From Rhizobium leguminosarum bv. trifolii WSM1325 (GTDB lineage Bacteria > Pseudomonadota > Alphaproteobacteria > Rhizobiales > Rhizobiaceae): 64,000 nucleotides of DNA. The notes beneath the pieces are model-generated. The model did not search any database. It saw nothing but the letters and a program-made list of their open reading frames with translations, and had not been told where the DNA came from. Where the stretch lies: NCBI GenBank assembly GCA_000023185.1, contig CP001622.1, forward strand, positions 1,240,001-1,304,000, read 5' to 3'. Of this stretch, positions 1 through 64,000 are shown one piece after another (within the stretch, counting starts at the first letter, position 1; each line of letters opens with the position of its first letter). Both the position numbers and the translations under genes were made by a program.

Positions 1-230
1 ACGAGGCCCGGCCAGCCCGGCACGAGCACTGGCCATCGCCCCTTGGCGATCCTGAGCGCCGTTGCGACCAGCAGCGTCACGCCAAGGGTCGCGATGCTTC
101 TCGCCGCAAGAATCGACCACAGCTCGCCGTTGGCGAGCCTCATCAGCGGGATATCCATGGAAAGCGCCAGCCCGCCGATCGCCGTCAGCAGCAGGCCTTT
201 CCGATGGTCGGAAAGAGCGGTGGGGAACAT
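1..230 (-). CDS. DMT/EamA-family permease, N-terminal part (cut by window edge)
   Basis: The start codon lies at 228-230, directly after the TGA of the neighbouring transferase gene on the same strand, and the frame stays open to the window edge, giving 76 residues. After a short basic start there is a hydrophobic helix (LLLTAIGGLALSMDIPLMRL) followed by a second one after the ARS motif. This layout is typical of the first two helices of drug/metabolite transporter (EamA) proteins in rhizobia. The substrate cannot be inferred. The remaining eight or so helices are outside the window. The TGA-ATG junction suggests translational coupling to the upstream gene. Confidence 0.6.
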   Translation of the reverse strand, partial: MFPTALSDHRKGLLLTAIGGLALSMDIPLMRLANGELWSILAARSIATLGVTLLVATALRIAKGRWPVLVPGWPGL

Positions 231-1007
231 TCAGTCGTGGGTGCTCTCGGGCATGGACGAGGGATCGAAGCGTTCCCAGCCGCGCGGGGTCAGATGCTCC
301 TGCGGCTGGAAGCGCGTCTTGTAGTCCATTTTCCGCGACCCTTGAACCCAGTAGCCGAGGTAGACATGCGGCAGCCCCAGCGCTTTCGTGCGTCTGACAT
401 GGTCGAGAATCATGAAGGTGCCGAGCGAACGCCGCTCAAGCGCCGGATTGAAATAGGAATAGACCATCGATAACCCGTCGCTCATCGTGTCGGTGAGGGC
501 GGCGGCAAGCAGCTCGCCCTTTGGCCGCTGCTCCAGTCCGGAGCCTTCTTCGCGCCGGCGGTATTCGATGATTCTCGTATTCACATGCGTGTCTTCGACC
601 ATGATTGCATAGTCGAGCACGGTCATGTCGGACATACCGCCCTGCTGGTGGCGAAAATCGAGATAGCGTCGGAAGAGCGAATATTGCTCGCTGGAAGGCT
701 GGGCCGCGAATTCGGTGGCGATGACGTCGGAATTCTCGGCAAGCACCCGCTTCATCGATTTCGTCGGCTCGAATTCCTGGGCGAGAATTCGCACGGAAAC
801 GCAGGCGCGACAGGATTCGCAGGCCGGGCGATAAGCGATGTTCTGCGAGCGGCGGAAACCGCCCTGCGTCAGGATGTCGTTCATCTCGGCGGCGCGCGGG
901 CCGACCAGATGGGTGAACACCTTGCGCTCCATCTCATGCGGCAGGTACGGACACGCAGCCGGAGCCGTCAGATAAAACTGCGGTGATGGCGTCGTCTGCG
1001 TATTCAT
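231..1007 (-). CDS. bpt: Aspartate/glutamate leucyltransferase (arginyltransferase family)
   Basis: Product of 258 residues that transfers an amino acid from aminoacyl-tRNA to the N-terminus of proteins carrying acidic N-terminal residues, feeding them to the ClpS/ClpAP N-end rule pathway in the cytoplasm. The ATE N-domain is visible near the start with the [11 protein letters not shown] cysteine motif (about residues 58-68), and the C-domain carries the [17 protein letters not shown] block. The start is set at MNTQTTPS because upstream in-frame codons add 16 residues not expected in the family. Bacterial members of this length are usually Bpt-type leucyltransferases, so that name is preferred over arginyltransferase; the sequence alone does not prove the specificity. 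Confidence 0.88.
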
Positions 1008-1155
1008 TTGTCGCGGAAATTTCCTTGTCGAGACCGTGCCGTTTCCTGACAGCATGACCTAAGAATAAAAAACGTCAACAGCGGGGCGCTTTTCGCCCTT
1101 CATATCAGTCTTCTAATTTTAGATATGGAGCGCCGGCACCCGCCGGCAAAGAGAA

Positions 1156-1181
1156 GGCGGAGACTTTATTTCGTCTCCGCC
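1156..1181 (-). terminator. Probable rho-independent terminator after the RDD gene
   Basis: A perfect 9-bp stem (ggcggagac / gtctccgcc) with an 8-nt loop lies 33 bp past the stop of the RDD gene, followed on the minus strand by a pyrimidine-rich TTCTCTTT stretch. Confidence 0.6.
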
Positions 1182-1213
1182 CCGGGATCGCAGTTAGGGT
1201 TTCAGCCAAAGTC

Positions 1214-1672
1214 TCAAGCTGTGCGCACCGTCGCCGTGCCCACCAGCAGGTCGTGGACGAGACGGCTGCGTTCGGTGAACAGGCCGGCAAGCAGGATGAG
1301 CGGCGTCAGCACCGAGTTGAGGATCCAGAACAGTGCCAGATGCACGATCGCCGTCATGAAATCCATCGGCCGTCCGTCGACGCGCACGATCGCGATTCCC
1401 ATGGCGCGCATGCCGAGCGAGGCCTGGCTCGGCCCGCCCACAGTCAGGCCGAAGTAAATGCCGGCGACGATGACGAAGAGGGCAGGGTAGAGAAAGAAGC
1501 CAAGGCCGAGCGTGACGATCGACAGGAAGAACAGCACGATCGCCGCGGGAATGCAGAGCAGGGCCACGATGACGTAATCGAGAATGAAGGCGAAGACCCG
1601 GCGGCTCAACACGCCGCTATAGGCGCGCCAGTCCTCCGGTGCGGCATAAAGCGGATTGGGGTTGTAGCTCAT
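1214..1672 (-). CDS. RDD-family membrane protein
   Basis: A 152-residue protein with an RDD domain: the SRRVFAFILDYVIVALL segment holds the Arg and Asp residues that name the family, followed by a second helix pair and a third near the C-terminus, about three to four membrane segments. Start chosen at MSYNPNPLY, which is preceded by a purine-rich AGGAGATTGAG sequence; longer in-frame starts lack such a site. It lies between hemB and bpt on the same strand. RDD proteins have been proposed to move ions or small solutes, but the role here is unknown. Confidence 0.8.
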   Translation of the reverse strand: MSYNPNPLYAAPEDWRAYSGVLSRRVFAFILDYVIVALLCIPAAIVLFFLSIVTLGLGFFLYPALFVIVAGIYFGLTVGGPSQASLGMRAMGIAIVRVDGRPMDFMTAIVHLALFWILNSVLTPLILLAGLFTERSRLVHDLLVGTATVRTA

Positions 1673-1750
1673 CTCAATCTCCTCAGGAAAAGCGATGCCG
1701 CTGATATGGTATCGGCAGGGCAAAATGCAATATTTGCTCTAGATTCGGAT

Positions 1751-1773
1751 GATTGGGCCGGTTCGGCCCAATC
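1751..1773 (-). terminator. Hairpin overlapping the hemB stop codon
   Basis: Perfect 9-bp inverted repeat (gattgggcc / ggcccaatc) with a 5-nt loop; its first arm on the minus strand overlaps the hemB TGA. There is no clear T-run after it, so it may be an RNA-stabilising stem or weak terminator. Confidence 0.4.
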
Positions 1774-2785
1774 ACCGCTTGGCGAGAATTTTCGCCACTT
1801 CGACCGCGAAATAGGTGAGGACACCGTCGCATCCGGCCCGCTTGAACGACAGCAGCGTTTCGAGCATCGCCCGCTCGCCGTCGATCCATCCATTCATCGC
1901 CGCCGCCTTGATCTGCGTATATTCGCCGGACACCTGGTAAGCGAAGGTCGGCAGGCCGAAGGCCTCCTTCATCCGCCAGCAGATATCGAGATAGGGCAGG
2001 CCGGGCTTGACCATCAGCATGTCGGCGCCTTCCTCGACGTCGAGGGCCGCATCGCGGATCGCCTCGGTGCCGTTGGCGGGGTCGATATAATAGGTCTTCT
2101 TATCACCTTTCAGCAGCCCGCCAGTCGAGATCGCCTCGCGATAGGGACCGTAGAAGGCAGAGGCGAATTTCGTCGCATAGCTCATGATGCCGACGCTCTG
2201 GTGGCCGGCGGCGTCGAGCGCCATGCGGATTGCGCCGATGCGCCCGTCCATCATCTCCGACGGCGCAATGATGTCGGCGCCGGCATCCGCCTGCATCACG
2301 GCGGCGCGCGCCACCTGGTCGACCGTCTCGTCGTTGACGATCTCGCTGCCTCTGAGGATGCCGTCATGGCCGTGGCTGGTGAAGGGATCGAGCGCGACAT
2401 CGGTAATGATGCCGATATTGGGCACCGCCTTCTTGATCGCCGCCGTCGCCTGATTGATCAGGTTGTTGGCTTCGAGGCTGTTCGAACCGGTCTCGTCGCG
2501 CAGCTCCATCTCGATATTCGGAAAGGTGGCAAGGGCCGGAATGCCGAGGCCGGCCGCTTCCCGCGCCGCTTCGACCGCCTTGTCGATGCTCATCCGGTTG
2601 ACGCCCGGCATGGCCGGGATCGGATCGATGATGCCGGAACCCGGCACGATGAAGATCGGCCAGATCAGGTCGTCGACCGTCAGCCGGTTTTCCTGCACCA
2701 GCCGGCGTGTCCAGTCCGCCTTGCGGTTGCGCCGCATGCGGCGATGACCGGTGATGTCGTCGACGAGATGCGTCCTGTCCTGCAT
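1772..2785 (-). CDS. hemB: Delta-aminolevulinic acid dehydratase (porphobilinogen synthase)
   Basis: A 337-residue cytosolic enzyme that condenses two 5-aminolevulinate molecules to porphobilinogen in heme, cobalamin and siroheme synthesis. The catalytic lysine regions are visible (SYATKFASAFYGPYREA and MLMVKPGLPYLDI). In the metal loop the zinc-type Cys-x-Cys pattern is replaced by ALDPFTSHGHDG, so this is the magnesium/potassium-type enzyme found in many alphaproteobacteria. Length and start (MQDRTHLVDD) match the family. It starts a minus-strand run with the RDD gene, with a 99-bp gap between them and a hairpin over the stop codon. Confidence 0.97.
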   Translation of the reverse strand: MQDRTHLVDDITGHRRMRRNRKADWTRRLVQENRLTVDDLIWPIFIVPGSGIIDPIPAMPGVNRMSIDKAVEAAREAAGLGIPALATFPNIEMELRDETGSNSLEANNLINQATAAIKKAVPNIGIITDVALDPFTSHGHDGILRGSEIVNDETVDQVARAAVMQADAGADIIAPSEMMDGRIGAIRMALDAAGHQSVGIMSYATKFASAFYGPYREAISTGGLLKGDKKTYYIDPANGTEAIRDAALDVEEGADMLMVKPGLPYLDICWRMKEAFGLPTFAYQVSGEYTQIKAAAMNGWIDGERAMLETLLSFKRAGCDGVLTYFAVEVAKILAKR

Positions 2786-2885
2786 GATATCTGTCCTTGG
2801 CCCATTCCATTTATCGGAGCGCTCATTATCATGGCGCCTGGAAAATCCAAACCGGACGATTGGCCGCGGCGGAAAAACCTCTGGT

Positions 2886-2923
2886 GCATAACCCGAAAAT
2901 CGGGCTCGATTTTCGGGTTATGC
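2886..2923. repeat. Short palindromic intergenic repeat (copy 1)
   Basis: Perfect inverted repeat of 17 bp (gcataacccgaaaatcg) around a 4-nt loop in the hemB-DUF6163 intergenic region. A near-identical palindrome lies at 17880-17918. Such elements are common between rhizobial genes. Confidence 0.75.
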
Positions 2924-2938
2924 GCCAACTCAATGTTA

Positions 2939-2980
2939 TAGAGCGTCCCTGGCGCGTCTTGTCAGACGCTCGGACGCCCT
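2939..2980. repeat. Diverged copy of a gcgtcc...gacgc hairpin repeat
   Basis: This stretch shares the pattern gcgtccct-n-gcgcgtctt-n-agacg with the copies at 27834-27880 and 39350-39394. It ends next to the GTG start of the DUF6163 gene, so it forms most of that gene's leader. More diverged than the other two copies. Confidence 0.45.
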
Positions 2981-2981
2981 T

Positions 2982-3452
2982 GTGAAGATGCAACCCCAAA
3001 CCGATGTCTGCGCTATGGAAACCGAATCCCCAACGATACCGAAACGCACACTGGCGGATATCCTCTTCATTCTCTTCCTGAGACTGGTTGCCGTCTCCTG
3101 CTTCTGGTTCGGCCTGCAATATTGGGCGATGCTCGTCGGCTATTCGCTGGTCGGCGCCGGCCGCTTCGATCTTTTGAGCCTGCCGTGGAAGGTGGCGAGC
3201 ACCAGCCTTGCCGTGCTCTTCCCCGTCGCCTCCCTCGGCCTCTGGCTGACCGTCTCCTGGGGGCCGGTCATCTGGGTGCTGGCGGCTGGCGGACAAATCC
3301 TCATGTATGGCCTGCTGCCGGATATTTTCGGCCCCAACCAGCTGATCATCCTGCTGCATGTGATTGTCGCCGTCGTCTACTTGATTTTCCGCCTGCTGCT
3401 CTGGCTGGAAAAGCGCCGGCATCGCCGCCAGGTAAGTGTTGATTTACCCTGA
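2982..3452 (+). CDS. DUF6163-family membrane protein
   Basis: A 156-residue protein with four hydrophobic segments (around residues 26-50, 68-88, 90-110 and 118-142) and a basic tail, as in the rhizobial DUF6163 family that sits next to ldtR. The frame opens with GTG at 2982; an ATG at 3015 (METESP) is an equally plausible start giving 145 residues. The function is unknown. Its position 128 bp upstream of the LdtR regulator on the same strand suggests a link to envelope homeostasis, but that is only context. Confidence 0.75.
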   Translation: MKMQPQTDVCAMETESPTIPKRTLADILFILFLRLVAVSCFWFGLQYWAMLVGYSLVGAGRFDLLSLPWKVASTSLAVLFPVASLGLWLTVSWGPVIWVLAAGGQILMYGLLPDIFGPNQLIILLHVIVAVVYLIFRLLLWLEKRRHRRQVSVDLP

Positions 3453-3580
3453 GACAACGTGGAGTTACCGGTAAGGCTCCGTTAAGCCTGCGGTTTAAGT
3501 CGAATTTTATATGTATTCGATAGGGTCTCACTCAAGGCGGGAAGAAAACACACCGCCAAACAAACAGTGAGGCAGTCAAT

Positions 3581-4096
3581 ATGAACACGAAAATCAAGCC
3601 GCAGGCGGTATCGACCTTCCGCGACCAGCAGGACCACGACATCCGTGATCTTTACATGGAATCCCTTCATCTCGTTGAACGTCTGCACCGTCGTCTTCTC
3701 GACGTCATCAAGGACGAATTCGACCGTCAGGGTCGCAGCGACGTCAACGCCATCCAGGCGCTGCTCCTTTTCAACATCGGCAATTCCGAGCTGACCGCCG
3801 GCGAGCTGCGCTCGCGTGGTTACTATCTCGGCTCCAACGTCTCCTACAACGTCAAGAAGCTGGTCGATCTCGGTTTCATCAACCACCAGCGCTCGCGCAT
3901 CGACCGCCGCTCGGTCCGCATCAGCCTGACCGAAACCGGCCAGGATATCGCCGAAACGGTGGCCAAACTCTACGAACGCCACATCGCCTCGATCGACAAG
4001 GTCGGCGGCATCGGCACCGACGAGTTCACGCAGATGAACAAACTGCTCCAGCGTCTGGACCGCTTCTGGAACGACCAGATCCTGTATCGCCTCTGA
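3581..4096 (+). CDS. ldtR: MarR-family transcriptional regulator LdtR
   Basis: A 171-residue winged-helix regulator. The central region LTAGELRSRGYYLGSNVSYN reads as the DNA-recognition helix-turn-helix, followed by the wing (RSRIDRRSVRISLT) and a C-terminal dimerisation helix. Sequence and context match LdtR of Liberibacter and Sinorhizobium, which controls an L,D-transpeptidase gene and stress tolerance. The next gene downstream is exactly such a transpeptidase. It is preceded by a purine-rich GTGAGGCAG site and followed by a good terminator, so it is probably transcribed separately from ldtP. Confidence 0.9.
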   Translation: MNTKIKPQAVSTFRDQQDHDIRDLYMESLHLVERLHRRLLDVIKDEFDRQGRSDVNAIQALLLFNIGNSELTAGELRSRGYYLGSNVSYNVKKLVDLGFINHQRSRIDRRSVRISLTETGQDIAETVAKLYERHIASIDKVGGIGTDEFTQMNKLLQRLDRFWNDQILYRL

Positions 4097-4124
4097 GATC
4101 CCTGACCTCCTTTCAGGGTTAATC

Positions 4125-4157
4125 AAAACCGGATGCGTCCCTGCGCGTCCGGTTTTT
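4125..4157 (+). terminator. Rho-independent terminator after ldtR
   Basis: The arms aaaaccgga and tccggtttt are extended by gcg/cgc pairing, closing a short loop and ending in a T-run. It sits 28 bp past the ldtR stop. Confidence 0.8.
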
Positions 4158-4541
4158 GCCGTTTGCTCTCGCGTGGCATCTTTGCAACGCATGGCAGGCA
4201 AGCGCAAAGGCCTGTATTCAAGCCGTTTTTTAGCCGTTATTAACCGGCACGCTTTACCCCGTCATATGGTTCGTTGCGCCCTGTTTCCGGCATTCGGCAA
4301 GTCCGTCTTCCCACTGGCAACACGAATTGGCCATATTGGTGTGGCAGCGGAAGGCTTAACAACCGGCGCTTTCAATAGACCGATCAGGAATGTTCAGGCT
4401 GCCGCATCGCAATCTTGTGATGGGGCAAGCGGAATCTTTCGGTGTGCCGGGACAACGAATGGACTGGGATCTGCGTTAAAGCGCAGTGATATCGCAAAAG
4501 GCCGCAGGTTTTCTTTATAGCGGCATTCAGTGGTTGGGACT
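4158..4541. promoter_or_regulatory. Long untranslated region upstream of the L,D-transpeptidase
   Basis: This region between the ldtR terminator and the ldtP ATG carries no supported gene. It is less GC-rich than its flanks, with AT-rich stretches near 4225-4260 and 4350-4385. It is the expected site of the ldtP promoter and of an LdtR operator, but I cannot place either with confidence. Confidence 0.45.
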
Positions 4542-5843
4542 ATGTCAAAGAAAAACGGAATTGAAGCTCTTTCGCGCCGCGCCTTCCTTGCGTCCGCGGC
4601 AACGGTTGGCGCCAGCGCGCTTGCCGCGCCGGCATTCGCGCAATCGGCGCTCGATACGCTGATCAATGCGCCGCGCCGCGGCAACTGGGACGACCAGTTC
4701 GACGCCAAGGCGGCGTCGCGCACGGCGACCGCCATGGTTTCCAACACGCCGATCCTTGGGCCCCAATCGGTCGCGAGCGCCCAGCAGGCGATCATGCAGT
4801 ATCAGCAGATCGCCGCAGCCGGTGGCTGGCCTGAGGTCAACCCCGGTGACCAGCGCCTGCAGCTCGGCGTCAGCTCTCCAGCCGTCCAGGCGCTGCGCCA
4901 GCGCCTTGCGATCACCGGCGACCTGCCGCGCGAGGCCGGCCTGTCCAACGCCTTCGATTCCTATGTCGACGGCGCCGTCAAGCGCTTTCAGGCGCGTCAC
5001 GGCCTGCCGGCGGATGGCGTTCTCGGCGAATTCACGCTGAAGGCGATGAACATCCCCGCCGATGTCCGCCTGCAGCAGCTGAACACCAATGTCGTCCGTC
5101 TGCAGACCTTCCCTGAAGACTTGGGCCGCCGTCACCTGATGGTCAACATCCCGGCAGCCTATGTGGAGGCTGTTGAAGACGGCAGTGTCGCGACGCGCCA
5201 CACAGCGGTTGTCGGCCGCTTGAGCCGCCCGACGCATCTCGTCAATTCGAAGATCTACGAGGTCATCCTCAATCCTTACTGGACGGCACCACGCTCGATT
5301 GTCGAGAAGGACATCATGCCGCTGATGCGCAAGGATCCGACCTATCTCGAAAAGAATGCCATTCGTCTGCTCGACGGCAAGGGCAATGAAGTCGCCCCCG
5401 AGACTATCGACTGGAACGGCGAGGCGCCGAACCTGATGTTCCGTCAGGACCCCGGCAAGACCAACGCCATGGCGTCGACGAAGATCAACTTCTACAACAA
5501 GAACGGCGAGTACATGCACGACACGCCGCAGCAGGGCCTGTTCAACAAGTTGATGCGCTTCGAATCGTCGGGCTGCGTCCGCGTCCAGAACGTGCGCGAC
5601 TTGTCGAACTGGCTCTTGCGCGAGACCCCCGGCTGGAACCGCCAGCAGATGGAGCAGGTGATCGCAACCGGCGTCAACACGCCGGTCAAGCTCGCCACGG
5701 AAGTTCCGGTCTATTTCGTCTACATCTCTGCCTGGGGCATGCCCGACGGCATCGTCCAGTTCCGCGACGACATCTATCAGATGGACGGCAATGCCGAGCT
5801 GGCGCTCGACACCACGGCGGGAATGGAACAGCCGGTCCAGTAA
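4542..5843 (+). CDS. ldtP: L,D-transpeptidase with peptidoglycan-binding domain
   Basis: A 433-residue exported enzyme predicted to cross-link peptidoglycan stems (3-3 links) or attach proteins to the wall. Near the start is a twin-arginine-like signal (SRRAFLASAATVGA) ending with an AQS cleavage region. A PG_binding_1 domain follows at about 100-170 (PAVQALRQRL, GLPADGVLGEFTLKAM), then a YkuD catalytic domain at about 190-380 with the active-site block ESSGCVRVQN containing the nucleophilic cysteine. The start is ATG 4542 rather than GTG 4530 because it places the signal correctly. It is adjacent to ldtR and its likely target. It ends in its own terminator. Confidence 0.9.
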   Translation: MSKKNGIEALSRRAFLASAATVGASALAAPAFAQSALDTLINAPRRGNWDDQFDAKAASRTATAMVSNTPILGPQSVASAQQAIMQYQQIAAAGGWPEVNPGDQRLQLGVSSPAVQALRQRLAITGDLPREAGLSNAFDSYVDGAVKRFQARHGLPADGVLGEFTLKAMNIPADVRLQQLNTNVVRLQTFPEDLGRRHLMVNIPAAYVEAVEDGSVATRHTAVVGRLSRPTHLVNSKIYEVILNPYWTAPRSIVEKDIMPLMRKDPTYLEKNAIRLLDGKGNEVAPETIDWNGEAPNLMFRQDPGKTNAMASTKINFYNKNGEYMHDTPQQGLFNKLMRFESSGCVRVQNVRDLSNWLLRETPGWNRQQMEQVIATGVNTPVKLATEVPVYFVYISAWGMPDGIVQFRDDIYQMDGNAELALDTTAGMEQPVQ

Positions 5844-5868
5844 GCGGCGACCTCTGCATCGCAATCTG

Positions 5869-5895
5869 AAAACCGCGCTTTCCGGCGCGGTTTTT
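5869..5895 (+). terminator. Rho-independent terminator after the L,D-transpeptidase gene
   Basis: A 10-bp stem (aaaaccgcgc / gcgcggtttt) with a 6-nt loop ends in TTTTT, 25 bp past the stop codon. Confidence 0.85.
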
Positions 5896-6059
5896 CTTAT
5901 GTGCGCAAAGGCGCTGCCTGCTACGGCGTCAGGCTTCGGTGTCGTACGACCGCAAAAGAGCGCAAGCGCGCGCTTTGCTCAGCAAATGTCGTTCTTCGTA
6001 TTGCCCTCGCCACGGCGGAAGGCTAATACCTCAGCGCATTCCAGTTGAGGAGCCCGCCC

Positions 6060-7358
<1,299 letters not shown>

Positions 7359-7367
7359 GGAGCAGGG

Positions 7368-7844
7368 ATGCGCTGCCCCTATTGCGGTTCGGAAGATACC
7401 CAGGTCAAAGATTCGCGCCCGGCGGAGGACAATACGTCCATCCGCCGGCGGCGCATCTGTCCCGATTGCGGCGGCCGCTTTACCACGTTCGAGCGTGTGC
7501 AGCTGCGCGAGCTGATGGTCATCAAGAAGACCGGCCGCAAAGTGCCCTTCGACCGCGACAAGCTGGTGCGCTCCTTCGAGGTGGCGTTGCGCAAACGCCC
7601 GGTCGAGCGGGACCGCATCGAGCGCGCAGTCTCCGGTATCGTCCGCCGGCTTGAAAGCTCCGGCGAGACCGAGATCTCCTCCGAGCAGATCGGCCTGCAG
7701 GTGCTGGAAGCCATGAAGAGCCTCGATGATGTCGGCTTCGTGCGCTACGCCTCGGTCTATCGGGATTTCTCGCTTGCCGAGGATTTCGAGAAGGTTATTT
7801 CCGAAATCAACGCCAAGATCGCCCGCGACCCGCTGGACAGGTGA
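7368..7844 (+). CDS. nrdR: Ribonucleotide reductase regulator NrdR
   Basis: A 158-residue repressor of ribonucleotide reductase genes. The N-terminal zinc ribbon is complete ([10 protein letters not shown] and [12 protein letters not shown], four cysteines), followed by an ATP-cone domain (about residues 49-139) that senses ATP/dATP. It lies 9 bp after glyA and 3 bp before ribD, with an AGGAGCAGG site in front of its ATG, so it is co-transcribed with them. Confidence 0.97.
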
Positions 7845-7847
7845 GCC

Positions 7848-9164
7848 ATGAGGATCACGCCGCATGACGAACGTTTCATGGCGGCGGCGATCCGCCTGTC
7901 GCGCTGGCACCTCGGCCGCACCGCCACCAACCCCTCCGTCGGCTGCCTGATCGTCAGGGGCGGCGTCATCGTCGGCCGTGCCGTGACCGCCCTTGGCGGC
8001 CGCCCGCATGCCGAGACGCAAGCGCTCGCTGAGGCCGGCGCGCTCGCCCGCGGCGCCACCGCTTATGTGACGCTCGAACCCTGCTCGCATCACGGCAAGA
8101 CGCCGCCCTGTTCCCAGGCGCTGATCGCTTATGGCGTTGCCCGCGTCGTCATCAGCGTCACCGATCCCGATCCGCGGGTTTCCGGCCGCGGCATCGCCAT
8201 GCTGCGCGAAGCCGGCATAGAGGTGGATACCGGCGTGCTGGAGGCGGAAGGCAGGCACTCGCTTGCCGCCTATCTCACCCGCCAGACGAAGAACCGGCCC
8301 TATGTGACTCTCAAGCTTGCCGTTTCCGCCGATGGCATGATCGGCCGCGAGGGGGCAGGGCAGGTGGCAATAACAGGCCCGGAGGCCCGCGCCCAGGTGC
8401 AGGCGCTGCGCGCCGAAACCGATGCGATCCTCGTCGGCATCGGTACCGCGATTGCGGATGATCCGCTGCTGACGGTGCGTTCGCCAGGTCTTGAATCGCA
8501 ATCGCCGATCCGCATCGTCCTCGATCCTTCCCTGGCATTGCCGCTGACCAGCAAGCTCGTCGAGACTGCGCGGGAAGTGCCGGTCATCGTGGTGGCGAGT
8601 GAGGAAGTGTGGCCGTTGTCGGCGGATGCCGAGGGGTTACCCCCCTCTGCCCTGCCGGGCATTTCCCCCACAAGGGGGGAGATCGGCAAGGAGCCTGCTC
8701 CGCGTTCTCCAGCTTCCGATGATGATGGTTTCGCCTCCAGGCAAGATGTGGGGCAAGAGGCTAGCCCCCAGCCAATCTCCCCACCTGTGGGGGAGATGCC
8801 CGGCAGGGCAGAGGGGGGCATCCCACCCACAGATCCCACAGACATGGAATCCCGCCGCGCAGCCCTCGAAGCCGCCGGCGTCGAGGTCGTCCATTGCAAT
8901 CCCTATCATCCGGAAGTCCTGTTGCCGGCACTCGCGACGCGCGGTATTTCCTCGCTTCTGGTCGAGGGCGGTGCAAAGACGGCGCGGCTTTTCCTCGAGG
9001 CTGGCCTTGTGGACCGCATCCAGCTTTATCAGGCGCCTGTTGTGATCGGCGAGGGCGGTATTGAATCTCCGCTTGATGCAACCGACATACCATCGGGTTT
9101 TGCCCATACGGGCACGCTGATGTTCGGCGGCGATCGCCTGGACGAATACGAAAGAGGGCTTTGA
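7848..9164 (+). CDS. ribD: Bifunctional riboflavin deaminase/reductase RibD with a repeat-derived insert
   Basis: RibD carries out the second and third steps of riboflavin synthesis: deamination and then side-chain reduction of the pyrimidine. The deaminase domain comes first, with zinc motifs HAETQAL (about residue 53) and PCSHHGKTPPC (about 83-93). The reductase domain starts near residue 150 (LKLAVSADGMIG) and ends in GLVDRIQLY and FGGDRLDEYERGL. Residues about 265-325 are encoded by an inserted palindromic repeat and have no counterpart in ordinary RibD; without them the protein would be about 377 residues, the usual size. The frame remains open throughout, so the gene is probably functional if the insert loops out. 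The stop overlaps the ribE ATG by one base. Confidence 0.95.
   Translation: MRITPHDERFMAAAIRLSRWHLGRTATNPSVGCLIVRGGVIVGRAVTALGGRPHAETQALAEAGALARGATAYVTLEPCSHHGKTPPCSQALIAYGVARVVISVTDPDPRVSGRGIAMLREAGIEVDTGVLEAEGRHSLAAYLTRQTKNRPYVTLKLAVSADGMIGREGAGQVAITGPEARAQVQALRAETDAILVGIGTAIADDPLLTVRSPGLESQSPIRIVLDPSLALPLTSKLVETAREVPVIVVASEEVWPLSADAEGLPPSALPGISPTRGEIGKEPAPRSPASDDDGFASRQDVGQEASPQPISPPVGEMPGRAEGGIPPTDPTDMESRRAALEAAGVEVVHCNPYHPEVLLPALATRGISSLLVEGGAKTARLFLEAGLVDRIQLYQAPVVIGEGGIESPLDATDIPSGFAHTGTLMFGGDRLDEYERGL
8640..8822. repeat. Mosaic palindromic repeat inserted in frame in ribD
   Basis: Two arms of about 48-52 bp at 8640-8687 and 8771-8822 are near-perfect inverted copies; both contain the core ctctgccctgccgggcat, followed by a stretch that itself folds (ctccccc...gggggag). 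About 83 bp separate the arms. This type of palindrome is widespread between rhizobial genes, where it could fold at RNA or DNA level. Here the total length keeps the ribD frame open. Confidence 0.85.
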
Positions 9165-9775
9165 TGTTCACCGGAATAGTCACCGATATCGGTACGATCG
9201 AATCCGTTTCGTCGCTGAAGGAGGGCATCAAGCTCCGCGTTGCGACGAGTTACGACCCGGCAACCATCGATATGGGCGCATCCATCTCTCATTCCGGCAT
9301 CTGCCTCACCGTCACCGGCCTGCCGCAGGAAGGCAGCAATGGCCGCTGGTTTGAGGTCGAGGCCTGGGAAGAGGCGCTGCGGCTGACGACGATCGGCGCC
9401 TGGCAGGAAGGCAGCCGCATCAACCTCGAACGGTCGCTGAAGATCGGCGATGAACTTGGCGGTCACATCGTTTCCGGCCATGTCGACGGTAAGGCGGAAA
9501 TCCTCTCGGTGACAGCAGAGGGCGACGCCACCCGCTACCGTCTGCGCGCGCCCGAACATCTGGCGAAATTCGTCGCCCCCAAGGGTTCGATTGCACTCGA
9601 CGGTACTTCGTTGACGGTCAATGCCGTCGACGGCACGGATTTCGATGTGCTGCTCATCCGCCACACGCTCGAGGTCACCACCTGGGGTGATCGCAAGGCT
9701 GGCGATTTCGTCAATTTCGAAGTCGACACCATGGCGCGTTACGCCGCCCGGCTGGCCGAATTCCCGAGCACCTGA
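9164..9775 (+). CDS. ribE: Riboflavin synthase alpha chain
   Basis: A 203-residue protein that dismutates two 6,7-dimethyl-8-ribityllumazine molecules into riboflavin and a recyclable pyrimidine. The two lumazine-binding repeats are clear: MFTGIVTDIG with SHSGICLTV in the first, and GGHIVSGHVDG with ALDGTSLTVN in the second (from about residue 100). The ATG at 9164 overlaps the ribD TGA by one base (TGATG), indicating translational coupling. It ends the first riboflavin block and faces rfbA convergently across a 122-bp gap. Confidence 0.96.
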   Translation: MFTGIVTDIGTIESVSSLKEGIKLRVATSYDPATIDMGASISHSGICLTVTGLPQEGSNGRWFEVEAWEEALRLTTIGAWQEGSRINLERSLKIGDELGGHIVSGHVDGKAEILSVTAEGDATRYRLRAPEHLAKFVAPKGSIALDGTSLTVNAVDGTDFDVLLIRHTLEVTTWGDRKAGDFVNFEVDTMARYAARLAEFPST

Positions 9776-9897
9776 ATCAAAACCTGTAACGGTTTCCAGG
9801 GTCACACCACGACTGGCATGCTGGGCGCGGAACAACATCAGGCGCTCGTCGACGCATCCAACTGCATGTCTGCGACGCGGCGCCAGCCCCCGATAGC

Positions 9898-10767
9898 TCA
9901 CCAATCCGGGGACAGCTTCGTCAGATACTGGCCGTAGGCACTCTTACCGAGCTTGTCCGCGAGCTTGGCGAGGTCGTCCTGCGAGATGTAACCCATGCGC
10001 CAGGCGACCTCTTCGGGGCAGGCGATCTTGAAGCCCTGGCGTTTCTCCAGCGTGCTGACGAAACCTGCGGCATCGAGCAGGCTGTCCGGCGTGCCGGTGT
10101 CGAGCCAGGCATAGCCCCGGCCCATCAGCTCCACGAAAAGCTGGCCGCGCTCGAGATAGGTGCGGTTGACATCGGTGATTTCCAATTCGCCGCGCGGTGA
10201 CGGCTTCAGGTTGGCGGCGATATCGACCACCTGCTGGTCGTAGAAATAGAGGCCGGTCACCGCCCAGTTCGATTTTGGCTTCTTCGGCTTCTCCTCGATC
10301 GACAGGGCATTCATCTTTTTGTCAAAGCCGACAACGCCATAGCGTTCCGGATCGGTGACGTGATAGGCGAACACCGTTGCGCCTTCCCGCCGACCCGTGC
10401 CGGATTTCATGATTTCCGGCAGTCCGTGCCCGTAGAAGATGTTGTCGCCGAGAACGAGTGCCGAGCTGTCGCCGTGCACGAAGTCGGCGCCGATGATGAA
10501 AGCCTGGGCGAGGCCGTCCGGGCTCGGCTGTACGGCATAGGTCAGCGAGATTCCCCATTGCGAGCCGTCACCAAGAAGGCGCTTGAAGGCTTCGACGTCG
10601 TGAGGCGTGGTGATGATCAGCAACTCCCTGATGCCTGCGAGCATGAGCGTCGTTAGCGGATAGTAGATCATCGGCTTGTCGTAGACCGGCATCAACTGTT
10701 TCGAAACGGCCTGCGTGATCGGATGCAGACGCGTGCCTGTGCCGCCGGCGAGAATAATTCCCTTCAT
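9898..10767 (-). CDS. rfbA: Glucose-1-phosphate thymidylyltransferase
   Basis: A 289-residue enzyme (RmlA) that makes dTDP-glucose from dTTP and glucose 1-phosphate, the first step of dTDP-L-rhamnose synthesis for LPS. The nucleotide-binding signature [14 protein letters not shown] is at the N-terminus, followed by [17 protein letters not shown] and later [19 protein letters not shown]. The ATG at 10767 is preferred over one six bases upstream because AGGAG then sits at good spacing. It is last in the rfbC-B-D-A transcription order, 10 bp after rfbD. Confidence 0.96.
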
Positions 10768-10777
10768 GCCCATCTCC

Positions 10778-11665
10778 TTAAAGACCCTTATTCAAAAGGT
10801 CTTGCATGACAAACGTCATGGACTGCTTCCACTCCGGCAGCCGGATTCCATAGGTTCTGGCGAGCTTGTCGCCGTTGAGACGTGAATTGGCGGGCCGCTT
10901 CGCCGGTGTCGGATAGTCCGCCGTCGGGATGCGCTCGACGCCGACGTTTCTGCCGCCGGATTTAGAAAGCTCCGTGAATATCTCTTCGGCGAAGTCCGCC
11001 CAGCTTGCCTCGCCGCTGCCGGTCAGGTGAAAGGTGCCGCGCAGCGATGGCGCAGGGTCCGCTACGATACGGGATGCGATCGCAAGAATCGCGTCGGCGA
11101 TGTCGAGTGCCGAGGTCGGGCATCCTGTCTGATCGGCGACGACGCGAAGATGATCGCGCGTCTCGGAAAGCCGCAGCATCGTTTTCACGAAGTTGGCGCC
11201 AAAGGGCGAATAGACCCAGGCGGTACGCAAGATGACGTGGTTCGGGTTCGCCGCCGCGACGGCCTTCTCGCCCGCGAGCTTCGAACGCCCATAGACGGAG
11301 ATCGGCGCCGTCGCATCCTCTTCGGAATAGGCGGAGGCCTTGTCGCCGCTGAAGACGTAGTCGGTCGAAATGTGGATGACCGGAGCCCCGATCCGCGCAG
11401 CAGCCTCGGCAACCGCCCCGGCGCCTGCTGCGTTGACGGAAAAAGCAAGCTCGGGTTCGCTCTCGGCCTTGTCGACCGCCGTATAGGCAGCCGCCGAGAC
11501 GATCACATCCGGCCGCAGAGCCGAGAAGGCGGCTGCGATGCTTACAGGATCCGCGAGGTCCATTTCCGGGCGCCCGACCGCGCTGATTTCGACGCCCATT
11601 TCGGCGCCACGTCTGAGCAGCGACTGAACGACCTGGCCCTGTTTGCCGGTGACGGCAATGCGCAT
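10778..11665 (-). CDS. rfbD: dTDP-4-dehydrorhamnose reductase
   Basis: A 295-residue NAD(P)H-dependent short-chain reductase (RmlD) catalysing the final step to dTDP-L-rhamnose. It has the N-terminal nucleotide fold ([17 protein letters not shown]), the [14 protein letters not shown] block, [10 protein letters not shown], and the catalytic YGRSKLAGE motif. It lies 3 bp downstream of rfbB. Confidence 0.96.
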
Positions 11666-11668
11666 CGC

Positions 11669-12724
11669 TTATCGTCCCTTGAAAACGCCGAGGCGTTCGC
11701 CGGAGTAGACGTTTTCGCGCAACGGCCTCCACCACCATTCGTTTTCCAAGTACCAGTGCACGGTCTTCTCGATGCCGGTTTCGAAGGTCTCTTGCGCCTT
11801 CCAGCCGAGTTCGCTTTCGAGTTTGGAGGCGTCGATCGCATAGCGTGCGTCGTGTCCGGGGCGGTCCGTGACGTTGGTGATCAGGCGTGCATGCGGTCCC
11901 TTGTCACTGCAGACGCCGTCGAGAATAACGCAGATGCGATGAACGACATCGATGTTCCTGCGCTCATTGCGGCCGCCCACATTGTATTTTTCGCCGGGGC
12001 GCCCACTGGATGCGATCGTGAAGAGCGCGCGGGCGTGGTCTTCGACATAGAGCCAGTCGCGGACATTCGCGCCATTGCCGTAAACCGGAAGAGGCTTGCC
12101 CTCCAGTGCGTTCAGGATCATTAGCGGAATGAGCTTTTCGGGGAAATGGAACGGGCCGTAGTTGTTGGAGCAATTCGAGACAACGACGGGCAGGCCGTAG
12201 GTGCGGTGCCAGGCGATCGCCAGATGGTCGCTGGCGGCCTTGGAGGCGGAGTAGGGCGAGGACGGGTCGTAAGGCGTCGTCTCCTCGAAGAGGCCCTCGT
12301 CGCCGAGCGAGCCGTAGACCTCGTCCGTCGAGACATGCAGAAAGCGGAAGGCACTCTTGCGGCGAGCGTCGAGCCCATCCCAATAGTGCCGTGCGGCATC
12401 CAGCAGGCTGAATGTGCCGACGATGTTGGTCTGAATGAAATCGGCTGCACCCGAGATCGAGCGGTCGACGTGGCTCTCTGCCGCGAGATGCATGACGATA
12501 TCAGGGCGAAAAGACGCGAATGCTTCCTGCATCCCGACGCGGTCGCAGATGTCGGCGCGCAGGAATTGATAGTTCGGCGCCGATTCGACGGATTTCAGCG
12601 ATGCCAGATTGCCGGCATAGGTCAGCGTGTCGACATTCAGCACCTCGGCGCCGATCTCGCTGACGAGATGGCGCACCAATGCCGATCCGATGAAGCCCGC
12701 TCCGCCCGTGACCAGTATGCGCAT
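11669..12724 (-). CDS. rfbB: dTDP-glucose 4,6-dehydratase
   Basis: A 351-residue extended short-chain dehydrogenase (RmlB) converting dTDP-glucose to dTDP-4-dehydro-6-deoxyglucose with bound NAD. The GxxGxxG motif is at the start ([20 protein letters not shown]). [11 protein letters not shown], the catalytic [11 protein letters not shown] and [18 protein letters not shown] are all present. It lies 6 bp after rfbC and 3 bp before rfbD in one operon. Confidence 0.97.
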
Positions 12725-12730
12725 CGTCGA

Positions 12731-13309
12731 TCAATCCCTGGGTTGCTGTGCTGAACAGGAAAAATGGCCTGGCAGGTCGGCGAGCCGCGGCAGCGTCTTG
12801 TCCTTGTCGGACAATACCATGTCTCTCTCATAGAAGGGCCAGCGGATACCGATCGCCGGATCGTTCCACGCGATGCCCCGATCGTGCTGCGGGCTGTAGG
12901 GTGCGGTTACCTTGTAGCTGATGACGCTGTTCGGCTCGAGCGTTGCGAATCCGTGTGCGAAACCGGCCGGTACCCAGAGCTGCATGCCATTTTCCGGCGA
13001 GAGCTCCTGAGAGAGCCATTTACCGAAGCTCGGCGATCCCTCGCGGATATCGACGACGATATCCATGATCCGCCCGGCAAGACAGCGCACCAGCTTGCCC
13101 TGTGCGAAGGGCGGTATCTGGAAATGCAGCCCCCGGACGGTGCCGGTCTGCGCCGAAAGCGATTCATTGTCCTGGATGAACGTGACGTCGGCCACATTTT
13201 CCCGGAACCACGCATCCTTGAATACTTCGGAGAAGTAGCCGCGGTGATCGCCGAAGCGCGGCGGCGTGATCGCAATGATGCCCTCGATGGCCGTGGTCTC
13301 AATACGCAT
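12731..13309 (-). CDS. rfbC: dTDP-4-dehydrorhamnose 3,5-epimerase
   Basis: A 192-residue cupin-fold epimerase (RmlC), third enzyme of the dTDP-L-rhamnose pathway. Key family blocks are visible: DNESLSAQTGTVRGLHFQ with the catalytic histidine, VDIREGSPSFGKW and WVPAGFAHGFATLEP. It is the first rfb gene in transcription order and follows the large glycosyltransferase-like gene by 23 bp, so sugar-nucleotide supply and glycan assembly appear to be co-transcribed. Confidence 0.95.
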   Translation of the reverse strand: MRIETTAIEGIIAITPPRFGDHRGYFSEVFKDAWFRENVADVTFIQDNESLSAQTGTVRGLHFQIPPFAQGKLVRCLAGRIMDIVVDIREGSPSFGKWLSQELSPENGMQLWVPAGFAHGFATLEPNSVISYKVTAPYSPQHDRGIAWNDPAIGIRWPFYERDMVLSDKDKTLPRLADLPGHFSCSAQQPRD

Positions 13310-13332
13310 GACTTACCTTTTTGCGGCCTTTA

Positions 13333-15309
13333 TCAAGCGCCCGCCCTCATGACGCTCATCAGCATGTCCGCCTGCGAGCGGCTTCGCATGGCCGCAAGGC
13401 CTGCCGCGGCAATGGCATCGCGCTCGTCGGCATCTGCGATCAGCTTGTAGCAGCGCTCGATCATGTCGTCATAGGGCTCAATTGCCAAGCCGCCGATGAA
13501 GGGCTGAAGGTCCGGATCGCGGATGTCGCCTTCCGTCAGCACGCAAACGCGATTGGCGAGCAGATAGGAAATGCGCACGATCTCGAAGACGCCGCTCGCA
13601 TAATGATGGATGTTGATCACGATCTTGGCGCGGGCAATCGCCGCATCGCGTTCCGCGCCGTAGATGTTGAAGAGGTGCGCGACCTCGAGCCCGCCGTCCT
13701 TCAGCGTCTTCAGGATATGGTGGCGGCGTTCGTTCATCGAGCCGTAGAAGAGCACGTCGATATCTTTGACGGCGGCGTGCTGTATCTGGCTGAGGCAGCC
13801 GCTATAGCCGATCTCGAGCACGCCGGCGTGATCAATGCCTTTGGCGGCGAGATTCTCCCGGTTGCGCGGGCTGTAGTCGAGAACCGGAAGCGACTTCAGG
13901 ATCGAGGTGTAGCGCGAATTGATCCAGATGCTTTCTTCGGACACCTGCTCGAGATTGATGACGACGCTGTCCTTTGGCAGATGGCTGACGATTTCGGCGG
14001 GGAGAAGATTGCCGCCATAAATGATCGGCGCACGGCCGGCGAATGCGTTCATGTCCCGGGTGATCGGTGCTGAGCCGCCGAGTTCCTCGAAGGCGCCCTG
14101 TAGGCCAAGCGCGACTTCGTCGAAGGCGTGGCTGTGATTGTAGTTGTCGGGCGTCACGATCCAGATGCAATGACGATCCTTGTGTGCCTGCCATCCGCCG
14201 GCAAAGGGCTGCAACAGGTTGCGGAGCGGCTGCTCGATCTTCGGCGCGGCTGATATAGCGGGCCTTTCCGTCTGCACCGGCTGCGGCTGTACCGGGGAAG
14301 CGCCTGACGCCTGAGGGGCATAGGCGCGCATCAATTCGCGGCCGCCGATAAATTGGCCCCGCGGCATCCAGCCGGGCGGATCATCAGCGCCCCAGATAAG
14401 GTGCGGCTGCTTGATCAATGGTTGACGGCCCTCCTGCCAAGAGGTCAAGTGGGCCTGGTCGCGGCTCAGAAGAAAAGCCTCCTTGGCGGCGAAGAGACCA
14501 TGCAGCATCCGGCCGAGGCGGACGCCGAACTTCCACTCGAAATGGGCAGGCGCCGGCACGAAGGCGGCGATCTTCAATCCTTTGGCAGCAGTCTGCTGGA
14601 CATAGAGCCCGAGCAGCCGCTCGATCACGAAGGGGCGCATCGTTGCGTTGGCGTCGCGTGAATACTGCGCCGAACCGGCATAGGCAGTGCCCGCCGGCGT
14701 GCCGAGGCGCGCTTCATTTTCCAGCGATCCCAGAATACGTTCGCAGAAGGCGAAATATCCGGACCAGAACTTCCTGTTGCCGCAGAAATAGTTGCAGAAC
14801 GCGAAGGTGGTTTTGTCTTGCGGCGGTGCGATCGGATAGCCGAGCTCCTGGATATGCAGGAAGATCGGGTCCATGCCTGGATGGCCGCCAAGCAGCGAAT
14901 GTTCCCAGACGTTGCTGTAGATCGCGGCGTGGCCGATCAGTGGATTGTAGAGATAGGCATCCGCACCTTCCGCCCTGGCCTTTTCCGCCTCGGTGACGAA
15001 AGCCGGAAAGCTCGTCACCGACTTCATCTCGAATTTGCTGGAGAGCAGCCCCCAAAACACGTCGTCGCCGAGGCCGATCGCCTCGTGATGCTGATGCAGC
15101 GTGAGGAAGAGTTCATATTCGCGGGTCGTAGCCTGCGTATTGAACGAGATGTCGAGCGGCATGGCAGCCGCATCGAGCTGGCTGCGCTGCGAGGGATCGA
15201 GATAAGGCTGATAGACAATGACGGATCCAGTGCCCGCAGCCTTCTCCGTGAGAAGCGCCAGATCAGGAAGACCGGCCGGCAAAGAAGAAATGGGCTGATT
15301 GATCGTCAA
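13333..15309 (-). CDS. Large two-part glycosyltransferase-like protein of the LPS region
   Basis: A 658-residue protein with no signal peptide or membrane segment. The first half (about 30-330) has blocks such as TFAFCNYFCGNRKFWSGYF and a preceding DAYLYNPLIGH, reminiscent of DUF4422-type glycan proteins. A Pro/Gln/Ala-rich linker follows at about 345-370. The last 270 residues look like a GT-B/CgeB-type glycosyltransferase C-domain (DIDVLFYGSMNERRHHIL, KIVINIHHYASGVFEIVRISYLLANR). I infer a cytoplasmic glycan-assembly enzyme, perhaps transferring rhamnose, because it lies directly upstream of rfbCBDA on the same strand. The exact reaction is not known. Confidence 0.6.
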   Translation of the reverse strand: MTINQPISSLPAGLPDLALLTEKAAGTGSVIVYQPYLDPSQRSQLDAAAMPLDISFNTQATTREYELFLTLHQHHEAIGLGDDVFWGLLSSKFEMKSVTSFPAFVTEAEKARAEGADAYLYNPLIGHAAIYSNVWEHSLLGGHPGMDPIFLHIQELGYPIAPPQDKTTFAFCNYFCGNRKFWSGYFAFCERILGSLENEARLGTPAGTAYAGSAQYSRDANATMRPFVIERLLGLYVQQTAAKGLKIAAFVPAPAHFEWKFGVRLGRMLHGLFAAKEAFLLSRDQAHLTSWQEGRQPLIKQPHLIWGADDPPGWMPRGQFIGGRELMRAYAPQASGASPVQPQPVQTERPAISAAPKIEQPLRNLLQPFAGGWQAHKDRHCIWIVTPDNYNHSHAFDEVALGLQGAFEELGGSAPITRDMNAFAGRAPIIYGGNLLPAEIVSHLPKDSVVINLEQVSEESIWINSRYTSILKSLPVLDYSPRNRENLAAKGIDHAGVLEIGYSGCLSQIQHAAVKDIDVLFYGSMNERRHHILKTLKDGGLEVAHLFNIYGAERDAAIARAKIVINIHHYASGVFEIVRISYLLANRVCVLTEGDIRDPDLQPFIGGLAIEPYDDMIERCYKLIADADERDAIAAAGLAAMRSRSQADMLMSVMRAGA

Positions 15310-15559
15310 GGTATTGTCCTTCGCGAAGGGCTGCCGTCTGTATGGGAAATCCGCAGAACGGCAACTCGAGCCTGTTTGGTGCCTACTATTTGAGGTGAAG
15401 CTTGCGCCACACTGTTCGCAGAACTTTCACTGGTCAGCCTGGCGGGAGTGTGGGAGCTCGACTATCTGGGGTCGGCCTTTTCTAGCCAGCTTCATTGGCT
15501 CAGCCGCTTCTGCTGCCAGTATCGCAAAGAGTTGCGATTTTACGTTGGGCCGCCTCGGT
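15310..15559. other. AT-richer intergenic stretch in the LPS insert
   Basis: These 250 bp between the DUF4422-like gene and the large glycosyltransferase-like gene have no convincing gene. Open frames across them lack family-like sequence and good start sites. The base composition drops compared with flanking housekeeping genes, which fits imported DNA. Confidence 0.4.
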
Positions 15560-16366
15560 TTATACGCCGCTTTTGTAGACCCCATCATTCGATACGGTCG
15601 CTATTTCTCCGAACAAGGACCCAGGTAAGCTATTGCCATAGAGTTCGGCTATCCGTTTGATTAGAAGATAGCTTCCCAGACGCTCCTGGCAAAATGAGAT
15701 CGCACGTTTCTGCACGGGGTCTTCGGATTGAAACGGTTGATATCGTTTCGCAAATTCAAAAGACGGCGCCACAAGGCGCACAAAAGTATCCAGCCACCAG
15801 TCCGTCGGATACGTGCCGAGTTCAATGCCTCCAGGAACGAAAGTGCTGGAATTAAAAAATTGCAAAGCTTCGGCTTGCGTTAAAGTGTTTGCTTCGATTG
15901 CAAACGCTGTATATCGCAGGAAGTCAACAATATTGTGGAAGCGTGCATAGTGTTGAGATATGTTATGGAGATTTAATGGCCGAGGTAAGAAGAAGCTTTC
16001 TGTAAAAATCGCCGGATTCTCCGGTTTTATGATTCCTACTTCTTCTGAGGTTGCTGTATTCATCCCGGGATATTCGGGATTTGGTGTTCCTATTTTTAGT
16101 CGTGTTAAAAATTTACGATACTGCCAGATAGTAATGTTGCGAGGCTTTGCTGCTTCTTCGGAAACGACTTTCGCGATTACGATCGTTCCCAGCGATCCTG
16201 ACAATTTCGCGTGAATCTCCTCCGGCTCGCTGAAAAAATCATAGCCGGCAATGACATCCATTCCCTTGTTGTCCAAAGGAGGTTTAGAATTGAGCCATAT
16301 GATTTTCGAGCCCTCGGGAGGAGGGTAGCTCGGCAAATCCTTGTGGCAAACAATGAAAATGGTCAT
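15560..16366 (-). CDS. DUF4422-like putative glycan-biosynthesis protein
   Basis: A 268-residue protein beginning MTIFIVCHKDLPSYPPPEG, which resembles the IFVACHK start of DUF4422 proteins found in capsule and O-antigen clusters. Its C-terminal block RAISFCQERLGSYLLIKRI is like the family's ERL motif. Start chosen at ATG 16366, since the upstream extension is not family-like. Base composition and codon use (many ATA, TTT, AAA) are clearly more AT-rich than the surrounding genes, suggesting horizontal acquisition. It is on the same strand as the rfb genes, about 250 bp upstream of the large glycosyltransferase-like gene. Confidence 0.55.
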   Translation of the reverse strand: MTIFIVCHKDLPSYPPPEGSKIIWLNSKPPLDNKGMDVIAGYDFFSEPEEIHAKLSGSLGTIVIAKVVSEEAAKPRNITIWQYRKFLTRLKIGTPNPEYPGMNTATSEEVGIIKPENPAIFTESFFLPRPLNLHNISQHYARFHNIVDFLRYTAFAIEANTLTQAEALQFFNSSTFVPGGIELGTYPTDWWLDTFVRLVAPSFEFAKRYQPFQSEDPVQKRAISFCQERLGSYLLIKRIAELYGNSLPGSLFGEIATVSNDGVYKSGV

Positions 16367-16682
16367 ATTTGTGATCAGCCTCTTATGGATGGGGAGTTTC
16401 TGCCGGCTGCAATTACCACGCGGCTCGCCCGTCAATGCTTAGTTGTGTCAAGGTGGCGGACGGCAGTATTCCAAGCGTTTCTGCCTCTTGTCAGCGACTC
16501 TAAAGTGCGTTCCTTGCGCGTAGCAGGTGCGAAGTCCGGACCCATCCGGGGATGAAGTTGGGTGTCGCAAGTTGAGGGTGTCGATATCCATTTTCTTAAA
16601 CTTGCCGTTGCTGTTGGCGATGTCGGCAAATGTCAGCAAGCCCGCAATGGCGCGCGCTATGTTGCCCGCTTGGTGGAATTCC
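16367..16682. other. Intergenic region without a supported gene
   Basis: This 316-bp stretch separates the DUF4422-like gene from the GNAT gene. I see no coding sequence, tRNA or mobile-element end in it. Its left part keeps the lower GC of the LPS insert and the right part returns to the chromosomal level. It should hold the promoter for the glycan genes to its left. Confidence 0.35.
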
Positions 16683-17198
16683 CTACCGCGAAAACTGAAT
16701 GATCTCGCCATTGTACTGTGTGCGCGCCGTCTCGCGGAAGCCGAGCTTGGCTGCGACCCGCAGCGAGGCCTGGTTCTCGGGGCTGATGATGCAGCTCATC
16801 GGTTTTCCTGGGAAATGCGTTTCCGCCCAGCCGATCAGGACGGTCAGCGCCTCGGTGGCATAACCGCAGCCGTGCGCCGAAGGCATCAGCGCCCAGCCTA
16901 CCTCCATCGTCCCCTCGATCGAGGGTTCCATCTCGCGCCGGGCTTCGAGGAAGCCCGCTTCGCCGATGAACCGGCCGCTCTCCTTTTCGACGATCGCCAG
17001 AAAGCCGAAGCCCATATGGTGCCACATGCCGGCAATGCGCAGCATGCGGCTCCAGCTCTGCTCACGTGTCGACGGCACGCCGGTGATGAAGCGCACGACA
17101 TGCTCGTCCGCCCACAGCGCCGCGTGCGCGTCGAAATCGTCGAGGCGGTGAGGGCGAAGCGTCAGCCGCGCCGTTTCGAGAGTCGGAATGTCGGTCAC
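16683..17198 (-). CDS. GNAT-family N-acetyltransferase (RimJ/RimL-like)
   Basis: A 171-residue acetyltransferase. It opens with LETARLTLRPHRLDDFDAHA, typical of RimJ/RimL-like Acetyltransf_3 proteins. The acetyl-CoA segment is the HGCGYATEALTVLIGWA region, and the C-terminal part has the common SLRVAAKLGFRE block. The start is a GTG at 17198 with an AAGGA site upstream; the open frame extends further but that part only overlaps the cupin gene in another frame. It lies 10 bp after the cupin gene, so the two form a small operon. The substrate is unknown. Confidence 0.82.
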   Translation of the reverse strand: MTDIPTLETARLTLRPHRLDDFDAHAALWADEHVVRFITGVPSTREQSWSRMLRIAGMWHHMGFGFLAIVEKESGRFIGEAGFLEARREMEPSIEGTMEVGWALMPSAHGCGYATEALTVLIGWAETHFPGKPMSCIISPENQASLRVAAKLGFRETARTQYNGEIIQFSR

Positions 17199-17208
17199 AT
17201 CGGATCCT

Positions 17209-17712
17209 TCATGCGCCGGGCTCGCCGTCCCAATAGTCGAGATCGCCTTCCGACCGTCCGATGTGGCGGAAGCGCTTGGTTTCTGCACCGTCCCTGTTCG
17301 TCTTGGCAAGGAACTTTCCGGAATCGGGATATTCGACGATCTCGGTCTTCGCCATGGTCGAGATGCCGAGATAGACGAGTGTGGCGGTGCCGGTGTTGAT
17401 GATCTGGTGCGCCGTTTCCGGTCCGCCTGCCGGCGCGCCGAGCACATCGCCGGCCTTGATCGCATGGCGCGCGTCGCCGAAGCGGTATTCGCCGGCGCCC
17501 GCGATCACATAGAAGAGCTCGTCTTCGACGTGATGGTTGTGGAAGGGGCAGCCCGATTTGCCGGGCGGTACCTCGTTGTAGCTGACGCCGAGGCCGGCCA
17601 GGCCAAGTAGCGCGCCGAAAGAGGTGTCGGTGCTTTCATAGAGCTCGCCCTGTTTCCAGTGGTCGAGCTTGAGATCGGCGGTATTGATCACCGCCTTCTG
17701 TTCCGTTGCCAT
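17209..17712 (-). CDS. Cupin-domain protein
   Basis: A 167-residue small-molecule-binding or enzyme-like protein with one cupin barrel. The metal-site motif is visible as CPFHNHHVEDELFYVIAGAGEYRFG (here in two parts: PFHNHHVEDE, then FYVIAGAGEYRFG), with the second cupin motif GPETAHQIINTG. The start is MATEQKAV, preceded by CAGGAGG. The C-terminal 50 residues (GKFLAKTNRDGAETKRFRHI) are conserved in rhizobial relatives that are annotated only as cupins. It is co-transcribed with the GNAT gene. No specific reaction can be assigned. Confidence 0.82.
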   Translation of the reverse strand: MATEQKAVINTADLKLDHWKQGELYESTDTSFGALLGLAGLGVSYNEVPPGKSGCPFHNHHVEDELFYVIAGAGEYRFGDARHAIKAGDVLGAPAGGPETAHQIINTGTATLVYLGISTMAKTEIVEYPDSGKFLAKTNRDGAETKRFRHIGRSEGDLDYWDGEPGA

Positions 17713-17879
17713 GACGTCCTCCTGTTTCAACAAGAGAAGCCGTCATCCCGGGAAAATTCAATGATTATCTGGGCCTATCTCTGATATCCCCAGCATGGGC
17801 GGAGAGGAGACCGCCGCCCATGCTATGAGCGCCACGCATCGAACAAGGTGCGCCAGACGCTCGATCCCTTTTAACCCAC

Positions 17880-17918
17880 GCATACCCCCGAAGATCGTTC
17901 CGATTTTCGGGGGTATGC
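17880..17918. repeat. Short palindromic intergenic repeat (copy 2)
   Basis: Arms of 18 bp (gcatacccccgaagatcg and its complement, one mismatch) around a 3-nt loop. Same family as the palindrome at 2886-2923. It lies 10 bp past the end of the small secreted-protein gene and may act as its terminator. Confidence 0.7.
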
Positions 17919-17927
17919 GCTGGAGCG

Positions 17928-18287
17928 TCAGCGGACGTAGAAGGTCAAGCTTCCATCGGCTGCCTGCTCGGCGTTGACGATGTTGCGGACGTCGACGCCT
18001 TCGTTGTTGAGCCGGTGGGCAAGCGACCTGTTGGCGTCGATCGAGGCCTGGATGCCGTGAACGGCCTGACCAGAACGTTCCGGTGCCGAGCGCGGACCGG
18101 TCGTCTCGTCGTCGAGGTTACGCCAGTTGTGGACCTGCTCGACATTGAAGTCATTGCCGTGGAAGGTCCTGAGTGTCTGCTCGATGCCCTGGGCCGTGTT
18201 CATCCCAAGGCTTTCGGCCCGGCTGACGCCGGCAAAGGCGAGGGAAGAGAGGGCGGCAGCGAGGGTGATGGTGAGAACGCGGTGCAT
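17928..18287 (-). CDS. Small secreted protein of unknown function
   Basis: A 119-residue protein with a clear Sec signal peptide (MHRVLTITLAAALSSLAFAG, predicted cleavage after SRA) and a mature part of about 95 residues that is polar and lacks cysteines. The start at ATG 18287 is preceded by AAAGGATACC. It is expected to be periplasmic. I do not recognise a named domain. Its neighbours (cupin/GNAT on one side, ribH on the other) do not define a role. Confidence 0.7.
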   Translation of the reverse strand: MHRVLTITLAAALSSLAFAGVSRAESLGMNTAQGIEQTLRTFHGNDFNVEQVHNWRNLDDETTGPRSAPERSGQAVHGIQASIDANRSLAHRLNNEGVDVRNIVNAEQAADGSLTFYVR

Positions 18288-18633
18288 GATTGGTATCCTT
18301 TCATCTGCTTAGACGGTCGGCTGTCGTTGCAGGGGATCGTCTGCGTCACGACATGGAATTGGCGTTCTCGCATTCGCGATTCAATGGGTTAAGCCACTGA
18401 AAATCCATTAAGAATTGTTCATAAAAATTGCCTTCGAATTGCCGCTTTCCGGGCGACCGGGAAAGCTGATTTGAGAGGCTTGCCCAGCTGTGCATCTATA
18501 GTGCTGCTATCCCCTTGCAGAATTTCGTCTTTCGTATTGCGGCATCAGGCGAAATTGCTTGCCATTCGGCCGAAGGCATGTTTTGACCGCGGGCTGCCGA
18601 GTGGGTAAATGTCCCGCCAACCGAAGGTGAACC
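18288..18633. promoter_or_regulatory. Divergent intergenic region upstream of ribH
   Basis: A 346-bp region between the small secreted-protein gene and ribH with no supported gene. It must hold the ribH-nusB promoter; a loose match to a sigma-70 type site lies near 18471-18500 (TTGAGA and a TATA-like box about 18 bp apart). I looked for an FMN riboswitch and do not see its conserved core. Confidence 0.35.
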
Positions 18634-19089
18634 ATGCCGAGAGAGACCGCTCCCCATATTTTGATCGTTGAGGCCCGCTTCTACGACGACATGGCCGACG
18701 CCCTGCTCGAAGGCGCAACCTTCGCATTGACAGAGGCCGGCGCCACCTTTGAGGTTGTCACCGTTCCCGGCGCACTGGAAATTCCGGCAGCGATTGCTAT
18801 GTCGCTCGATGGAGACGACAATGGCGGAACGCATTATGACGGCTATGTCGCCCTCGGCATGGTCATTCGCGGCGAGACCTATCACTTCGATATCGTGTCG
18901 AACGAATCCTCGCGCGCCTTGATGGATCTTGCGGTCAGCGAGTCCCTTGCCATCGGCAACGGCATCCTGACCGTCGAAAACGACGAACAGGCATGGGCGC
19001 GCGCGCGCCGCTCGGATAAGGACAAGGGCGGATTTGCCGCTCGTGCAGCTCTGACCATGATCGAGCTGAAGCAGAAACTGGGTGCATAA
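18634..19089 (+). CDS. ribH: 6,7-dimethyl-8-ribityllumazine synthase
   Basis: A 151-residue enzyme joining the RibD/RibB products into the lumazine precursor of riboflavin. Visible are the [13 protein letters not shown] substrate loop and the catalytic histidine region [12 protein letters not shown]. Its position next to nusB matches the type I (RibH1) enzyme of rhizobia and Brucella rather than the separately located RibH2. It lies 3 bp before nusB. The rest of the riboflavin genes are about 8.9 kb upstream, separated by the rfb insert. Confidence 0.95.
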
Positions 19090-19092
19090 CGA

Positions 19093-19575
19093 ATGAACGA
19101 CGACAAGACGGAACGGCCGGTCAAGACTGCAAACCAGCGGGGCGCTGCCCGCCTTGCTGCCGTTCAGGCACTGTATCAGATGGATGTCGGCGGCACCGGC
19201 GTTCTGGAGATCGTCGCCGAATACGAGGCGCACCGTCTTGGCCAGGAACTTGACGGCGCGACCTATCTGAAGGCCGATGTCGCCTGGTTCCGTTCCATCG
19301 TTTCCGGCGTCGTGCGCGATCAGGTCCGCCTCGATCCGCTGATTGCCGCAGCCCTGCAGGATGATTGGGCCTTATCGCGCCTCGACAGCACCGTGCGCGC
19401 CATCCTGCGCGCCGGCGTCTTCGAGATCACCGACCGCAAGGACGTTCCGGTGGCGGTCATCGTCACCGAATATGTCGAGATCGCCCAGGCCTTCTTCGAT
19501 GACGACGAGCCGAAGCTCGTCAACGCTGTGCTCGACCGCATCGCAAAGCAGGTCCGCGGCGAGGCGAAGAAATAA
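19093..19575 (+). CDS. nusB: Transcription antitermination factor NusB
   Basis: A 160-residue all-helical RNA-binding protein that, with NusE (S10), binds boxA and prevents early termination in rRNA operons. The [15 protein letters not shown] start, the [15 protein letters not shown] block and the [25 protein letters not shown]-terminal core (in consecutive short blocks) are typical. It is co-transcribed with ribH, three bases apart. Confidence 0.97.
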
Positions 19576-19773
19576 GTCTTTAGCCGCCAAATAATCCCCC
19601 TACGTCTTTCTTCGTACCGCAATGGTTTTCGCCCCTTGCGGTCTTGACGCCACGTGATCGACCACGCAATCTCGGCACCGCTTAGCTGTGGCATTTCTGT
19701 GGAGAGGAAGGCGATTCGGCGGCGTATCTGCCGGAGAAGGAGTGATCTCCGGCCTATGGGAGGAAAGAGCGAA

Positions 19774-21912
19774 ATGACGATTCTTTTATGCGTAATCGCA
19801 TGCGGTCTGCTCTCGGTGGTTTATGCCGCCTGGGCAACCCGGTCGGTGCTTGCCGCCGATCAGGGCAATAGCCGCATGCAGGAGATCGCGGGCTATATCC
19901 GCGAAGGCGCTCAAGCCTATCTGACGCGCCAGTACAGAACCATTGCCATTGTCGGCGTTGTTGTTTTCATTTTAGCCTGGCTGCTTCTTTCCGGCGAGGC
20001 CGCTATCGGCTTCCTGATTGGCGCCGTGCTTTCCGGTGCTGCTGGTTTCATCGGCATGCACGTCTCCGTCCGCGCCAATGTGCGCACCGCCCAGGCGGCT
20101 TCCGTCAGCCTTTCCGCCGGCCTCGACATCGCCTTCAAGTCGGGTGCGATCACCGGCATGCTGGTGGCCGGCCTGGCGCTGCTCGGCGTCTCCATCTACT
20201 ATACGGTATTGACCATCGGGCTCGGCCATGAGAGCGGCTCGCGCGAAGTCATCGATGCGCTGGTGGCGCTCGGCTTCGGCGCGTCGCTGATCTCGATCTT
20301 TGCCCGTCTCGGCGGCGGCATCTTCACCAAGGGCGCCGATGTCGGCGGCGATCTCGTCGGCAAGGTCGAAGCCGGCATTCCCGAGGACGATCCGCGCAAC
20401 CCGGCAACGATCGCCGATAACGTCGGCGACAATGTCGGCGACTGCGCCGGCATGGCCGCCGACCTTTTCGAGACCTACGCGGTCTCTGTCGTCGCCACCA
20501 TGGTTCTCGCCGCGATCTTCTTTGCCGGCGCGCCGATCCTCCAGTCGGCGATGGTCTATCCGCTGGCGATCTGCGGTGCCTGCATCATCACCTCGATCAT
20601 CGGCACTTTTTTCGTCAAACTCGGCTCGAACGGCTCGATCATGGGCGCTCTCTACAAGGGCTTGATCGTAACCGGTCTGCTGTCGATCGTCGGCCTTGGT
20701 GCTGCCACCTCGCTCACCATTGGCTGGGGATCGATCGGTTCCGTCGGAGGCGCCGATATATCCGGCACGCACCTCTTCCTCTGCGGCATCGTCGGCCTTG
20801 TCGTCACTGCGCTGATCGTGGTGATCACCGAATACTACACCGGCACCGGCAAGCGTCCGGTCAATTCGATCGCCCAGGCCTCGGTCACCGGTCACGGCAC
20901 CAACGTCATCCAGGGCCTGGCCGTTTCGCTGGAATCGACGGCCTTGCCTGCCATCGTCATCGTTGGTGGCATTCTTGCCACCTATCAGCTCGGCGGCCTG
21001 TTCGGCACCGGCATTGCGGTCACGGCCATGCTCGGCATCGCCGGAATGATCGTCGCGCTCGACGCTTTCGGACCGGTAACGGACAATGCCGGCGGTATCG
21101 CCGAAATGGCGCATCTGCCGCCGGAGGTGCGCAAATCCACCGATGCGCTTGATGCAGTCGGCAATACGACCAAAGCCGTCACCAAGGGCTACGCCATCGG
21201 TTCTGCCGGTCTCGGCGCTCTGGTTCTCTTCGCGGCCTACTCTTACGACCTCAAATATTTTGCGGCGAATGGCGACAAGTTCCCATATTTTGCCGGCATC
21301 GGCGAAATTTCCTTCGATCTTTCCAACCCTTACGTGGTGGCGGGATTGATCTTCGGAGGTCTCATTCCTTACCTCTTCGGCGGCATCGCGATGACCGCCG
21401 TCGGCCGTGCGGCCGGCGCGATCGTCGAGGAAGTCCGCCGTCAGTTCAAGGAAAAGCCCGGCATCATGCAGGGCACGGAAAAGCCGGATTACGGCAGGGC
21501 GGTCGACATTCTGACCAAGGCCGCCATCCGTGAGATGATCGTGCCGTCGCTGCTGCCGGTGCTGGCGCCGATCGTCGTCTATTTCGGCGTGCTTCTCATC
21601 TCCGGCTCCAAGGCCTCCGCCTTTGCCGCCCTCGGCGCATCGCTGCTCGGCGTCATTATCAACGGCCTCTTCGTCGCCATCTCGATGACATCAGGCGGCG
21701 GCGCCTGGGACAACGCCAAGAAGAGCTTCGAAGACGGTTTCGTCGACAAGGACGGCGTGCGTCACATGAAGGGTTCGGATGCGCACAAGGCCTCCGTCAC
21801 CGGCGATACCGTCGGCGATCCCTACAAGGATACCGCCGGCCCCGCCGTCAACCCGGCGATCAAGATCACCAACATCGTCGCGCTGCTGCTGCTCGCCGTT
21901 CTCGCCGGATAA
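19774..21912 (+). CDS. hppA: Proton-pumping membrane pyrophosphatase (K+-independent type)
   Basis: A 712-residue integral membrane protein with about 16 helices that couples PPi hydrolysis to proton export. The PPi site is visible in [18 protein letters not shown] and [15 protein letters not shown], and again in the C-terminal GGAWDNAKK and [13 protein letters not shown] motifs. The GNTTKA sequence carries lysine where potassium-dependent enzymes have alanine, so this is the potassium-independent class. The start at MTILLCVIA follows GGGAGGAAAGAG; in-frame upstream codons give a hydrophilic extension that is not expected. The gene stands alone and is followed by a strong terminator. Confidence 0.96.
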
Positions 21913-21960
21913 ACAACGTCGCCGGCTTGGCACAATTCAAGCCGACACAGCGACCATAAA

Positions 21961-21990
21961 AAAACCCGCCGGAGCGATCCGGCGGGTTTT
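21961..21990. terminator. Bidirectional terminator between hppA and bamE
   Basis: A 13-bp perfect stem (aaaacccgccgga / tccggcgggtttt) with a GCGA loop lies between convergent genes. The A-run on one side and T-run on the other make it usable in both directions. Confidence 0.9.
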
Positions 21991-22008
21991 CGTATGAGGC
22001 GTGTCCGA

Positions 22009-22542
22009 TCAGCGCAGGCTGCTTGGGTTCTGCGGCGTGCCGCCGGCGCCGCCGCCGAACAGGCTGCGGGCAGCACTCGCGGCGCTGCCGCCGGAAAGCA
22101 TCTGTTGCAGGAAGGTGAGTTCCTTGCCGCCGGTCGGCGTGACGCGTCCGATCGTGTCGAACACCTTGCCGTCCTGCAGCGCATAGTTGGCGCGGCGGCT
22201 GACGACGCCGTCCTTGTCGAAATAGATCGCCAGAACGCTCTGATCGACGACCTTCAGTTTCTGGAAGGCGACCGCACGCGTGCGCCGCTGCGAGATGTAG
22301 TAGAAGACTTCGCCGTCGAAGGTCGCCGTCGTCGACGGGGTGCCGAGCGAAAGCAGCACCTGCTCGCGGCTGGAGCCTTCCGGAACGAGGTTCAGCGACT
22401 GCTGGTCGGCGACGTAGCCGCCGTTGAGAACGGTGCTGGTCTGGCAACCGGAGAGAGCGGTAGTGGAGGCAATTATGAGGGCAATGGCCGCATTGCTGAA
22501 GAATTTCATGTCAGACTTGAAATACCGTTTCTTCAACGACAT
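22009..22542 (-). CDS. bamE: Outer membrane assembly lipoprotein BamE (SmpA/OmlA)
   Basis: A 177-residue lipoprotein of the BAM complex that folds beta-barrel proteins into the outer membrane. A lipobox (ALSGC, cysteine near residue 33) follows a hydrophobic signal. The SmpA/OmlA domain spans about 45-125, with VPEGSSREQVLLSLGTPS and FYYISQRRTRAVAF. The C-terminal tail is Gly/Ala/Ser-rich, as in other alphaproteobacterial BamE. A start at MKFFSN (22509) is also possible and gives a more compact signal peptide. It is divergent from the ubiquinol-cytochrome c chaperone gene. Confidence 0.9.
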   Translation of the reverse strand: MSLKKRYFKSDMKFFSNAAIALIIASTTALSGCQTSTVLNGGYVADQQSLNLVPEGSSREQVLLSLGTPSTTATFDGEVFYYISQRRTRAVAFQKLKVVDQSVLAIYFDKDGVVSRRANYALQDGKVFDTIGRVTPTGGKELTFLQQMLSGGSAASAARSLFGGGAGGTPQNPSSLR

Positions 22543-22788
22543 CTACTCCCTGTGAGTGTCGATAGCAGCCATTCTGGGCCTTGCACGCTTTACCTCCTGC
22601 AAAACCATTGTGGCCATTCCGGGTCGAATGTCCCGAATTCGCTTCGCTGACGCGTCGAAGGCGTCGTCCCGAAACTGGCCATGATCGGCATTGCAATTCG
22701 CGCCTGCTTCGGTAAACCAGCTTTCGAAATCATGCAACAAGGCCAAACGCCAGCCGGCATGAAGAATGAGGCATTTCCGGAAAAAACA

Positions 22789-23322
22789 ATGATCCTCGGG
22801 CTCTTCCGCAAGAAAAACAACAATCAAGCGATCGTCGACAGGCAATATGCGGCGTTGGCGGCGGCCGCGCGCATGCCGGAACTCTACGAGCGCCTCAATG
22901 TGCCGGATACGGTCATGGGCCGTTTCGAGATGCTGTCGATTGCCATGATTCTGTTTTTTCGCCGCACCCGTGCTTCCGCCACCAGCGGCCAGGAGATCGC
23001 CCAGGAGATCGTCGACGCTTTCTTCCAGGATATCGACTATTCGATCCGGGAACTCGGCATCGGCGACAACAGCGTGCCGAAGCGTATGAAGAAGCTCGCC
23101 GGCATGTTTTACGGCCGGCTCGAAGCCTATTCGAAGGCGATGGACACAGGCGATGCCGAAGCCCTCGCTCTTGCCCTTCAGCGCAATATCTACCCCGAAA
23201 CCTCGGCGCCGGCCGATATGTCCGGTCTCGCCGGATGGATGATGGTTGCAGAATCGCATCTGTCCGCCGCGGCCGAAGAGGTAATCGCCACCGGTTCGGC
23301 AACGCTCCCGCCGGTCAGCTGA
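22789..23322 (+). CDS. Ubiquinol-cytochrome c chaperone family protein
   Basis: A 177-residue protein of the CBP3/UQCC1 family, which in mitochondria helps cytochrome b assembly of the bc1 complex. Starts at MILGLFRKKNNNQ; the frame upstream is open but not family-like. The helical core includes YERLNVPDTVMGRFEMLSI and the RELGIGDNSVPKRMKKLAG block, which is a family signature. It is 11 bp upstream of the DUF177 gene, in the order commonly seen in Rhizobiales before plsX-fabH. Confidence 0.88.
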   Translation: MILGLFRKKNNNQAIVDRQYAALAAAARMPELYERLNVPDTVMGRFEMLSIAMILFFRRTRASATSGQEIAQEIVDAFFQDIDYSIRELGIGDNSVPKRMKKLAGMFYGRLEAYSKAMDTGDAEALALALQRNIYPETSAPADMSGLAGWMMVAESHLSAAAEEVIATGSATLPPVS

Positions 23323-23333
23323 AGGAGGAAACG

Positions 23334-23888
23334 ATGCAGAATGATCGGGACGGTGTTCCCTTCTCCTATCACGTCAAGGTCGGCCATATCTCGGCCAACC
23401 CCGTCGAGGTCCATGTCGAAGCCGACGCCAGCGAACTGAAGGCGTTGGCCCGGACCTGGAATGTCGTCTCCGTCGACGATCTCAGCGCCGATCTGCAGAT
23501 TGCCCGCTGGAAGCGCGACGGCGTGCGCATCAAGGGCCGGGTGAAGGCGAAGATCGTCCAGTCCTGCGTCGTGACGCTGGAACCGGTCGAATCCGCCATC
23601 GACGAGAGCTTCGAGCAGATCTTCGTGCCGGAGGGCTCCAAGCTTGCCCGTCAGGCCGGCAACGACGCCGGCGAGATGCTGCTCGATCCAGACGGTCCCG
23701 ATCTGCCCGAAAACTTTGTCGGCGATACGATCGACGCCGGCGAGGTGGTTGCCGAATTCGCCGCGCTCGCGATCGATCCCTATCCGCGCAAGCAGGGTAT
23801 CGAATTCTCCGGCCACGTCGAAGACAGCGGCGAGGACGACAAAAAGCCTTCCGCTTTCGCAGCTCTCAAGGACTGGAAAAAGGACTGA
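23334..23888 (+). CDS. DUF177 (YceD-family) protein
   Basis: A 184-residue protein with the DUF177 core: a conserved cysteine in the [12 protein letters not shown] segment and the acidic [20 protein letters not shown] region leading to [10 protein letters not shown]. YceD/DUF177 proteins are linked to 23S rRNA maturation and usually precede rpmF-plsX or plsX. Start ATG 23334 follows AAGGAGGAAACG, a strong ribosome site. plsX begins about 100 bp downstream on the same strand. Confidence 0.9.
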
Positions 23889-23986
23889 AGCCCCTCTGGC
23901 ATTTGACACAATTCAGTTGTAAGCGACGCCAAAACCGGTATTTTGGCCGAAATTTCGCCCTCGGCGAAAAGAAGGATCAGGGACGC

Positions 23987-25033
23987 GTGATCAGAATATC
24001 TCTCGACCTCATGGGTGGCGACTTTGGTCCCCAGGTTGTCATCCCCGGCGCCGCCAAGGCGTTGGATCGGCATCCGGATATTTCCTTCGTTCTCTACGGT
24101 CTCAAGGAACAGTGCGATCCGGTTCTCGCCAAATTTCCGAAACTCAAGGAAAAATCGATCTTTCACGACTGCGAGCTTGCCGTCGCCATGGATGAGAAGC
24201 CGAGCCAGGCGCTGCGCCGAGGCCGCTACATCTCCACCATGTGGCGCTCGATCGAGGCGGTGAAGACGGGGGAGGCCGATGTCGCGGTCTCGGCCGGCAA
24301 TACCGGCGCACTGATGGCGATGGCGAAATTCTGTCTGCGCACCATGGCCAATATCGAGCGTCCGGCGATTGCCGCGATCTGGCCGACGCTGAAGGGTGAG
24401 AGCATCGTGCTCGATGTCGGCGCGACGATCGGCGCCGATGCGCAGCAGCTGATGGATTTTGCCCTGATGGGCGGCGCCATGGCGCGCGCGCTTTTCGAAG
24501 TCGAACGTCCGACGGTTGGCCTTCTCAACGTCGGCGTCGAGGAGATGAAAGGCCAGGAGGAGGTCAAGGAGGCAGGCCGGCTGTTGCGCGAGGCAAACAT
24601 CGACTCGCTCGAATATTCCGGCTTCGTCGAGGGCAACGACCTTGGTAAGGGTACGGTCGACGTCGTCGTCACCGAAGGATTCTCCGGCAACATCGCGCTC
24701 AAGACCGCCGAAGGCACCGCCAAGCAGATCGGCGAATATCTGCGGGCCGCCATGTCGCGCACGCTGCTCGCCCGTATCGGCTACCTCTTCGCCAAAAGCG
24801 CCTTCGACATGCTTCGCGAGAAGCTCGATCCGAGCAAGGTCAATGGCGGCGTGTTTCTCGGCCTGAACGGCATCGTCATCAAGAGCCATGGCGGGGCGAA
24901 TGCCGAAGGCATCGCAGCCGCCATCGAAGTCGGCTACGACATGGCCAAGAACGGCCTCAATCAGAAAATAGAAAACGATCTTAAGAAATATCATGCCAAG
25001 CGGCTGCCCCCGATGGGCCCGGAAGCGGCATGA
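23987..25033 (+). CDS. plsX: Phosphate acyltransferase PlsX
   Basis: A 348-residue peripheral membrane enzyme converting acyl-ACP to acyl phosphate, the first step of phospholipid synthesis through PlsY. Family blocks: [20 protein letters not shown] at the start, [14 protein letters not shown], and [19 protein letters not shown]. The start is GTG 23987, preceded by AAGGATCAGGGA; an open frame extends 28 codons upstream without family similarity. The stop overlaps the first available fabH start (ATGA), indicating coupled translation. Confidence 0.95.
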
Positions 25034-25053
25034 GCGATGGGGTTCAATCAAAG

Positions 25054-26025
25054 ATGATCCGTTCAGTGGTTCGCGGGTTCGGAGCCGCACTTCCGAAGCG
25101 CGTGATGACCAATCGTGACATGGAGGCCATCGTCGACACATCCGACGAATGGATCGTCCAGCGCACCGGCATCCGCCAGCGTTATGTCGCCGGCGATGAC
25201 GAAACGACGGCGTCGCTCGGCGAGGCCGCCGCACGCGCAGCGCTTGCCAATGGCGGCCTGACACCTGCCGATATCGATCTTGTCATCTGTGCCACCTCGA
25301 CACCGGACAACACGTTTCCGGCCACGTCGGTCAACATCCAGAACCGGCTCGGCATGAGTCACGGCTTCGCCTTCGACGTCCAGGCCGTCTGCACCGGTTT
25401 CGTCTATGCGGTGACGACCGCGGATGCCTATATCCGCGGCGGCCTGGCAAAGCGCGTTCTCGTCATCGGCGCCGAAACTTTTTCGCGCATTCTCGACTGG
25501 AACGACCGTACCACCTGCGTGCTTTTCGGCGACGGCGCCGGCGCGATCATACTCGAAGCGACCGAAGGCGAGGGAACCGTTAGCGATCGCGGCGTGCTGA
25601 CCGCGCATCTGCGTTCCGACGGCTCGCACAAGGAAAAGCTCTATGTCGATGGCGGACCGTCGACCACCGGCACTGTCGGCAAGCTGCGCATGGAAGGTCG
25701 CGAGGTCTTCAAATACGCCGTCGGCATGATCACCGATGTCATTCAGGCGGCTTTCGATTCGACCGGCACCACTGCCGATGACCTCGACTGGCTGGTGCCC
25801 CACCAGGCCAATCGCCGCATTATCGACGGTTCGGCGAAAAAGCTGAACATCGATGCCGCGAAGGTGGTCATCACCGTCGACCTGCACGGCAATACGTCGG
25901 CCGCCTCGATCCCGTTGGCACTTGCGACTGCTGCCGGCGACGGCCGCATCAAGAAGGGCGACCTGGTGATGCTCGAAGCGATGGGTGGCGGCTTTACCTG
26001 GGGTGCGGTTCTGCTGCGCTGGTAG
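25054..26025 (+). CDS. fabH: Beta-ketoacyl-ACP synthase III
   Basis: A 323-residue enzyme starting fatty-acid synthesis by condensing acetyl-CoA with malonyl-ACP. The catalytic triad is visible: Cys in [12 protein letters not shown] (about 113), His in [12 protein letters not shown], and Asn in [20 protein letters not shown] is taken as the start because it gives the usual family length. An ATG at 25030 that overlaps the plsX stop would add eight residues and is also possible. Part of the plsX-fabH-ihfA block. Confidence 0.95.
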
Positions 26026-26130
26026 GCACGAATCCTAAAAAACTGGCGGCGAACAAGAGCTTGACCGTAAGGCGCAAGACAAATACTCTTCGTGCGATTT
26101 CACAAAATATTTTGTATGGGCGGGGAAACC

Positions 26131-26469
26131 ATGACCGGAAAAACAGTGACGCGAGCAGACCTGGCGGAATCCGTTTTCCGAAAGGTTGGGCTTTCCCGGA
26201 CCGAATCTGCCGAACTTGTGGAAACCGTCATCGACGAGATCTGCAACGCCATCGTGCGTGGTGAAACCGTCAAGCTTTCCTCCTTCGCCACCTTCCAGGT
26301 GCGCGACAAGAACGAGCGGATCGGCCGCAACCCGAAGACCGGCGAGGAGGTTCCGATTTCCCCCCGCCGGGTCATGACCTTCAAGGCGTCGAACGTGTTG
26401 AAGACGCGCATCCTCAAGTCGCATGTCGCTCGCAAGATCAAGCTGAAGCCGCAGAATCCGGCTCCCTGA
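26131..26469 (+). CDS. ihfA: Integration host factor subunit alpha
   Basis: A 112-residue DNA-bending protein that pairs with IHF beta and shapes promoters, recombination sites and sigma-54 activation. The DNABII pattern is clear: [20 protein letters not shown], then [14 protein letters not shown], and the beta-arm [17 protein letters not shown] with the intercalating proline. Start at [10 protein letters not shown] after GGGGAAACC. About 105 bp after fabH, followed by its own terminator. Confidence 0.96.
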
Positions 26470-26480
26470 TAATTGGCTTC

Positions 26481-26503
26481 CCGTTTCGGAAACGGCTTTT
26501 TTT
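26481..26503 (+). terminator. Terminator after ihfA
   Basis: Short hairpin (ccgttt / aaacgg) with a 3-nt loop and a run of seven Ts, 11 bp past the ihfA stop. Confidence 0.7.
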
Positions 26504-26620
26504 CTCCCTCGCACTCTCCATCCTTGTGCGCAACGTCAAGACATGACTTGAATTGTCGGCGCCAAACCGTTGAAATATGATGAGTCGCCGTAGGATCGAG
26601 CCGCGAGGTCGCGTAACAGC

Positions 26621-27160
26621 ATGACGTTGGACAAGAGCCCCGATGCCTTTCGCACCATCAGCGAAGTCGCAGACGATCTTGATCTGCCGCAGCATGTGCT
26701 GCGCTTCTGGGAGACGCGTTTTCCCCAGATAAAGCCGATGAAGCGCGGCGGCGGCCGTCGCTACTATCGGCCGGAAGATGTCGACCTCCTCAAGGGCATC
26801 CGGCATTTGCTCTATGATCACGGCTATACGATCAAGGGTGTGCAGAAGCTTCTGAAGACCAACGGCAACAAGTTCGTCATATCGGTCGGTCATGGCGACC
26901 TCGCCAGCGTCGAGGCGCTAGCGTCGGGCGTGCAGGACACGGGTGCCGGGGAACCGCGCGTCGGCTTGGCCGACGAAGACCAGATCGTCGGCCGCGCTAA
27001 GCCGCCGATCACCCGCCGGTTCTTCAATTTCGTCGCCGGAGACGACGAGCAGGAAGTCTCGATCGGCAAATCGAGCGTTGGCAAGGAAGACAGGGCGCTG
27101 CTGCAGGAGGCGCTCTATGACCTCCTGGAATGCAAGCGTCTGCTCGATCAGGTGCGCTGA
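26621..27160 (+). CDS. MerR-family transcriptional regulator
   Basis: A 179-residue regulator with an N-terminal MerR winged helix ([20 protein letters not shown], then [18 protein letters not shown]) followed by [10 protein letters not shown]. The C-terminal 90 residues are polar with a final helix ([20 protein letters not shown]) that likely dimerises; no metal-binding cysteine pattern is present. A MerR gene directly after ihfA is a standing feature of alphaproteobacterial chromosomes. Targets are not known. Confidence 0.88.
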
Positions 27161-27169
27161 ACAGGAACG

Positions 27170-27517
27170 TCAGGCTTCGGTAAGCCGCTTCATCGCCTGT
27201 TCGAGTTCGCTGAGCTGGAAGGGTTTTTGCAGCACAGGCAGCGTGCTTGGGCTGCTGCCTTCAGGTGCGGTACCGTATCCCGTCGCATAGAGATAGGGTT
27301 TTCCGCGTTCATCGAGCAGCTTTGCGACCGGCAGCGAACTCTGCCCTGCAAGCGAAACGTCGAGAATTGCAGCGTCGAACTCCGTATCCCTGGCGGTTGT
27401 CAGCGCCCGTTCCAGATCGGGCGCGCTCGCGCACACCCGGTAGCCCAGATCGGCGAGCATGTCCTCGAGCAGCATGGCAATCAGCGTGTCGTCTTCGACG
27501 ATGAATATGTCTTTCAT
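27170..27517 (-). CDS. Single-domain response regulator
   Basis: A 115-residue receiver domain with no output domain. The acidic pair is in DIFIVEDDTL, the phospho-acceptor aspartate in AAILDVSLAG, the threonine in YLYATGYG and the conserved lysine in VLQKPFQ. Start at MKDIFIVEDD; the open frame continues upstream but only through a RIME1 repeat. It is convergent with the MerR gene and divergent from the hybrid kinase at 27891, a possible partner in a phosphorelay. Confidence 0.88.
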   Translation of the reverse strand: MKDIFIVEDDTLIAMLLEDMLADLGYRVCASAPDLERALTTARDTEFDAAILDVSLAGQSSLPVAKLLDERGKPYLYATGYGTAPEGSSPSTLPVLQKPFQLSELEQAMKRLTEA

Positions 27518-27543
27518 GATCCGGTTCACCCATTGCCCCCTTG

Positions 27544-27650
27544 CTAAAGCATGTCGCGCAAATTGTGAGCGGTTTTGCGATAACGACATGCCTAAAAACA
27601 AAGACCTAAAGCGCAAGGAGCGAATCTGAAAGATTGCGACACGCTTAGGC
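27544..27650. repeat. RIME1-like intergenic repeat (copy A)
   Basis: About 107 bp beginning ctaaagcatgtcgcgcaa and ending agattgcgacacgcttag; each half is itself an inverted repeat. It matches the copy at 57162-57269 over its whole length with scattered mismatches. The structure and size match the rhizobial intergenic mosaic element RIME1. Confidence 0.85.
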
Positions 27651-27777
27651 ATGGAGGTTTATGTGGACTGCTTGCACGGCTCGTCAAGACGCCGTGGTCG
27701 GCAGTGCGAGAAACAGCATATTGCCGGTTGAAATTCGATGTGCAAAAGCTGGATGCCGTCTTTGCAACGGCTCCTGC

Positions 27778-27880
27778 ATAATTCCTTAAATCGGAATCGA
27801 TTTATGGAGAAAATTATGCAGCAATTCAAAGTGTTGCAGCGTCTTTTGCGGCTCTCGAAAGACGCGCGGCGCTGTAAGAA
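27778..27880. repeat. Palindrome-rich intergenic repeat (second family)
   Basis: Begins with cataattccttaaatcgg and its imperfect complement, then a gcagcgtctttt...agacgcgcggcgctgta hairpin. The second half recurs at 39350-39394 and more loosely at 2939-2980. It ends just before the start codon of the hybrid kinase and forms part of that gene's leader. Confidence 0.7.
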
Positions 27881-27890
27881 GGGGTGTCGG

Positions 27891-29537
27891 ATGGATTTGC
27901 TGAGTGCCACGGATTGGCTGCGTCACAGGCCGGGTTATACATATCCGCTGGCCATTGCCTTCGTTGGCCTGACGTTTCTTCTGAGGCTTGCCGCCAGCGA
28001 CTCTCTCTCCGGATTTCCCTTCCTGAGCTTCCTTCCGGCGATATTGCTCGCGAGTTTCATAGGCGGCGCCGGGCCGGGCTTTGTCGCGACATTGGTTGCC
28101 GGTTTCATTGTCCAGCAGTTTTTCGTCGAGCCGCATAATGTTTTCTGGCCGGCCAGCGCCGGCCAATGGGTCGGCCTTTCCACCTATCTTATCAATGCCG
28201 TGATCATCGTTGGCCTGATGGAGATGATCATCATCGCCCATGGCAGGCAAAGCCGCCTTCGCAGTGAACTGAACAGCTTCAACACGCGCCTCGAACAGAC
28301 GGTGGTCCAGCGCACTGCCGAGCTCAGGCACGAGATGGAAGAGAATGCTGCCGCTCAGGCGCAGGTCCGCCAGTTGCAGAAGATGGAGACGATCGGCCAG
28401 CTGACCGGCGGCGTCGCCCATGATTTCAACAACATGCTGGCAATCATCATCGGCAATCTCGATCTCGCCCAGCGGCGCCTGACCGGCAGCGAGGATCCTC
28501 GCCTGCCATACTCCATCCAGAATGCCAGAGACGGGGCGCAGAGAGCGGCGGTGCTGACTGCGCGTCTTCTCGCCTTCTCGCGCCAGCAGCCGCTCGCCCC
28601 TGAGATGATCGACCTCAACAAGCTAGTCGGCGGCATGTCGGAGCTGCTGCGTCGCACGCTCGGCGAGCACATTCGGATCGAGACTGTGCTTGCCGGCGGC
28701 CTTTGGCCGAGCTTTGCCGATTTGAGCCAGCTCGAGAATGCCATCCTGAACCTTGCCGTCAACGCTCGCGATGCCATGCCGGGCGGCGGAAATCTGACGA
28801 TCGAGACCGCCAATACCGAACTCGACGAGCGATATTCGCGCATGCATTCGGAGGTCGAGGCAGGCCAATATGTGATGATCAGCATCACCGACACCGGCAC
28901 CGGCATGTCGCCGGAAGTGATCGAACGAGCCTTCGACCCGTTCTACACGACCAAAGGACCCGGTAAAGGCACCGGTCTCGGCCTCAGCCAAGTTTACGGC
29001 TACGTCAAGCAGAGCGGCGGCCACATCAAGATCTATTCAGAGATCGACAGGGGCACGACGTTGAAGATCTATCTTCCCCGTCATGTCGGCGCGGCGGACG
29101 CCCGGTTGAATGTCGCCGGCGCCCAGCCGCTTCCTCAGGGCAGCGTCAAAGATACGATCCTGGTGGTGGAGGACGATGAGAACGTCCGCACCATGACCGC
29201 CGAAAGCCTGCATGAACTCGGTTACACCGTATTGCAGGCGGCTAGCGGCATGGAAGCGCTTATGCTTCTGGAGCAAAATGCGGCAGTCGACCTGATCTTC
29301 ACCGATATCGTCATGCCGCAGATGAGCGGACGCCAGCTTGCCGATATCGTCCGGGAAAAATGGCCGGCGATCCGGATCCTCTATACGACCGGCTACACCC
29401 GCAATGCCATCGTTCACAATGGGGTGCTCGATCACGGCGTTTCCCTGCTTGCCAAGCCCTTCAGCCTCGAGCAGCTCGCCCACAAGATCCGCGAACTTCT
29501 GAATGTACCGGCGAGGATGGAAGATGAGAGGACGTGA
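27891..29537 (+). CDS. Hybrid sensor histidine kinase with DUF4118 membrane domain
   Basis: A 548-residue membrane kinase. Residues about 15-115 form the DUF4118/KdpD-like four-helix membrane unit, followed by a coiled coil (about 120-160). The HisKA box GQLTGGVAHDFNN holds the phospho-histidine near residue 177. The ATPase domain shows NAVNARDAMPGGG-like N-box residues (LNLAVNARDAMPGGG), ITDTGTGM and GTGLGLS. A C-terminal receiver (about 415-535) has the aspartate in LIFTDIVMP and lysine in LLAKPFSLEQ. The start is ATG 27891; the open frame upstream runs through a repeat. The signal sensed is unknown. Confidence 0.9.
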   Translation: MDLLSATDWLRHRPGYTYPLAIAFVGLTFLLRLAASDSLSGFPFLSFLPAILLASFIGGAGPGFVATLVAGFIVQQFFVEPHNVFWPASAGQWVGLSTYLINAVIIVGLMEMIIIAHGRQSRLRSELNSFNTRLEQTVVQRTAELRHEMEENAAAQAQVRQLQKMETIGQLTGGVAHDFNNMLAIIIGNLDLAQRRLTGSEDPRLPYSIQNARDGAQRAAVLTARLLAFSRQQPLAPEMIDLNKLVGGMSELLRRTLGEHIRIETVLAGGLWPSFADLSQLENAILNLAVNARDAMPGGGNLTIETANTELDERYSRMHSEVEAGQYVMISITDTGTGMSPEVIERAFDPFYTTKGPGKGTGLGLSQVYGYVKQSGGHIKIYSEIDRGTTLKIYLPRHVGAADARLNVAGAQPLPQGSVKDTILVVEDDENVRTMTAESLHELGYTVLQAASGMEALMLLEQNAAVDLIFTDIVMPQMSGRQLADIVREKWPAIRILYTTGYTRNAIVHNGVLDHGVSLLAKPFSLEQLAHKIRELLNVPARMEDERT

Positions 29538-29576
29538 AGCCGAAATACGGCCGCACGTCCATAGTTCAAGATCGGG

Positions 29577-29891
29577 TTATTCCAGGACCTGGATGATGCG
29601 ATGCGTCTTCGGCTCGACGATCACGCGTCGCTCGTTGACGACGGTATAACCGTAGCCGTCAATATCAGGCACGGTATGCACTTCGACGGTATCGGGCAGC
29701 GTCGTGCCGACCGCGATGTCGCCTTCATAGACGACGGAAGGTGTGTTTTGCTCCATCACATAGGTGCGCACCTCGCCGGGCAATACGACTGAGCCGGTCG
29801 GTGCGGGATCGGTGACGATGACGGTGCTCTGCGCGAAGGCGGCAGAGCTGATGGTCAGCATGGCGGCCGCAGCCAGCATGGTCTTGCGCAT
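29577..29891 (-). CDS. DUF1236-domain exported protein
   Basis: A 104-residue protein with a Sec signal peptide (MRKTMLAAAAMLTISSAAFA, cleavage before QS). The C-terminal DUF1236 domain contains VEVHTVPDIDGYGYTVVN and RRVIVEPKTHRIIQVLE, the family hallmark. Such small periplasmic proteins are numerous in rhizobia and have no known biochemical role. It is convergent with the hybrid kinase and divergent from the cellulose operon. Confidence 0.85.
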   Translation of the reverse strand: MRKTMLAAAAMLTISSAAFAQSTVIVTDPAPTGSVVLPGEVRTYVMEQNTPSVVYEGDIAVGTTLPDTVEVHTVPDIDGYGYTVVNERRVIVEPKTHRIIQVLE

Positions 29892-30215
29892 TGGATTTCT
29901 CCTTTTCCTACCTAAGACATCAAGGCAACGCTGGCCATGCGGCATAGTTCCCCGCGGCTTTTCGCAACAGCAGTGACAGACGCAATGAGAGCATTTAAGT
30001 TGTTACTAAATTAATTTTTGCATCATACGGTTGATCTGCCTGAACAGCGTTCGAAAAGAGCCCAGATGGTGATGTTAGAGCTCGCTTGTTTACTTTTCGC
30101 TAACCATGTTGGACGTTTATTCTGAACGGACGACCAACCGGTCGTTGATTCGACGATCCGTCGCGTTTCGGCTTGCGAATGGATCTCTAGAAAGACGATT
30201 GCGGCGGCTCGAGAC
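29892..30215. promoter_or_regulatory. Intergenic region upstream of the cellulose operon
   Basis: 324 bp without a supported gene, AT-rich around 29990-30060 (ttaagttgttactaaattaa). It must carry the divergent promoters for the DUF1236 gene and for bcsN. No specific operator was recognised. Confidence 0.45.
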
Positions 30216-31196
30216 ATGCGCTTGCGGAAAACAATATTGCTGGTGGCCGTGGCGGGCATGATGGCCGGCTGCACATCGACAGGCAGTGTGCGCCAGCCTT
30301 CCGCGCCGGAAACCGTGGCGCCTGAAAAGGCGCTGGTCCTGCCGCCGCCGGGCGGCCCGTCGATCGTCAGCGTCGTCGAGCGCAAGCGCGGCAACGGCGT
30401 CGAGCAGACGATCTCGCTGTTTACCTCATCCTCCGTGCCCGGTCAGAATTCCCTGAAGGTCCAGTTCTTCGGCGCTTCCGGGGCCAATCCCGGCGCCGGC
30501 AATGCCGGCTTCAGCAAGATCAATGAGAGCGGCATTGCCCGCGAGGTGGCCCGTTCGGCCCCCGGCGTGCCGATGGCGACGTCGGCGACCTTCCTGCAGA
30601 ACGCCTATGGCCCCTTCGGTTATGCCTCCGGCCGCAGCCGTGCCGGCGACACCTGCGTCTATGCCTGGCAGCAGATCCGCTCGAGCACCAACGCCAATAC
30701 CCAGGCGCGTAATTTCGGCATGATCCAGCTGCGCCTGCGCCTTTGCGATGCGAGAGCGAGCGAGCGCCAGTTGCTCGGCATCGTCTATGGCTACACCGTC
30801 ACCGGCACCTTCGACGGCGAGGTCTGGAACCCTTACGGCAATCCGCCGCCCGCCGACGTGGCGCTCGGGCGCACCGGCGCACCGATCTATCCCGACGAGG
30901 GCGGTTATCGCGCCAGCCCGATGCCGATCGGCTACGAGCCGGCGCCTGCCGTTGTCGGCCGGCCGCGGGCCGCTGCCGTTCGCAGCGCCTCGACCGCGCA
31001 ACCAGCTCAAGGCGTCGCAGCGGTGCCGGCGCCTATCGGCCCGCGCGTGCCGCTGCCGGGAGAGGCGCCACTGACGAGCGCAAGGCCGGATGCGGCCGCC
31101 GCGCCAATCGAACAATCGGTAAGGGCGATCGGCGTCACCGTGCCTTCGCCGGACTGCATAGGCGACGCGGCCATGACGGCCGCCTGCCAGAGATAA
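30216..31196 (+). CDS. bcsN: Cellulose biosynthesis protein BcsN
   Basis: A 326-residue lipoprotein (signal with MMAGC lipobox, cysteine at 18) that opens the rhizobial-type cellulose operon. The middle (about 60-215) is the BcsN domain with GDTCVYAWQQIRSS and two well-placed cysteines; the last 100 residues are a Pro/Ala-rich tail. BcsN is restricted mostly to Rhizobiales cellulose clusters and its mechanism is unknown. It lies 58 bp upstream of bcsA on the same strand. Confidence 0.88.
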   Translation: MRLRKTILLVAVAGMMAGCTSTGSVRQPSAPETVAPEKALVLPPPGGPSIVSVVERKRGNGVEQTISLFTSSSVPGQNSLKVQFFGASGANPGAGNAGFSKINESGIAREVARSAPGVPMATSATFLQNAYGPFGYASGRSRAGDTCVYAWQQIRSSTNANTQARNFGMIQLRLRLCDARASERQLLGIVYGYTVTGTFDGEVWNPYGNPPPADVALGRTGAPIYPDEGGYRASPMPIGYEPAPAVVGRPRAAAVRSASTAQPAQGVAAVPAPIGPRVPLPGEAPLTSARPDAAAAPIEQSVRAIGVTVPSPDCIGDAAMTAACQR

Positions 31197-31254
31197 TGAG
31201 CATGCCCGCGGGCGCCAGATGATGCCCCGGTTGAGCAATTTCGAAGGAACGTCC

Positions 31255-33447
31255 ATGCGCAAAGCCCGCAGTGTCATCATATGGGCCGTGGTTTCGCTCT
31301 GCATGATCGTGCTGATCACGCTGCCGGTCAACCTGCAGACCCAGCTCATCACCAGCATCACCGTCGTGACAGTCATGGCGCTGATCAAGGTGCTGAAGGG
31401 CGAGGGGACCTGGCGCCTGGTGGCGCTCGCCTTCGGTACGTCGATCGTGCTGCGCTATGTCTACTGGCGCACTACCAATACGCTGCCACCTGTGAATCAG
31501 CTGGCAAATTTCATTCCCGGCCTGCTGCTCTATCTTGCCGAAATGTATAGCGTTGCGATGCTGGCGCTCAGCCTCTTCATCGTTGCCACACCTTTGCCGT
31601 CACGCCCCTCGCGTGCCGCCAAGAATGAGCGTTTCCCTCATGTCGACGTCTTCGTACCATCCTATAACGAGGATGCCGGCCTGTTGGGAAACACGCTGGC
31701 CGCCGCCAAGGCCATGGATTATCCGGCCGAGAAGTTGCATGTCTGGTTGCTCGACGACGGCGGCACCCTGCAGAAGCGCAATTCCGGCAAGCTGCTCGAA
31801 GCCCAGGCGGCTGCCGCCCGCCATATCGAGCTGAAGCAGCTCTGCGACGATCTCGATGTCCACTACCTCACGCGCGACCGCAACGAGCACGCCAAGGCCG
31901 GCAATCTCAACAACGGCATGAAACATTCGACCGGCGAACTCATCGCCGTCTTCGATGCGGACCACGCGCCGGCCCGCGATTTCCTGCTGGAGACGGTGGG
32001 TTACTTCGAAGACGATCCGAAGCTCTTCCTTGTCCAGACCCCGCACTTCTTTATCAATCCCGATCCGCTGGAACGCAACCTGCGCACCTTCGACAAGATG
32101 CCGAGCGAGAACGAGATGTTCTACGGCATCATCCAGCGCGGCCTCGATAAATGGAACGCCGCCTTCTTCTGCGGCTCGGCCGCGGTTCTGAGCCGCAGGG
32201 CGCTCGAATCCCAGAACGGCTTTTCCGGCATCAGCATCACCGAGGATTGCGAGACGGCGTTGGCGCTCCATGGCAGCGGCTGGAACAGCATCTATGTCGA
32301 CAAGCCGCTGATCGCCGGCCTGCAGCCAGCCACCTTCGCAAGCTTCATCGGCCAGCGCAGCCGCTGGGCCCAGGGGATGATGCAGATCCTGCGCTTCCGC
32401 TTTCCGCTTCTGAAGCGCGGCCTGACGATCCCGCAGCGCTTCTGCTACATGTCCTCCACGCTTTTCTGGCTCTTCCCATTCCCGCGCACGATCTTCCTGT
32501 TTGCGCCGCTCTTCTACCTGTTCTTCGATCTGGAAATCTTCACCGCTTCGGGCGGTGAGTTCCTCGCCTATACGCTTGCCTATATGCTCGTGAATCTGAT
32601 GATGCAGAACTACCTCTACGGGTCGTTCCGCTGGCCCTGGATTTCCGAGCTCTACGAATATGTCCAGACTGTGCATCTACTGCCGGCCGTCGTCTCCGTC
32701 ATGCTCAATCCGAGGAAACCGACCTTCAAGGTCACTGCCAAGGACGAATCGATCGCCGTCAGCCGTCTGTCGGAAATCAGCCGTCCGTTCTTCGTCATCT
32801 TTGCGGTGCAGATCGTCGCGCTCATCATCACCATCTACAAGATTTATGCCGAGCCCTATAAGGCCGACGTCACGCTCGTCGTCGGTGGATGGAATGTCAT
32901 CAACCTGATCATGGCCGGCTGCGCGCTGGGTGTCGTGTCGGAGCGCGGCGAGCGCGCCTCGTCCCGTCGCGTCAGGGTCAACCGGCGCTGCGAATTCGGC
33001 GCCAACGGCAAGTGGTACACGGCTTCGATCGAGGACGTCTCCGTCCACGGCGCAAGGCTTCACATCTTCAACAAGCAGCTCGACGAGATGCTGGTCGGCG
33101 CCGTCGGCGAAATTCGCTTCCGGCCCTATAGCGGCGCGGATCTGGAAACCCTGCCGCTCATCGTCCGCAATATCGAGCCGTCGGGCGACATCAGCAATGT
33201 CGGCTGTCAGTACGTGCCGAAAAGCGCGCTCGACCATCGCCTGATCGCCGACCTGATGTTTGCCAATTCCGGCCAGTGGACAGAGTTCCAGGCCTCGCGC
33301 CGGCGCAATCCTGGCCTGATCCGCGGCACTATCTGGTTTCTCGGCATGTCGTTCTACCAGACGAGCCGCGGCCTCGTTTACTTCTTCCGCAGCATGCGGC
33401 CGGAGCGAGAAGCCCAGCAGCAGGCGGCAAAGGTCAACGCCGGATGA
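31255..33447 (+). CDS. bcsA: Cellulose synthase catalytic subunit (UDP-forming)
   Basis: A 730-residue inner membrane GT2 enzyme that polymerises UDP-glucose into beta-1,4-glucan and extrudes it. Catalytic motifs are present in order: WLLDDGGT, VFDADHAPA (DxD), SITEDCE (TED) and QRSRWAQGMMQ (QxxRW). About eight membrane helices flank the catalytic domain. A C-terminal PilZ domain carries RVNRR and DVSVHG, so the enzyme should be activated by cyclic di-GMP. The ATG at 31255 follows GAAGGAACG; an in-frame ATG 12 codons earlier lacks a site. The stop overlaps bcsB (ATGA). Confidence 0.97.
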   Translation: MRKARSVIIWAVVSLCMIVLITLPVNLQTQLITSITVVTVMALIKVLKGEGTWRLVALAFGTSIVLRYVYWRTTNTLPPVNQLANFIPGLLLYLAEMYSVAMLALSLFIVATPLPSRPSRAAKNERFPHVDVFVPSYNEDAGLLGNTLAAAKAMDYPAEKLHVWLLDDGGTLQKRNSGKLLEAQAAAARHIELKQLCDDLDVHYLTRDRNEHAKAGNLNNGMKHSTGELIAVFDADHAPARDFLLETVGYFEDDPKLFLVQTPHFFINPDPLERNLRTFDKMPSENEMFYGIIQRGLDKWNAAFFCGSAAVLSRRALESQNGFSGISITEDCETALALHGSGWNSIYVDKPLIAGLQPATFASFIGQRSRWAQGMMQILRFRFPLLKRGLTIPQRFCYMSSTLFWLFPFPRTIFLFAPLFYLFFDLEIFTASGGEFLAYTLAYMLVNLMMQNYLYGSFRWPWISELYEYVQTVHLLPAVVSVMLNPRKPTFKVTAKDESIAVSRLSEISRPFFVIFAVQIVALIITIYKIYAEPYKADVTLVVGGWNVINLIMAGCALGVVSERGERASSRRVRVNRRCEFGANGKWYTASIEDVSVHGARLHIFNKQLDEMLVGAVGEIRFRPYSGADLETLPLIVRNIEPSGDISNVGCQYVPKSALDHRLIADLMFANSGQWTEFQASRRRNPGLIRGTIWFLGMSFYQTSRGLVYFFRSMRPEREAQQQAAKVNAG

Positions 33448-35885
33448 GAAGCATCGTAGCCGCCTCGCTTCTCCTGCTGAATGCCTCCGCCTTCGCCCAG
33501 GCGCAGACGGCCCCCTTCGACATGTCCGGCGAGCGGCCGCCCGGTGCGTCCGTTACCCCGCGTTTGGCGCCGCCTGCGGCGGCTGCGCCGGTTCCCGTCA
33601 CTCCGCCGGTTTCCGTCATACCCGCGCCCGCAACCTCGGCTGCTCCTGTTCCTCCGTCGATCGCCGTCCAGCCGCAGCCGACGGCGCCTGCGCCACAACC
33701 AGCCGCCATGGCAAATACCGCCGCGCCGCCTCGCCCCGGCGATGTCCGCCGCTTTGTCGTGCCCTTTTCGAAACTCGGCCTCGGCGGCGAATACGACCGC
33801 CGGTCATGGTCGGTCTATCTGACGCCGGAGCAGGCGGCGGCCAAGGCAAGCTTCACCTTCGCCTACCAGAATTCGATCGTCGTCGCGCCTGAGGCCTCGG
33901 TGCTGACCGTCTATCTCAACAACCGCCCGATCGGCCAGCAGCGCGTCGGCTCGCCGGATGGCTCTTCGGCCGTCACGTTCGAGGTTCTGCCCGGTCTGCT
34001 GCAGCCAGGCGCCAACCTCGTCACCTTCGAAGCCGATCAGCGCCACCGCACCGATTGCAGCATCCAATCGACTTATGAACTGTGGTCGAACATCGATCCG
34101 GCCGGAACCTATCTGAGCTTTGCCGGCAGGGATGCCGCCCAGCTATCGAGCGCCGATGCAATCCGCGCCATCGGCGTCGACGGCGCCGGCAAGACGGAAT
34201 TCGACATCGTTGTCCCGGCGCTGGAGCAGCCGGGAACCACCAAGCCGCTGCTACGGCTGGCGCAGGGCCTGTCGGTGCTGAGCAGCATGCCGAACCAGAT
34301 CTTCGCCTTCAGCACCGCTTCGCTTCCGGCTGGCGGGCCTGGCAAGCTCAGCGTGCTCGTCGGTACCGCAGCCGAACTGCGGCCGCTCTTTCCTGGCCTG
34401 CCGCCCGGCGCCGAAAGTGCAGCACTCGCCGCTTTCGTCACCGATCCGCGCAGCGGCTCGCCGGTACTTCTGATCAGCGGCCCCTCCTGGCAGGCGGTCT
34501 CGTCGGCGATCGATACCATCGTCTCGCCGACAGATCGGTCCTCGGACGTCCGCCGCGACGTGCTGACCACCGAGCGCTGGAGCGCGCCGAACGCGCCGCT
34601 GGTCTTTTCCGATACCAACATCGCCCTGTCTCAGCTCGGTGTGAAGACCACCGAATTCTCCGGCCGGCGGTTGCGGACCAGCTTCAATATCGCTGTACCG
34701 GCCGATTTTTATGCCAATGCCTATGGCGAGGCGAAGGTGCTGCTCGACGCCGCCTATACCGATAACGTGATGCCCGGCAGCCACATCGATATCTACGTCA
34801 ATGACAACATCGCCTCCACCGTGCCGATCACCACGACATCAGGCGGCATTCTCCGTCATCTGCCGATCCGCGTGACAATGCGACACTTCAAGCCCGGCCT
34901 CAATTCGATGGCGATCGAGGCGATCCTGATGACCAAGGACGATGCGGCTTGCGCGCCGGGCGCGACCGCCGGCGCCACCCCGCGCTTTGCCCTGTTCGAT
35001 ACCTCAGAGCTGCAGATTCCGGATTTCGCCCGCGTCGGTCAGCGTCCGAACCTGGCCGCAATGGCCGGCACCGCCTATCCCTATGGCCGGGCCACGGAGC
35101 CGACGCCGCTCTTCATCGACCGCATCGATGCCGACACGCTTTCGGCTGCCGCCACGCTGCTCGGCCAGATGGCCATCACCGCCGGCCATCCGATCGCCGT
35201 CGAAACCGTCGCCTCGCCGAATACGATCGGCGATCGTGATGCGATCTTCATCGGCTCCATCTCGCAGATGCCGACAACGGCGCTGTCGCAGACCAATATC
35301 TCCACGACGAGCCAGGCCTCGTGGCGTCCGGTGGCCGATACGCAGCCGGGCGTCGTCGATACCGGTACGGCCTTCGAGGAGTGGAACTCCAAGGTCAGCG
35401 GCGGTGTCTTGCACAACCGGGTCACCGCCTTCCGCGAGTGGCTGTCGCGCAATTTCGATATCTCCCGCAGCTCGCTGCAATTCATCCCCGGCGCCGAGCA
35501 GATTTTCACGCCGGCCAACGCCGACACGCTGCTGGTTGCACAGGGCTCCAGCCCCGCGGGAGCCGGCGCCTGGACCGTGGTGGCGGCGCCGTCGGCGAAG
35601 GATTTGCGCGAAGGGCTCGAGGTTCTGACCGCGCAGCTGAACTGGCCGCAGATATCAGGCCACATCACCACCTATTCGAGCAAGACAGGCAAGATCGAAA
35701 CCGTGCCCGTCACCCGTTTCGATTTCGTGCCGTCCACCCCCTGGTCGATCGCCAATTACCGCCTGATCGCCGCCAACTGGCTGTCGACGAATATCCTCTC
35801 CTACGCCTTCCTGCTGGTCGTCTTCGTGCTGCTGATCGGGATCACCACCTCGAGCATGCTCAGAAAACTGGGCCGGTCCAAATGA
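33444..35885 (+). CDS. bcsB: Cellulose biosynthesis periplasmic subunit BcsB
   Basis: An 813-residue protein with a Sec signal (MRSIVAASLLLLNASAFAQA), a Pro/Ala-rich stretch to about residue 95, two periplasmic carbohydrate-binding/flavodoxin-like repeats, and a single C-terminal membrane helix (ILSYAFLLVVFVLLIGITT) that anchors it against BcsA. It guides the nascent glucan across the periplasm and is needed for BcsA activity. The start overlaps the bcsA stop by four bases, and the end overlaps bcsZ in the same way. Confidence 0.95.
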   Translation: MRSIVAASLLLLNASAFAQAQTAPFDMSGERPPGASVTPRLAPPAAAAPVPVTPPVSVIPAPATSAAPVPPSIAVQPQPTAPAPQPAAMANTAAPPRPGDVRRFVVPFSKLGLGGEYDRRSWSVYLTPEQAAAKASFTFAYQNSIVVAPEASVLTVYLNNRPIGQQRVGSPDGSSAVTFEVLPGLLQPGANLVTFEADQRHRTDCSIQSTYELWSNIDPAGTYLSFAGRDAAQLSSADAIRAIGVDGAGKTEFDIVVPALEQPGTTKPLLRLAQGLSVLSSMPNQIFAFSTASLPAGGPGKLSVLVGTAAELRPLFPGLPPGAESAALAAFVTDPRSGSPVLLISGPSWQAVSSAIDTIVSPTDRSSDVRRDVLTTERWSAPNAPLVFSDTNIALSQLGVKTTEFSGRRLRTSFNIAVPADFYANAYGEAKVLLDAAYTDNVMPGSHIDIYVNDNIASTVPITTTSGGILRHLPIRVTMRHFKPGLNSMAIEAILMTKDDAACAPGATAGATPRFALFDTSELQIPDFARVGQRPNLAAMAGTAYPYGRATEPTPLFIDRIDADTLSAAATLLGQMAITAGHPIAVETVASPNTIGDRDAIFIGSISQMPTTALSQTNISTTSQASWRPVADTQPGVVDTGTAFEEWNSKVSGGVLHNRVTAFREWLSRNFDISRSSLQFIPGAEQIFTPANADTLLVAQGSSPAGAGAWTVVAAPSAKDLREGLEVLTAQLNWPQISGHITTYSSKTGKIETVPVTRFDFVPSTPWSIANYRLIAANWLSTNILSYAFLLVVFVLLIGITTSSMLRKLGRSK

Positions 35886-36928
35886 GGCGGTGGCGCGCGC
35901 TCCTGCTGGCGGCAACGGTCGCGTTCGCGGCCGCGAGCCCGCCTGCCGTTGCCCAGCAGGCGATGATCAATGCCGGCGCATGGGCGGCCTACAAGGCGAA
36001 GTTTCTCGATGCGACCGGCCGCATTATCGATAACGGCAACGGCAATATCAGCCATAGCGAAGGACAGGGTTATGGCATGCTGCTCGCCTATCTCTCAGCC
36101 AGTCCCGCCGATTTCGAACAGATCTGGTATTTTACCCGCACCGAGCTGCTGCTGCGCGACGATGGCCTGGCCGTCTGGAAATGGGATCCGAACGTCAAGC
36201 CGCACGTCACCGACACCAACAACGCCTCGGACGGCGACATGCTGATCGCCTATGCGCTGGCGCTTGCCGGCACGGCGTGGAAACGCAACGACTATATCCT
36301 CGCTGCCTCCCGAATGGCGCAGGCGCTGCTTGCCGAAACCGTTGTGCACGCGGCCGGCCACACACTTTTGTTGCCGGGGAGCCAGGGTTTTGCCGCTACC
36401 GACCGTGAGGACGGCCCCGTCGTCAACCCGTCCTACTGGATTTACGAGGCGATCCCGGTGATGGCGGCGCTCGCTCCGTCGGATGCCTGGCAAAAACTGT
36501 CGGATGATGGCCTAACGCTGTTGAAGACGATGCAGTTCGGCCCGCGCAAGCTTCCCGCCGAATGGGTGAGTCTCAGCGGCCAGCCGCAGCCGGCGCAGGG
36601 TTTCGACTCCGAATTTGCTTATAACGCCATCCGCATCCCGCTCTATCTCGCTCGTGGCGGCGTCACCGACAAGGCGCTGCTGACCCGTCTGCAGCAGGGA
36701 ATGTCGCAAGACGGCGTTCCCGCCACCATCGATCTGACCACCGGCCGGACGAAGACTGTGTTGCCGGACGCAGGTTATCGAATTGTTAACGATGTTGTGG
36801 CCTGTGTAGTCGATGGGACCAAGTTGCCGATCTCGGCCCTGCAATTTGCGCCCACACTCTATTATCCGTCCACGCTTCAGCTGTTGGGGCTGGCCTATAT
36901 TGGGGAGAAGCATCCAGAGTGTCTGTGA
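35882..36928 (+). CDS. bcsZ: Endo-beta-1,4-glucanase, glycoside hydrolase family 8
   Basis: A 348-residue secreted cellulase with a signal peptide (LLLAATVAFAAASPPAVA, cleavage near residue 24). The GH8 general acid lies in SHSEGQGYGMLLA, and the family signature NASDGDMLIAYALALAGTAW contains the second acidic residue. It trims or edits cellulose during export. The R. leguminosarum bv. trifolii homologue (CelC2) is required for cell-wall erosion at the infection site, so a symbiotic role is possible. ATG overlaps the bcsB stop by four bases. Confidence 0.95.
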   Translation: MRRWRALLLAATVAFAAASPPAVAQQAMINAGAWAAYKAKFLDATGRIIDNGNGNISHSEGQGYGMLLAYLSASPADFEQIWYFTRTELLLRDDGLAVWKWDPNVKPHVTDTNNASDGDMLIAYALALAGTAWKRNDYILAASRMAQALLAETVVHAAGHTLLLPGSQGFAATDREDGPVVNPSYWIYEAIPVMAALAPSDAWQKLSDDGLTLLKTMQFGPRKLPAEWVSLSGQPQPAQGFDSEFAYNAIRIPLYLARGGVTDKALLTRLQQGMSQDGVPATIDLTTGRTKTVLPDAGYRIVNDVVACVVDGTKLPISALQFAPTLYYPSTLQLLGLAYIGEKHPECL

Positions 36929-39300
36929 AGTCTTCTCTCGTGGCGGTTTCAGCGGCAGTCGTGGTGGCAACCCTCGTCACCGGGCTGAAAGATCGTGCCG
37001 CTCTGCAGGAAAAATTCGGCCTTGGGTCTGCCGGCAAGCCGGCACCGGAGCTGATGATGATGGGCCGCATCAAGCCGGAGGTTCCTGCCGGCAATTCCGA
37101 ATTCAATGCGCAGCTCGTCGCCGACAAGATCGAGGCGATCACTTCGCCGTCGCCGTCACCACCGGACACGTCCGATTCGGATGCCGCTGAACCGCAGCCT
37201 GCAGCACCGCAGCCTGCGGCACCTCAGACGGCTGCTCCGCCGGCTCAGACCGTCGCCCAGCCGGCACCAGTGACACCCCCAATCGTTTCCGCGCCGCCGG
37301 CTCCGCAACAGGCGGCCGCGGCGCCGCAGCCTGCCGTCGATGAAAGTGCGCTTCGTTATTTCGCCAGCCGCGGCGACAAGGTGCGCCTGCAGGCCGAGAT
37401 CTCCCGCCTTCAGGCGCTCTATCCGAACTGGGTCCCGCCGGCCGATCCGCTCGCCGTGCCGCAGAATGGCGACAAGCAGCTCGAGGCCATGTGGCAGCTC
37501 TATTCGGATGGCCGCTATGCGGAGCTGCGCAAGGCCGTCGCCGACCGCCAGGCAACCGATGCCGGATGGCAGCCGCCGGCCGATCTGCTCGACCGGCTTG
37601 ACGTCGCCGAGGCCCGCGCCCGCCTCGTCAATGCTTCGGACCTCAAGCAACATGCGACTGTGGTCGATATCGCTGCTGCAACACCGAGCCTGCTCACCTG
37701 CAGCGAGATCGATGTCCTCTGGCGCGTCGCCGAAGCCTTCATCCAGACGGAGAGGGCGCAGCGCGGCCAGGACGCCTACGCTTATATCCTGAAGAACTGC
37801 ACCAATCCGGCCGAGCGGCAGGCGACGGTCGAGAAGGCCTCGACGCTGCTTGCCTACCAGCCGATGCAGGCGCTGCTCGCGCTGGAGAGGCCTGCTGCCG
37901 ACGGCAGCAAGGAATTCAATGCGATTCGCGACAACCTCGCCCGACGCTTCATGGCCGAGGGCGATGACGATCCGAATCTCGCCATCGCGCCCGATTATAT
38001 CGCCCGCCTCGAAAAACTCGCCGGGACGGAGGGGCTTGCCTCCGATGCGCTGCTGCTCGGCTGGTACCAGCTTCGCCGCAACAATGATGCCGATGCCGAG
38101 AAATGGTTCCGTGCCGCTCGAGCCAAGCAAGATTCGGCGACCGCTTCGCAGGGGCTGGCGCTGGCGCTGATCGCCCGCAAGGCGCCTGAGGAAGCCGAGG
38201 ACGTGATGTTCCGCTGGCGCGCCGATTCCGACGACGCGACATCAACCTATCTCGCCGCTACCGCAAACCTGATGGCGTTGGAGCCGCCGGCCGATCTGGC
38301 CGAAGACGTGCTGCACCGCATCGCCACCGAGGTCATCGCCCGGAAATATGTGCCGACGGCGCAGCAATTCGGCTGGTATGCCCGTTCCCTCAACCAGTTC
38401 CAGACCGCCGCACGCTGGTTCGAGACGGCGCTTGCCTGGAAACCCGATGACGAACCGTCCGCCTATGGCCTTGTCATCACCCGCGAGCAACTGAGCGACC
38501 GCAAGGGCGTACTCGACCTCCAGCGTGCCTGGACCGGCCGGTCGAGCCGGATCACTAACCTCGAAGACACGTCGTCCCTGATGCCGAATGCTGTCACGCA
38601 GCCGCCGGCGAAGGGGGGGCTTGCCGCACAGCAACCGGCTCAGCCGACGCAGCGTCCCCCGGCCGAGCCGCTTCCGGCCGAGCGCCGCGTCACCCTGCAG
38701 CCGGGGTCGGAAGTAGTCGTTCGCGCGGCAGGGCCATCTATGGAGACGGTCAACGTCCCACGCGGTCCGCGCCAGACGCGCGGCTGCTCGACGACAATCG
38801 ATGCGGGGCAGCTTAAGCCGGCCGACGCGCTGTCGCGCGGCTGGTGCCTGATGGATATCAACCGGCCGATGGAGGCGATCTCGGCCTTCGAGGCGGCATT
38901 GCAGAGTCCGGCCCGCAAGGTCCGCGAAGACGCAGCCTATGGCCAAAGCCTTGCCTATCTGCGCGCCGGCCTCTCCGGCAATGCCGCCGTTGCAGCCACC
39001 AAAGCACCGCAGAACCGCCAGCGCGCCGCCGAGCTTCAGGTGGCGATCCTCGCCGACCGTGCGCTTTCAGCCTTCGACGCCGGCCGTTACCGCGAAACCC
39101 TCATCTATCTTGATCAGCGTGCCCAGCTGCAGCAGGAGCGCATCGACCTGATGGTTCTGCGCGGCTACTGCTACCTCAATCTCAAAATGTACGGCGATGC
39201 GACCCGTATCTTCGAAGCCGCTGCCGCGACCGGCAGCCGCGACGCCGCCCGCGGTCTTGCCGACGTCCGTAACGTCACCCACCCAGACACCAACAACTGA
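36919..39300 (+). CDS. TPR-repeat protein of the cellulose operon (BcsC-like, no barrel)
   Basis: A 793-residue protein starting at GTG 36919, ten bases inside bcsZ (a second GTG at 36925 is also possible). An N-terminal hydrophobic segment (about 5-22) is followed by a Pro/Ala/Gln-rich region (about 75-140) and then helical repeats to the end (EKWFRAARAKQDSATASQGL and similar TPR-like units). Unlike E. coli BcsC it lacks a C-terminal beta-barrel, so it may be a periplasmic scaffold rather than an outer-membrane pore. It is last in the operon; Rhizobium/Agrobacterium call such genes cellulose synthase operon proteins. Confidence 0.82.
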   Translation: MSVKSSLVAVSAAVVVATLVTGLKDRAALQEKFGLGSAGKPAPELMMMGRIKPEVPAGNSEFNAQLVADKIEAITSPSPSPPDTSDSDAAEPQPAAPQPAAPQTAAPPAQTVAQPAPVTPPIVSAPPAPQQAAAAPQPAVDESALRYFASRGDKVRLQAEISRLQALYPNWVPPADPLAVPQNGDKQLEAMWQLYSDGRYAELRKAVADRQATDAGWQPPADLLDRLDVAEARARLVNASDLKQHATVVDIAAATPSLLTCSEIDVLWRVAEAFIQTERAQRGQDAYAYILKNCTNPAERQATVEKASTLLAYQPMQALLALERPAADGSKEFNAIRDNLARRFMAEGDDDPNLAIAPDYIARLEKLAGTEGLASDALLLGWYQLRRNNDADAEKWFRAARAKQDSATASQGLALALIARKAPEEAEDVMFRWRADSDDATSTYLAATANLMALEPPADLAEDVLHRIATEVIARKYVPTAQQFGWYARSLNQFQTAARWFETALAWKPDDEPSAYGLVITREQLSDRKGVLDLQRAWTGRSSRITNLEDTSSLMPNAVTQPPAKGGLAAQQPAQPTQRPPAEPLPAERRVTLQPGSEVVVRAAGPSMETVNVPRGPRQTRGCSTTIDAGQLKPADALSRGWCLMDINRPMEAISAFEAALQSPARKVREDAAYGQSLAYLRAGLSGNAAVAATKAPQNRQRAAELQVAILADRALSAFDAGRYRETLIYLDQRAQLQQERIDLMVLRGYCYLNLKMYGDATRIFEAAAATGSRDAARGLADVRNVTHPDTNN

Positions 39301-39349
39301 CGTTGACGCCGTTTCCGCTCTCCGCTAGTCGCTTGCGTAGCTTCTAAAT

Positions 39350-39394
39350 ACCACAGCGTCCCTTTGCACGTCTTCAAAGACGCGCGGCGCTGTG
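39350..39394. repeat. Hairpin repeat after the cellulose operon
   Basis: Contains cacagcgtccctttgcacg and agacgcgcggcgctgtg, which fold into nested stems (cacagcg/cgctgtg and cgtctt/aagacg). It is the same family as the 3-prime half of the repeat at 27778-27880. It may double as the operon's terminator and is 20 bp upstream of the HAD gene start. Confidence 0.65.
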
Positions 39395-39413
39395 ACACGC
39401 AAGGAAACGCCCC

Positions 39414-40082
39414 GTGCCCGCTCTCCATGACATCCTCAACAGATCCTATGACGCCTTCCTTTTCGACATGGACGGAACGCTGCTGAATTCTATTGCCGTC
39501 GTCGAACGCGTCTGGAGTGAATGGGCAAGACGCCATGGCTTCGAGCCGGCGGTCTTCTTGAAGACGATCCATGGCATCCGCGCCTCCGATGTGATCCGCG
39601 GACTCGGCCTGCCCGGCGTCGATCCGGCCCATGAGGCGGATCTGCTGCTCGCCGAGGAAATGGAGGATGTCTCCGGCATCGTCGAAATCCCCGGCGCCGT
39701 CCGCTTCCTCTCCGCCATCGCCGAGGGCCGATGGGCAATCGTCACTTCGGCGCCGATCGAGCTCGCCAGGCGCCGCATGGAAGCCGCCGGCATTCCGATG
39801 CCGAAGGTCATCGTCAGCGGTCAAGAGGTCAAATCAGGCAAGCCCAGCCCCGAAGGATATCTGCTCGGCGCAAGCCGCCTCGGCGTCGATCCGAAAAAAT
39901 GCCTGGTCTTCGAAGATGCCGTCGCCGGCATTCTCGCCGGCGAAGCCGCCGGCGCCGACGTTACCGTCATCACCGAAACGCACGCCACGCCCTTCGAAAC
40001 GCCGCATTTTTCGATCGCCAACTACCAGGCGTGGCAGCCCATCCAAACCGCCGAAGGTCGGCTGAAGCTCGCCGCGATCTGA
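39414..40082 (+). CDS. HAD-superfamily sugar-phosphatase-like hydrolase
   Basis: A 222-residue phosphatase starting with GTG after AAGGAAACGCC. HAD motifs are complete: FLFDMDGTLLNS (nucleophile aspartates), IVTSAP (motif II), KSGKPSPEGYLLGA (lysine) and CLVFEDAVAGILAG (motif IV). The cap sits between motifs I and II (C1 type), similar to sugar-phosphate phosphatases such as YfbT/GPP. The physiological substrate cannot be read from sequence. It stands between the cellulose operon and tRNA-Pro. Confidence 0.88.
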   Translation: MPALHDILNRSYDAFLFDMDGTLLNSIAVVERVWSEWARRHGFEPAVFLKTIHGIRASDVIRGLGLPGVDPAHEADLLLAEEMEDVSGIVEIPGAVRFLSAIAEGRWAIVTSAPIELARRRMEAAGIPMPKVIVSGQEVKSGKPSPEGYLLGASRLGVDPKKCLVFEDAVAGILAGEAAGADVTVITETHATPFETPHFSIANYQAWQPIQTAEGRLKLAAI

Positions 40083-40180
40083 GCATTGCGGCAAACTACT
40101 CCCTTTTTGTTGGAGGCAAGGTTTTTCCGCTTGCATTGCACGCGCTGAAAAACTAAACGAAACAAGCCGTTTCGGCAGGT

Positions 40181-40257
<77 letters not shown>

Positions 40258-40442
40258 TTTATCCCCTTGAAATCCCAGTCAGAATGTCACTTTTTCGTCC
40301 CGCTGCCGGCGGAGAAGGCGACGAGGCATTGGCAGAAATGCTAAAACGGGAGCCGAACGCCCCGAACGAAAATGTCATTTGTTCATGTTGTAGACGAGCT
40401 TTAGCGCCGCCATTGCAAGCGGCGGCGGGGCTTCGACCGCTT

Positions 40443-41075
40443 TCAGTACGGTTTCTGAGCGATCGCGATCATCGATTTCGCCAGCAGCGGAATTCTCCCG
40501 ACATATTCGAAGTCGACGGCTTCGAAGCCCGTTTCGACCAGGAGTGTGCTGAGCGTTTCGGGAGACCAGAATTTGATATGGCCATGGTCCTTCAGAGGCA
40601 TGAAATGGTCGTCCATCTTTCCGCTGACCGCCAATGCCAGATTTTTCCAGTAGCCGTGAAAAGGCGTCGACATAACCGCGATGCCGCCAGGCTTTACCAG
40701 ATCATACATGGTGGCCGAGAAAGCCTTAGGATCATAAACATGCTCCACCACCTCGAGGCTTATCACCGCATCGAAGGTCCCATACCGGCTGGAAAGATCT
40801 TCGTATCCGGAGCCGATTTCCAGCGGAAGATCGGGGTGGGCGGTTCTCGCTTTCGCGATGCCGTCCTGGGAGGGATCGACGCCGACGACGTCATAGCCTT
40901 TTTCCGCGAGCACGGCGGCAGCACCGCCGGTGCCGCAACCGAGGTCGAAGACCGCTGTTTCTCTTGCCTCCTGGAAACTGTTCTCGAGAACATCGACAAC
41001 GGCCGGCAGAATATAGGAATGGGCGGTCGCCGGTTTGGCGTGTATATAGGTAGTAGCGTCCAGTTCGATAGACAT
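40443..41075 (-). CDS. Class I SAM-dependent methyltransferase
   Basis: A 210-residue methyltransferase with the SAM-binding motif VFDLGCGTGGAAAVLA (about residues 42-57), the acidic end of the second strand (VVGVDPSQ), and FDAVISLEVVEHVYD, resembling UbiG/Coq3-type enzymes. Start is ATG 41075 just after TCAGGAGGTAAA; an upstream in-frame start lacks that site. The substrate is unknown and it has no operon partner. Confidence 0.85.
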   Translation of the reverse strand: MSIELDATTYIHAKPATAHSYILPAVVDVLENSFQEARETAVFDLGCGTGGAAAVLAEKGYDVVGVDPSQDGIAKARTAHPDLPLEIGSGYEDLSSRYGTFDAVISLEVVEHVYDPKAFSATMYDLVKPGGIAVMSTPFHGYWKNLALAVSGKMDDHFMPLKDHGHIKFWSPETLSTLLVETGFEAVDFEYVGRIPLLAKSMIAIAQKPY

Positions 41076-41611
41076 TTTACCTCCTGAAAACCTGAAGAAG
41101 TGAGCCGCCAATGGTACGGCGGACTTTGACGGGAGTGTGGTGTCGTTGTGGTATTACGGTGATTAACGCCGAAGGCGTTCGTGGCGACTAAGCGTCACTG
41201 CCGATTGGCAGCACCGACAGCGCGAGACATTCTCCAGCACGCCCGACGCTCGCCCGCCGGATCCCGAAGCTGATTGACAGGGTGCCCTGAAGATGCTGAA
41301 AACGGCCCGCGTTCAGGTTTGCCGCATTTTCGTGGTTCAAAGCGCCGCTGCATCCGGCTCCGCCCGCTTCGACCATTTAAACTAAATAATGTGATGAAAT
41401 ACCCTTTGAAGGTGCATCGCAAATAAATCCTTTAGTTCTTTTTGGTACTGCCTCAGTTGGGAGAGGTGGTATTTGTTGCTGTTTGTTAATGTTATACCCA
41501 GTTTTGAAGTTAACAACCCAATTTTGGATTGAAAAAAACCTGAAGCCTCTTCGCATTCTCGGGAATATGTGTAGATTAACATTGTCCCTGTCACAGATAG
41601 CCTAGTCGAGC
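41076..41611. other. 536-bp intergenic region with an AT-rich end
   Basis: Between the methyltransferase gene and a 72-residue ORF I find no supported gene. The part from about 41380 to 41590 is strikingly AT-rich (tttgttgctgtttgttaatg, aattttggattgaaaaaaac). A 70-codon minus-strand frame there has a GTG start and no recognisable features, so it is not called. The region may hold promoters or the remnant of imported DNA. Confidence 0.4.
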
Positions 41612-41830
41612 ATGACGGATATGAAGCACAATCTAACTTGCAGGCAGAGCCTCGCCAGCGCGTTCCAGGCTCTGTCGGACGAGGCCGTCAAAGCCGGCTG
41701 GTCGGAAGGCGATGTCGCCCTCGCGCTTGCCGAGCTCGCCGAGGAGCGGGTAGTCGAGATTACCGCCAGGGTGATCATGGAGGGCTCCATCCATCCCCAG
41801 TTGGTCGCCGCTGGCGGCCGTAACGGCTAA
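41612..41830 (+). CDS. Small conserved rhizobial protein, unknown function
   Basis: A 72-residue acidic helical protein (SLASAFQALSDEAVKAGWSE, then VALALAELAEERVVEITARV). GC content and codon use match chromosomal genes, unlike the AT-rich DNA upstream. A second in-frame ATG three codons later is an alternative start. No domain recognised; it is convergent with the DUF982 gene six bases downstream. Confidence 0.6.
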   Translation: MTDMKHNLTCRQSLASAFQALSDEAVKAGWSEGDVALALAELAEERVVEITARVIMEGSIHPQLVAAGGRNG

Positions 41831-41836
41831 CCGCTC

Positions 41837-42082
41837 TTACACCAGCAGTCCCGCCGTCTTCGCTGCCGTGATGAAGGAAGCCTGTGCTGCGCCTGGGCTG
41901 CGCAGTCCATCGAGCGCATCCAGGCAGTGCTGGCGCGCAACGCGATAATCGCGCCCGCGCTTGCTCGGCCACCGTTTCAGATATTCGACGGCGTCCCAGA
42001 CGGTGGAAACGATCAGGCTGCTGTTTGGAGAAACGACCCGGACGGGGGAGGGAAAGCGTTTTTCACTCACGTCTGCACTCAC
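41837..42082 (-). CDS. DUF982-domain protein
   Basis: An 81-residue protein with the DUF982 layout: a short beta-rich start (PVRVVSPNSSLIVSTVWDAV) followed by EYLKRWPSKRGRDYRVARQHCLDALDG (given here in parts: the WPSKRG and ARQHCLDAL blocks are family marks). It starts with GTG. DUF982 proteins are abundant and often paralogous in Rhizobium, with no defined role. Confidence 0.82.
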   Translation of the reverse strand: MSADVSEKRFPSPVRVVSPNSSLIVSTVWDAVEYLKRWPSKRGRDYRVARQHCLDALDGLRSPGAAQASFITAAKTAGLLV

Positions 42083-42267
42083 TGATTCCTGCTACCAAAC
42101 GCGGCCAGAACGCGCGGGATAAAATTTTGTTCCATGATTTTGTTCCACAAGAATTTGCGTAGTTGCTAAAGTTCAGACCCTCGCGCATAATCACTTTAGG
42201 GTCGGTTGCGGAGGGCGGCCGGCGATGCAAGCGTGGATGCGTTTGCCCTCGGAGGAGATGCGGCGTG

Positions 42268-42480
42268 ATGTTACGATCATCAATTCATCCGCATGATTTG
42301 CCGTTATTTTCGGAAGATCTCGATCTGCTTTCGCAAGTGCTCGAAAAGGTATGCGACGAACGCGGCCTCGCCAGGACGACGCCGGAGGCCGAGCGGATCG
42401 GTGCGGTCATCATCCAGCTCTACAGGCAGGGCGTGAAAGACGGCGGCAAACTCGCCGACCTTGCAAAAACCTATCTCTAA
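42268..42480 (+). CDS. Small conserved rhizobial protein, unknown function
   Basis: A 70-residue protein. Recognisable segments are LLSQVLEKVCDERGLARTTP and IIQLYRQGVKDGGKLADLAK, shared in my recollection with many short Rhizobium proteins that lack a named function. ATG 42268 (or GTG 42265) has a strong GGAGGAG site at 42251-42257, so the longer open frame is not used. It faces a small membrane-protein gene convergently, three bases apart. Confidence 0.6.
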   Translation: MLRSSIHPHDLPLFSEDLDLLSQVLEKVCDERGLARTTPEAERIGAVIIQLYRQGVKDGGKLADLAKTYL

Positions 42481-42483
42481 AGA

Positions 42484-42633
42484 TCAGTTCTGCTCGATCG
42501 AGACACCGTTCTTACCGATGCTCATCTCGATGCCTTGAGGCTTGCTTTCCTCGTGGAAGATATAGGCGCCGAGGCCGATGACGGCGACGACAAGAACACC
42601 GATGATGACGTAGAGACCATTGCTGCGGTTCAA
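42484..42633 (-). CDS. 49-residue single-span membrane protein with TTG start
   Basis: Read on the minus strand from TTG at 42633: one membrane helix (LYVIIGVLVVAVIGLGAYIF) near the N-terminus, then a polar tail with the segment IEMSIGKNGVSIEQN. A GGGGGCAG ribosome site lies about five bases before the TTG and there is no in-frame ATG upstream with a similar site. The N-terminus is probably cytoplasmic. Function unknown. Confidence 0.6.
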   Translation of the reverse strand: MNRSNGLYVIIGVLVVAVIGLGAYIFHEESKPQGIEMSIGKNGVSIEQN

Positions 42634-42708
42634 GAAACTGCCCCCGATATGTTATAGGCCCCGATATGTTGTGGGACAGCGAAACGCGCGGGCGTCCGAT
42701 TGGTTCCG

Positions 42709-43002
42709 TCAGTCGTCGTTGGCGGCGTTGAGATTTTCCGGCCGGATGCCGTCATCGCTGGAGGTGCGTGCTCGTAACCGGATACCGGGGCCGCCTTCAT
42801 CCTGATTGCCGCTCGACAGGAAGATGATGCCGTTCGCCTCGAGGGTGCTGCGCACGTCGAACAGCGCGTGCGGCTCACCCGCGAATTCGCCGTTTTCCAG
42901 CGCCATCACGGTCTCGACCGGCAGGCCGCTGGCGGCGGCGAGCTCTTCGATGCTCATTCCGATCATGGCGCGGGCGCCGCGTATCTGCGTTGCTGTTATC
43001 AT
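42709..43002 (-). CDS. Helix-turn-helix (XRE-like) protein
   Basis: A 97-residue protein with an N-terminal HTH_3-like fold: ITATQIRGARAMIGMSIEEL then AAASGLPVETVMALENGEF. It resembles short rhizobial XRE-type regulators whose C-terminal half (about 60-97) is polar and shaped like a possible dimer or effector segment. Start at ATG 43002. It ends 75 bp before a fresh stretch of untranslated DNA and is on the same strand as the ROK regulator gene. Confidence 0.75.
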   Translation of the reverse strand: MITATQIRGARAMIGMSIEELAAASGLPVETVMALENGEFAGEPHALFDVRSTLEANGIIFLSSGNQDEGGPGIRLRARTSSDDGIRPENLNAANDD

Positions 43003-43075
43003 GATAGAAAATCTAGCGCATTTCCAGCGCTTCTCAAGTGGCGGCGCTGCACGTTGGCTCTCAGGCACGCGCTCT

Positions 43076-44257
43076 TCAAACTTCCCTCAATTTTACACCA
43101 AATAGATCGTCATGCATGCGCTCAACCGCGATCCCCATTCCTCCCATCAGGGCGGCGCGGTTCCCAAAGCGACTGATCTCGATGCGCGGCGGATAAGGCG
43201 TACAACGCGGCAGGAAACCGCGGATGGCATTGACGAGTTCCAGTCTTGCGCCGATGCTGCCGCCGGTGATCACCAGTTCAGGATCGAGAGCCGCTCCGAT
43301 TGCAGCAATAGCGACTGCGACCAGCCGTGCCGTCTCTTCGATGGCAGCCGCAGCACTTGTTTCTCCTGCATTAAACGCGGCGAAGAGATCGGCCACAGTG
43401 GAGGCGTTACGCCCGCCGAAACCGACGTAGCGGCGCAACATCGCGACGCTGCCGACCGCACTCTCAAAGGTTCCAAGCGTAAATCCGCCAGGATCAAAAG
43501 CATCTCCGCCGATCGGAAGATAGGCGATTTCGCCGGCTGCCCCACGCGCGCCGCGCAATAGCGTTCCGTTGGCGATGATGCCCATGCCGACGCCCGTTCC
43601 GAGAGCAACGAAAGCAAAATTGCTGGTTTCGATACCGTGTCCCCGCCATCTCTCCCCTTGCGCGGCCAGGTTGACGTCATTTTCAACGATCACCGGTATC
43701 CCCATTCTGTCGCTGAAGACTTGCCGCAGATTTATGGCATCGATGCCGGGGATGCTTGGCGCTACGTTGATATGCCCGGTGGCCGGATCGAGCACACCAG
43801 GACTGCCTAGAACGACGAGACGGAGTTTGTCGGCAGTCGTCCCGGCCGCAAACGCGAGTTCCACGATAAGATCGCTGAACTGATTGACGAGATGCACTCC
43901 GCCGCGCGGGTCGGTGGGTACTTTGGTTTCAGCAACCACGTTCCCCAATAGATCGCAAATAGCCGCAGCAATCTTGGTGCTCCCGAGATCGATAGAGACC
44001 GCCAGTCCCGCCCTGGCATTGATTTCATAGGTGATCGCATTCCGGCCCGGACGACCATCAGTCTGCCCGACTGGTTTCAGCCATCCGTCATCCTCAAGGT
44101 CGCGCACGACATCGGAAATCGTCTGCTTTGATAAGCCGGTTAGCTTGGCAATATCGGCGCGGGAGATCGACCCGTTCGCGAACACGGTTCGGATGACGGC
44201 ATTGGTTGAAATTTTTCGTGCGATCGGAGTCTGTGCGACAGAAGATGTCATTGCCAT
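43076..44257 (-). CDS. ROK-family transcriptional regulator
   Basis: A 393-residue NagC/XylR-type regulator. An N-terminal winged helix (SRADIAKLTGLSKQTISDVV) precedes the ROK kinase-like domain with DLGSTKIAAAICDL, an NDVNLAAQGE block and ALGTGVGMGIIANG. The usual zinc-binding cysteine cluster after the AGE(I/L) motif is absent: AGEIAYLPIGGDAFDPGG has no cysteines. It is likely to control the sugar importer 1.3 kb away on the opposite strand. The ATG at 44251 is an alternative start. Confidence 0.88.
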   Translation of the reverse strand: MAMTSSVAQTPIARKISTNAVIRTVFANGSISRADIAKLTGLSKQTISDVVRDLEDDGWLKPVGQTDGRPGRNAITYEINARAGLAVSIDLGSTKIAAAICDLLGNVVAETKVPTDPRGGVHLVNQFSDLIVELAFAAGTTADKLRLVVLGSPGVLDPATGHINVAPSIPGIDAINLRQVFSDRMGIPVIVENDVNLAAQGERWRGHGIETSNFAFVALGTGVGMGIIANGTLLRGARGAAGEIAYLPIGGDAFDPGGFTLGTFESAVGSVAMLRRYVGFGGRNASTVADLFAAFNAGETSAAAAIEETARLVAVAIAAIGAALDPELVITGGSIGARLELVNAIRGFLPRCTPYPPRIEISRFGNRAALMGGMGIAVERMHDDLFGVKLREV

Positions 44258-44807
44258 CCGGCTAGCTCAGTCCAATTAGTTCGGAGCGCATACTTAATGG
44301 GGCGATATTGGATCACAACCATCGCCAATAGCCGAGATTCAATACATCGAAGCAGGCCATTTGTCTATGTCCTTGACAAATGAGAGACCAACTGTAGGCT
44401 TGAATTAACGTGCGATGAAAATGCGCGATGCAATAAAGAGGGTCGATGAGAAGTATGCGCCATAGGTATCGTCTGATTAGCCGTGCGCCCGCCAAGATCG
44501 TCCAAAGAGGAACTGGCCTGGGCTTATCTGGCTATTTCCTTTTTCGCGTGCCGCCGACCCCTTAAACCCGGCTTCCGAGGATTTGCTCATGATGAAGCCC
44601 TCGACTGATGGACAGCTTTTCGCCGAGCAGCCAGTTTTACTGCCGATGATGGTATCATGCCTTCAGGCCGACGTTCATCCGGATGGGCACGCTGACGTCA
44701 CCGTGTGGGGAGCAGGCAGCTTTGGGCGTGTGAGATTTTCTCCAATCAAGGGTGCTCACATCCATGAGACGGGGCCCTTCTGTGCTTCGGAGAAGCCAGG
44801 AAATGCT
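44258..44807. other. 550-bp intergenic region upstream of the ROK gene
   Basis: Carries the ROK promoter and the 3-prime side of the GNAT gene; AT-rich near 44290-44420. A plus-strand open frame starts at 44583 and runs antisense through the GNAT gene, but its sequence has no family character. I see no tRNA, repeat or pseudogene that I can support. Confidence 0.4.
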
Positions 44808-45422
44808 TCAACCCAATCCTGCATCGATCCGCATTGCGAAGGCGACCGAGCCATCCTGCTCGAATTCGGAAAAACCGAGGTGACGGTAGAAACCCCTGGC
44901 GCGTTCGTTGTTTGGGTCGACCCCGAGATGCACGCCGCCGACCCCGTGATTTCGAAGCGCCTGAAGCTCCGTGCCGATCATCCTGCGCCCCCAACCGCTC
45001 GCCTGGCGTCCGGGAAGGATGTTGATGTGAAGATGCGCCGGGTACTGGTCTTGAAGCCACGCCGTTCCGCTACGCGGATTTTGAATTCGTTCCATCACGT
45101 CGGCGTCGCGCGGACGGGTGGGTGCCAGTCCCGCAATCTGCTGGCGGACGAACGGCCACCAGTTTGTCTGCAAGTCTCTGTCGAACCTGCTGGTGTCCGG
45201 CACCCCTACGACATAGCCGGCCGGCCGGCCGTCCTGAACGAGAACAAAGGCAAAGTCCTTGGCGAATTTGAGGTAGGGTACCGACCAGATGTAGCCGGGC
45301 AGATGCGGGTCGCTATAAAGCGCGCCGGCATCCTCACCGCCATTCGCGGTTTTCAGGCAGATGTCGAAAAAGGCATCGATATCTGCTTCAATCGCGGGGC
45401 GGATGAAGCAGTTGGTGTCCAT
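44808..45422 (-). CDS. GNAT-family N-acetyltransferase
   Basis: A 204-residue acetyltransferase with FIRPAIEADIDAFFDICLKT at the start, a middle section with AHLHINILPG, the acetyl-CoA loop QASGWGRRMIGTELQALRNH and a C-terminal RGFYRHLGFSEFEQDG. The start is ATG 45422, preceded by TGGCAAAGTG; upstream in-frame codons look like non-coding DNA. It is divergent from the sugar-binding protein gene and lies in the same locus as the ROK regulator, so it may act on an amino sugar or glycan derivative; this is only context. Confidence 0.8.
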   Translation of the reverse strand: MDTNCFIRPAIEADIDAFFDICLKTANGGEDAGALYSDPHLPGYIWSVPYLKFAKDFAFVLVQDGRPAGYVVGVPDTSRFDRDLQTNWWPFVRQQIAGLAPTRPRDADVMERIQNPRSGTAWLQDQYPAHLHINILPGRQASGWGRRMIGTELQALRNHGVGGVHLGVDPNNERARGFYRHLGFSEFEQDGSVAFAMRIDAGLG

Positions 45423-45599
45423 CACTTTGCCACCTCCTGCGTGGCGCTTTGTCATTTTGGGTCGCGAGAGGAGCGGATGCATTGACGATTACCCCAGATT
45501 CGCCAGCCAGGCAAAGCTCTGGGGGAAGAAAACGTTCGGCCGCTGCTTGGCGCAAGGCCTGAGCGGGGAGTGGAAAATAAACCAGATGAGGTGGAGCAG

Positions 45600-46937
45600 A
45601 TGACAAGAACCGTGAAATCGATCAGCATACTGCCGGCATACGGATTGAAAGCAGCTGTCGCGCTTGCTGGCGCGGCGCTTTTGAGTTTTGGCCTTTCGAC
45701 AGCCGCGCGCGCCGACGACCTGGCCGTGTGGGATGACCAAACCTATGAAGGTCAGAGTGCTGTTATAGAGCAGCTCAACAAGGAGTTTGAAGCTGCCCAT
45801 CCCGGCGTCACGATCAAACGCACCGCCCGCACCTTTGATGACATGAAGTTGACGCTGAAGCTTGCGGTTTCGGCAGGTGATGGCCCTGTCATCACCAAAG
45901 TCAACCAGGGTGCCGGTGACATGGGGGCGATGGTCAAGGAGGGATTGCTTCTGCCGGTCGACGACGACATCAAAAAATATGGCTGGGATAAACTCCAGTC
46001 GGATTCCGTGCTTGCTCGAGACCGCTGGGAGGATGGAAAATTTGGGGTCGGTAAGACCTACGGCATATCAGGTCTCGCCGAGATCGTTGGCCTCTACTAC
46101 AATAAAAAAATCCTCGCCGATGCGGGAGTAGCGCTGCCGCAAACCTTCGAGGAGCTGTTGGCCGGTCTCGACAAGCTGAAGGAAAAGGGCGTTCCGCCCT
46201 TCATGATGGGCTCTGCAAAGCAACATCTGGCCCTGCACATGATCGGCGCCATCGACCAAGCGCATATCGACGCCAGCAATCGCGCAGAGCTTGACGATCT
46301 GATTTACGGACGTGGCGGCTCCTGGAACACCAAGGGGAACATCGAATCCGCCAAACTCGTGCAGCAATGGGCACAGGGCGGTTATTTTTTCCTCGGTTTC
46401 GAAGGCATCTCGGGTGACGACGCCGTCCAGCTTTTCATTTCCGGGCAGGGCGCGTTCCTGATCTCCGGGACCTGGTATTTCGGTGACATGCAACACAATC
46501 CGGATATCGGCTTCATGGCGATTCCCGCTCCGAAGGGTGTTTCCAAACCCATGAGTGTCGGGGGCGTGGATCTTGCCTGGGCGATAACGAGCCTTGCCAA
46601 AAGCAAGCCGACACAGGACCTAGCCGGCGCATATATCGATTATATGGTCTCAGAAAAGGCTGCTGAAACCTGGGCCAATGCTGGCTATCTTCCGGCTACT
46701 TCGCTCGCGGCTGACGCAAAGCCAAAGCTCACGCCGCTCCTCACTTCCGGCATCGAAATGTGGAAGACACTCAACGCAAACGACGCTCTCGGCCATTACC
46801 CCGATTGGTCGAGCCCAACGATGCTGAAGACAATAGACGACAACACGCCGCTTCTTCTGTCCGGCAATATCACGCCCGAAGCCTTTGTCGATGCTATGGA
46901 CAAGGATTATCAGGCGTACCTGAAGGACAAGAAATAA
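45600..46937 (+). CDS. ABC sugar transporter substrate-binding protein (CUT1 type)
   Basis: A 445-residue periplasmic binding protein. The signal peptide is at about 10-38 (LKAAVALAGAALLSFGL, cleavage after ARA). The mature part has the solute-binding family 1 layout: LAVWDDQTYEGQSAVIEQLN, the LYYNKKILADAGV hinge segment and a C-terminal YLPATSLAADAKP. The closest general relatives are extracellular binding proteins for di- or oligosaccharides; the sugar is unknown. ATG 45600 follows GGTGGAGCAG. The permeases follow after 125 bp. Confidence 0.9.
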   Translation: MTRTVKSISILPAYGLKAAVALAGAALLSFGLSTAARADDLAVWDDQTYEGQSAVIEQLNKEFEAAHPGVTIKRTARTFDDMKLTLKLAVSAGDGPVITKVNQGAGDMGAMVKEGLLLPVDDDIKKYGWDKLQSDSVLARDRWEDGKFGVGKTYGISGLAEIVGLYYNKKILADAGVALPQTFEELLAGLDKLKEKGVPPFMMGSAKQHLALHMIGAIDQAHIDASNRAELDDLIYGRGGSWNTKGNIESAKLVQQWAQGGYFFLGFEGISGDDAVQLFISGQGAFLISGTWYFGDMQHNPDIGFMAIPAPKGVSKPMSVGGVDLAWAITSLAKSKPTQDLAGAYIDYMVSEKAAETWANAGYLPATSLAADAKPKLTPLLTSGIEMWKTLNANDALGHYPDWSSPTMLKTIDDNTPLLLSGNITPEAFVDAMDKDYQAYLKDKK

Positions 46938-47062
46938 AAATTGCGGGCGCTGGTCACGGCCGTCCCTGGCTGTCGTGGCCTCAGTCGGGTCGATCCAAAT
47001 AAATGAGCACTGCGATCGGCTTGCTGCGCGATGACCACAGCTTTGGCTTTATGGAGTAATGG

Positions 47063-47956
47063 ATGAAACGCTCCGCACTTGACGGCTCGCAACGGAGCAA
47101 TTTTATCTATTTATTGCCTGGATTGCTGTTCTACGCGGCTTTTGTCTTTGGACCGATCGTCGCGGCTTTGGGTTTGAGCCTGACCAGTTGGGACGGCTTG
47201 AGCATGCCCAAGTGGGTTGGTTTGGGCAATTACGCCGATCTTTTTTCTGACAGCCGTTTTTATATTGCCTTGCGTAACAATGCCGAGCTTATGATCTTCT
47301 ATTGTGTCCTGCCGCTCGTGCTCGGCATAACTCTTGCCGCTTGCGTCTGGAATCTGAAGCAGCGCGAACAACTCGCCCTGCGCACCTTCCTGTTCCTGCC
47401 TTATATCATGCCGACTGCCGTGTTGGGCATCATCTGGGCATGGCTCTACAATCCCGCATTTGGCCCGTTCAATCAGTTTCTGAGAGCGGTGGGGTTGGGC
47501 GCCTTCGCGCTCCCGTGGTTGGGCGATTTCAATTTTGTGCTTCCCGCGGTCGGGATCGTTGCCACTTGGTATTTCTTCGGTTTTTGCATGGTCATCTTCC
47601 TGACCGGAATTCAGCGCATCGACCCGTCTCTTTTCGACGCTGCCAAGGTCGATGGCGCTTCGGGGCGAAAAACCTTTTTCTGGATAACGCTGCCGCTTCT
47701 CTTGCCTGAAATAAGGGTGGTTTTGCTGCTGACGGTCATCGCGTCAATCAAAAGCTTCGACCTGATTTTTACAATGACCCGGGGCGGACCCGCCAACGCG
47801 ACGCTCGTCCCGAACATCTACATGTATCAGCTTGGCTTCGAGCTTAATCGGTTCGGCGCTGCGGCGGCCATCGCCATTGTCGGCGCTATACTCACATTCG
47901 TCATCAACTACGCAATTCACCGGCTGGTGGGCTCGCAGAACAAAGGACGGGCTTGA
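47063..47956 (+). CDS. ABC sugar transporter permease 1 (MalF-like)
   Basis: A 297-residue permease with six membrane helices. The EAA-type loop is visible in DAAKVDGASGRKTFFWITLP with the following LLLPEI. It pairs with the next gene to form the channel of a CUT1 importer. The stop overlaps the next start by one base (TGATG). Confidence 0.9.
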   Translation: MKRSALDGSQRSNFIYLLPGLLFYAAFVFGPIVAALGLSLTSWDGLSMPKWVGLGNYADLFSDSRFYIALRNNAELMIFYCVLPLVLGITLAACVWNLKQREQLALRTFLFLPYIMPTAVLGIIWAWLYNPAFGPFNQFLRAVGLGAFALPWLGDFNFVLPAVGIVATWYFFGFCMVIFLTGIQRIDPSLFDAAKVDGASGRKTFFWITLPLLLPEIRVVLLLTVIASIKSFDLIFTMTRGGPANATLVPNIYMYQLGFELNRFGAAAAIAIVGAILTFVINYAIHRLVGSQNKGRA

Positions 47957-48789
47957 TGAGCCGTTGGTCTAACATCCCCGCCGGTACGCTATTCCTTCGC
48001 ATTGTCCTCTGGCTTCTTGCTTTCGTGACGATCACGCCGTTCCTGCTGCTGCTTCTAACCTCAATAAAGAGCAAGGCCGACGTTCTGCAGGGTGCGTTCG
48101 CGCTGCCGGCATATCCGCATTTCGAAAATTACGTCGATGCCTGGAATGCCGGACATTTCAATATCTACTTCTGGAATTCGATCATCGTTGTCATACCCGT
48201 CGTTGCTGCAAGCGTCTTTCTAGGCCTGCTGACCGGTTTTGCCTTCGCCTACCTGTCATTTCCGCTCCGGCGTACGCTGTTCGCTATTCTGACGCTCGGC
48301 ATGATGGTGCCGGCGGAAGCCTTCATCATCCCGCTTTATTATGAAATGCGGTATCTGGGATTGATCAATACCTATGCGGCTCTGATTTTGCCGCAGATCG
48401 CGATGTCGATACCGTTCTCGACGATCTTCCTCGCCAGCGCGATGCAGCAACTGCCGGAAGAAGTTCTCGAAGCGGCGGTTCTCGATGGCGCCGGACGCTT
48501 CTATATCCTGCGCAAGATCGTTATCCCACTCATGGTGCCGGCAATGTCGACACTGGCGCTGTTCCTGTTCATATGGACCTGGAACGAGTTTCTCATTCCG
48601 TTCATTCTGGTCAATGACGACGCCTATCGGACGCTGCCCCTCGGCATGTTGTTTTTCCAGGGACGTTACACCGTCAACACGCCGGTTCTGACCGCCGGCG
48701 CGGTGATTGTCATTTTCCCGCTCATCGTGACTTATCTGGTTTTCCAGCGACGGTTCATTGCCGGCCTGACGGCAGGAGCGACGAAATAG
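47956..48789 (+). CDS. ABC sugar transporter permease 2 (MalG-like)
   Basis: A 277-residue permease with six helices. The EAA motif is LEAAVLDGAGRFYILRKIVIP and the C-terminus ends in QRRFIAGLTAGATK, as in MalG-type proteins. ATG 47956 overlaps the upstream TGA by one base; a TTG one codon earlier is less likely. No ATP-binding subunit follows, because the next gene is on the other strand, so the ATPase must come from elsewhere in the genome. Confidence 0.9.
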   Translation: MSRWSNIPAGTLFLRIVLWLLAFVTITPFLLLLLTSIKSKADVLQGAFALPAYPHFENYVDAWNAGHFNIYFWNSIIVVIPVVAASVFLGLLTGFAFAYLSFPLRRTLFAILTLGMMVPAEAFIIPLYYEMRYLGLINTYAALILPQIAMSIPFSTIFLASAMQQLPEEVLEAAVLDGAGRFYILRKIVIPLMVPAMSTLALFLFIWTWNEFLIPFILVNDDAYRTLPLGMLFFQGRYTVNTPVLTAGAVIVIFPLIVTYLVFQRRFIAGLTAGATK

Positions 48790-48816
48790 ACAGCCGATTC
48801 GGTCGGCGGCAAGACC

Positions 48817-50061
48817 CTACGCCGCTCCCCTCATTCTTCGTTCGCGCTTGTGGCGCACTTCCAGCGCCGCGCAGCCCCAGACCGTGCCAAGCAGCAGATA
48901 GACATGGCGCCAGTGGTCGATATCGATGACGTTGCCGATTGTCGCATGGCCGAGAACCGAGATCCAGGCGATCATCAGGAACGGCTGCCACGGCCGGTCG
49001 AGCAGCAGGTTTCGGAAGCCGAGAGCCAGCGTCCAGACAAGCATGCCGACATAGCTGACGAAGCCGAGCCAGCCATAGGAGGTGAGCGATTTCAGCCAGA
49101 TATTGTGCTCGTCCTCGGGAAACATCGTGCCGAACACCAGCGGGCCGATGCCGAGCGGCCGCTCCATCATCATCGTGAAGCCGATCCGGTGGCGCTCGAA
49201 GCGACCGAGATGTTCGCCGTCATATTGCTGTACCAGCTGGGCGCGCGCCGAAAACAGTTCGGCGACCTTCGGGATCTGCAGCGCCACCAGCAGCGACGCG
49301 ATCAGCATGATGATCGCCGCCAGCGACAGGACCAAGACGCGCAAGCGAAAGGCGCCGCTGCGCTCCTTCAACAGCATGATGAAGATCAGCAGCACCACGC
49401 CGAGCGCAAAGAGCCCCCAGGCGGCGCGAGAAAAGGAGAGGAAAATGCCGAGCGCAAGCACCAGCAGGGCGGCGGCCTTCAGCGGCGATTTCTTCAGGTC
49501 GCCGACCAGGATGCCGTGGACGAGATAGAGCGATGGCGGCACCAGGAAGGGGCCGAAGACGTTGGGGTCCTGGAAGGCGCCCTTGGCACGGTCGTAGAGC
49601 GTGAAGATTTCCGCGCCCGGAAAGGCGTGGAAATAGCCGAGTATGCCGAGCGCGGAGGTGGCGACGGCGGCAAAGGTCCAGGCATTGAAGATCAGCGGCA
49701 ACCGCTTGTGGCTGTCCTCGATGATTGCCGCGTAGAAGACCGCCGTCAGCGCCAGGAAGGTCGACACCGCGATATACATCGGCGCGGTTGCCAGGTCCTT
49801 CATCTGCGTCAGCGACAGCATGCCGCCGATATTGAAGGTCAGCAGCAGGGCCAGCAGCGGCGCCACGCCGCGCGAAATCCTGAGGCCCAGGATGAACCAG
49901 AGGCCGATCAGCCCCGCCATCCAGAGTTCATAAGGTGCCGGCTCGTCGATCACGAAACCGGAAAGGAAGACGCCGAAGGCGACGAAGGCCGAGCCGATCA
50001 GGCGCAGCGTCATCCGCTGCGGTTGGGCGACACGGGGATATGTCGCCTCGATCGCGGTCAA
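48817..50061 (-). CDS. O-antigen ligase/polymerase-family membrane protein
   Basis: A 414-residue protein with about twelve helices and the Wzy_C-type periplasmic loop region (QDPNVFGPFLVPPSLYLVHG, then HIGFTMMMERPLGIGP-like residues in RIGFTMMMERPLGIGP and EDEHNIWLKSLTSYGWLG). In a Wzy-dependent pathway it would polymerise lipid-linked repeat units at the outer face of the inner membrane. Its start overlaps the stop of the PHPT gene by four bases (ATGA). It is last in the minus-strand exopolysaccharide operon. Confidence 0.82.
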   Translation of the reverse strand: MTAIEATYPRVAQPQRMTLRLIGSAFVAFGVFLSGFVIDEPAPYELWMAGLIGLWFILGLRISRGVAPLLALLLTFNIGGMLSLTQMKDLATAPMYIAVSTFLALTAVFYAAIIEDSHKRLPLIFNAWTFAAVATSALGILGYFHAFPGAEIFTLYDRAKGAFQDPNVFGPFLVPPSLYLVHGILVGDLKKSPLKAAALLVLALGIFLSFSRAAWGLFALGVVLLIFIMLLKERSGAFRLRVLVLSLAAIIMLIASLLVALQIPKVAELFSARAQLVQQYDGEHLGRFERHRIGFTMMMERPLGIGPLVFGTMFPEDEHNIWLKSLTSYGWLGFVSYVGMLVWTLALGFRNLLLDRPWQPFLMIAWISVLGHATIGNVIDIDHWRHVYLLLGTVWGCAALEVRHKRERRMRGAA

Positions 50062-51620
50062 TAGGCGTTTTCCGTGTTGAGCAGCCGGATCGGTGTCAGG
50101 AACAGGATCTTGAGATCGAACCAGAGCGACCAGTTCTCGATGTAATAGAGGTCGTAGGCCGTGCGGAACTTGATCTTCTCGTCATTGTCGACTTCGCCGC
50201 GCCAGCCGTTGATCTGCGCCCAGCCGGTGACGCCCGGCTTGACGCGATGGCGGGCGAAATAACCCTCGACGACATCGCCGAAGGCGCGGTCGCGCGCCTG
50301 AGCGAGAACGGCGTGCGGACGCGGGCCGACGAGCGAGAGATCTCCCCTCAGCACGTTGAAAAGCTGCGGCAGTTCATCGATCGAGGTCTTGCGGATGAAG
50401 CGGCCGACGCGGGTGACACGCGGATCGCCCTTGGTCACCGCTGCCTTGCCGGTGGGGTCGGCCATGTTGGTGTACATCGAGCGGAACTTGAAGACGTTGA
50501 TGATTTCATTGTTGAAGCCGTGGCGCTTCTGCATGAAGAAGATCGGGCCTTCCGACGTTGCCTTGATGGCGATCGCGGTCGCGACCATGATCGGCCAGAG
50601 CAGCGCAAGTGCGACGATCGTGAAGAAGATGTCGAAACCGCGCTTGGCGACGGAATCCCAGTCGCGGATCGGCTTCTTGAAAATATCGAGCATCGGCACC
50701 GAGCCGACATGCGAATAGGCGCGCGGCCGGAAGCGCAGCCGGTTGGCATGCGCGGCAAGGCGGATATCGACCGGCAGAACCCAAAGCTTCTTCAAAAGGT
50801 CGTAGATACGGGCCTCGGCCGACAGCGGCAGGGCGATGATCAGCATGTCGATGCGCGTTAGCCGCACGAATTCGACGAGTTCGGCGACGGTGCCGAGCTT
50901 CGGATAACCGGCGACCATGATCGGCGAGCGTTTCTCGCCGCGGTCGTCGAAGATGCCGCAGATGCGGATGTCGTTGTCGGCCTGCTGTTCGAGGACGCGG
51001 ATCAGATCCTTGGCCGGCTCGCCGCCGCCGACGATGACGGCACGGCGTTCCATGATGCCGTTGCGCGCCCAGTTGCGGATGCCGTAGGCGACGAGGAAGC
51101 GCTCGGCCGCGAGGAAGAGAGCGCCCGCAGCAAACCAGACGATATAGGCATCGACCATCGCCGATGTCGTGCCGCGAAGAAGTGCGAACAGGCCGGTGGT
51201 GAGGACAAACGCGATCGTCCACGCAACGAGGATGCGCGGTATCAGACGCAGCTTGGAGCGAAGTGCCGGAATTGTGTAAGTATCGGCAAGCTGCAGGCTG
51301 ATGACGGTCAAGGCCGAGGCAATCGCCGCCATGCCCGCCCGCATCAACGGGGAATCGCCGCCGTCGCCTGGGCTGAAATAATAGGTGATCAGAGCTATCG
51401 CAAAGAGCGCCAGGAATTCGAGCAGCCGCAATTGCCCGATGATGATCGTTGGCGAACGGGTTCCGTCACGGAACTGTTCGGCGATCTGCCGGGCATAGGG
51501 GTTGATCTCAGTCGGATCGGAAGGCTTCTCCTGACCCGCTTCGCCGCGCACCTCGATGTCGGAAACCTGCTTGCGCAGTGCGTCCACGTCGAATTGATCG
51601 CCTTTTTCCAGCTTGTTCAT
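50058..51620 (-). CDS. Undecaprenyl-phosphate sugar phosphotransferase (WcaJ-like)
   Basis: A 520-residue polyprenyl-phosphate hexose-1-phosphate transferase that starts repeat-unit assembly by loading the first sugar phosphate onto the lipid carrier. An N-terminal cytoplasmic stretch precedes four helices (about 60-180), then a CoA_binding_3-like Rossmann domain. The C-terminal bacterial sugar transferase domain follows from about 325 with KRGFDIFFTIVALALL, FKFRSMY, and DELPQLFNVLRGDLSLVGPRP. Similar proteins start unipolar polysaccharide in Agrobacterium (UppE) and glucomannan in R. leguminosarum. Confidence 0.92.
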   Translation of the reverse strand: MNKLEKGDQFDVDALRKQVSDIEVRGEAGQEKPSDPTEINPYARQIAEQFRDGTRSPTIIIGQLRLLEFLALFAIALITYYFSPGDGGDSPLMRAGMAAIASALTVISLQLADTYTIPALRSKLRLIPRILVAWTIAFVLTTGLFALLRGTTSAMVDAYIVWFAAGALFLAAERFLVAYGIRNWARNGIMERRAVIVGGGEPAKDLIRVLEQQADNDIRICGIFDDRGEKRSPIMVAGYPKLGTVAELVEFVRLTRIDMLIIALPLSAEARIYDLLKKLWVLPVDIRLAAHANRLRFRPRAYSHVGSVPMLDIFKKPIRDWDSVAKRGFDIFFTIVALALLWPIMVATAIAIKATSEGPIFFMQKRHGFNNEIINVFKFRSMYTNMADPTGKAAVTKGDPRVTRVGRFIRKTSIDELPQLFNVLRGDLSLVGPRPHAVLAQARDRAFGDVVEGYFARHRVKPGVTGWAQINGWRGEVDNDEKIKFRTAYDLYYIENWSLWFDLKILFLTPIRLLNTENAY

Positions 51621-51677
51621 GGGGTTTCATCGCTCGTTGTTACCCAAGCGAAATAGCAGAAAGCCCCTAAGAAACAT

Positions 51678-52847
51678 TTACGAGGCCACAGGCAATACTT
51701 GGCCGGCAGCGGGATTGACGAGCTCTTGGTACAATTTCAGGACATCACGCGCCATGACGGCGGAGGAAAACACCGCCTTCACCGCCTCGGGCTTCGGCAT
51801 CGTCCTGGCGTGCCAGTCGGGCGTGCTCAGCGTTTCAGCCATGACGCGGGCGAGATCGTCGGAATTGCCGGGCTCCACCAGTGCTGCGCTTTCGGCGCCG
51901 AGCACCTCTGGAATGCCGCCGACACGGCTTGCGATGATCGTCTTGCCGGCGCCTAGCCCCTCGAGCACAATATAGGGCATGGCTTCGGCGCGCGAGGGAA
52001 CGACGAGGTTCTGCGCCATGGAGAAGGCTTCGTGGACCCGCATTGCCGGCAGCATGCCGATGCGTTTGCCAAGGCCGCGTTCGACCATCATCTCACGGTA
52101 GCGGTCGCGATCCGGCCCGTCGCCGATCATCAGCGCCGACAGTGGCCTGCCGAGCAGCCGTTCGGTCTTGGCGAAGGCATCGACAAACAGATCGGGACCT
52201 TTGAGGTCCCGCAGCATTCCCACATAGATGAAATGCACGGCATCCGAGCGGGTCGGGATCGGCTCGAAATCGCGCTCGCCAATGCCGTTGTAGATCAGTC
52301 TCGTCTTCGTCCGCGGCTTACCCACCTTGCGCGCATAGATGTCGCGCTCATATTCGCAGATGAAGACCAGCGCATCGGTGAAATATTCCTGCAGGCGCTC
52401 CATCCTGAGGACGAACTGTCCGCTGAGCGAGGAGCGCGAATAATGCAGGCTTCCGCCATGCGCGGTATAGAGGCGGGCTACGCGATACCTGTTCACCCGC
52501 AACGCTGAGCCGGCAAGTCGCGCGAGCACACCGCCCTTGGCGCCGTGCCCGTGCAGCACATCCGGCCGCAAACTTTTGATTTTCTTGTATGTATCCCACA
52601 TCGTCGCAATATCGGACGGGCTGATCGACCGCCGGATCGGCACGCGTGTCAGGCCGAGCGAGAGATAGGGACGGATATCGTCGAACAGGCTGTCCTCGTA
52701 CTCGCCGCCGGTCGAGCTGTCGCAGAGGATGCCGATTTCATGGCCGGCCTTGCTGTGTTCCTCGACGAGATCGCGGACATGGCGGAAAATTCCGCCGACC
52801 GGCGACCTGAAGCAATGGAGGATGCGGAGCGGCTGCTGTTCTGCCAT
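51678..52847 (-). CDS. Glycosyltransferase family 4 protein
   Basis: A 389-residue GT-B enzyme. The N-terminal acceptor half begins PLRILHCFRSPVGGIFRHVR; the C-terminal donor half contains FIYVGMLRDLKGPDLFVDAF and the E-x7-E style VVPSRAEAMPYIVLEGLGAG motif. It is expected to add a sugar to the lipid-linked unit on the cytoplasmic face. It lies three bases after the Wza-like gene and 57 bp before the PHPT gene. Confidence 0.9.
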   Translation of the reverse strand: MAEQQPLRILHCFRSPVGGIFRHVRDLVEEHSKAGHEIGILCDSSTGGEYEDSLFDDIRPYLSLGLTRVPIRRSISPSDIATMWDTYKKIKSLRPDVLHGHGAKGGVLARLAGSALRVNRYRVARLYTAHGGSLHYSRSSLSGQFVLRMERLQEYFTDALVFICEYERDIYARKVGKPRTKTRLIYNGIGERDFEPIPTRSDAVHFIYVGMLRDLKGPDLFVDAFAKTERLLGRPLSALMIGDGPDRDRYREMMVERGLGKRIGMLPAMRVHEAFSMAQNLVVPSRAEAMPYIVLEGLGAGKTIIASRVGGIPEVLGAESAALVEPGNSDDLARVMAETLSTPDWHARTMPKPEAVKAVFSSAVMARDVLKLYQELVNPAAGQVLPVAS

Positions 52848-52850
52848 CGC

Positions 52851-53426
52851 TCAGAAAAGCCGTTCGCGAACGTAGATCGTGTCACCTGCGATGATCGGTC
52901 CCGATATGTTGATGCGGCCTGTCAGCACCTGTCCGTTGATCTTGCGGGTAACATCGACCATGCGCTGGTTGGCGCGGCTGGTGAAGCCGCCGGCAATCGC
53001 GATCGCATTCTGCACCGTCATGCCGGGAACATAGGCATACTGGCCGGGCTGGCCGACTTCACCCATGATGAAGACCGAACGGTAGCGATCGACATCGATG
53101 GTGACGTCGGGATCGCGAAGATAGCCTTGCTGCAGTTTCTGGGCAATCTGGCCTGAGAGTTGCTGCAGGGTTCGGCCGCGGGCAGGGACCTGGCCGATGA
53201 GCGGGAAGGCGACATAGCCGGCCTGATCCACCGTATAGGTGTTGGTCAGGCTTTGCTGGTCGAAGACGGTGATGCGCAGCCGATCGCCGCTATCCAGTGT
53301 ATAGGGCTGGATGGTGGCCTCGTTGAAGGCCTTCGGCGCCGGCTTGTACGTCGTGCAGCCGCCCAATGCTGCCGTCATGGCTGCAAGGCTTAGGGCCAAA
53401 AGGATCTTGGGCTGGACGACAGACAT
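52851..53426 (-). CDS. Wza-like outer-membrane polysaccharide export lipoprotein
   Basis: A 191-residue lipoprotein with lipobox ALGGC (cysteine near 24). The Poly_export domain runs from about 42 (YTLDSGDRLRITVFDQQSLT) to the SLBB domain with VFIMGEVGQPGQYAYVPGMT. At this length it is the short form common in rhizobia, as in UppC-like proteins, lacking the C-terminal helix of E. coli Wza. First gene of the minus-strand operon, with a 189-bp divergent promoter region shared with the Wzc-like gene. Confidence 0.9.
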   Translation of the reverse strand: MSVVQPKILLALSLAAMTAALGGCTTYKPAPKAFNEATIQPYTLDSGDRLRITVFDQQSLTNTYTVDQAGYVAFPLIGQVPARGRTLQQLSGQIAQKLQQGYLRDPDVTIDVDRYRSVFIMGEVGQPGQYAYVPGMTVQNAIAIAGGFTSRANQRMVDVTRKINGQVLTGRINISGPIIAGDTIYVRERLF

Positions 53427-53615
53427 CCGCTTGTGCTCACAAAAATGAACTCGGTGCAGTCGTTATCGATCCGTTAGGGTTAATACCCGGTAAAGGGTGC
53501 GTGCAATTTCCCGGTTTCCTTCATCGATCATCGCTCTTTGCCGGTGAGATCGCCATTAACCGTTGAGTTACCATGGTCGTTTACGCTTACGGCACCTTTG
53601 TTGTGGAGTAAGAGC

Positions 53616-55796
53616 ATGTCCGGCGTAGCTCGTGATCAGGATGTGGACATCGACCTCGGCCAGTTGGTCCGTGCGGTCTGGGCGCGCCGTCTGCGGATTT
53701 TGACAATCACCCTCGTGGGGGCGGGCGTCGCCTTTGCCGGCGCCAAGATCATGTCGCCGCAATATCGCACCGAAACACGTATCCTCATCGAACCTCGGGC
53801 GCCGGCCTTCGCCAGCACGCAGCAGATCAACGACGCCAGCGCCGGCCCTCTGATGGATGAGCTGAACATCGCTAGCCAGGTGCAGCTTCTGCAATCGGCC
53901 GATCTCCTCAAGAAGGTCATCAACGATCTGAAGCTCTATAACCTGCCGGAATTCGACGATGCCGCCAGCGGTTCAGCCATGAGCAGCATCCTGGTGAAGC
54001 TGCACCTGAAGAAGAACCCGCTGGAAAATCCGCCGGAAGAGCGCGTCATCGACGCCTTCGTCGAACGCCTGCAGGTCTATCAGGTGCCGGGTTCACGCGT
54101 CATCGGCATCAATTTCACCTCCAAGGACCCGAAGCTCGCCGCCGCCATCCCGAACGCGATGGCGAATGTCTATCTTTCGACCCAGAGCGGCGCCAAGCTC
54201 GATTCCAACTCCGAGGCGACCCGCTGGCTGGAGCCGGAGATCGAAGGCCTGCGCCGGAAGGTCAGTGAAGCCGAGAAGAAGGTCGCCGAATACCGTACCG
54301 CGCACGGGCTGTTGCAGACGAACGGCACGACCACTTTTCCGGCCCAGCAACTGAACGATATCTCCGCCGAACTGACACGCGTGCGGGGCGACAAGGCCAA
54401 TGCCGAGGCGAGGGCGCAGGCGGTGCGCAATGCGTTGTCTTCGGGCGAAGCCTCCGATACGCTGCCCGACATCATGTCCTCCCAGGCGATCCAGCGGCTG
54501 AAGGGGACGGAATCCGGCCTGCAGTCGCAGATCTCCGATCTGCAGACCAGCCTTCTCAACAACCATCCGCGGCTGAAAAGCCTGCGCGCCCAGCTCTCCG
54601 ATATCCGTACCCAGATCCGCCAGGAGACGCAGAAGATCCTGGCGAGCATCGAAAACGAGTCCAAGGTCGCGGATCTCCGCGCGAGCGAACTCGAGCGCCA
54701 ATCGGACACGGTGCAGGCCACCAGCGCCCGCGCCGGTGAGGACGAGGTCGGTCTCAACGCGCTGGAGCGTGAGGCGAACGCCCAGCGCCAACTGCTCGAA
54801 ACCTATCTGGTGCGCTACCGCGAGGCCGCCTCCCGCGCCGACAGCAATTCGAGCCCAGCCGATGCCCGGATCGTTTCCAAGGCCGTCGAGCCGGTCGATC
54901 CTTATTTCCCGAAGGTGGTGCCGATCGTCGTCGTCGCTGCCGTCGCGACGCTGATCATGAGCGCCATCGTCATCATGCTGGCCGAACTCTTCAGCGGCCG
55001 GGCGCTCCGCCCTACAGATCTGGCTTCAGAGACAATCGAGGCAGAAGCGATCGTCGAGGAAAAACATATACCGCAGGCCACTCCGATCGCCGCTACCGCC
55101 GGAAAACCCGTTCAGCCGAGTATGCTCGCCGTCGTCGCGGAGGAAGAGGATACGATCGAGGACGTGAAGGTTGCCGATGAGGCGCCAGAGGACGAGCCGG
55201 AGGATGACAACGAATTCTCCGTCGCCTCAGTTGCGGATTATCTCACCGGCAGCCGCGCGCCGCTGGCAATCGCCATATCTCCGACTGGTGACAGCGGCTC
55301 GGCGGCGACGGTTTCGCTGACCCGCATGCTCGCCGATGCCGGTCACCGCGTCATCCTGATCGATATGACCGGCTCCGGCTACCCCACGGAACTGATGGCC
55401 GAGGACCCGGCCGCCCTTGGTGTCACCGATCTGCTTTGCGGCGAGGCTGCCTTCGGCGATACGATCCACGGCGACCGCCTTTCCGATGCCCATCTCATTC
55501 CCCAGGGCCAGAGCGACGTGCGCCGCGCCATGCGTGGTGTCGACCGACTGTCGTTGCTGCTCGATGCACTCGCCGCCGCCTATGACCTCGTGGTGGTCGA
55601 ATGCGGTTCGGCCGATGTCGCCGGCGTCTCGCGGCTGACGCGCAGCCGGGACGTCGAGATCATTCTCTCGCTGCCTGAGGTCGAGGAGACCATTTTCGTT
55701 GCACTGATGACGGAATTCCAGGCTGCCGGCTATGAGCGCGTCGTGCTGATGTCGGGCGGCGAAGCGGCCGAACAGACCCTCGGCCGGGCTGCTTGA
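53616..55796 (+). CDS. Wzc-like polysaccharide co-polymerase with degenerate kinase domain
   Basis: A 726-residue inner-membrane protein. Wzz domain at about 10-100 (DIDLGQLVRAVWARRLRILT), a long coiled coil (about 200-420) and a second helix near 455-475 (VPIVVVAAVATLIMSAIVIM). Behind an acidic linker is a P-loop-type fold (from about 545), but the Walker A region reads SPTGDSGSAAT with no lysine and the next motif VILIDMTGSG lacks the usual aspartate pattern; no tyrosine cluster closes the protein. It probably controls chain length without autophosphorylation. The start at MSGVARDQD follows GTGGAGTAAGAG. It is divergent from the export operon. Confidence 0.82.
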   Translation: MSGVARDQDVDIDLGQLVRAVWARRLRILTITLVGAGVAFAGAKIMSPQYRTETRILIEPRAPAFASTQQINDASAGPLMDELNIASQVQLLQSADLLKKVINDLKLYNLPEFDDAASGSAMSSILVKLHLKKNPLENPPEERVIDAFVERLQVYQVPGSRVIGINFTSKDPKLAAAIPNAMANVYLSTQSGAKLDSNSEATRWLEPEIEGLRRKVSEAEKKVAEYRTAHGLLQTNGTTTFPAQQLNDISAELTRVRGDKANAEARAQAVRNALSSGEASDTLPDIMSSQAIQRLKGTESGLQSQISDLQTSLLNNHPRLKSLRAQLSDIRTQIRQETQKILASIENESKVADLRASELERQSDTVQATSARAGEDEVGLNALEREANAQRQLLETYLVRYREAASRADSNSSPADARIVSKAVEPVDPYFPKVVPIVVVAAVATLIMSAIVIMLAELFSGRALRPTDLASETIEAEAIVEEKHIPQATPIAATAGKPVQPSMLAVVAEEEDTIEDVKVADEAPEDEPEDDNEFSVASVADYLTGSRAPLAIAISPTGDSGSAATVSLTRMLADAGHRVILIDMTGSGYPTELMAEDPAALGVTDLLCGEAAFGDTIHGDRLSDAHLIPQGQSDVRRAMRGVDRLSLLLDALAAAYDLVVVECGSADVAGVSRLTRSRDVEIILSLPEVEETIFVALMTEFQAAGYERVVLMSGGEAAEQTLGRAA

Positions 55797-55800
55797 ACGG

Positions 55801-57042
55801 CTAGCCGATCCGTGCCCGGATGCCTTGGGCGAATTTATAGAGCTTCGGGCGCGCCTTGATGTGCGCCTTGCCGTGGGTGACGATCCGGTGAGCGGCGCCG
55901 GCGACGACGCCGAACGGCGATACCGGCAGCACCACGTCATAATGCGCGGTCTCGACCGGCGCCCAGGAACGCTTGTAGGTCTGGTCGCCGAGGCCGAAAT
56001 CGAACAGTGCGACACCCTTGCCATGCAGTCCCGAGATGGTCTGCCAATAGAGGAATTCGCCGGGGCTCGTATCCGGCACGAGCTCTTCGTCGATCGCGCC
56101 GAACTGGCAGATGATATGGTCACCCTTGCGCGAGATGCCTGATATCGCGGCGATCTTACCCTCAAGTTCGCCCTTGAGCCGGAGCATATGCATCTGCAGC
56201 CCGAAATACTGCCTGGTGTCGTCCCGCTTGTCGATGAGACCGTGCAGGAAGGTCTGCGTCTCCCTATCGGCAAAGACGTCGGGCAGGCCAAGGCTGGCGA
56301 AACGGGCGCTTTTCAGGCGGAAGAAGATATCGAGCAGGCCGTGCTGTTCTTCCGATGTCCGAGGAATGAGGTATTCGAAGCCGCCGGCCGCCTCGAGGCG
56401 CTTCGACTGAACACGGAATTTCTTGCGCCGGTTCTTGGCGTTGAGCTGCTTCAGCGTGTCCTCGAAAGCGGGAAGGAACGGCAGCTGATAGGCGTGATTC
56501 TGGTTCTGCACCACCGGCAGCCCGGCGAGCGGGCTCTCGCGCCCACGCCATTCCAGCGGAATGTTCTGCAGCAGCAGCAGATCGGCGCGGCCCTTCAGCG
56601 CATGCCGGAGCCGGCCGGCGAACTCATGGGGGGCGATGGTCCTGCCGGCTTCGGCAAAGCTCTCTGCGAATAGGCCGGTATTGATATTGCTGTGATCGGC
56701 GGCGATGAATTTCGCCGTCGTGAGCCCGCGAGACTTGACGATCTCGGCCGGCAGAATGAAGGCGGTCTGACCCGCATGAGTGCCTTTGAGGATCGCAAGC
56801 GGCCGCTGGAAGGCGCTCACCCAGGCGGCGCACCAGTCGTAGCTCTGATGCAGGGACTGGAGATTGTCGCGCTCCAGCGCCCGCCACTCATCCTCCAGCG
56901 GCTGCATCGTATCGAAGACTTCGATGTCGATTTCAGCCATGGCGAGTTTCATGCTCAGCTGGCGCAGGCGCGAAATGGCCGTATCGGCCAGCGCCACGTC
57001 GTCGGACGGCTGTTCATGGACATCGAGCTTTTGCGTCTGCAC
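55801..57042 (-). CDS. FemAB/CelD-like GNAT-fold protein
   Basis: A 413-residue protein of the CelD/BcsL (Acetyltransf_6, BioF2-like) family. Marks are LQSLHQSYDWCAAWVSAF early on, the KNRRKKFRVQSKRLE basic block, and GVALFDFGLGDQTYKRSWAP with the FDFG-type C-terminal motif. Such proteins occur in cellulose and exopolysaccharide loci and are thought to acylate a glycan or its precursor. It is convergent with the Wzc-like gene, four bases apart, and completes this polysaccharide region. Confidence 0.82.
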   Translation of the reverse strand: MQTQKLDVHEQPSDDVALADTAISRLRQLSMKLAMAEIDIEVFDTMQPLEDEWRALERDNLQSLHQSYDWCAAWVSAFQRPLAILKGTHAGQTAFILPAEIVKSRGLTTAKFIAADHSNINTGLFAESFAEAGRTIAPHEFAGRLRHALKGRADLLLLQNIPLEWRGRESPLAGLPVVQNQNHAYQLPFLPAFEDTLKQLNAKNRRKKFRVQSKRLEAAGGFEYLIPRTSEEQHGLLDIFFRLKSARFASLGLPDVFADRETQTFLHGLIDKRDDTRQYFGLQMHMLRLKGELEGKIAAISGISRKGDHIICQFGAIDEELVPDTSPGEFLYWQTISGLHGKGVALFDFGLGDQTYKRSWAPVETAHYDVVLPVSPFGVVAGAAHRIVTHGKAHIKARPKLYKFAQGIRARIG

Positions 57043-57161
57043 GATTTTCTCCGGTCAAGAATGCTGAACGGGAAGGTAGGTATGCCAGACGTATATTTGG
57101 TTTAACCGCACGCGCTGGGCGAGGTTTTCCGCGGATCACGGTTATTCGGCCGTTAATGGCC

Positions 57162-57269
57162 CTAAAGCATGTCGCGCAAAAGTGTGCCGCGGTTTTGCGA
57201 CAACGACATGCGTAAAAACAAAGACCTAAAGCGCGACAAGCGAATCTGAAAGATCGCGACGCGCTTTAG
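57162..57269. repeat. RIME1-like intergenic repeat (copy B)
   Basis: About 108 bp, same element as 27544-27650: starts ctaaagcatgtcgcgcaaa, ends agatcgcgacgcgctttag. The final tag/tta also forms the stop codon of the DUF2842 gene. Confidence 0.9.
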
Positions 57270-57475
57270 CGCAGCGGGGGGCCGGCCATCCATTTGATGA
57301 TAACCATCGCCGGCAACACCCAGAGCAGGCCGGTGAGCAGGAAATAGAGCAGATGTCCCCACCAGGGCGCGTTGCCGAGCGTCGCCACCGCGATCGTATT
57401 CGCCACCAGCGCATAAACGAGCACGAGCACGATGATCAGGATCGTGCCGATGAATTTGCGGAGGCGGACGGGCAT
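57266..57475 (-). CDS. DUF2842-domain membrane protein
   Basis: A 69-residue protein with two membrane helices (about 8-30 and 38-60; [20 protein letters not shown], then [20 protein letters not shown]). It matches the alphaproteobacterial DUF2842 family in length and residues. The stop codon lies within the end of a RIME1 copy. It is divergent from the heme A synthase gene, 114 bp apart. Confidence 0.88.
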
Positions 57476-57589
57476 CGGTTATCTCTCGGCATGGAGGGGC
57501 GAACCGGCGCGACGGCATGCCGCAAAGGTTCGGGGCTTGTTTTGCATGAGCCGGTGGGGCAAATCAACTGCCGGATAGAAGGAGACATC

Positions 57590-58693
57590 ATGGCCGTCGC
57601 AAACCTGACCACGGAACAGGCGATCCTGAGCGAAATGCGCAGGCAGAATCGCGACCGCCGCGCCCTGCGCTTCTGGCTGGGCTTCGTGCTTTTGGCGCTC
57701 TTCTGTCTCGTGCTCGTCGGCGGCGCCACGCGGCTGACCAATTCCGGCCTGTCGATTACCGAGTGGAAACCGATCCACGGCGTCATCCCACCGCTGTCGG
57801 CTGCCGAATGGGAGGAGGAATTCCGCCTCTATCAGCGCATTCCCGAATTTCAGCAGTTGAACAGTTCCATGACCGTCGATGAGTTCAAAGGCATCTTCTG
57901 GTGGGAGTGGGCGCATCGGCTGATCGCCCGCGGCATCGGCGTGATCTTCGCGCTGCCGCTGATCTATTTCTGGCTGACGGGGCGGATCGAAAAGCGTCTG
58001 CGCTGGCCGCTCGTCGGCATCCTGGCGCTCGGCGGCCTGCAGGGTTTTATCGGTTGGTGGATGGTGTCCTCGGGCCTTTCCGTCCGCACCGACGTCAGCC
58101 AGTACAGGCTGGCGACGCATCTCGTCATGGCCTGCCTGATCTTTGCCGGCTGCATGTGGATCATGCGCGGTCTCTCCAGACATTCCGACGATCCGGCGCC
58201 GACCGGAAGCTCGCGCGGTTTTGCCGCGGCGATCGCCATTTTCGCGCTATTCCAGATCTATCTTGGCGCGCTGGTGGCGGGGCTCGACGCCGGTTTCTCC
58301 TACAATACCTGGCCGCTGATGGATGGTGCCGTCATCCCCTCCGATCTGCTGATCCAGCAGCCCTTCTGGATCAATGCCTTCGAGAACCCGAAGACGGTGC
58401 AGTTCATCCACCGCATCGGCGCCTATACGCTCTTCGCATTGACGCTGATCAACATGATGATCGCCCTTCGCGCAGCACCTTGGACCACCCACGCACGCCG
58501 CGCCATCGTGCTTTTCGCGCTGGTGACGTTGCAGGCGGCAATCGGCATCGCCACGCTGCTGATGCAGGTGCCGCTTCACTGGGGCCTGCTGCATCAGGCC
58601 GGTGCGCTGGTGGTTTTCGGTTTCGCCGTCGCCAACTGGCGCGGTTTTTACGGCGAATATCCGCGTGGGACGATGATCGCCGAGCGCGATTGA
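57590..58693 (+). CDS. ctaA: Heme A synthase (COX15/CtaA)
   Basis: A 367-residue membrane enzyme converting heme O to heme A for cytochrome aa3. Eight helices in two related four-helix halves; conserved histidines are seen in [33 protein letters not shown] and [11 protein letters not shown]. The start is ATG 57590 with AAGGAG five bases upstream; the longer open frame is not used. Convergent with the TauE/SafE gene. Confidence 0.95.
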
Positions 58694-58718
58694 GGCGAGT
58701 GGCCGTAGCTCGGGGGAT

Positions 58719-59510
58719 CTACCGCAGTACGCTGTCGAGCAGCGGCATGCCGATGATGGCGGCGGCGGCGATCAGGACGTAGCAGGCGATGCGGAAGGTC
58801 CGTTCTTCGGCAAGCCCGAACAATTTCGAGCCGCCATAGAGCCCGACCGCATAACTCGGCAGAATGACGGCGGTGAGCGCGAAGACGGCAGGCACGAACA
58901 GTCCGCCGAAATAATAGCTGATGGCGCTGAAGACGGACGAAATCGAGAAATAGAGCACCACATTCGCCCGGACGCGGGTGAAATTACTCTTGCCGCCGAG
59001 CCAATAGGCGACAACCGGCGGCCCGCCGAGCTGCGCAGCGCCGCTGAAAAGCCCGGCAATCAGCCCGACGCCGCTGGTGAGTGGTGCGGACGCCTCCCCG
59101 TGATAGCGCCATCCCGATACCAGCAGCGCAAGCAGGCAGATGGCGATGATCGTGATACTCCAGCGCAAGAGCAGCGGATCGAGCAACGTCAGGATCGCCG
59201 TGCCGGCTGGGATGCCGAGCGCAGCACCTGCCGCCATGACGAAAACCTCGGGTCGGTTGGCGCCGCGCCAGGCCGGCGGGATCATCCCGAGTGACGCAAT
59301 GCCGTCGATGACGAGCAGGATCGGTGAGATCAGCTTCGGGCCGACGATCGCGCCGCCGAGCGGAACGAAGATCAGCGCGGCGCCAAAGCCAGAAAAGCCG
59401 CGGGCAAGCCCGGCGATGAAAGCAAAGGCCATCAGCGCATAGATGCCGTGGTCGGGCAGGGCAGCCGTAAACCATGCGTGCACGCCATCGACCAGCGCAT
59501 CGAGCGTCAT
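58719..59510 (-). CDS. Sulfite exporter TauE/SafE-family permease
   Basis: A 263-residue membrane protein with about eight helices and the internal repeat of the TauE/SafE family: FIAGLARGFSGFGAALIFVP in the first half and GLIAGLFSGAAQLGGPPVVA in the second. It would move small anions such as sulfonates or sulfite; the substrate is not known. Single gene. Confidence 0.88.
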   Translation of the reverse strand: MTLDALVDGVHAWFTAALPDHGIYALMAFAFIAGLARGFSGFGAALIFVPLGGAIVGPKLISPILLVIDGIASLGMIPPAWRGANRPEVFVMAAGAALGIPAGTAILTLLDPLLLRWSITIIAICLLALLVSGWRYHGEASAPLTSGVGLIAGLFSGAAQLGGPPVVAYWLGGKSNFTRVRANVVLYFSISSVFSAISYYFGGLFVPAVFALTAVILPSYAVGLYGGSKLFGLAEERTFRIACYVLIAAAAIIGMPLLDSVLR

Positions 59511-59514
59511 GACA

Positions 59515-59670
59515 TCAGGCTCCGTGATTCGGGAATGGCGGGCAAGGAAGGTCCGCTCTCATAGCCCAATCGTCGCCGATGATCGAGCCGAAAGCGATGC
59601 TGCGGCCGCCGAGGGAGGCGGCCGCGAGAAAGATCGTGATGAAGACATCGGCGCAAGGCTCGAGCGGCAT
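59515..59670 (-). other. Possible 51-codon open frame between argC and the TauE gene
   Basis: An ATG-started frame (MPLEPCADVFITIFLAAASL near its start) fills the gap between argC and the permease gene. It has coding-like base use and one hydrophobic stretch, but no convincing ribosome site and no family I recognise. It may be a small gene, a remnant, or chance. Confidence 0.2.
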
Positions 59671-59695
59671 CCACGTCGATGCCGTCGTCTGCGCC

Positions 59696-60628
59696 TTACG
59701 AGGCGAGCATCAGGTCCATGTTCTGGACGGCGGCGCCCGATGCGCCCTTGCCGAGATTGTCGAGCAGCGCCACGAGGTTCACCTGCGAAGCGCCTGCGGT
59801 GCCGAAGACGAAGAGCTTCATCGTGTCCTTGCCTTCGAGATCGATGGCGTTGACGCGGGGCAGGGCCTTGCTTTCGGCCAGCGGCACGACACTGACGATA
59901 TCCTGGCCGGCATAATGGGCAACGAGGGCCGCATGGATGTTTTCCATCGTCGTGCCCTCGGCGAGATCGTCGAGATGCAGCGGCACCTGCACGATCATGC
60001 CCTGCGCGAACTTGCCGACCGACGGCGAGAAGATCGGTGCGCGATCGAGCAGGCCGTGCACGGTCATCTCGGGCACGTGTTTATGGGTGAGCGGCAGGCC
60101 ATAGAGAAAATGTGGCGCGGTGATCGCATCCGGGTGATCCGGGTTTTCCATCTGCGCGATCATCTGCTTGCCGCCGCCGGTATAGCCGGAGACCGCGTTG
60201 ACCGTGATCGGATAGCCGTCCGGCAGAATGCCGGCGGCGCGCAGCGGCCGGATGAGGCCGATCGCTCCGGTGGGATAGCAGCCGGGATTGGCGACGAAAC
60301 GGGCGGCAGCGATCTTGTCGGCCTGCTGCTTGTCCATTTCGGCAAAACCATAGGCCCAACCGGGATTGACGCGGAAGGCGGTCGAGGTGTCGATGACGCG
60401 CACATTGTTGTTGGCCGAAACCATCTGCACCGCTTCCTTCGACGCATCGTCGGGCAGGCAGAGAATGGCGATGTCGGCGCCGTTCAGCATGTCCTCGCGC
60501 ATGGCGGCGTTGCGCCGCTCGGCTTCGGGTATGGACAGAAGTTCGACATCGCGGCGGCCGGCCATGCGCGTGCGGATCTGCAGACCCGTCGTGCCGTGTT
60601 CGCCGTCGATGAAGATTTTCGGTGCCAT
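59696..60628 (-). CDS. argC: N-acetyl-gamma-glutamyl-phosphate reductase (type 2)
   Basis: A 310-residue NADPH-dependent enzyme, third step of arginine synthesis. It has the short type 2 length. Visible are the nucleotide motif [18 protein letters not shown], the catalytic cysteine in [18 protein letters not shown], and the [11 protein letters not shown] block. 60 bp after the agmatinase gene on the same strand. Confidence 0.96.
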
Positions 60629-60688
60629 GTTAAACCTGCGCTTTCAATGAGTTCTGAAGGTTTCCGGATTCAGTTTGAGGATGATAGG

Positions 60689-61651
60689 TCAGCCTTGCGA
60701 CACGGCGATGGCGCGTCTCTCGGCATGAAGCCCCAGCATATACATCGCCACCGTTGCCCCCGCAATGGCGGTGATATCGGCGTGATCGTAGGGCGGCGAT
60801 ACCTCGACGACGTCGGCGCCGCGGATATCGAGCTGGTGCAGACGCTGCAGCACCGAGAGGATCTTGGCGCTCGATGGTCCGCCCGAAACCGGTGTGCCGG
60901 TGCCCGGCGCAAAGGCCGGATCGAGGCAATCGATATCGAAGGTGAGATAGGCCGGCGCCCCGCGCGTATGGGAAATGATCGCCGAGGCGATATCGCTGGC
61001 GCTCATCTCTTCGACCTGATGACCGTAGAGAATATTGACGCCGCAGTCCTCCGGCGCATGGGTGCGGATGCCGATCTGAATGGAGCGGTCCGGATCGATG
61101 ATGCCCTCGCGGGTGGCCCGCGCCACGAAAGAACCGTGGTCGATGCGCCGTTCCTCGTCGAACCAGGTGTCCTGATGCGCGTCGAACTGCACGAGCGCCA
61201 GCGGCCCGTGTTTTGCGACATGGGCTTTCAGCAGCGGCCAGGTGACGTAGTGATCACCACCGAGCGTCAGCAGGAAGGCACCGCTGTCGAGGATGATATT
61301 CGCCTGGCGTTCGATAGCGGCCGGCGTGTCCTGATGGTTGCCGTAGTCGAGCAGGCAATCGCCGTAGTCGATCACCGCCATTTCGGCGAAGAGTTCGCGG
61401 TTGAAGGGATATTGCGCATCATTGTCGAAGATCGCCGAGGCGCGCCGGATCGCCTGCGGCCCGAAGCGCGTGCCCGGCCTGTTCGATGTCGCGGCATCGA
61501 AGGGAATGCCCCAGACAGCGACGTCGACGCCGGCGAGCTCCTTGGTGAAGCGGCGGCGCATGAAGGACAGCGCGCCGGCAAAGGTCGGATCGCTGGCAGC
61601 GGAGGTGAGGCTGGTCGCCGTAAAGGCGTGGTCAATCGATCTGTTCGCCAA
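60689..61651 (-). CDS. speB: Agmatinase (ureohydrolase family)
   Basis: A 320-residue manganese enzyme that converts agmatine to putrescine and urea. Metal ligands are in TLGGDHYVTWP, QFDAHQDTW and TFDIDCLDPAFAPGTGTP. The start is a TTG at 61651 preceded by AAAAAGGAG at good spacing; a more upstream ATG would give a non-family extension. Arginase-like activity on other guanidino compounds cannot be excluded. It precedes argC on the same strand. Confidence 0.9.
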   Translation of the reverse strand: MANRSIDHAFTATSLTSAASDPTFAGALSFMRRRFTKELAGVDVAVWGIPFDAATSNRPGTRFGPQAIRRASAIFDNDAQYPFNRELFAEMAVIDYGDCLLDYGNHQDTPAAIERQANIILDSGAFLLTLGGDHYVTWPLLKAHVAKHGPLALVQFDAHQDTWFDEERRIDHGSFVARATREGIIDPDRSIQIGIRTHAPEDCGVNILYGHQVEEMSASDIASAIISHTRGAPAYLTFDIDCLDPAFAPGTGTPVSGGPSSAKILSVLQRLHQLDIRGADVVEVSPPYDHADITAIAGATVAMYMLGLHAERRAIAVSQG

Positions 61652-61867
61652 ATCATGCTCCTTTTTCGGTCGCAAAATCATAGTCGCGTTCGATACGGAC
61701 GCTGCATTGCAGGATCGCCGTTCGACGCCAGAGCGTCGGGTCTCTTGCGAAGGAATTAGCCGATCCCCCGCGCGCAGAAAGGCGTAGGCGAGGTGCGGAC
61801 GGATTTCAAGCAATCGTTCGGACGACGGCCGCTCGTTATCGTCGAGCGACCGTCATTCGCTCGCTGC

Positions 61868-63055
61868 CTATCGGACCGGCTCCCGCAGGCACCACAATCC
61901 AGCCAGCGTCGTCAGCGCGGTCGCTGAGACATAGCCCACGAGTGGCCAGGCGCTGTCGCCGCCGAGCAGAATCACGAAGAAGGTTCCGGCAAAGCCGACG
62001 ATGATGCTTTGGACGCAGAAGTAGAGCGCGACCGCCGTTCCCGCTGTGTCGCCAAAGGCGTCGAGCGCGCCGTTGGCGGTGACCGCCGTCGCAACGACGA
62101 TGCCGATCGCGATGATCCACATCGGCACGACGAAGCTGACGAGGGAAGGCAGCAGAAACAACTCTCCAAAGGCAAGCAGCACGGCGCCGAGAAGCAGTAT
62201 TGCCATGCCTCTGGCAAGGCTGCCTGCAATGCCCCAGCGCATGACGAAGCCTTTGGCGAAACGCGCCGTCACGATCATCACCAGCGCCACCGTGGCAAAG
62301 ATGAAGCTGAAGGCGATGCCGGAAAAACCGGCTTTGTCGATCAGGATACGGGGTGCCGTCGAGAAGAAAACGAAGAAGGCGCCCATCGCCGTGCTGAAGC
62401 CGCCCGCATAAACCCAGAAGGGAAGACTTCTAAGGATCGCGCGGAGAGCGATCTTGGCGGTGACGGCAGGGCGGGTTTCGTGCCATCGCATACCGGCGTT
62501 GAAAAGCGCGGCAACCGAAAGGAGGCCGATGACGAGGAAGATGGCGCGCCAGCCGAAGCGATCCGCGATCGCGGCTCCGATGATCGGGCCGAGTGCGGGC
62601 ACGAAAGAGAGGATGGAGCCGAGAAGGCTATAGATCGTGCTGCTTTCGGGACGCCCGGCGTAGACGTCACGCACGGTTGCGAAAGTTGCGACGAGGGTCG
62701 CCGACGCGCCGACTGCTTGCAGCAATCTCAAGACCACGAAGACCGGCGCCGACGAGGAGCCGGCAAGCAGGAAGGATGACGCGGCAAAGAGTGCAGCACC
62801 GCCAAGCAGGACAGGCCGTCGTCCGATAATATCGGAAATTGGGCCGAAGACGATCTGGCCGACACCGAGCACGAGCATGTAGAGGCTGAGGGTCAGTTGG
62901 ATGACCGCCGGCGAAGTGCCGAGCGCCTCCGGCATGACCGGCACAATCGGCAGATAGATATCCATGGCGAGCGAGGCCAGGATGTCGAAAGGTGCCATAA
63001 GCAGCAAGGCTGCCGGCAGGGAATAGGTCCATTGCTGGATTTTGGGATAAGACAT
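61868..63055 (-). CDS. MFS drug exporter of the CmlA/FloR type
   Basis: A 395-residue transporter with twelve helices. The N-terminal segment PFDILASLAMDIYLPIVPVM, then LFGPISD-like GQIVFGPISDIIGRRPVLLG, and LQAVGASATLVATFATVRDV are strongly reminiscent of CmlA/FloR chloramphenicol exporters (Bcr/CflA group), rather than generic MFS. Start is ATG 63055; a TTG further upstream is unlikely. The 308-bp leader carries a hairpin and a short open frame. Whether it exports chloramphenicol is unproven. Confidence 0.85.
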   Translation of the reverse strand: MSYPKIQQWTYSLPAALLLMAPFDILASLAMDIYLPIVPVMPEALGTSPAVIQLTLSLYMLVLGVGQIVFGPISDIIGRRPVLLGGAALFAASSFLLAGSSSAPVFVVLRLLQAVGASATLVATFATVRDVYAGRPESSTIYSLLGSILSFVPALGPIIGAAIADRFGWRAIFLVIGLLSVAALFNAGMRWHETRPAVTAKIALRAILRSLPFWVYAGGFSTAMGAFFVFFSTAPRILIDKAGFSGIAFSFIFATVALVMIVTARFAKGFVMRWGIAGSLARGMAILLLGAVLLAFGELFLLPSLVSFVVPMWIIAIGIVVATAVTANGALDAFGDTAGTAVALYFCVQSIIVGFAGTFFVILLGGDSAWPLVGYVSATALTTLAGLWCLREPVR

Positions 63056-63131
63056 GGGAAAGAACCCGCTCAAATGATTTCATTCGGCGGCGATCTGTCT
63101 CTTCATCAGTATCGGAATTGACCGGACAGAC

Positions 63132-63161
63132 GCCGCAACAACAGGGCAGAGTTGTTGCGGC
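63132..63161 (-). promoter_or_regulatory. Hairpin in the leader of the CmlA-like gene
   Basis: Perfect 11-bp inverted repeat (gccgcaacaac / gttgttgcggc) with an 8-nt loop, about 77 bp upstream of the exporter start. It lies within a 46-codon open frame that could be a leader peptide. Suggestive of, but not proof for, attenuation. Confidence 0.45.
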
Positions 63162-63310
63162 TTATTTGTCTGCGGACTTGGTTGTACCCATGATGCGACC
63201 CTGACTGCGGCTTCGCTCATTTCCGAAGCGCTTTGCCAAGTTTCTACCAGCAGAGCCGGAATGCGACAATGGCATGCTGGCACGCTTCCGATTGGTTTAA
63301 ACAGCGTAAA

Positions 63311-63337
63311 ACAAAAAGGCCGCGTTGCCCCGGCCTT
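63311..63337 (-). terminator. Terminator of the rplM-rpsI operon
   Basis: Stem aaggccg/cggcctt with an 8-nt loop, followed on the minus strand by TTTTTGTTTT, 26 bp past the rpsI stop. Confidence 0.85.
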
Positions 63338-63362
63338 CGTAAATTCCGTCTGTCCGAAGCGA

Positions 63363-63830
63363 TTAACGCTTGGAGAACTGGAACGAGCGGCGGGCCTTTG
63401 CCTTGCCGTACTTCTTGCGTTCGACGACGCGGCTGTCGCGGGTCAGGAAGCCGCCCTTCTTCAGCACCGCGCGCAGGCCCGGTTCGAAATAGGTGAGCGC
63501 CTTGGACACGCCATGGCGAACCGCACCGGCCTGGCCGGAGAGGCCGCCGCCGGCAACGGTTGCGACGATGTCGAACTGGCCGTCACGGGCAGCCGCAACG
63601 ATCGGCTGGCGCAGGATCATCTGCAGCACCGGACGTGCGAAATATTCCGCGAATTCCTTGCCGTTGACGGTGATCTTGCCGGAGCCCGGCTTGACCCAGA
63701 CGCGGGCGACGGCGTTCTTGCGCTTGCCGGTCGCGTAGGAGCGGCCGAGCGAATCGACCTTGCGGACGTGGGCCGGAGCAGCAGCTTCGGAAACCGTGCC
63801 GAGATCCTTCAGGGAGGAGAGGTCAGCCAT
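63363..63830 (-). CDS. rpsI: Small-subunit ribosomal protein S9
   Basis: A 155-residue protein with the S9 core [20 protein letters not shown] and the C-terminal basic tail ending SFQFSKR, whose last residues reach the ribosomal P-site. The N-terminal 30-residue extension is typical of alphaproteobacteria. Its ATG lies one base after the rplM stop. Confidence 0.98.
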
Positions 63831-63831
63831 A

Positions 63832-64000
63832 TCAGGCGCTCCTTACGTTCTTTTTGTTGAGCGCGGCAACGTCGAGGGCGACCGGCTGCTGGGCTTCATG
63901 GGGATGGTTGGAGCCGGCGTAAACGCGCAGGTTCTTCATCTGGCGACGGCCGAGCGGGCCACGCGGAACCATGCGTTCGACGGCCTTTTCGAGGACGCGC
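63832..64000 (-). CDS. rplM: Large-subunit ribosomal protein L13 (C-terminal part, cut by window edge)
   Basis: The last 55 residues are present: [20 protein letters not shown], then [20 protein letters not shown] and a tail [14 protein letters not shown]. This is the conserved C-terminal region of L13. The gene begins outside the window and is followed by rpsI with a one-base gap. Confidence 0.96.

Follow-up and report, generated by a model that had tools for sequence, protein, structure and literature searches.

The window analysed here, a stretch of 64,000 nt from Rhizobium leguminosarum bv. trifolii WSM1325, carries on its plus strand nrdR (7368..7844; Pfam Zn_ribbon_NrdR and ATP-cone), followed by the deaminase/reductase gene ribD (7848..9164) and the riboflavin synthase gene ribE (9164..9775; Pfam Lum_binding). 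RibD is needed for growth without riboflavin. The ribD ORF encodes 438 aa with an insert that is the subject of this study, and is open throughout, insert included. The protein matches Pfam dCMP_cyt_deam_1 and RibD_C, the latter split into two stretches of which the best covers residues 151-252, and the top Foldseek hits are the RibD structures 3zpc and 2b3z. It is the only full RibD match in the source genome, a second match being partial (E 4e-8). The ATG of ribE overlaps the stop codon of ribD (TGATG), and translation of the two genes may be coupled through this overlap.

Inside the reductase half of ribD, an inverted-repeat search delineated a palindromic element on the plus strand with a left arm (8634..8694) and a right arm (8764..8824) of 61 nt each, 85% complementary to one another and set 69 nt apart by a spacer (8695..8763). 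An earlier sequence-only reading of this DNA had claimed a palindromic repeat within ribD, which we confirm; its interval of 8640..8822 is slightly too narrow, since the arms extend over 8634-8824. The 179-nt core (CCCCCC...GGGGGG; 8640..8818) has a length of 2 mod 3 and is open in the ribD frame. RNA transcribed from 8640-8822 has a predicted folding energy of -133.2 kcal/mol, compared to -83.0 ± 4.6 kcal/mol for 200 dinucleotide shuffles (z -10.9), none of which folded as well. The element bears terminal inverted repeats, a MITE criterion, and no Rfam family matched window positions 7000-11000 at gathering thresholds. As that reading also proposed, the repeat lies in frame, so that it would be translated as about residues 265-324 (PPSALPG...RAEGG), and the RibD sequence is intact on either side. 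In an AlphaFold2 model of RibD (45 sequences; mean pLDDT 81), the pLDDT falls below 50 only at residues 254-327 (8607..8828), between the strand at 246-250 and the helix at 330-342. The insert is thereby predicted to protrude as a disordered segment from a reductase-half loop.

To describe this loop across the genus, we measured its length, with residues 250 and 339 of the window-encoded RibD as anchors, in all 148 RibD loci, one match having been found in each of the 148 genomes searched. The anchor-to-anchor stretch ranges from 27 to 351 nt, with at least 150 nt in 65 alleles (L083 included; L numbers denote loci), 120-149 nt in 5, and less in 78. All but one of the 148 alleles are in frame without stops, the exception being L083, which has NN in its insert; the long alleles, from separate genomes, are in frame in 64 of 65 cases. 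On a quick IQ-TREE gene tree of RibD itself, computed with the insert excluded, the 147 alleles other than L083 require at least 64 length changes, all of them multiples of 3. The nearest named loci are from Rhizobium, and among 80 named loci, many of which represent the same genomes again, 73 were measurable and all 73 are in frame. The insert is present in R. sophorae, R. esperanzae, and R. hidalgonense, and absent from R. leguminosarum USDA 2370 and R. ruizarguesonis UPM1133. Uninterrupted alleles, which the sequence-only reading had suggested seeking by alignment with relatives, do exist: the short-loop close relatives L064, L066, L068, and L070 are ~93-95% identical before the site and 97-100% identical after it.

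Filled and unfilled states are scattered over the RibD gene tree, with at least 17 changes between them overall and at least 13 within a 64-allele clade that comprises 47 filled, 3 partial, and 14 empty alleles. In the empty alleles L063, L074, L076, L077, L078, and L081, the right end of the element is fused to the left flank, and in the L064 group it is nearly so; these alleles therefore look like deletions between short repeats. No clear scar was seen in the empty alleles L060, L075, L079, and L080. For the empty alleles, loss would be the direction of change and deletion its route: removal of the element by deletion between the short repeats at its base would leave an in-frame scar.

We then asked how the insert evolves as protein. 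Across 26 pairs, dN/dS is 0.111 in the RibD flanks versus 0.673 in the insert region, where misalignment may inflate dN. Differences at the three codon positions number 417/395/505 in the insert, compared to 337/166/1440 in the flanks. One allele (L055, genome G122) reads the larger part of its insert in a different frame, while both flanks remain in frame. The dN/dS pattern and this allele together indicate that the protein sequence is nearly free, but the frame is not. Judged by its substitutions, the RibD insert region is drifting almost neutrally as protein.

The repeat is dispersed. A genome-wide search with the ribD element as DNA query, a check that had likewise been suggested, returned 20 further places in the source genome (G000) besides ribD, all on contig C1. 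We examined 18 loci for both arms, leaving out L158, L162, L165, and L172 (no arm pair), L154 (a 62-nt half copy), and L177 (which repeats L163). The full copies in genes, one in RibD (179 nt) and two in CobN (176 and 176 nt), are all 2 mod 3 in length and open. The remaining nine of the 12 full copies examined lie outside recognised genes, in agreement with the sequence-only reading that this repeat is normally found there. They measure 166, 175, 174, 172, 167, 171, 192, 149, and 202 nt, and a single one, the 149-nt L170, is frame-compatible (2 mod 3 and open). The ORFs spanning five of these copies (L150, L151, L152, L157, and L171; one ORF each) match no Pfam family, and for the other four no spanning ORF longer than 118 aa was listed. 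L170 (G000:C1:2378350-2378499) lies in the cob gene cluster, immediately ahead of a cobP-like ORF. In a further genome (G001), none of three additional full copies (L361, L365, and L367; 172, 195, and 171 nt) is 2 mod 3. Copies of the ribD repeat, which we call family A, are absent from the other five contigs of G000, although plasmids from other strains carry related copies. In total, a related repeat was found in 99 plasmid records from eight genera; among the matches listed, 33 of 40 plasmid rows show no annotated gene under the match and 7 lack annotation, the PLSDB gene table being incomplete. The ends of some copies (TTACCCCCC...GGGGGGTAA) hinted at a TA target-site duplication, an idea that we dropped as most copies have no TA ends; among the empty alleles, none was a clean pre-insertion sequence of sufficient closeness for comparison.

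RibD is not the only protein into which the repeat reads. CobN of the source genome contains two in-frame copies (G000:C1:2374077-2374260, L163; 2375912-2376090, L159), and the acidic N-terminal region of FtsY contains an in-frame half copy consisting of the right arm (G000:C1:4145748-4145798, L158). In different Rhizobium genomes, palindromic inserts of four kinds are found in a single loop of CobN (L309-L338, L371-L410). From 148 CobN loci, 70 were fetched (78 left out) and 68 resolved; read from the peptides, these comprise kind A (31), the similar A' (6), C (18), D (5), and none or short (8), in a sample biased by its first 30 members, the best matches to an insert-containing query, and by 7 of the later 40, which were suspected frame breaks. 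Of the 68 resolved loci, 63 are in frame; the off-frame loci L371-L375 are among the seven fetched for suspected short frames, and homopolymer errors are possible in them. Kinds C and D match 38 and 18 places, respectively, elsewhere in the source genome. The CobN spacer of L309-L311 is inverted relative to that of L312-L316, L318, L321, and L322 (up to 95% identity in the reverse orientation), and the reading frame is preserved; a search for such inversions in RibD found none among 56 spacers.

Extending the RibD analysis to the family, we found a match in 389 of 394 genomes and fetched 50 loci among the matches listed, 3 of which repeat genus alleles. The loop was measurable in 48 and is in frame in 47 of these. 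The exception, L288 (genome G363), is a Shinella-group RibD with an off-frame 334-nt insert that contains 2 stops and looks internally duplicated, either a broken allele or an assembly error. The ribD-type repeat occupies the same loop in L207 and in the groups g75 (L259, L288), which clusters with named Shinella, g47 (L262, L268), and g18 (L265, L266, L267). In Sinorhizobium/Ensifer (L200, L215, L264, L276, L302, L303) and in part in g47 (L297), this loop contains another type of hairpin insert (TTCTCCCC...GGGGAGAAGG), by eye resembling CobN family D. Other members of these groups have neither insert. The distance from the preceding strand to the insert varies between genera, which favours separate insertions as the origin of the inserts in different genera; an old insertion with later losses is a possible alternative. 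The finding is hence wider than the single in-gene copy first noticed, encompassing several genera, several repeat kinds, and several genes.

To understand how the element changes, we compared the arms of 43 of the 54 alleles of at least 225 nt (10 dropped because of extra arm modules, 1 in which they were not found). The mean arm difference is 0.089, compared to a mean four-fold divergence of 0.349 in the flanks (43 alleles; pairs not independent). It amounts to 0.045 in the 24 pairs with a flank four-fold divergence of 0.1-0.2 and stays flat at 0.09 from 0.2 to 0.5. Left-arm third positions differ by 0.072, and the spacers, which diverge fast between species, by a mean p-distance of 0.279 (229 equal-length pairs, not independent). 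Since the low divergence extends to silent positions, the arms are conserved as DNA. Inside the arms lie the modules m1 (9 alleles) and m2 (6 alleles), forming a mosaic of the kind that characterises RIME. Across scattered lineages they appear at one arm position or mirrored in the opposite arm, with at least 8 and at least 5 changes, respectively, among the 65 filled alleles. In G001, roughly a dozen places matched m1 in the absence of the arms, and L340 matched it together with them. Arm variants toggle as well, at least 13 times at the right tip (46 alleles) and, for the further variants, at least 7 times on the left and at least 3 on the right; the toggling states also occur in 11 other copies of the source genome. 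Recurrent modules and arm variants together suggest exchange with other genomic copies, by which the insert would still be rewritten through recombination. Right tips that are neither CT nor AC, found in 12 of 58 alleles, are intermediate, so stepwise mutation is also possible. The fit between the two arms of an allele averages 42.22 of 47 positions versus 41.83 for random swaps (41 alleles; 12 of 5000 permutations). When arms were swapped with those of the nearest relative, the within-allele fit showed no gain (13 better, 13 worse, and 15 equal among 41 alleles), and ongoing arm-to-arm repair within an allele is therefore unsupported by this test.

Several other explanations have to be weighed against these data. 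The sequence-only reading had described the insert as a repeat domesticated as protein sequence. A segment with a role in RibD, such as partner binding or oligomer contacts, could account for its retention in most alleles of the 64-allele clade and for the well conserved peptide ends (PPSxLPxISPTRGEIG and PISPLVGEMPGRAEGG). These ends, however, are conserved as DNA, and the insert region combines a dN/dS of 0.67 and nearly even codon positions with a drifting spacer, scattered absence accompanied by likely deletion scars, and an allele read mostly in another frame. The domestication claim is therefore not supported, and we consider a protein role of this kind highly improbable. The hairpin might alternatively be kept because it functions as RNA or DNA at this site, for example by slowing translation or by setting the RibD:RibE ratio. 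Its very strong fold and the low arm divergence relative to four-fold sites, left-arm third positions included, would agree with such a function, which we nevertheless judge improbable given that 78 of the 148 genus alleles have fewer than 120 nt here, that presence and absence alternate on the tree, and that copies outside genes and those in CobN typically have the same arms.

The similarity of the arms across species could also reflect selection on the element as such (e.g., protein binding) or a recent common source instead of conversion. The plateau at ~0.09 could mean a constraint common to all copies, and the nearest-relative swap, with no excess of within-allele pairing, and the intermediate arm states point the same way. 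Against it speak the inverted spacers of CobN copies and the fact that scattered lineages repeatedly show the same modules, either at a fixed site or as mirror images in the opposite arm, and we regard this explanation as somewhat unlikely while giving it real weight; conversion by other copies may be what keeps the arms alike. Finally, the off-frame L288 and the NN in L083 could be taken as signs of an assembly or gene-calling artefact, or of a decaying ribD pseudogene. We rejected this reading, to which we assign practically no probability, because the long alleles come from many assemblies and are in frame with one exception, the flank dN/dS is 0.111, and the source genome has no other full RibD match.

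Comparable systems are known from other bacteria. Rickettsia palindromic elements (RPEs) are described as in-frame protein-coding palindromes (PMC2229807, PMC3733652); PMC2229807 relates that the insertion was tolerated in gmk, the case that had been tested. According to PMC2229807, they are dispersed repeats found in intergenic DNA as well as in frame within conserved genes. The repeat studied here appears to behave in the same manner, as the sequence-only reading had supposed, with in-frame copies in RibD and, twice, in CobN, a half copy in FtsY, and nine full copies outside recognised genes. The likeness drawn here is one of behaviour. RPEs are given as 105-146 bp, whereas the ribD core spans 179 nt and the other full copies 149-202 nt; moreover, the hosts here are free-living Rhizobiaceae, a single loop accommodates several repeat kinds, modules reappear, and spacers are inverted in CobN. 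Among rhizobial repeats, the Rhizobium-specific intergenic mosaic elements (RIME), the AB and C palindromes, and the Sm repeats of Sinorhizobium are described as intergenic in PMC2573895. Compared by description, RIME and the AB and C palindromes resemble the ribD element in being repeated mosaic palindromes of rhizobia that are dispersed (here over 20 further places and 99 plasmid records), but the ribD copy lies inside a gene and in frame. Enterobacterial RU-1 (ERIC), RU-2, and RU-3 likewise form in-frame fusions (PMC2759123), and a 2007 review (PMC2229807) covers such fusions in enterobacteria and, with Correia elements, in Neisseria. As described there, they too are small repeats of a mobile-like character whose open frames are fused to genes, differing in their hosts and in that no recurrent filling of one loop is noted in these descriptions. 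Cod-2, another repeat family, is reported inside coding sequences in PMC2267715. A search of the open literature, which lacks most subscription papers, listed no account of rhizobial palindromes read in frame.

Taken together, the ribD insert is very probably one copy, located within a gene, of a palindromic repeat dispersed in rhizobia, and is tolerated by the RibD reductase loop, with selection acting on the open frame and not on the residues. We propose that this tolerant loop can take an in-frame copy, which would add about 60 mostly disordered residues and is probably harmless to the enzyme. A frame-breaking copy, on the other hand, would cut off the reductase half and possibly lower the coupled translation of ribE, a cost that would let only frame-compatible copies and changes survive. 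The element is symmetric and open in the ribD frame on either strand, and once in place it would be rewritten by recombination with other genomic copies. More tentatively, and with a little less than an even chance in our estimate, loops of Rhizobiaceae core enzymes (RibD, CobN) may repeatedly serve as docking sites for palindromic repeats of several kinds, whose copies would stay in the genomic repeat pool, be rewritten by ectopic recombination, swap modules, invert their spacer in frame (CobN), and be removed to in-frame scars. If so, coding sequence would join the concerted evolution of a mobile repeat.

The repeat within ribD is real and widespread and, from the standpoint of genome biology, unusual: a tolerated and still changing repeat inside coding sequence. 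It brings the in-frame repeat habit to free-living soil bacteria and to core enzymes. The dozens of natural alleles, whether filled, empty, or altered, make it directly testable if inserts of this type do no harm, are of use, or open a route to new protein sequence. The case also cautions that a loop in a rhizobial protein may consist of repeat DNA and not of conserved domain sequence.
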